Part shown: piece by piece, positions 1-12,720 of the stretch | Numbering within the stretch: position 1 is the stretch's first letter | How the letters are laid out: each line of letters opens with the position of its first letter | Origin: Candidatus Aenigmatarchaeota archaeon | Lineage (GTDB): Archaea > Aenigmatarchaeota > Aenigmatarchaeia > QMZP01 | Reading direction: 5' to 3' | Length of the DNA: 12,720 nt | Assembly (NCBI GenBank): GCA_030672885.1 | Contig: DAOVFN010000006.1 | Span: forward strand, 1-12,720 | Translations under genes and position numbers: made by a program | Notes under the pieces: generated by a model | Database searches by the model: none | The model's input: the letters and a program-made list of their open reading frames with translations, nothing else | Told to the model about the DNA's origin: nothing

Positions 1-437
1 GGTGGGTTGTGTAAGATGAGTATGAAGTCGTCACCTGCCTGTTTCCCCATCTCCTCAAGCACTTCCTCGGTCTCCTCCTCTGTGGGCTCGAACGCCGTGT
101 GAAATGGTGTGAGCGCGCCGCCCCAACCAACAAAGGTTTCTCCGCAAATCACCCGCACCTTGCCATGAAGGTTTACGTCATATTCCTCAAACGCGTCTAT
201 TATTTCATAGGGGTCGTGGTTTCCAGGAACACAAACCAGGGGAACGCCAAAAGACACAAGTTTTTGCAATATAACATCCGCTATGTTGTGTTGGGAGAAT
301 CCGGGCGGTTGGTTGAACATGTCTGTGAAGTCTCCCGGACAGACGATGAGATCAAACCCGGACGCGTCTATTTTCTTAAAAAAATTGGATATATCATCAG
401 AATATCCATGCGTGTCGGCTATTATTAATATCTTCAT
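1..437 (-). CDS. Metallophosphoesterase (calcineurin-like), C-terminus cut by window edge
   Basis: Predicted metal-dependent phosphoesterase; substrate unknown. Reading the reverse strand from the ATG at 437-435 gives an open frame of 145 complete codons running off the window. It holds the classical two-metal motifs: D8-x-H10 (ADTHG), G35-D36 (PGDF), G72-N-H-D75 and a later His in ILHNPP at about H143. The GWGG stretch near residue 104 is also common in archaeal members. Only the last metal-binding segment (GHxH-type) is missing, because the window ends. The start is supported by a T-rich TATA-like element on the minus strand at about 474-484. The gene diverges from orc1, so the predicted origin lies in its upstream region. 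It looks like an ordinary active enzyme, in contrast to the degenerate phosphoesterase domain of DP1 downstream. Family assignment is firm; cellular role is not. Confidence 0.88.
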   Translation of the reverse strand, partial: MKILIIADTHGYSDDISNFFKKIDASGFDLIVCPGDFTDMFNQPPGFSQHNIADVILQKLVSFGVPLVCVPGNHDPYEIIDAFEEYDVNLHGKVRVICGETFVGWGGALTPFHTAFEPTEEETEEVLEEMGKQAGDDFILILHNP

Positions 438-505
438 TCGATCACCGGAATTGGTTTAGAATTAAACAAAGAAAGGCTTAAAAAGCAGTGTGTTTTTTGG
501 TCATG

Positions 506-529
506 GTTTCCTGTGGAGGTTGGGGGTAT
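506..529 (+). promoter_or_regulatory. Origin recognition box 2 (partial match, inverted to box 1)
   Basis: The plus strand reads TTCCTGTGGAGGTTGGGGG from 508. The TTCC-N2-TGGA dyad and a G-string (522-526) are present, but the AAAC segment is replaced. The two G-strings converge, separated by TAT at 527-529. The 13-mer GGTTTCCTGTGGA is also repeated directly at 505-517 and 536-548, 31 bp or about three helical turns apart, so box 2 could instead be read as a minus-strand box without a G-string. Confidence 0.65.
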
Positions 530-550
530 CCCCGTGGTTTCCTGTGGAAC
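527..550 (-). promoter_or_regulatory. Origin recognition box 1 (mini-ORB, full match)
   Basis: The minus strand reads TTCCACAGGAAACCACGGGG at 549-530. This matches the archaeal mini-ORB pattern TTCCA-N2-GGAAAC-N3-GGGG in full, including the terminal G-string that contacts the Orc1/Cdc6 winged helix. Predicted binding site for the product of the adjacent orc1. Confidence 0.8.
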
Positions 551-660
551 TTAAAAAACATAAAACAAGTAGTAAGTAAGTAAGTATAACAGTGTTATAT
601 TATAATTATTATATTATTACAACTACAACAACAAACAATTTATAATTTACTTTCCATAAG
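551..660. other. AT-rich tract, candidate duplex-unwinding element
   Basis: Almost free of G and C compared with its neighbours. It contains a short AGTA/AGTAAGTAAGTAAG run (569-584), the palindrome 584-600, and a long A/T stretch (598-620). It directly abuts the G-string-bearing ORBs, the usual arrangement for an archaeal unwinding site. It also holds the orc1 promoter. Confidence 0.6.
584..600. promoter_or_regulatory. Palindrome copy 1, upstream of orc1 (TATAAC-AGT-GTTATA)
   Basis: GTATAACAGTGTTATAT is 16/17 identical to the palindrome ATATAACAGTGTTATAT found at 7687-7703; only the first base differs. It lies about 38 bp upstream of the likely orc1 TATA box and inside the candidate unwinding element. 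It could be an operator or a site for a replication protein. Four relatives lie between polB and hjc. Confidence 0.7.
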
Positions 661-677
661 AAACGAGGGGGATATGT
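636..677 (+). promoter_or_regulatory. orc1 promoter and Shine-Dalgarno-like site
   Basis: A TATA-like ATTTATAATT at 638-647 predicts transcription starting near 668. GAGGGGG at 665-671 lies 6 nt before the ATG at 678 and supports that start. The tract is so AT-rich that other TATA positions are possible. Confidence 0.45.
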
Positions 678-1883
678 ATGGAAGGGTCTGACCTAAAAAA
701 CATGTTTGAGGAATACATTTCAAAAAAGAACGTCTTTAGGAACAAGGACATGCTCACAATACAGTTCACCCCGCAAAACATTCCTCACAGGGACTCCCAA
801 ATAAAACAGGTCGCTCTCATGCTGGCCCCTGTTCTCAGGAACGAGAAGCCATCAAACGTTTTCATATATGGCAAGACAGGAACAGGCAAGACCCTTGTTA
901 TAAGGAACATTACAGACAACCTAACAGACACAGCGCACAGCGCCGGTGTTGGGTTGATGGTGATATACATAAACTGCAAGATGCAGAAGGTAACCGATAC
1001 CGAATACCGCCTGTTGGCCAGGCTTATTGGTGATTTTGGTGAGGACGTTCCCTATACAGGGCTCCCCACAACCGAGTTGTACAAGAAACTATTCGCCCAT
1101 CTCGAGTCAGCGGCCAAGAACATAATCATAGTGCTTGATGAAGTGGATTCACTCATAAACAAGATTGGTGATGGTGTGCTCTACAACTTCACCAGGATAA
1201 ACCAGGAACTGGAAAAAACAAAACTCACATTGATTGGGATATCGAACAACCTGACCTTTGTGAAGCTGCTTGATCCAAGGGTGAAGTCATCCCTTTCTGA
1301 GGAAGAGTTGGTTTTCCCCCCATACAACGCCACACAGCTTAAGGACATACTCTCTGTCCGTGCAGAGGGCGCGTTTTTTCCCGGGATGATATCATCTGGT
1401 GTGGTAGCAAAGTGCGCTGCGCTGGCTGCTCAGGAGCATGGGGACGCCAGGAAGGCCCTGGATCTGCTCAGGGTGTCCGGGGAGATGGCTGAGCGGGAGG
1501 GAAGCCAGAATATAACAGAATCACATGTGGATATTGCGCAGAGAAAGCTTGATACAGACCGGTTCATGGAGACGGTCAGGACCCAACCCAAACAGTCCCA
1601 GGCAGTGTTCATGGCCATACTTAACATGCATATGAGCGGGGACGGGAAAATACAAACCGGTGGTGTCTTTGATGTGTATTCGGATATATGCAGAAACAGC
1701 GGAATGAAGCCACTTACCCAGAGAAGGGTGTCAGATCTCATATCAGAACTCGAAACGTTTGGGATAATATGCACCTCGATAAGATCCAGGGGAAGGTACG
1801 GCAGGACAAGGATGATAGACATAACACTATCTACCGAGTTGGTGAATAAGATGAGGAACCTCCTCATAAAGGAGTTTTCGTGA
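678..1883 (+). CDS. cdc6: Orc1/Cdc6 replication initiator (AAA+ ATPase)
   Basis: Origin-binding initiator that recognises ORBs and recruits the MCM helicase. The 401-residue protein has the complete family layout: Walker A GKTGTGKT at 65-72, Walker B IIIVLDEVD at about 149-157 with D154/E155, sensor 1 GISNN with N190, sensor 2 GDARKALDLL with R258, then a C-terminal winged helix (about 300-400) whose wing is the basic SRGRYGRTR at 370-378. Length is normal for archaeal Orc1/Cdc6. The start at 678 follows a GAGGGGG Shine-Dalgarno-like sequence and gives the usual N-terminal arm. The gene sits next to a predicted origin and is followed one base after its stop by DP1, so the two are probably co-transcribed. 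A palindrome shared with the polB-hjc region lies about 78 bp upstream. All ATPase residues are intact, so it should be active. Confidence 0.97.
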   Translation: MEGSDLKNMFEEYISKKNVFRNKDMLTIQFTPQNIPHRDSQIKQVALMLAPVLRNEKPSNVFIYGKTGTGKTLVIRNITDNLTDTAHSAGVGLMVIYINCKMQKVTDTEYRLLARLIGDFGEDVPYTGLPTTELYKKLFAHLESAAKNIIIVLDEVDSLINKIGDGVLYNFTRINQELEKTKLTLIGISNNLTFVKLLDPRVKSSLSEEELVFPPYNATQLKDILSVRAEGAFFPGMISSGVVAKCAALAAQEHGDARKALDLLRVSGEMAEREGSQNITESHVDIAQRKLDTDRFMETVRTQPKQSQAVFMAILNMHMSGDGKIQTGGVFDVYSDICRNSGMKPLTQRRVSDLISELETFGIICTSIRSRGRYGRTRMIDITLSTELVNKMRNLLIKEFS

Positions 1884-1884
1884 T

Positions 1885-2868
1885 ATGGACAGGCAGGGGG
1901 TGGTAAGGGAGCTTACGAAGAGGGGCGTCCTTGTGACACCTGAGATGCTTGAAGGCGGTGGGCTGGAAGCGCTGCACAAGCATGCTCCCATCCAGACACA
2001 TGCGCCCAAGAAGGCCCTGCCCAAGCTCTCGGTTAAGATAAGGAGGGCAGAGCGGCTGCCGCAGATGTCTGTGGAGGATTTTGGTTCATATTATAATGCC
2101 CGGTATGCGGGACTAAGGGACATGATACTGAAAAGGATGCCTGCGCTCTCGATAAACAAAGCCAGGGAAGGTTTTTCAGACGTGTCTGTTGTGGGGATGG
2201 TTAAAGAGAAGGGTCCGGGGGGATTTGTGCTCGAGGACACGACCGGGGAGATTTTCGTGGTGAGCGGTGATGATGTGGCAGGGGACGATGTTGTTGGTGT
2301 CCGCGGGGTAATAAAGGAGGGGAGAATGTTCCAGAAGGAGCTCATGTGGCCGGACGTGCCCGCCAACAATGTCAGGAAGGCCGTGCCTGGTGTGCTGCTG
2401 CTCTCAACGTTCATGGACGATATCATCAGGGGAGTGGCTGGTGATTTCACCCTGATGTTCATTCCAGAGGAACCAAACATAGAGATTGCTGATGATGAGA
2501 AGAGAAAGCTTATAACCAGGCTGCCTAACCCCTGTGCCGCCTCCATAAACACAGAAGGCAGTACATTCAGCCTGCTCATATACACCCCCACCAGAGAGGT
2601 ATCTTTGGATGATGTTGTGGGGTTTCTGAAGAGGAGGCACCTCTCCCCAGACAAAAGAGAGATATCCACAAAGACAGACCCATATCTCATAGAGCCGGTC
2701 CCTGATCTGTTCTGGGTGATATCAGGAGAGCGGCGCGTTGAAAGGTACAGGGGCGTCACCATAATAATGACCAGAAAACATGACGCTGTGAAATACGACA
2801 CAGGGACAGGTGAAGTCAGCTTTGCCTATAACAACCCCCCACCACAGACGCCTCACGCATCTTCATGA
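1885..2868 (+). CDS. polB (DP1): DNA polymerase D small subunit (DP1), short and catalytically degenerate
   Basis: Small subunit of replicative PolD, partner of the large subunit DP2, which is not in this window. Identification rests on the N-terminal VEDFGSYYNARYAGLRDMIL (63-82), an OB fold (about 97-160), and C-terminal DP1 landmarks: GFLKRRHLSP at 246-255, then DPYLIEPVPDLFW (265-277) and RYRGVTIIMT (287-296). At 327 residues it is much shorter than the roughly 450-600 typical of the family. The phosphoesterase motifs are missing: STFMDDI replaces the usual SDxH, the GD segment is absent, PEEPN stands where GNHD is expected, and ISGERRV replaces GHxH. The 3'-5' exonuclease activity is therefore probably lost, leaving a structural subunit like the eukaryotic B subunits. 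The start at 1885 follows AAAGGAG at 1868-1874, one base after the orc1 stop. DP1 is sometimes named polB, not to be confused with family-B polymerase. Confidence 0.87.
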   Translation: MDRQGVVRELTKRGVLVTPEMLEGGGLEALHKHAPIQTHAPKKALPKLSVKIRRAERLPQMSVEDFGSYYNARYAGLRDMILKRMPALSINKAREGFSDVSVVGMVKEKGPGGFVLEDTTGEIFVVSGDDVAGDDVVGVRGVIKEGRMFQKELMWPDVPANNVRKAVPGVLLLSTFMDDIIRGVAGDFTLMFIPEEPNIEIADDEKRKLITRLPNPCAASINTEGSTFSLLIYTPTREVSLDDVVGFLKRRHLSPDKREISTKTDPYLIEPVPDLFWVISGERRVERYRGVTIIMTRKHDAVKYDTGTGEVSFAYNNPPPQTPHASS

Positions 2869-4131
2869 ATGTTTCTTTATGTGCGCGCCAAATATATACC
2901 CATGTTCCTTGATGTTCTCATATTCATGCTGCTTGGGATTCTGGTCGGAACCCTTACGGGCCTGATGCCTGGGATACATCCAAACACTGTCTTTGTGTGC
3001 ATGATATCCATGATTGCGCTTATGGGCAGCGCGCCAACAATACTGCTGCTCGTGTTCATTATGGCGCTCGCGGTATCCAATACGTTTGTGGATTTTCTCC
3101 CCTCTATAATATTCGGGGCGCCTGACCCGTCGACTGCGCTGTCGGTCCTCCCCGGGCACAAGCTCCTCTTGGAGGGCAGGGGGCATGAAGCAATCATGCT
3201 CACGGTCATGGGAGGCCTGGGTGTTGCCGTGCTCACGTTTCTCACCATGCCCCTGCTGATACACATCATACCGCAGGTGTACCCTGTCATAAGGCCTGTC
3301 CTTCACATACTGCTCATTTTCGTGGTCGTGTGGATGATAGCTACGGAAAAGGATTGGCGGGGGAGGGTTTCTGCCATGGTGGTGTTCCTCTTGTCCGGCA
3401 TGTTTGGTGTGGTGTCCCTGAACGCCTTTGCATCTGGAACCATGCTCTTTCCCAGCCTGACGGGCCTCTTTGCGCTGAGCACTCTGCTCGTGAGCTTCTA
3501 TACAAGAAGCGTCATACCCCACCAGGACAGGACCACGGAGATACCAGGCGACCACAGGAAGGGGATACTGATAGGGTGGGTTGCCGGGTGGTTTGCAGGC
3601 ATGCTGCCTGGCGTTGGCGCCGCCCAGGCCGGGGTTCTGGCAGCCCAGTCCCTGAGGGCCAGCACAAGGGAATTCATCACAGCGCTGGGCGGCATCAACA
3701 CATCGAACATAATGTTCACGTTCATAATGTTCTATGTGATAGGCAGAACCCGCTCTGGTGCGGTGTGGGCGATATCCCAGTTGGTTGATTCCATTACCCT
3801 CTGGGACATGGCGTTGATGATGTTAGTCGGGATAACAACATGCTTTGTCTCAGCAATCGTGACAATTGGTATAGCAAGGGTGCTTCTCAACCAGATAAGG
3901 AGGATAAACTACAGCACCATGAGCCTGGCGGTGATGGTGCTGCTTGTGTTTATGGTGCTCGTGCTCTCAGGTCCCTGGGGAATGCTGGCAGTGCTTACGG
4001 GGACGTTCATGGGCCTGCTCTCCATACTCTTCAGGGTCAAGCGCTCACACCTCATGGGGTATCTCATCCTTCCTACGATACTTTATTTCTCAGGACTCTC
4101 ACCCATGCTCATGGCGAGTGTGGGCATATGA
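2869..4131 (+). CDS. TctA/DUF112-type multi-span membrane protein (COG1784-like)
   Basis: Integral membrane protein resembling the TctA subunit of tripartite tricarboxylate transporters, in the form widespread in archaea; substrate unknown. The 420 residues are almost wholly hydrophobic, with roughly ten membrane segments. Two internal halves carry the same glycine-proline signature: GTLTGLMPGIHPN at 28-40 and GWFAGMLPGVGAA at 239-252 (W241 to A251 central). This fits the family's inverted-repeat fold. FGAPDPSTALSVLPGHKLL (82-100) is another family-like loop. The start at 2869 abuts the DP1 stop; the alternative ATG at 2902 removes 11 residues before the first helix and also lies in frame. 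No TctB or TctC partners are seen, as is usual in archaea. Its place behind orc1-DP1 is probably positional co-transcription rather than a replication role. Confidence 0.78.
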   Translation: MFLYVRAKYIPMFLDVLIFMLLGILVGTLTGLMPGIHPNTVFVCMISMIALMGSAPTILLLVFIMALAVSNTFVDFLPSIIFGAPDPSTALSVLPGHKLLLEGRGHEAIMLTVMGGLGVAVLTFLTMPLLIHIIPQVYPVIRPVLHILLIFVVVWMIATEKDWRGRVSAMVVFLLSGMFGVVSLNAFASGTMLFPSLTGLFALSTLLVSFYTRSVIPHQDRTTEIPGDHRKGILIGWVAGWFAGMLPGVGAAQAGVLAAQSLRASTREFITALGGINTSNIMFTFIMFYVIGRTRSGAVWAISQLVDSITLWDMALMMLVGITTCFVSAIVTIGIARVLLNQIRRINYSTMSLAVMVLLVFMVLVLSGPWGMLAVLTGTFMGLLSILFRVKRSHLMGYLILPTILYFSGLSPMLMASVGI

Positions 4132-4161
4132 TATGCCTCTTTGCTGCCCCTGACCAAATAT

Positions 4162-4297
4162 GTGGGTTCATGTGTTCGGCAATGAGAGTTTAACCAAAAA
4201 TCGTCTCACTGCGCATAAAACGATGAGACGTCTCTGCGACAATGTCATTGGAGACGCAGACCCAGTGGGTTCATGTGTTCGGTGATGAGAATTTAAC
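4162..4297. repeat. 33-bp direct repeat pair flanking two hairpins
   Basis: Copies at 4162-4194 and 4265-4297 start GTGGGTTCATGTGTTCGG and differ at 3 of 33 positions; they are 103 bp apart. Between them lie two potential stem-loops: CGTCTCA/TGAGACG (4202-4208 with 4224-4230), and TCTGCG/CGCAGA (4233-4238 with 4255-4260) enclosing a second stem CAATG/CATTG. No open frame covers the block. It may be a small structured RNA, a decayed mobile element or a regulatory repeat; nothing in the sequence decides. Confidence 0.6.
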
Positions 4298-4404
4298 AGA
4301 AAACAATTGTCCATAACCACGCTTCAGATATGGGGTTTCTGGTCGGGCATAACAATGAGGTGAACCGTCCTGGTGGGTGTTATTGTAGGTGAAGGAACAT
4401 GAAC

Positions 4405-4424
4405 TTCCACAGGAAACCTGGGGG
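4405..4424 (+). promoter_or_regulatory. Origin recognition box 3 (mini-ORB, full match)
   Basis: TTCCACAGGAAACCTGGGGG matches TTCCA-N2-GGAAAC-N3-GGGG at every fixed position. It shares TTCCACAGGAAACC with box 1 beside orc1. It points rightwards, toward boxes 4 and 5. Confidence 0.78.
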
Positions 4425-4476
4425 TATTTTATGTCCGCATGCTATCGAAATGAATGCCAGATGAAGGTAATATGAA

Positions 4477-4524
4477 CCCCACCACTTCCACTGGAGAAAC
4501 CGCACCCCATCACTTCCACTGGAG
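4477..4524 (-). promoter_or_regulatory. Origin recognition boxes 4 and 5 (tandem, minus strand)
   Basis: The minus strand reads CTCCAGTGGAAGTGGTGGGG at 4496-4477 and CTCCAGTGGAAGTGATGGGG at 4524-4505. The two copies differ at one base and are 28 bp apart. Each keeps the CCA-N-TGGAA dyad half and the G-string of the mini-ORB pattern, with GT in place of AC. Their G-strings face box 3 across about 52 bp, the converging arrangement seen at archaeal origins, although the DNA between is less AT-rich than the tract next to orc1. Confidence 0.68.
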
Positions 4525-4600
4525 GATTCTACACCGATTCACAAAAACACCAGACCTTAACACCCATAGCGGTGAAGTGACAGTTAATATGCATAAATGG

Positions 4601-4610
4601 TATTAATATC
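4601..4610 (+). promoter_or_regulatory. TATA box of the chorismate mutase remnant
   Basis: TATTAATATC is centred about 25 bp before the ATG at 4630, the spacing for a leaderless archaeal transcript. This favours 4630 over the in-frame ATG at 4597, which lies upstream of this element. Confidence 0.4.
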
Positions 4611-4629
4611 ATGTGAACAAATACGCAGC

Positions 4630-4889
4630 ATGGTTCCAGAACCAGGGAGCAGCCGCCCAGAACAAGCACAGCGTGAAATCATAAAGCGCCGCGAAGAGAT
4701 TGATGCTATAGAGCTGGATGCAATGAGCCACCTTAAAAGGAGGATTGAGCTTGCTGGGGAGATACAGCGCATCAAGAGGATGTGTGGCATGCATGCAAAC
4801 CACCCTGCAGCACATCCCTGAGAAAACGATTCATAGAAGACATATACGCCGTGATATTCAGGGAAGCCGGGGGTGCCTGGCCAGTGTGA
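4630..4889 (+). pseudogene. Chorismate mutase (AroQ type) remnant: internal deletion and frameshift
   Basis: The first frame (4630-4821) encodes a typical AroQ helix 1: RREEIDAIELDAMSHLKRR, then IELAGEIQRIKRMCGM, with the arginine and lysine positions that bind chorismate in this family. It then runs into HANHPAAHP and a TGA at 4819-4821. A second frame continues from about 4818 as LRKRFIEDIYAVIFREAGG and stops at 4887-4889, which reads as the family's last helix. The DPERE-type middle helix, with its catalytic Asp/Arg/Glu, is missing, so about 20 residues were lost together with the frame. The gene would have ended 4 bp from the convergent polB stop. A reading as two small genes is possible, but a deletion remnant of a shikimate-pathway enzyme (chorismate to prephenate) fits better. 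Confidence 0.65.
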
Positions 4890-4893
4890 TTCG

Positions 4894-7533
4894 TCAGGTC
4901 TTTACCTGCTCAGCAGTCCCGCCGCTGTGAGAAAACAACATCCTTCCCCCGCACGCGCACGCCCCAACCAGAGGAGGTCTGGTATAGAACTTGCCGCATT
5001 TCTCGCAGGCAAAACCACCCATATCCCTGATTGGAATCTCTTTCAGCGGCTTCTTTTGTTGTTGCTGGGTATTGATTATGTGCATGAGGTCAGACTGTCT
5101 GCCCCCGCCCATGAGCATAGAGCGCGATATACCAAGCACGCCGAATATCCTCTCCATTGGTGGAAGGAGCTGGTTCTCGATATAATATTTGGAGTCCACA
5201 GGGATGCCGTTCTCTTCAATATAAGAGGGGTCCTCTGCGCGCTTGGACAGCAGCCCCATTCCCTTCACGATGACATATCCTATCCTGTCACCCACGCCAG
5301 GCACCTCGCCGCTGTTCCTGGCCTGGAGCTTCTTCACGAGCTCTATGTGGGGTTGCATGCCCTCATATTTTTCCGGTGGTTTGGTCATGGTTTTTGTGAC
5401 AATGAGCTTCTGCATGCCTATCTCATTCTTCACAAGCTTCTGGACTATCCCTGTGAAGTACGTTAATGCTTCCATGGGATCGTCCTTTTTCAGGACTATG
5501 TTTATTACGTTTGTGAGGGTATCACTCACAAGCTCGCACCAGTCTCTTCTGACAGTCTCTATCCCCTTCATCTCTATGCCCTCTTTCCATTCATCACCCC
5601 TGGGCTCGAATTTCCAGGCAACATAGCGCTTCTTGGTGAGGGGAAGGAACCGCTTGAACGCCTTTTCAAATTCCAGTTCCATGATACCAGGCAGGCGCTC
5701 TGTTATGCCCCCAGACACTCTTTTCGCTATTTTTCGGGTCTTCTCCAGGTCGTCTGTGTCAATCTTGACCATTACAGAGTCGGTGTCCCCGTACACAACA
5801 CGATAACCATATTCTTTTTCAACCATGTCCTTGGTCGTGTGGATGATGTCCCTTCCGCACGCCGTGATGGTGTTGGCCACGCTGAGGTCGTATATCCTGG
5901 CCCGTGAATATCCCATATGCCCATAGAACGCATTGGCCATTATCTTGAGAGCCCACTGCTCTGCATCATATGCCCTTCTCTTGTGCGGGTCCTTTGCCCG
6001 GGTCTTCTTTTTCTTGGCTTCTGCCCGGCCTTCCAGCAACCTCTTGAGTATTGTTGGTATGATTCCCACCCGAACATCCTCGGGAACGAATCTCGTACCG
6101 GTAATGGTTTCTATGGGATTATCGACAAGCTTGTCCTTGATGAGCGTGGTTGGGCATATATTGAACGATCTTATGATTGATGGATACATGCTCTTGAAGT
6201 CCAGCACGACCACGTTTGAGTGCAGCCCCTTTTCGGGCTCGAGCACATACCCCCCCTTGAGCTCACTCTTCTTGTTTTCATCCCTTCTGGCTATCTCCCT
6301 GGCAGTGGGCCTGCATGGGAGCACATATCCTCCCTTGTTGAACTCCCTCAGGAGGAAGTTCTCTATCCTTATCGTCTCCCCACTGTTCAGCGTGTCCTGG
6401 AGCAGCGTTCCAGAGATTTTTGAAAGCGCCACGTACTTGTCTATGAGGTTGAGCTCCTGCACAAGGGACATGGCCAGGACAGAGTCCTTTTCTGAATACT
6501 TCACAAGCTTCGCGTATTCCTCTCTGCTGCCCTTCCAGAACTTCTCTATCTGGTGCATCTTTACGGGCTCCTTATGTTCTCCCAGAAGCTTGCCTGATAC
6601 AAAATCCAGGCTGTATCTCATAAGGGAGTAGTCCTTCTTTATGATTTCAAAACTGTCCACAATGACCCGGCCTATTATCGAGACCCTGTATCTGGACATG
6701 AGCTTTCTTGCGTGGACCTGTTTCTGGTTGCATCGGCCCATGAGCGGCCTTATCCTGTGCGCTCTCATCCTGTCCAGTATGTAGGGGATATCGAAGTTGT
6801 TTATGTTGTAGCCTGTGAGCATGTCAGGATCATACTGGTCGATTGTGCCCATGAAGCCCTCAAGCATCTCCTTTTCTGATGAAAACGTCGTTACCCCTGT
6901 CCCTGGCCTTGTGCTCATCACCATTTTGGACACGCCCTTGAAAGGTTCGCTGAACACAAGAGATATGAGGACAATGGGGTCGTTGGCGGCCTCCGGGAGC
7001 GTCCCGGGCCTTACGGGAACGCATTCTATGTCAAACGCGAGCATCTTGATGGGAGCATCCTTGGGGTTTTCCAGGGGTTCCAGCGAATCAAGCCTTACAC
7101 ACCTCTCAACATTTACGCTGTTTGTGGAAACCCCGTTCCCCTCTTTGAACCTGATCCACCCAAGGCCCTTGATGCCCAGGTCGTTCATGAACCTGTATTT
7201 GAAAAGGATGTCGGCCTCGTATGTGGGAATCCCCGCGGCCACCAGCTTCTCCCTGAGCTCGGGGGTTTTTGATGGGTTGGATATGGTTATCTTGTATATC
7301 TCCTTGGGGTCCTGGTAACTCATGACCATCTTTCTGGAGACCTTTTCTATCCTCTGCACCTGGGGCTCGTCCTTCAGGAGTTCCCGGGCTTTCTCTCCAT
7401 CTGCATAGAAGTACGGCTTGTAATCCTCATAGAATGCGCATACAGACTCGCCTGATTCACTCTTCCCGAATATCCTGACCACAGGCTTCTCATTCACCAA
7501 AATATAGTCAACATCAAGAACCTGTATATCCAT
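4894..7533 (-). CDS. polB: Family-B DNA polymerase with 3'-5' exonuclease
   Basis: DNA-dependent DNA polymerase for replication or repair, 879 residues from the chosen start. All catalytic motifs are intact. Exo I is DIE at 168-170, Exo II YNINNFDIP (D248), Exo III YSEKDS (Y346, D350). Polymerase motif A is DFKSMYPSII (445-454), motif B KIMANAFYG (530-538), motif C YGDTDS (581-586, D583 and D585), then KKRY (634-637). No intein interrupts it. The C-terminal tail has C843-x2-C846 and C859-x-C861, a probable zinc site, preceded by QSDLMHII, a possible weak PCNA-binding motif, and a Q-rich linker. The start at 7533 gives MDIQVLDVDYIL, the usual first strand; in-frame ATGs at 7545 and 7569 are alternatives. 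It is transcribed divergently from hjc across the palindrome region and convergently with the chorismate mutase remnant. Confidence 0.95.
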   Translation of the reverse strand: MDIQVLDVDYILVNEKPVVRIFGKSESGESVCAFYEDYKPYFYADGEKARELLKDEPQVQRIEKVSRKMVMSYQDPKEIYKITISNPSKTPELREKLVAAGIPTYEADILFKYRFMNDLGIKGLGWIRFKEGNGVSTNSVNVERCVRLDSLEPLENPKDAPIKMLAFDIECVPVRPGTLPEAANDPIVLISLVFSEPFKGVSKMVMSTRPGTGVTTFSSEKEMLEGFMGTIDQYDPDMLTGYNINNFDIPYILDRMRAHRIRPLMGRCNQKQVHARKLMSRYRVSIIGRVIVDSFEIIKKDYSLMRYSLDFVSGKLLGEHKEPVKMHQIEKFWKGSREEYAKLVKYSEKDSVLAMSLVQELNLIDKYVALSKISGTLLQDTLNSGETIRIENFLLREFNKGGYVLPCRPTAREIARRDENKKSELKGGYVLEPEKGLHSNVVVLDFKSMYPSIIRSFNICPTTLIKDKLVDNPIETITGTRFVPEDVRVGIIPTILKRLLEGRAEAKKKKTRAKDPHKRRAYDAEQWALKIMANAFYGHMGYSRARIYDLSVANTITACGRDIIHTTKDMVEKEYGYRVVYGDTDSVMVKIDTDDLEKTRKIAKRVSGGITERLPGIMELEFEKAFKRFLPLTKKRYVAWKFEPRGDEWKEGIEMKGIETVRRDWCELVSDTLTNVINIVLKKDDPMEALTYFTGIVQKLVKNEIGMQKLIVTKTMTKPPEKYEGMQPHIELVKKLQARNSGEVPGVGDRIGYVIVKGMGLLSKRAEDPSYIEENGIPVDSKYYIENQLLPPMERIFGVLGISRSMLMGGGRQSDLMHIINTQQQQKKPLKEIPIRDMGGFACEKCGKFYTRPPLVGACACGGRMLFSHSGGTAEQVKT

Positions 7534-7607
7534 GCAATGCACCATTCTTTGGGGCCGCGCATCACCCATGCAAGCGACACGCAACGTTAATATCTTGCCA
7601 GGAAAAC

Positions 7608-7615
7608 AATAAAAA
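7608..7615 (-). promoter_or_regulatory. Candidate polB TATA box
   Basis: The minus strand reads TTTTTATT, predicting a transcript start near 7586 and a leader of about 50 nt to the chosen ATG at 7533. A second A/T element, AGATATTAAC, near 7585-7594 would shorten the leader. The choice between them is open. Confidence 0.3.
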
Positions 7616-7686
7616 CACACCACAGCCTGGGTTGTATATGATGGAGGGATGGTTTCCTGTGTGCGGGTTTCGGTGGACCCGAGGAA

Positions 7687-7899
7687 ATATAACAGTGTTA
7701 TATATTGCGATGTCCATATCACAGGACGGCCAGTACCAGGATCCTAACAGATATAACACCGTTATATATTACACTGCCCTCATACTAAGGCAGCAATTAC
7801 CCAAACCTCAACAGATATAACAGCGTTATATTCACAGACGCCCCACATCAACACAGCAGGCAATGCAGAGAAACACCAACAAATATAACACTGTTATAT
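7687..7899. repeat. Four phased 17-bp palindromes between polB and hjc
   Basis: Copies lie at 7687-7703 (centre AGT), 7751-7767 (ACC), 7815-7831 (AGC) and 7883-7899 (ACT), all ATATAAC-N3-GTTATAT with perfect arms. Centres are 64, 64 and 68 bp apart, close to six helical turns. Flanks also agree: AACAG or similar before, and TTCAC-, TCTCAC- or TTACAC-like sequence after three copies. The DNA between copies is unrelated. A fifth copy lies upstream of orc1 (584-600). The block occupies the shared upstream region of divergent polB and hjc. It probably binds a dimeric protein, as operators or iteron-like sites. Confidence 0.85.
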
Positions 7900-7917
7900 C
7901 TCACCCAACCACCACAG

Positions 7918-7925
7918 AATTAAAA
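7918..7925 (+). promoter_or_regulatory. hjc TATA box
   Basis: AATTAAAA is centred about 25 bp before the ATG at 7947, which predicts a leaderless hjc mRNA. The last palindrome (7883-7899) ends 18 bp upstream of it, a position usual for an archaeal activator. Confidence 0.5.
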
Positions 7926-7946
7926 CCACGAAAACAAAACATTCAC

Positions 7947-8309
7947 ATGAAAACGTATCAAAAGGGCTTCCGAGCAGAGCGAGAATTGCTGCGCTTCCTT
8001 AGCTCCCGCGGCTACTCCTGCGTGCGCAGCGCCTCCTCGGGCGGGTTCCTTACGCCCGTAGACATGGTTGCCATAAAATCAGGCAAGCTCCTCTGCTTTG
8101 AAATAAAATCCTGGGCCAAGAAGCCCCGGCTCGACAAGTCCCAACTCTCCCGCTTCTCTGCATGGTGCCGCAATGCCCAGGGCCACGGCTTTGTTGCGTG
8201 GTACAACCAGAACCAGTGGAGATTCCTCCCCATAGGCGATGCCGAGGCCAACCGCTACGATGACGAGAACTGGATAGACTACGAGTCCTTCCTGAGTGTG
8301 TTTCTCTGA
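7947..8309 (+). CDS. hjc: Holliday junction resolvase Hjc
   Basis: Archaeal four-way-junction endonuclease of recombination and fork repair. The 120-residue protein has the complete nuclease core: YQKGFRAERELLRFL with E11-R12, VRSASSGG with R27, TPVDMVAI with D39, and CFEIKSW with E52 and K54 (the E-x-K motif). Family length is about 120-140. The ATG at 7947 is chosen over an in-frame ATG at 7863 because homologues begin just before the KG-xx-AERE motif and because a TATA box lies 25 bp upstream. It is divergent from polB and shares the palindrome array with it. The C-terminal tail after GDAEAN is acidic (YDDENWIDYESF) and adds about 20 residues beyond the nuclease core. The stop is 24 bp from the convergent winged-helix gene. 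Confidence 0.93.
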   Translation: MKTYQKGFRAERELLRFLSSRGYSCVRSASSGGFLTPVDMVAIKSGKLLCFEIKSWAKKPRLDKSQLSRFSAWCRNAQGHGFVAWYNQNQWRFLPIGDAEANRYDDENWIDYESFLSVFL

Positions 8310-8333
8310 CACGCTACAGCCGCTTCATACCAA

Positions 8334-8630
8334 TCAAATCCTTGCATTCAGTCCCCTCACGACCTGCTTCTCCCCCACGCCTGGGTTCTTGACCTTCACC
8401 AGTTTGATCTTCAGGCCTATGTCTTCCAGCTCCTCTGGTATGACCATGTCCACAAAGGGAAACATCCATACATCAAGCGTCCTGGAAACCGTCCACTTAT
8501 GCAGCCCTGTCTCCCTGGCTATCTCACTGACCGTGAGGTGGCCCCTGTCGTCCTGGTGGGCCTTTTGAAGCACCCTGTATATCTTTGTGACATTCCCGAT
8601 TGTGTTCTTATAGAACCTTGGCTTTGCCAT
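8334..8630 (-). CDS. Small winged-helix DNA-binding protein, function unknown
   Basis: A 98-residue protein with a clear helix-turn-helix at about 33-55: HLTVSEIARETGLHKWTVSR, with helix 2 SEIARETGL and recognition helix HKWTVSRTLDVW. After it comes a two-strand region with KIKLVKVKN (74-82), which could be the wing. The N-terminus (MAKPRFYKNTIGNVTKIYRV) is basic. I believe similar short proteins occur in several archaea but know no assigned function. It is convergent with hjc. It is one of two candidates in this window for the protein that binds the polB-hjc-orc1 palindromes, an inference from proximity only. The start at 8630 lies about 26 bp downstream of a TATA box, so the mRNA is probably leaderless. 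Confidence 0.8.
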   Translation of the reverse strand: MAKPRFYKNTIGNVTKIYRVLQKAHQDDRGHLTVSEIARETGLHKWTVSRTLDVWMFPFVDMVIPEELEDIGLKIKLVKVKNPGVGEKQVVRGLNARI

Positions 8631-8650
8631 GATAATAATTTGACGAGGGC

Positions 8651-8660
8651 AAATTTATAA
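8651..8660 (-). promoter_or_regulatory. TATA box of the winged-helix gene
   Basis: The minus strand reads TTATAAATTT, centred 26 bp before the ATG at 8630, the spacing for a leaderless archaeal transcript. It marks the left edge of the AT-rich islet. Confidence 0.55.
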
Positions 8661-8743
8661 GCAATTGAATAAAAACTTGCATGCAGCATAGTCTGCTGAT
8701 GCTGTGGCTGGACCGCATAACAACATAAAGCAGGCCAGCCTAG

Positions 8744-8857
8744 ACTTTTGCGTTTTTTATTTCCGAATTAGCAGAAACGATAGGTACAAAACCATCAAAA
8801 GCTGTTCAGGCTGTTGAGGAACTGAAGAAAGAAGGTTTGGTTAGTGATAGTGATTAA
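8744..8857 (+). pseudogene. C-terminal fragment of a winged-helix/HTH gene
   Basis: An open frame without a start codon, just after a TAG at 8741-8743, encodes FFISELAETIGTKPSKAV followed by QAVEELKKEGLVSDSD and a TAA at 8855-8857. This is the helix-turn-helix plus wing pattern at the end of many archaeal small regulators. No N-terminal part is found upstream, so it is a truncated relic. The sequence before it (8690-8743) is non-coding. It abuts the transposase remnant, so an insertion may have cut the gene. Confidence 0.55.
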
Positions 8858-8858
8858 A

Positions 8859-9148
8859 TGGTTCACATCAGAGAGGATAATCTTATTGGGTCTACTAGTC
8901 CCGAACCCCGAATATGCCTTTGGGAGACCTACGCTTCCGCTATCGGACATGGTGTTCGCCTCTACACTAAAGGTCTATACCACTTTCTCGCTACGGAGGT
9001 TCACATGATAAAGACCAAGTTCGGTGATTCGGTAAGGAGCAAGGAGAAAACAGCACAGATTAATGAAGTATTGCTGAAGGTATTATGCCACAACATAGTG
9101 GTTTTGGTGCATGAGATGTTTGAGATGGGGATAAATCATCAGTTCTAA
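8859..9148 (+). pseudogene. DDE transposase remnant with internal deletion
   Basis: Two frames give two ends of one transposase. The frame beginning near 8859 reads YAFGRPTLPLSDMVFASTLK and VYTTFSLRRFT, the N-terminal block of a widespread DDE transposase group, and stops at about 9006-9008. The neighbouring frame continues immediately as HMIKTKFGDSVRSKEK, then TAQINEVLLKVLCHNIVVLV and HEMFEMGI, the C-terminal block of the same group, and stops at 9148. The catalytic core between them is missing, so the copy cannot transpose. A 96-codon frame with an ATG at 8858 spans the junction, but its first half is out of frame with the N-terminal block. The IS family is uncertain (IS5/IS1182-like). It marks past mobile-element activity beside the acquired RelA/SpoT gene. 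Confidence 0.75.
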
Positions 9149-9159
9149 TATATTTAACT

Positions 9160-9237
9160 ACCGCGCAAATGAATATTTTTATAAGAATAGTCGTTATTTA
9201 CCTATAGAAATAACCGCGCAAAATGAAGTTTTAAATA
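9160..9237 (+). promoter_or_regulatory. Duplicated promoter-like element upstream of the RelA/SpoT-domain gene
   Basis: ACCGCGCAAATGAA at 9160-9173 and ACCGCGCAAAATGAA at 9213-9227 are near-identical and 53 bp apart. Each is followed within a few bases by a TATA-like stretch: TATTTTTATAA near 9174 and GTTTTAAATA at 9228-9237. The second is centred about 26 bp before the ATG at 9259. This looks like a tandem promoter or a duplicated operator plus TATA. Confidence 0.5.
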
Positions 9238-9258
9238 ATAGTGAAACTATGTTATATC

Positions 9259-10326
9259 ATGACTTGGGCAAAACCAAAAGGATACTCTAAAAATACGATT
9301 AATCGCGCTGGAGATATTTTAATCAGCGATAGAAGTTCAAAAAAAGAAAAGAATGAAGCAATAGAGGTTTTAGGTAATTGGAGGGCAATTCATAGTTATC
9401 CAACACATGTCTTTAAAATAAGACTAAAAGATAAGGCAAGGATTATTGATAAAAACTCATTAACTGCACAGCGTCTTAAGCGTGCTACATCGATTATTAA
9501 CAAACTAAAAAGAAGATATAATGGATGTACACCAACAATGAATCTTTCCCAAATGCAAGATATTAGTGGATGCAGAGCTGTTTTATCGAACGTATCATTA
9601 GTAAGAAAACTGTATATAGATTATTATTTGAAGGGGGACTTAAAACATAAAAAAGTTGGAGAAAAGGACTATATTGCTACTCCCAAAAAAGATGGATATA
9701 GAAGCATTCATCTAATCTATAGATATTTCAGCGATAAGGGGAAGACAGAATATAATGGGCTGCTTGTGGAAATCCAATTAAGGTCAAAATTACAACACCT
9801 TTGGGCAACCGCTATTGAAACAGTAGATTTCTTTACTCGGCAAGCCATTAAATCCAATGAAGGCCAGGAAGAGTGGACGAATTTCTTCAAGTTAGTAAGT
9901 TCTGCTTTTGCTAAGATTGAAGGTTGCCCATGCGTTCCGAATACTCCAAGTGACGAAAAAGAACTTTACTCCCAAATTAAGAGAAAAGAAGCAGAATTAA
10001 ATGTTATAAAAAAAATGAGTAGCTGGACAAAAAGTGTTAAAGTTTTCCGAGAGGTAATTAAAACTAAACCAAATTTACAATACTTCTTATTAGATTTAGA
10101 TATTGTAGGAGAGAAATTAAGTATTACAGCATATACAAAAAAACAAGAACAAAGAGCAATTTTAGATTATGCCAAGGCTGAAGAAAGGAATCGGGGAAAA
10201 AAAGAGAATGATGTTGTTCTTGTTGGAGCTGATACCACCAATGAATTGAAAAAAGCATATCCTAATTATTTTGTGGACAGCAGAGATTTCTTGTTTAATT
10301 TGAAAAAAATCGTAAATAAATATTGA
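9259..10326 (+). CDS. RelA/SpoT-domain protein (predicted nucleotide pyrophosphokinase or ToxSAS-like), acquired
   Basis: A 355-residue protein with an N-terminal RelA/SpoT synthetase domain and no HD hydrolase, TGS or ACT domain. Motifs: RLKRATSIINKLKR (72-85), MQDISGCRAVL (99-109, D101), DYIATPKKDGYRSIHLIY (137-154, Y147, H151) and VEIQLRSKLQHLWA (170-183, E171). The catalytic acidic residues are kept, so it could transfer pyrophosphate to a nucleotide or, like some ToxSAS toxins, to tRNA. The C-terminal part (about 200-355) ends in LKKAYPNYFVDSRDFL, shared with bacterial proteins of this layout. RelA/SpoT enzymes are rare in archaea. The gene is far more AT-rich than its neighbours and lies beside a transposase relic, so transfer is likely. 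ATG 9259 is preferred to GTG 9241 because a TATA box lies 26 bp upstream. No cognate antitoxin is evident. Confidence 0.85.
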   Translation: MTWAKPKGYSKNTINRAGDILISDRSSKKEKNEAIEVLGNWRAIHSYPTHVFKIRLKDKARIIDKNSLTAQRLKRATSIINKLKRRYNGCTPTMNLSQMQDISGCRAVLSNVSLVRKLYIDYYLKGDLKHKKVGEKDYIATPKKDGYRSIHLIYRYFSDKGKTEYNGLLVEIQLRSKLQHLWATAIETVDFFTRQAIKSNEGQEEWTNFFKLVSSAFAKIEGCPCVPNTPSDEKELYSQIKRKEAELNVIKKMSSWTKSVKVFREVIKTKPNLQYFLLDLDIVGEKLSITAYTKKQEQRAILDYAKAEERNRGKKENDVVLVGADTTNELKKAYPNYFVDSRDFLFNLKKIVNKY

Positions 10327-10454
10327 TAATTTGCCCCTAAACTATGGTTGCTAATAAAGTAGGTTCAAATCACGCCTTTATTAACAAAGCCATCTTTCTG
10401 TTGCAAAAGTAACCCTTATTTTGGACTTATGCAACAAAGCCATAGCCAGCGAAA
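10327..10454. repeat. Non-coding tract with IS-end-like inverted and direct repeats
   Basis: TGTTGCAAAAGT (10399-10410) and ACTTATGCAACA (10425-10436) form 12-bp inverted arms with one mismatch and a 14-base loop. AACAAAGCCAT occurs at 10383-10393 and 10433-10443. On the minus strand the right arm reads ATGGCTTTGTTGCATAAGT, which resembles terminal repeats of IS6/IS26-like elements as I remember them. No transposase is adjacent. It may be a leftover IS end or MITE-like piece bounding the islet on its right. Confidence 0.45.
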
Positions 10455-10499
10455 GCTTTATATACGCTCTTGTTATATATACTTATATAACAGGTGATT
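10455..10499 (+). promoter_or_regulatory. Promoter, operator-like palindrome and ribosome binding site of the winged-helix gene
   Basis: A TATA box (GCTTTATATAC, 10455-10465) is followed by a perfect 9-bp inverted repeat TGTTATATA-N4-TATATAACA at 10471-10492, which covers the expected transcript start near 10486. GGTGATT at 10493-10499 then lies two bases before the ATG at 10502. A site over the start of transcription is the usual place for archaeal repression, so autoregulation is a reasonable guess. The half-site TGTTATAT is also the arm of the polB-hjc-orc1 palindromes. Confidence 0.65.
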
Positions 10500-10501
10500 A
10501 T

Positions 10502-10780
10502 ATGCAACTTATGAAAAAGGAAATCCTGCATTACCCCCAGCTCGATACTGTGCTCATGGTAGAGGAGTTCATAAGAGGAAACAGTGGAGAATTCAGGAAG
10601 AGGCAGTTATGGGAAAATCTTCCCAGGAAGATGATGTACCAGACTTTTTGTGTCATATTCGATTACCTCTTCAGTTCAGGCAAGATAGTTGCAGACAAGG
10701 AAGGATATATTGTATGGATATGGAACCCTGCGATTGTTAAGAAGTACATGAGCAAGAAGTACCTTTGGTTGAGAAAATGA
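10502..10780 (+). CDS. Small winged-helix-like protein, function unknown
   Basis: A 92-residue protein beginning MQLMKKEILHYPQLDTVLMV. The central part has a helical block VEEFIRGNSGEFRKRQLWE (20-38), then MMYQTFCVIFDYLFSSGKIV as a possible recognition helix region and a strand pair DKEGYIVWIWNP as a wing, so a winged-helix fold is likely. I believe close relatives are common as uncharacterised proteins in several archaeal lineages but know no function. The start at 10502 is fixed by GGTGATT just upstream; an in-frame ATG at 10421 lies upstream of the promoter and is rejected. Its operator shares a half-site with the palindromes at orc1 and polB-hjc, which makes it a candidate for their regulator, an inference only. 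The stop is 54 bp from the convergent aminotransferase. Confidence 0.75.
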   Translation: MQLMKKEILHYPQLDTVLMVEEFIRGNSGEFRKRQLWENLPRKMMYQTFCVIFDYLFSSGKIVADKEGYIVWIWNPAIVKKYMSKKYLWLRK

Positions 10781-10834
10781 CAAGGGATATTTACGGAAAT
10801 CCATGGCGCACAATAAACCCCTGTAGGGGAGTAC

Positions 10835-12010
10835 CTATCTACCCGCCTTCTTCCTGACGGCCTTCTCAATCCTGTCCATGGCTTTCTCAATCTTCTCATA
10901 CGCTGTAGCATATGACAGCCGGATGAACCCCTCACCCATCCTGCCGAACTCTGTACCAGGAATCGTTGCCACCTTCGCTTCCCTGAGCAGCCATTCAGAT
11001 ACATCGAGACTCTTCATCCCCATACTCGTCACGTTCGGGAACGCATAGAACGCGCCCTCGGGCTCCATGCATGACCATCCCGGAACCTCGCACACCCTTT
11101 TTACAATCATCCTTCTCCTCCTGTCATATTCCTTCCTCATCCTTTCCACCGCGCCCTGCGGGCCCCTCAGGGCCTCTATGCCCGCGACCTGAGAAACAGT
11201 GGGAGCGCACAGCGAGGAAAACACATGCAACTTGGTCATGGCCCCTATTACGTTCTCTGGCCCGCATGCATAACCCAGCCTGAATCCTGGCATGGCATAC
11301 GTCTTTGAGAAACTGTGCAGCGTCATGACGTGCTTTTCCATCCCATTCAGCGAGCCTATGGATATGTGCTTTGCATCCTTGTACACGAACTTCTCATACG
11401 CCTCATCAGACAGCACGAGCAACCCATGCTCCACCGCGAAACCTGCAATCTCCTCCAGGACCTTCCTGCTGAACACCGTTCCTGTGGGATTTGACGGCGT
11501 GTTCATTATAAGCACCCTGGTCTTCTCCGGAACAATGAGTTTCTCCATCATGTCCACATCGGGCTGGAATCCCTTCTCCTCCTCCAGCGGAATCGATATG
11601 GGCATGCCGTTCAGGACCTCCACCGTGGGCGTATAGGACAGGAACCCCGGGTCAGGCACCATCACACCCTCTCCCGGGTCTATGGTAGCAATGAGCGCAA
11701 GCATTATGGCCTCCGTGGAGCCGCAGGTAACTATGATGTTCTCCTCTCCGGCCTCTATCCCATTTTCCTTCTTCAGCTTCCTTATCACAGCCTGCTTGAA
11801 ATCCCATCTCCCGGCTACAGGGGAATAGCGCGTCATCTTCTTTGCCAGCGCCTCCCTGGCCGCCCTCAGAACATTCTGCGGCGACACAAAGTCTGGCTCC
11901 CCTGGTCCAAGGCTGATGATGCCCCGGCCCTCTGCCGCAATCTTCAGCATCCTTCCTATCGTAGAGACAGGGAGCCCCTTCTCCCGGTCAGAGATTATGC
12001 CCCTTAGCAT
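10835..12010 (-). CDS. PLP-dependent aminotransferase, class I/II (aspartate aminotransferase-like)
   Basis: Fold-type I transaminase that moves an amino group between an amino acid and a 2-oxo acid; exact substrate undetermined. The 391 residues contain the family signatures: LGPGEPDF (34-41), YSPVAGRWDFKQAV (62-75), the cofactor-binding NTPSNPTG (170-177, N174), SDEAYEKFVY (201-210, D202 and Y205), the Schiff-base lysine in SFSKTYAMPGFRLGY (K236, R244), and a carboxylate-binding Arg in FIRLSYA (R364). Length is normal and no residue is missing. It could serve aspartate, aromatic amino acid or alanine metabolism; the nearby chorismate mutase remnant gives no firm link. The ATG at 12010 lies about 25 bp downstream of a TATA box, so the mRNA should be leaderless. 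It diverges from the acyl-CoA synthetase gene across only 31 bp. Confidence 0.93.
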   Translation of the reverse strand: MLRGIISDREKGLPVSTIGRMLKIAAEGRGIISLGPGEPDFVSPQNVLRAAREALAKKMTRYSPVAGRWDFKQAVIRKLKKENGIEAGEENIIVTCGSTEAIMLALIATIDPGEGVMVPDPGFLSYTPTVEVLNGMPISIPLEEEKGFQPDVDMMEKLIVPEKTRVLIMNTPSNPTGTVFSRKVLEEIAGFAVEHGLLVLSDEAYEKFVYKDAKHISIGSLNGMEKHVMTLHSFSKTYAMPGFRLGYACGPENVIGAMTKLHVFSSLCAPTVSQVAGIEALRGPQGAVERMRKEYDRRRRMIVKRVCEVPGWSCMEPEGAFYAFPNVTSMGMKSLDVSEWLLREAKVATIPGTEFGRMGEGFIRLSYATAYEKIEKAMDRIEKAVRKKAGR

Positions 12011-12041
12011 GCTTTATATTGAGGCCAGCCAAATAAATACC
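12011..12041. promoter_or_regulatory. Interlocked divergent leaderless promoters
   Basis: Only 31 bp separate the start codons of the aminotransferase (-) and the synthetase (+). On plus, CTTTATATT at 12012-12020 is centred 26 bp before ATG 12042. On minus, TATTTATTTGG at 12029-12039 is centred about 25 bp before ATG 12010. Each TATA box therefore lies beside the opposite gene's start, so the two initiation complexes would compete for the same DNA. Confidence 0.65.
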
Positions 12042-12720
12042 ATGAAGAAAATGGACTATTTCTTCCGGCCCAAATCGGTTGCCATAGTGGGGGCAAGCCG
12101 CCGCCACAAAAAAATAGGCCACGTCATACTCAGGAACTTCATCGAGGGGGGCTTCTCCGGCAATGTATATCCCATAAACCCCAACACAGACGAGATGTTC
12201 GGCCTTCCGTGCTATCCCTCTGTGCTCAGGGTTCCCGGATGAATAGACCTTGCCGTAATCTCAGTCCCCGCCCCCCTGGTACCCAGGACACTCGACGAGT
12301 GCGGCCGCAAGCGCGTTCCGGCCGTGATAATAATCTCAGGCGGCTTCGCTGAGACAGGCAACCGCGAGCTTGAAGAGGACTGCCTCAAGATAATCAGGAA
12401 ATACCGCATGCGGGCTATCGGCCCCAACTGCATCGGATGCGTCGATCCCCGTTCCGGCATGGACACGTTCTTCCTTCCCAGATACAAGCTCGGGCGCCCC
12501 AAACACGGCAGCACAGCATTTATCTCCCAGTCCGGCGCCCTCGGTTCTGTTGTTCTGGACTGGATGGCCATGAAGGGCTACACGATATCCAAGTTCATAT
12601 CCTACGGCAACGCCATCGACGTGGACGAGGCCGACCTCATTGAATACCTGGCCAATGACCCGGAGACCAAAGTGATATGCTGCTACTTCGAGGGCCTCAA
12701 ACATGGCAGAAGGTTCTATG
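12042..12720 (+). pseudogene. ADP-forming acyl-CoA synthetase, CoA-binding N-terminus, with in-frame TGA; runs off window
   Basis: The frame encodes the NDP-forming acetyl/acyl-CoA synthetase alpha part, which couples acyl-CoA cleavage to ATP formation in many archaea. After MKKMDYFFRPKSVAIVGASR the CoA-binding Rossmann motif (GAS at 17-19) leads to NVYPINPNTDEMFGLPCYPS. A TGA at 12240-12242 stops the frame after 66 residues, between VLRVPG and IDLAVISVPAPL. Downstream the same frame stays open to the window edge with full family motifs: IIISGGFAETG, AIGPNCIGC, FISQSGALGS and FISYGNAIDVDEADL. The phospho-histidine domain would lie beyond the edge. Nothing else has decayed, so the stop is recent, a sequence error or read through. 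TGA is used as the normal stop by orc1, DP1, tctA, polB and hjc. CGA (Arg) to TGA is the simplest single change. Confidence 0.82.

Follow-up and report, generated by a model that had tools for sequence, protein, structure and literature searches.

The closest described system to the element reported here is ucm, an 11-bp motif of the Sulfolobales and Desulfurococcales that is bound by the protein UBP as a monomer; the fold of UBP is a beta-sheet saddle (PMC12141716). As described in that paper, ucm lies in the AT-rich unwinding region of an orc1-linked origin, halfway between ORBs of inverted orientation, and its mutation in Sulfolobus abolishes origin firing while the level of Orc1 is unchanged. 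UBP contacts MCM and occupies more than 300 ChIP sites, copies of ucm elsewhere in the genome being mostly intergenic, and it is compared there with Fis and IHF. The paper closes by asking whether analogous origin proteins exist in more divergent archaea (PMC12141716). Archaeal origins of the ORB/Orc1 type are described as an AT-rich region with inverted ORB-like repeats carrying G-strings, next to orc1, and WhiP at Sulfolobus oriC3 as a non-Orc1 protein that is the initiator of its own origin, which is without ORBs (PMC4010727).

The window analysed here is a 12,720-nucleotide stretch of DNA from a Candidatus Aenigmatarchaeota archaeon, in which a preliminary description had noted a palindromic box upstream of orc1 and between the divergent genes polB and hjc. 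The core of this two-arm palindrome is TATAAC-N3-GTTATA, and its form in the window is ATATAAC-N3-GTTATAT. The features concerned are as follows.

506..518, minus strand: ORB-like element (outer left); pattern match with one mismatch
537..549, minus strand: ORB-like element (left); pattern match, centre-to-centre distance to the box 48 bp
550..651, no strand: AT-rich interval (82% A+T) flanked by ORB-like elements; candidate for the unwinding element
584..600, no strand: orc1 box, central element of the predicted oriC; one mismatch
652..671, plus strand: ORB-like element (right), then GGGGG; pattern match and cross-genome comparison
678..1883, plus strand: orc1, Orc1/Cdc6 initiator; Pfam Cdc6_lid and Cdc6_C
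4894..7533, minus strand: polB, family B DNA polymerase; Pfam DNA_pol_B; start from homology, relatives aligning from residue 1
7687..7703, no strand: box 1 of the polB-hjc array; exact pattern match
7751..7767, no strand: box 2 of the array; exact pattern match
7815..7831, no strand: box 3 of the array; exact pattern match
7883..7899, no strand: box 4 of the array; exact, starting 64 bp before the hjc start
7947..8309, plus strand: hjc, Holliday junction resolvase; Pfam Hjc; start from homology

The four exact copies at 7687-7899 and the one-mismatch copy at 584-600 were all recovered, and the claim that the window holds no other full copy stands, the only additional matches being two with three mismatches, at 1510 and 9241. 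The copies in the window are more than expected by chance: seven matches were found at up to three mismatches, where shuffled sequences gave a mean of 0.35, and 0 of 200 shuffles reached seven. The three central bases had been described as variable; they do vary but are not free, since ACT/AGT accounts for 70 and AAT/ATT for 22 of the 120 exact sites in the fetched loci.

Aenigmatarchaeota are a DPANN phylum of poorly known, tiny archaea. The box is widespread in this class of the phylum, with 135 exact core sites in 100 genomes as against 2 for a reversed-pattern control. The genome from which the window comes contains 11 exact sites (control, 0), far fewer than the sites of UBP, or 21 with up to two mismatches (control, 5). 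No earlier description of the box was found in the literature searched. The preliminary description had also asked whether hits fall inside coding regions; 87 of the 120 exact sites lie outside called ORFs of at least 60 aa, although such ORFs are over-called and cover 92% of these loci. In this enrichment in intergenic regions the box resembles ucm.

All copies in the window do lie upstream of replication or repair genes, but this does not extend to the genome as a whole, where the set of neighbours is wider. Beyond orc1, polB and hjc, these include lhr, iscS, rtcB, rubrerythrin and the gene of a small regulator discussed below; polB, hjc and rtcB are among the targets in the window's own genome, and many non-replication genes carry a box near the start codon. 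Across genomes, polB, hjc, lhr, iscS and rtcB are targets that vary with lineage, as judged by sequence comparison: the box is kept by 5 of 30 polB and 7 of 24 hjc orthologues (in two of these seven the site is the origin box, hjc and orc1 being divergent neighbours there), and lies within 300 bp of iscS in 5 of 29. At orc1, 28 of 29 orthologues of the order (families f1-f5) retain it.

On comparative sequence evidence, a predicted oriC adjoins orc1, with the box as its central element and ORB-like elements in inverted orientation on either side of the AT-rich stretch in which it lies. An assumed ORB pattern was used for the search, and in the window alone its six matches against 2.5 expected are not significant, the support coming from comparison across genomes; between 2475 and 12720 the pattern search gave no ORB-like match except at 4405 and 4486. 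Outside f1-f5, a box was found at 13 of 22 orc1 orthologues, and overall at 52 of 70 usable orc1 regions. Inverted ORB-like elements flank it on both sides in 43 of these 52 (0.04, maximum 1, in shuffled flanks), although matches in the opposite orientation are also present on the left in 12 and on the right in 23 of the 52. In 37 of 42 full ORB-box-ORB trios the centre of the box and the midpoint between the ORBs are no more than 10 bp apart, and mean A+T between the ORBs is 0.805 across regions. The predicted oriC thus shows the known ORB/Orc1 layout of inverted ORBs, G-strings and an AT-rich region adjoining orc1, and differs in its additional central palindrome, which is not an ORB. Its orc1-linked, midway position is that of ucm, whereas the two-arm palindrome is unlike ucm.

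The box could instead be an ordinary operator, at which the HTH protein described below represses a stress, repair or Fe-S regulon with orc1 as a member; overlap of the orc1 promoter with oriC would then be the sole reason for finding the box in the origin. The many boxes near start codons of non-replication genes fit this, as does the presence of orc1 as the adjacent gene in the regions examined. However, among 44 loci the left ORB lies at a near-constant distance from the box (median 47, SD 9.1 bp), whereas the distance from box to orc1 ATG runs from -73 to -382 (SD 82.1 bp). Because the former is steady and the latter is not, the placement is not promoter-like. The position near the ORB midpoint and, in the four f7 regions that have a box, its start over 330 bp upstream of orc1 likewise argue against this explanation, which we regard as unlikely. 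In favour of an iteron-like, plasmid-type replication site, the earlier alternative, is the regular spacing of the four copies in the polB-hjc array (start-to-start 64, 64 and 68). That array is without flanking ORBs and its sites are not kept in most relatives, while the origin as a rule has a single central palindrome and not a tandem array of direct repeats; an iteron site has a negligible probability. Still, a replication site was nearer the truth for the orc1 copy, since this box is placed relative to the ORB-like elements and not to the orc1 start, as a central element.

The box is probably bound by a small protein, here termed MKPxCE, with an HTH_3-like domain, a conserved cysteine (C5) and, close to the C-terminus, a CxxC. 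A box precedes its gene in 52 of 86 genomes across lineages (0.35 in shuffles, maximum 2), starting 15-75 bp (once 132 bp) before the start codon and sometimes overlapping it. At up to two mismatches this promoter box is found in 0 of 6 f6 and 0 of 5 f7 genomes, where origin boxes are still present in 4 of 6 and 4 of 5. In the window's own genome the gene lies outside the window, where the end of contig C134 truncates it, and its promoter is unreadable. The same operator precedes homologues in Hadarchaeum, Bathyarchaeota and Nanoarchaeota/Parvarchaeota; counting matches with up to two mismatches, 14 of the 24 archaeal loci L244-L267 have it. The Methanohalophilus and Methanococcoides homologues are without it. 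Of seven proteins scanned, five (L244, L196, L255, L263 and L156) score above the Pfam HTH_3 gathering threshold, L159 falls below it and L366 has no match, and the Pfam domains found are of HTH families only. The structure model is all-helical (pLDDT 83.7). For an Fe-S-sensing role like that of IscR, the features compared were conserved cysteine ligands and control of Fe-S assembly genes: C5 is invariant and C93 and C96 occur in at least 90% of A3 (n = 41), L156 and L158 are without CxxC, and iscS has the box nearby in the 5 of 29 cases given above. Archaeal ThiR and other XRE-type regulators carry an XRE-type HTH at the N-terminus; MKPxCE resembles ThiR in this but has no ThiN domain.

Residue 48, in the recognition helix, and the half-site of the origin box show co-variation, with joint changes in four families. 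Variant origin half-sites occur in 9 of 13 genomes without Q48 and in 2 of 46 with it (p 2.7e-6, not tree-corrected); a rough event count gives 4/7 against 2/46 (p 0.0016). The exceptions are a changed residue with an unchanged half-site in G098, G018, G047 and G059, and the converse in G033 and G096. In family f8 (five genomes), neither MKPxCE nor an origin box was found, and two regions have AT-rich two-mismatch matches beyond 500 bp. The f8 origin may have moved, because clear ORBs are absent as well.

MKPxCE is the likely binder, rather than Orc1 or the two small HTH proteins of the window. Binding by Orc1 or an Orc1 paralogue, with the box a second kind of initiator box and the HTH gene merely a target, would account for its place beside orc1, and bacterial initiators such as DnaA are known to regulate promoters. 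But Orc1 has separate ORB-like elements, f8 keeps orc1 without the box, and the origin half-site tracks residue 48 of the HTH protein, which makes this very unlikely. A 242-aa XRE regulator (L018:2206-2931) was also considered, as a box starts 72 bp before its gene here and boxes precede 7 of 30 orthologues, some of these boxes being common to the regulator and a divergent hjc. This regulator is retained in f8, which has no exact box, and is missing from f12, where 3 of 4 genomes have exact boxes; boxes are about equally common without it (10 of 25 genomes) and with it (35 of 75). We consider its role as binder extremely improbable.

Taken together, we think it likely that the box is bound by the MKPxCE protein, that this protein is autoregulated in many lineages, and that the orc1 copy is the centre of oriC. 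MKPxCE would bind the dyad as a dimer and would act at promoters as a repressor, since a site covering the start codon allows hardly any other mode of action. Orc1 would sit on the flanking ORBs and recruit MCM, with MKPxCE at the midpoint acting on initiation, as proposed for UBP on ucm in Sulfolobus. With one protein at all these sites, the working of the origin would be linked to the level of that protein and to a group of replication and repair genes. The lineage-variable genes that have a box before them belong to replication and repair, to RNA repair and Fe-S assembly, and to oxidative defence. The proposal of one dimeric protein coordinating initiator, polymerase and resolvase is therefore upheld in part: the dyad site is real, most likely recognized by one sequence-specific protein, and common to replication and repair genes, but the orc1 copy is positioned with respect to the ORB-like elements and the polB and hjc copies are mostly not kept.

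The box and MKPxCE may be a counterpart, with another motif and protein, of ucm and UBP, a factor that has so far been described only in Sulfolobus and relatives. Like UBP, MKPxCE is a small DNA-binding protein; it is set apart by the description of its fold, helical HTH (model, HTH_3) instead of beta-saddle, by the 11 exact sites in its own genome as against more than 300 ChIP sites, and by a gene that in many lineages carries its own box. As with WhiP, a non-Orc1 protein would be tied to an archaeal origin, but here the box adds to one of Orc1 type. As with Fis, IHF and DnaA, the bacterial initiator that acts at the origin and at promoters, one protein would serve both, although MKPxCE is unrelated to these. 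A bolder reading, possible but on the doubtful side, is that a factor for the origin midpoint also exists, in a form of its own, in archaea beyond the Sulfolobus branch: an autoregulated MKPxCE, bound to the oriC dyad, would be required for MCM activation or control it, and would relay one and the same signal, perhaps the redox or Fe-S state read by its cysteines, to polymerase, resolvase, helicase and Fe-S promoters. On this reading the factor would be old, given that Hadarchaeota, Bathyarchaeota and Nanoarchaeota have the same pairing of protein and operator.

These results offer a concrete candidate origin element and protein for one DPANN phylum and so address the question left by the ucm/UBP paper (PMC12141716). 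The relation of residue 48 to the half-site provides a built-in test of specificity, and the order ORB, box, ORB a sequence signature for locating origins in genomes known only from metagenomes. The results also suggest that a single small regulator connects the origin with genes of replication and repair.

The palindromic box ATATAAC-N3-GTTATAT was found at all five places given in the preliminary description, with exact copies at 7687, 7751, 7815 and 7883 and one copy with a single mismatch at 584, and this number of matches in the window was reached by none of 200 shuffles. The genome to which the window belongs (0.77 Mb, 74% complete; the window is contig C98) has 11 exact sites. Two box sites precede rtcB and one precedes an XRE regulator gene, others lie around a DUF7718 gene, and a one-mismatch site (contig C10, position 261) falls within a coding frame. 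Contig C113 holds five box-like sites with 0-2 mismatches, at 3518, 6947, 7772, 7848 and 7951 (fetched locus L019:6947-7967), three of them no more than 200 bp before the DUF7718 gene (L019:7388-7720). In the same genome, ftsZ (Pfam Tubulin, FtsZ_C) has a box with 2 mismatches 127 bp ahead (L021:1903-1919).

Across 100 genomes of the class, this one included, there are 135 exact sites versus 2 for a reversed control, and 45 genomes have at least one. Among fetched loci, 87 of 120 exact sites lie outside called ORFs, although ORFs cover 92% of these loci. The names SAM synthetase and phosphoesterase were assigned by eye, while Pfam was used to check a single representative of each of the following: Lhr, cysteine desulfurase (Aminotran_5), rubrerythrin, peroxiredoxin, HhH-GPD, FTR1, PALP and FtsZ. 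Neighbours met once include peroxiredoxin, an FTR1 iron permease and a cysteine synthase-like PLP enzyme.

Genes within 600 bp of a box, with number of loci
Lhr helicase, 15; orc1, 11; small helix-turn-helix protein, 11
cysteine desulfurase, 9; phosphoesterase beside orc1, 6; 242-aa XRE regulator, 5
hjc, 4; SAM synthetase, 4; rtcB, 3; polB or paralogue, 3
rubrerythrin, 2; endonuclease III-like protein, 2

The box had been proposed to link orc1, polB and hjc. When orthologues were collected first and the box (up to 2 mismatches) was then sought within 300 bp upstream, a box was kept by nearly all orc1 genes (28 of 29) but only by a minority of hjc (7 of 24) and polB (5 of 30) genes; lhr (6/30), iscS (5/29) and the XRE regulator (7/30) gave similar counts, with shuffle means of 0.06 to 0.27. 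For two of the seven hjc genes (L292, L295), the site is in fact the origin box, shared with a divergently oriented orc1; L355, one of the five polB matches, consists of plain AT-rich sequence. These counts thus make orc1 the stable target in the order, while other genes come and go; in other families of the class, the box accompanies 13 of 22 orc1 genes. Among the orthologues examined, only this genome has the four-box polB-hjc array, which may be either a strong operator or a site for titration.

Archaeal origins are laid out as inverted ORBs (Orc1-binding-type origin elements) and G-strings around an AT-rich stretch (PMC4010727). Aligned orc1 upstream regions commonly show CCC..TTTCnnnTGGAA to the left of the box and TTCCAnnnGAAA..GGGG to its right, and by sequence these flanks follow that layout, as ORB-like elements in inverted orientation that carry G-strings and enclose AT-rich DNA. 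The corresponding features in the window are as follows.

506-518, minus strand, ORB-like element (pattern match)
537-549, minus strand, ORB-like element (pattern match)
550-651, AT-rich stretch, 82% A+T
584-600, one-mismatch box, between ORB-like elements
652-664, plus strand, ORB-like element with GGGGG (pattern match)

The 6 matches to the ORB pattern in the window, against 2.5 expected, are not significant in the window alone; the predicted origin role of the orc1 box rests on comparison among genomes. Two further ORB-like matches (4405-4417 and 4486-4498, plus strand, 0 and 2 mismatches) have no box nearby and sit in the gap between a TctA-like gene and polB.

The box is present in 52 of 70 usable orc1 regions, with an ORB-like element within 90 bp on the left in 44, on the right in 50 and on both sides in 43, versus 0.04 (maximum 1) for both sides with shuffled flanks. 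Opposite-orientation matches also occur near the box (left 12/52, right 23/52), so the ORB-box-ORB plan is not strict. In the 44 loci with a left element, its distance to the box has a median of 47 bp and an SD of 9.1, and that from the box to the orc1 start an SD of 82.1. A search that also required a C- or G-string and allowed 2 mismatches per ORB recovered the full trio in 42 of 64 selected regions; the median spacing of the ORBs is 98.5 bp, the DNA between them is 80% A+T, and the centre of the box falls no more than 10 bp from their midpoint in 37 of the 42.

The candidate binder is the MKPxCE protein, a small protein (98 to about 170 aa) that has an HTH_3-like domain, is encoded outside the window and was found in 92 of 100 genomes (4 matches weak: G029, G038, G050, G097; 3 partial: G000, G024, G048). 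In an alignment of 41 members, M1, C5 and E6 are invariant and a CxxC at 93-96 is near-invariant. Our literature search, judged by titles and abstract openings and mostly outside subscription journals, found no description of the box or this protein. A box with up to 2 mismatches lies within 160 bp upstream of its gene in 52 of 86 genomes (0.35 by shuffling), beginning 15 to 75 bp ahead of the start (132 bp in one case) and in some genomes overlapping the start codon, which fits repression at this promoter. At the same threshold it is missing in families f6 (0/6) and f7 (0/5), where the origin box is still present (4/6 and 4/5). Fourteen of 24 archaeal homologue loci have such an operator, among them Hadarchaeum (1 mismatch), two loci of Bathyarchaeota (2), five of Nanoarchaeota/Parvarchaeota (0-1) and one from a Thermoplasmata MAG (1, at -140); three have it with 3 mismatches, and seven, including Methanohalophilus, Methanococcoides, L250, L251 and L258, lack it.

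Recognition-helix residue 48 is Q in 67 of 86 MKPxCE proteins; the copy in this genome is cut at a contig end and its remainder begins with Q48. Counting only origin boxes accompanied by an ORB-like element in range (none in 6 Q48 genomes), the variant half-site GTAATA occurs in 2 of 46 Q48 genomes versus 9 of 13 with H, L or K (Fisher p 2.7e-6, genomes as units, not tree-corrected; by a rough event count, 4/7 versus 2/46, p 0.0016). Residue and half-site changed together in four families (G015 of f1, G040 of f4, G057 of f17 and the f10 clade), and the MKPxCE promoter shows the same half-site change in G015 and in 5 of 9 f10 genomes, those with a site. As exceptions, the residue alone changed in G098, G018, G047 and G059, and the half-site alone in G033 and G096. 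In family f8, 5 of 5 genomes lack both an origin box and a convincing MKPxCE protein, though their ORBs are likewise unclear. Together, the co-variation and this joint absence are a more direct link between protein and origin box than gene neighbourhood is.

We guess that the MKPxCE protein senses Fe-S or redox state, because of C5 and CxxC, the box neighbours iscS, rubrerythrin and peroxiredoxin, and an HTH-family gene near iscS. This second family member, no more than 600 bp from iscS in 9 genomes (L110:2146-2508 and relatives; G002, G006, G007, G009, G012, G014, G015, G016, G019), hints at a possible role of the cysteine-bearing C-terminal part in sensing Fe-S state. Members L156 and L158 lack CxxC.

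Elsewhere in the window, a 327-aa protein without a Pfam match (1885-2868) lies behind orc1 and is presumably similar to the N-terminal portion of PolD's small subunit, and a phosphoesterase-like frame (about 1-440, minus strand) was read by eye. The stretch 8640-10800 has low G+C (about 30-35% versus about 50% around) and holds a RelA/SpoT-domain protein (9241-10326; Pfam RelA_SpoT) and a small protein without a Pfam match (10502-10780); it looks like a foreign island, perhaps with an alarmone-type toxin or defence gene. Segments 4134-4171 and 4297-4348 match the end of contig C100 in reverse at 97-100% identity (L018:3013-3050 and 2939-2990), directly behind the XRE regulator gene there, and this repeat may be where the assembly broke.

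The position, symmetry, conservation and co-variation of the box are established at the level of sequence. From the palindrome and the HTH protein, a dimer would bind the box; the MKPxCE protein would repress its own promoter and would act in initiation at the origin midpoint. According to a study of Sulfolobus islandicus, the ucm motif lies midway between ORB2 and ORB3, mutations across it abolish oriC1 firing with the Orc1-1 level unchanged, and its binding protein UBP contacts MCM (PMC12141716). The box occupies the same place in the predicted origin. It differs in being palindromic, and UBP is a beta-sheet saddle whereas the MKPxCE candidate is helical in a structure model (pLDDT 83.7); thus, despite the same place, the pair is not a member of the ucm/UBP system. 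The box and the MKPxCE protein resemble ucm and UBP in place and perhaps in job.
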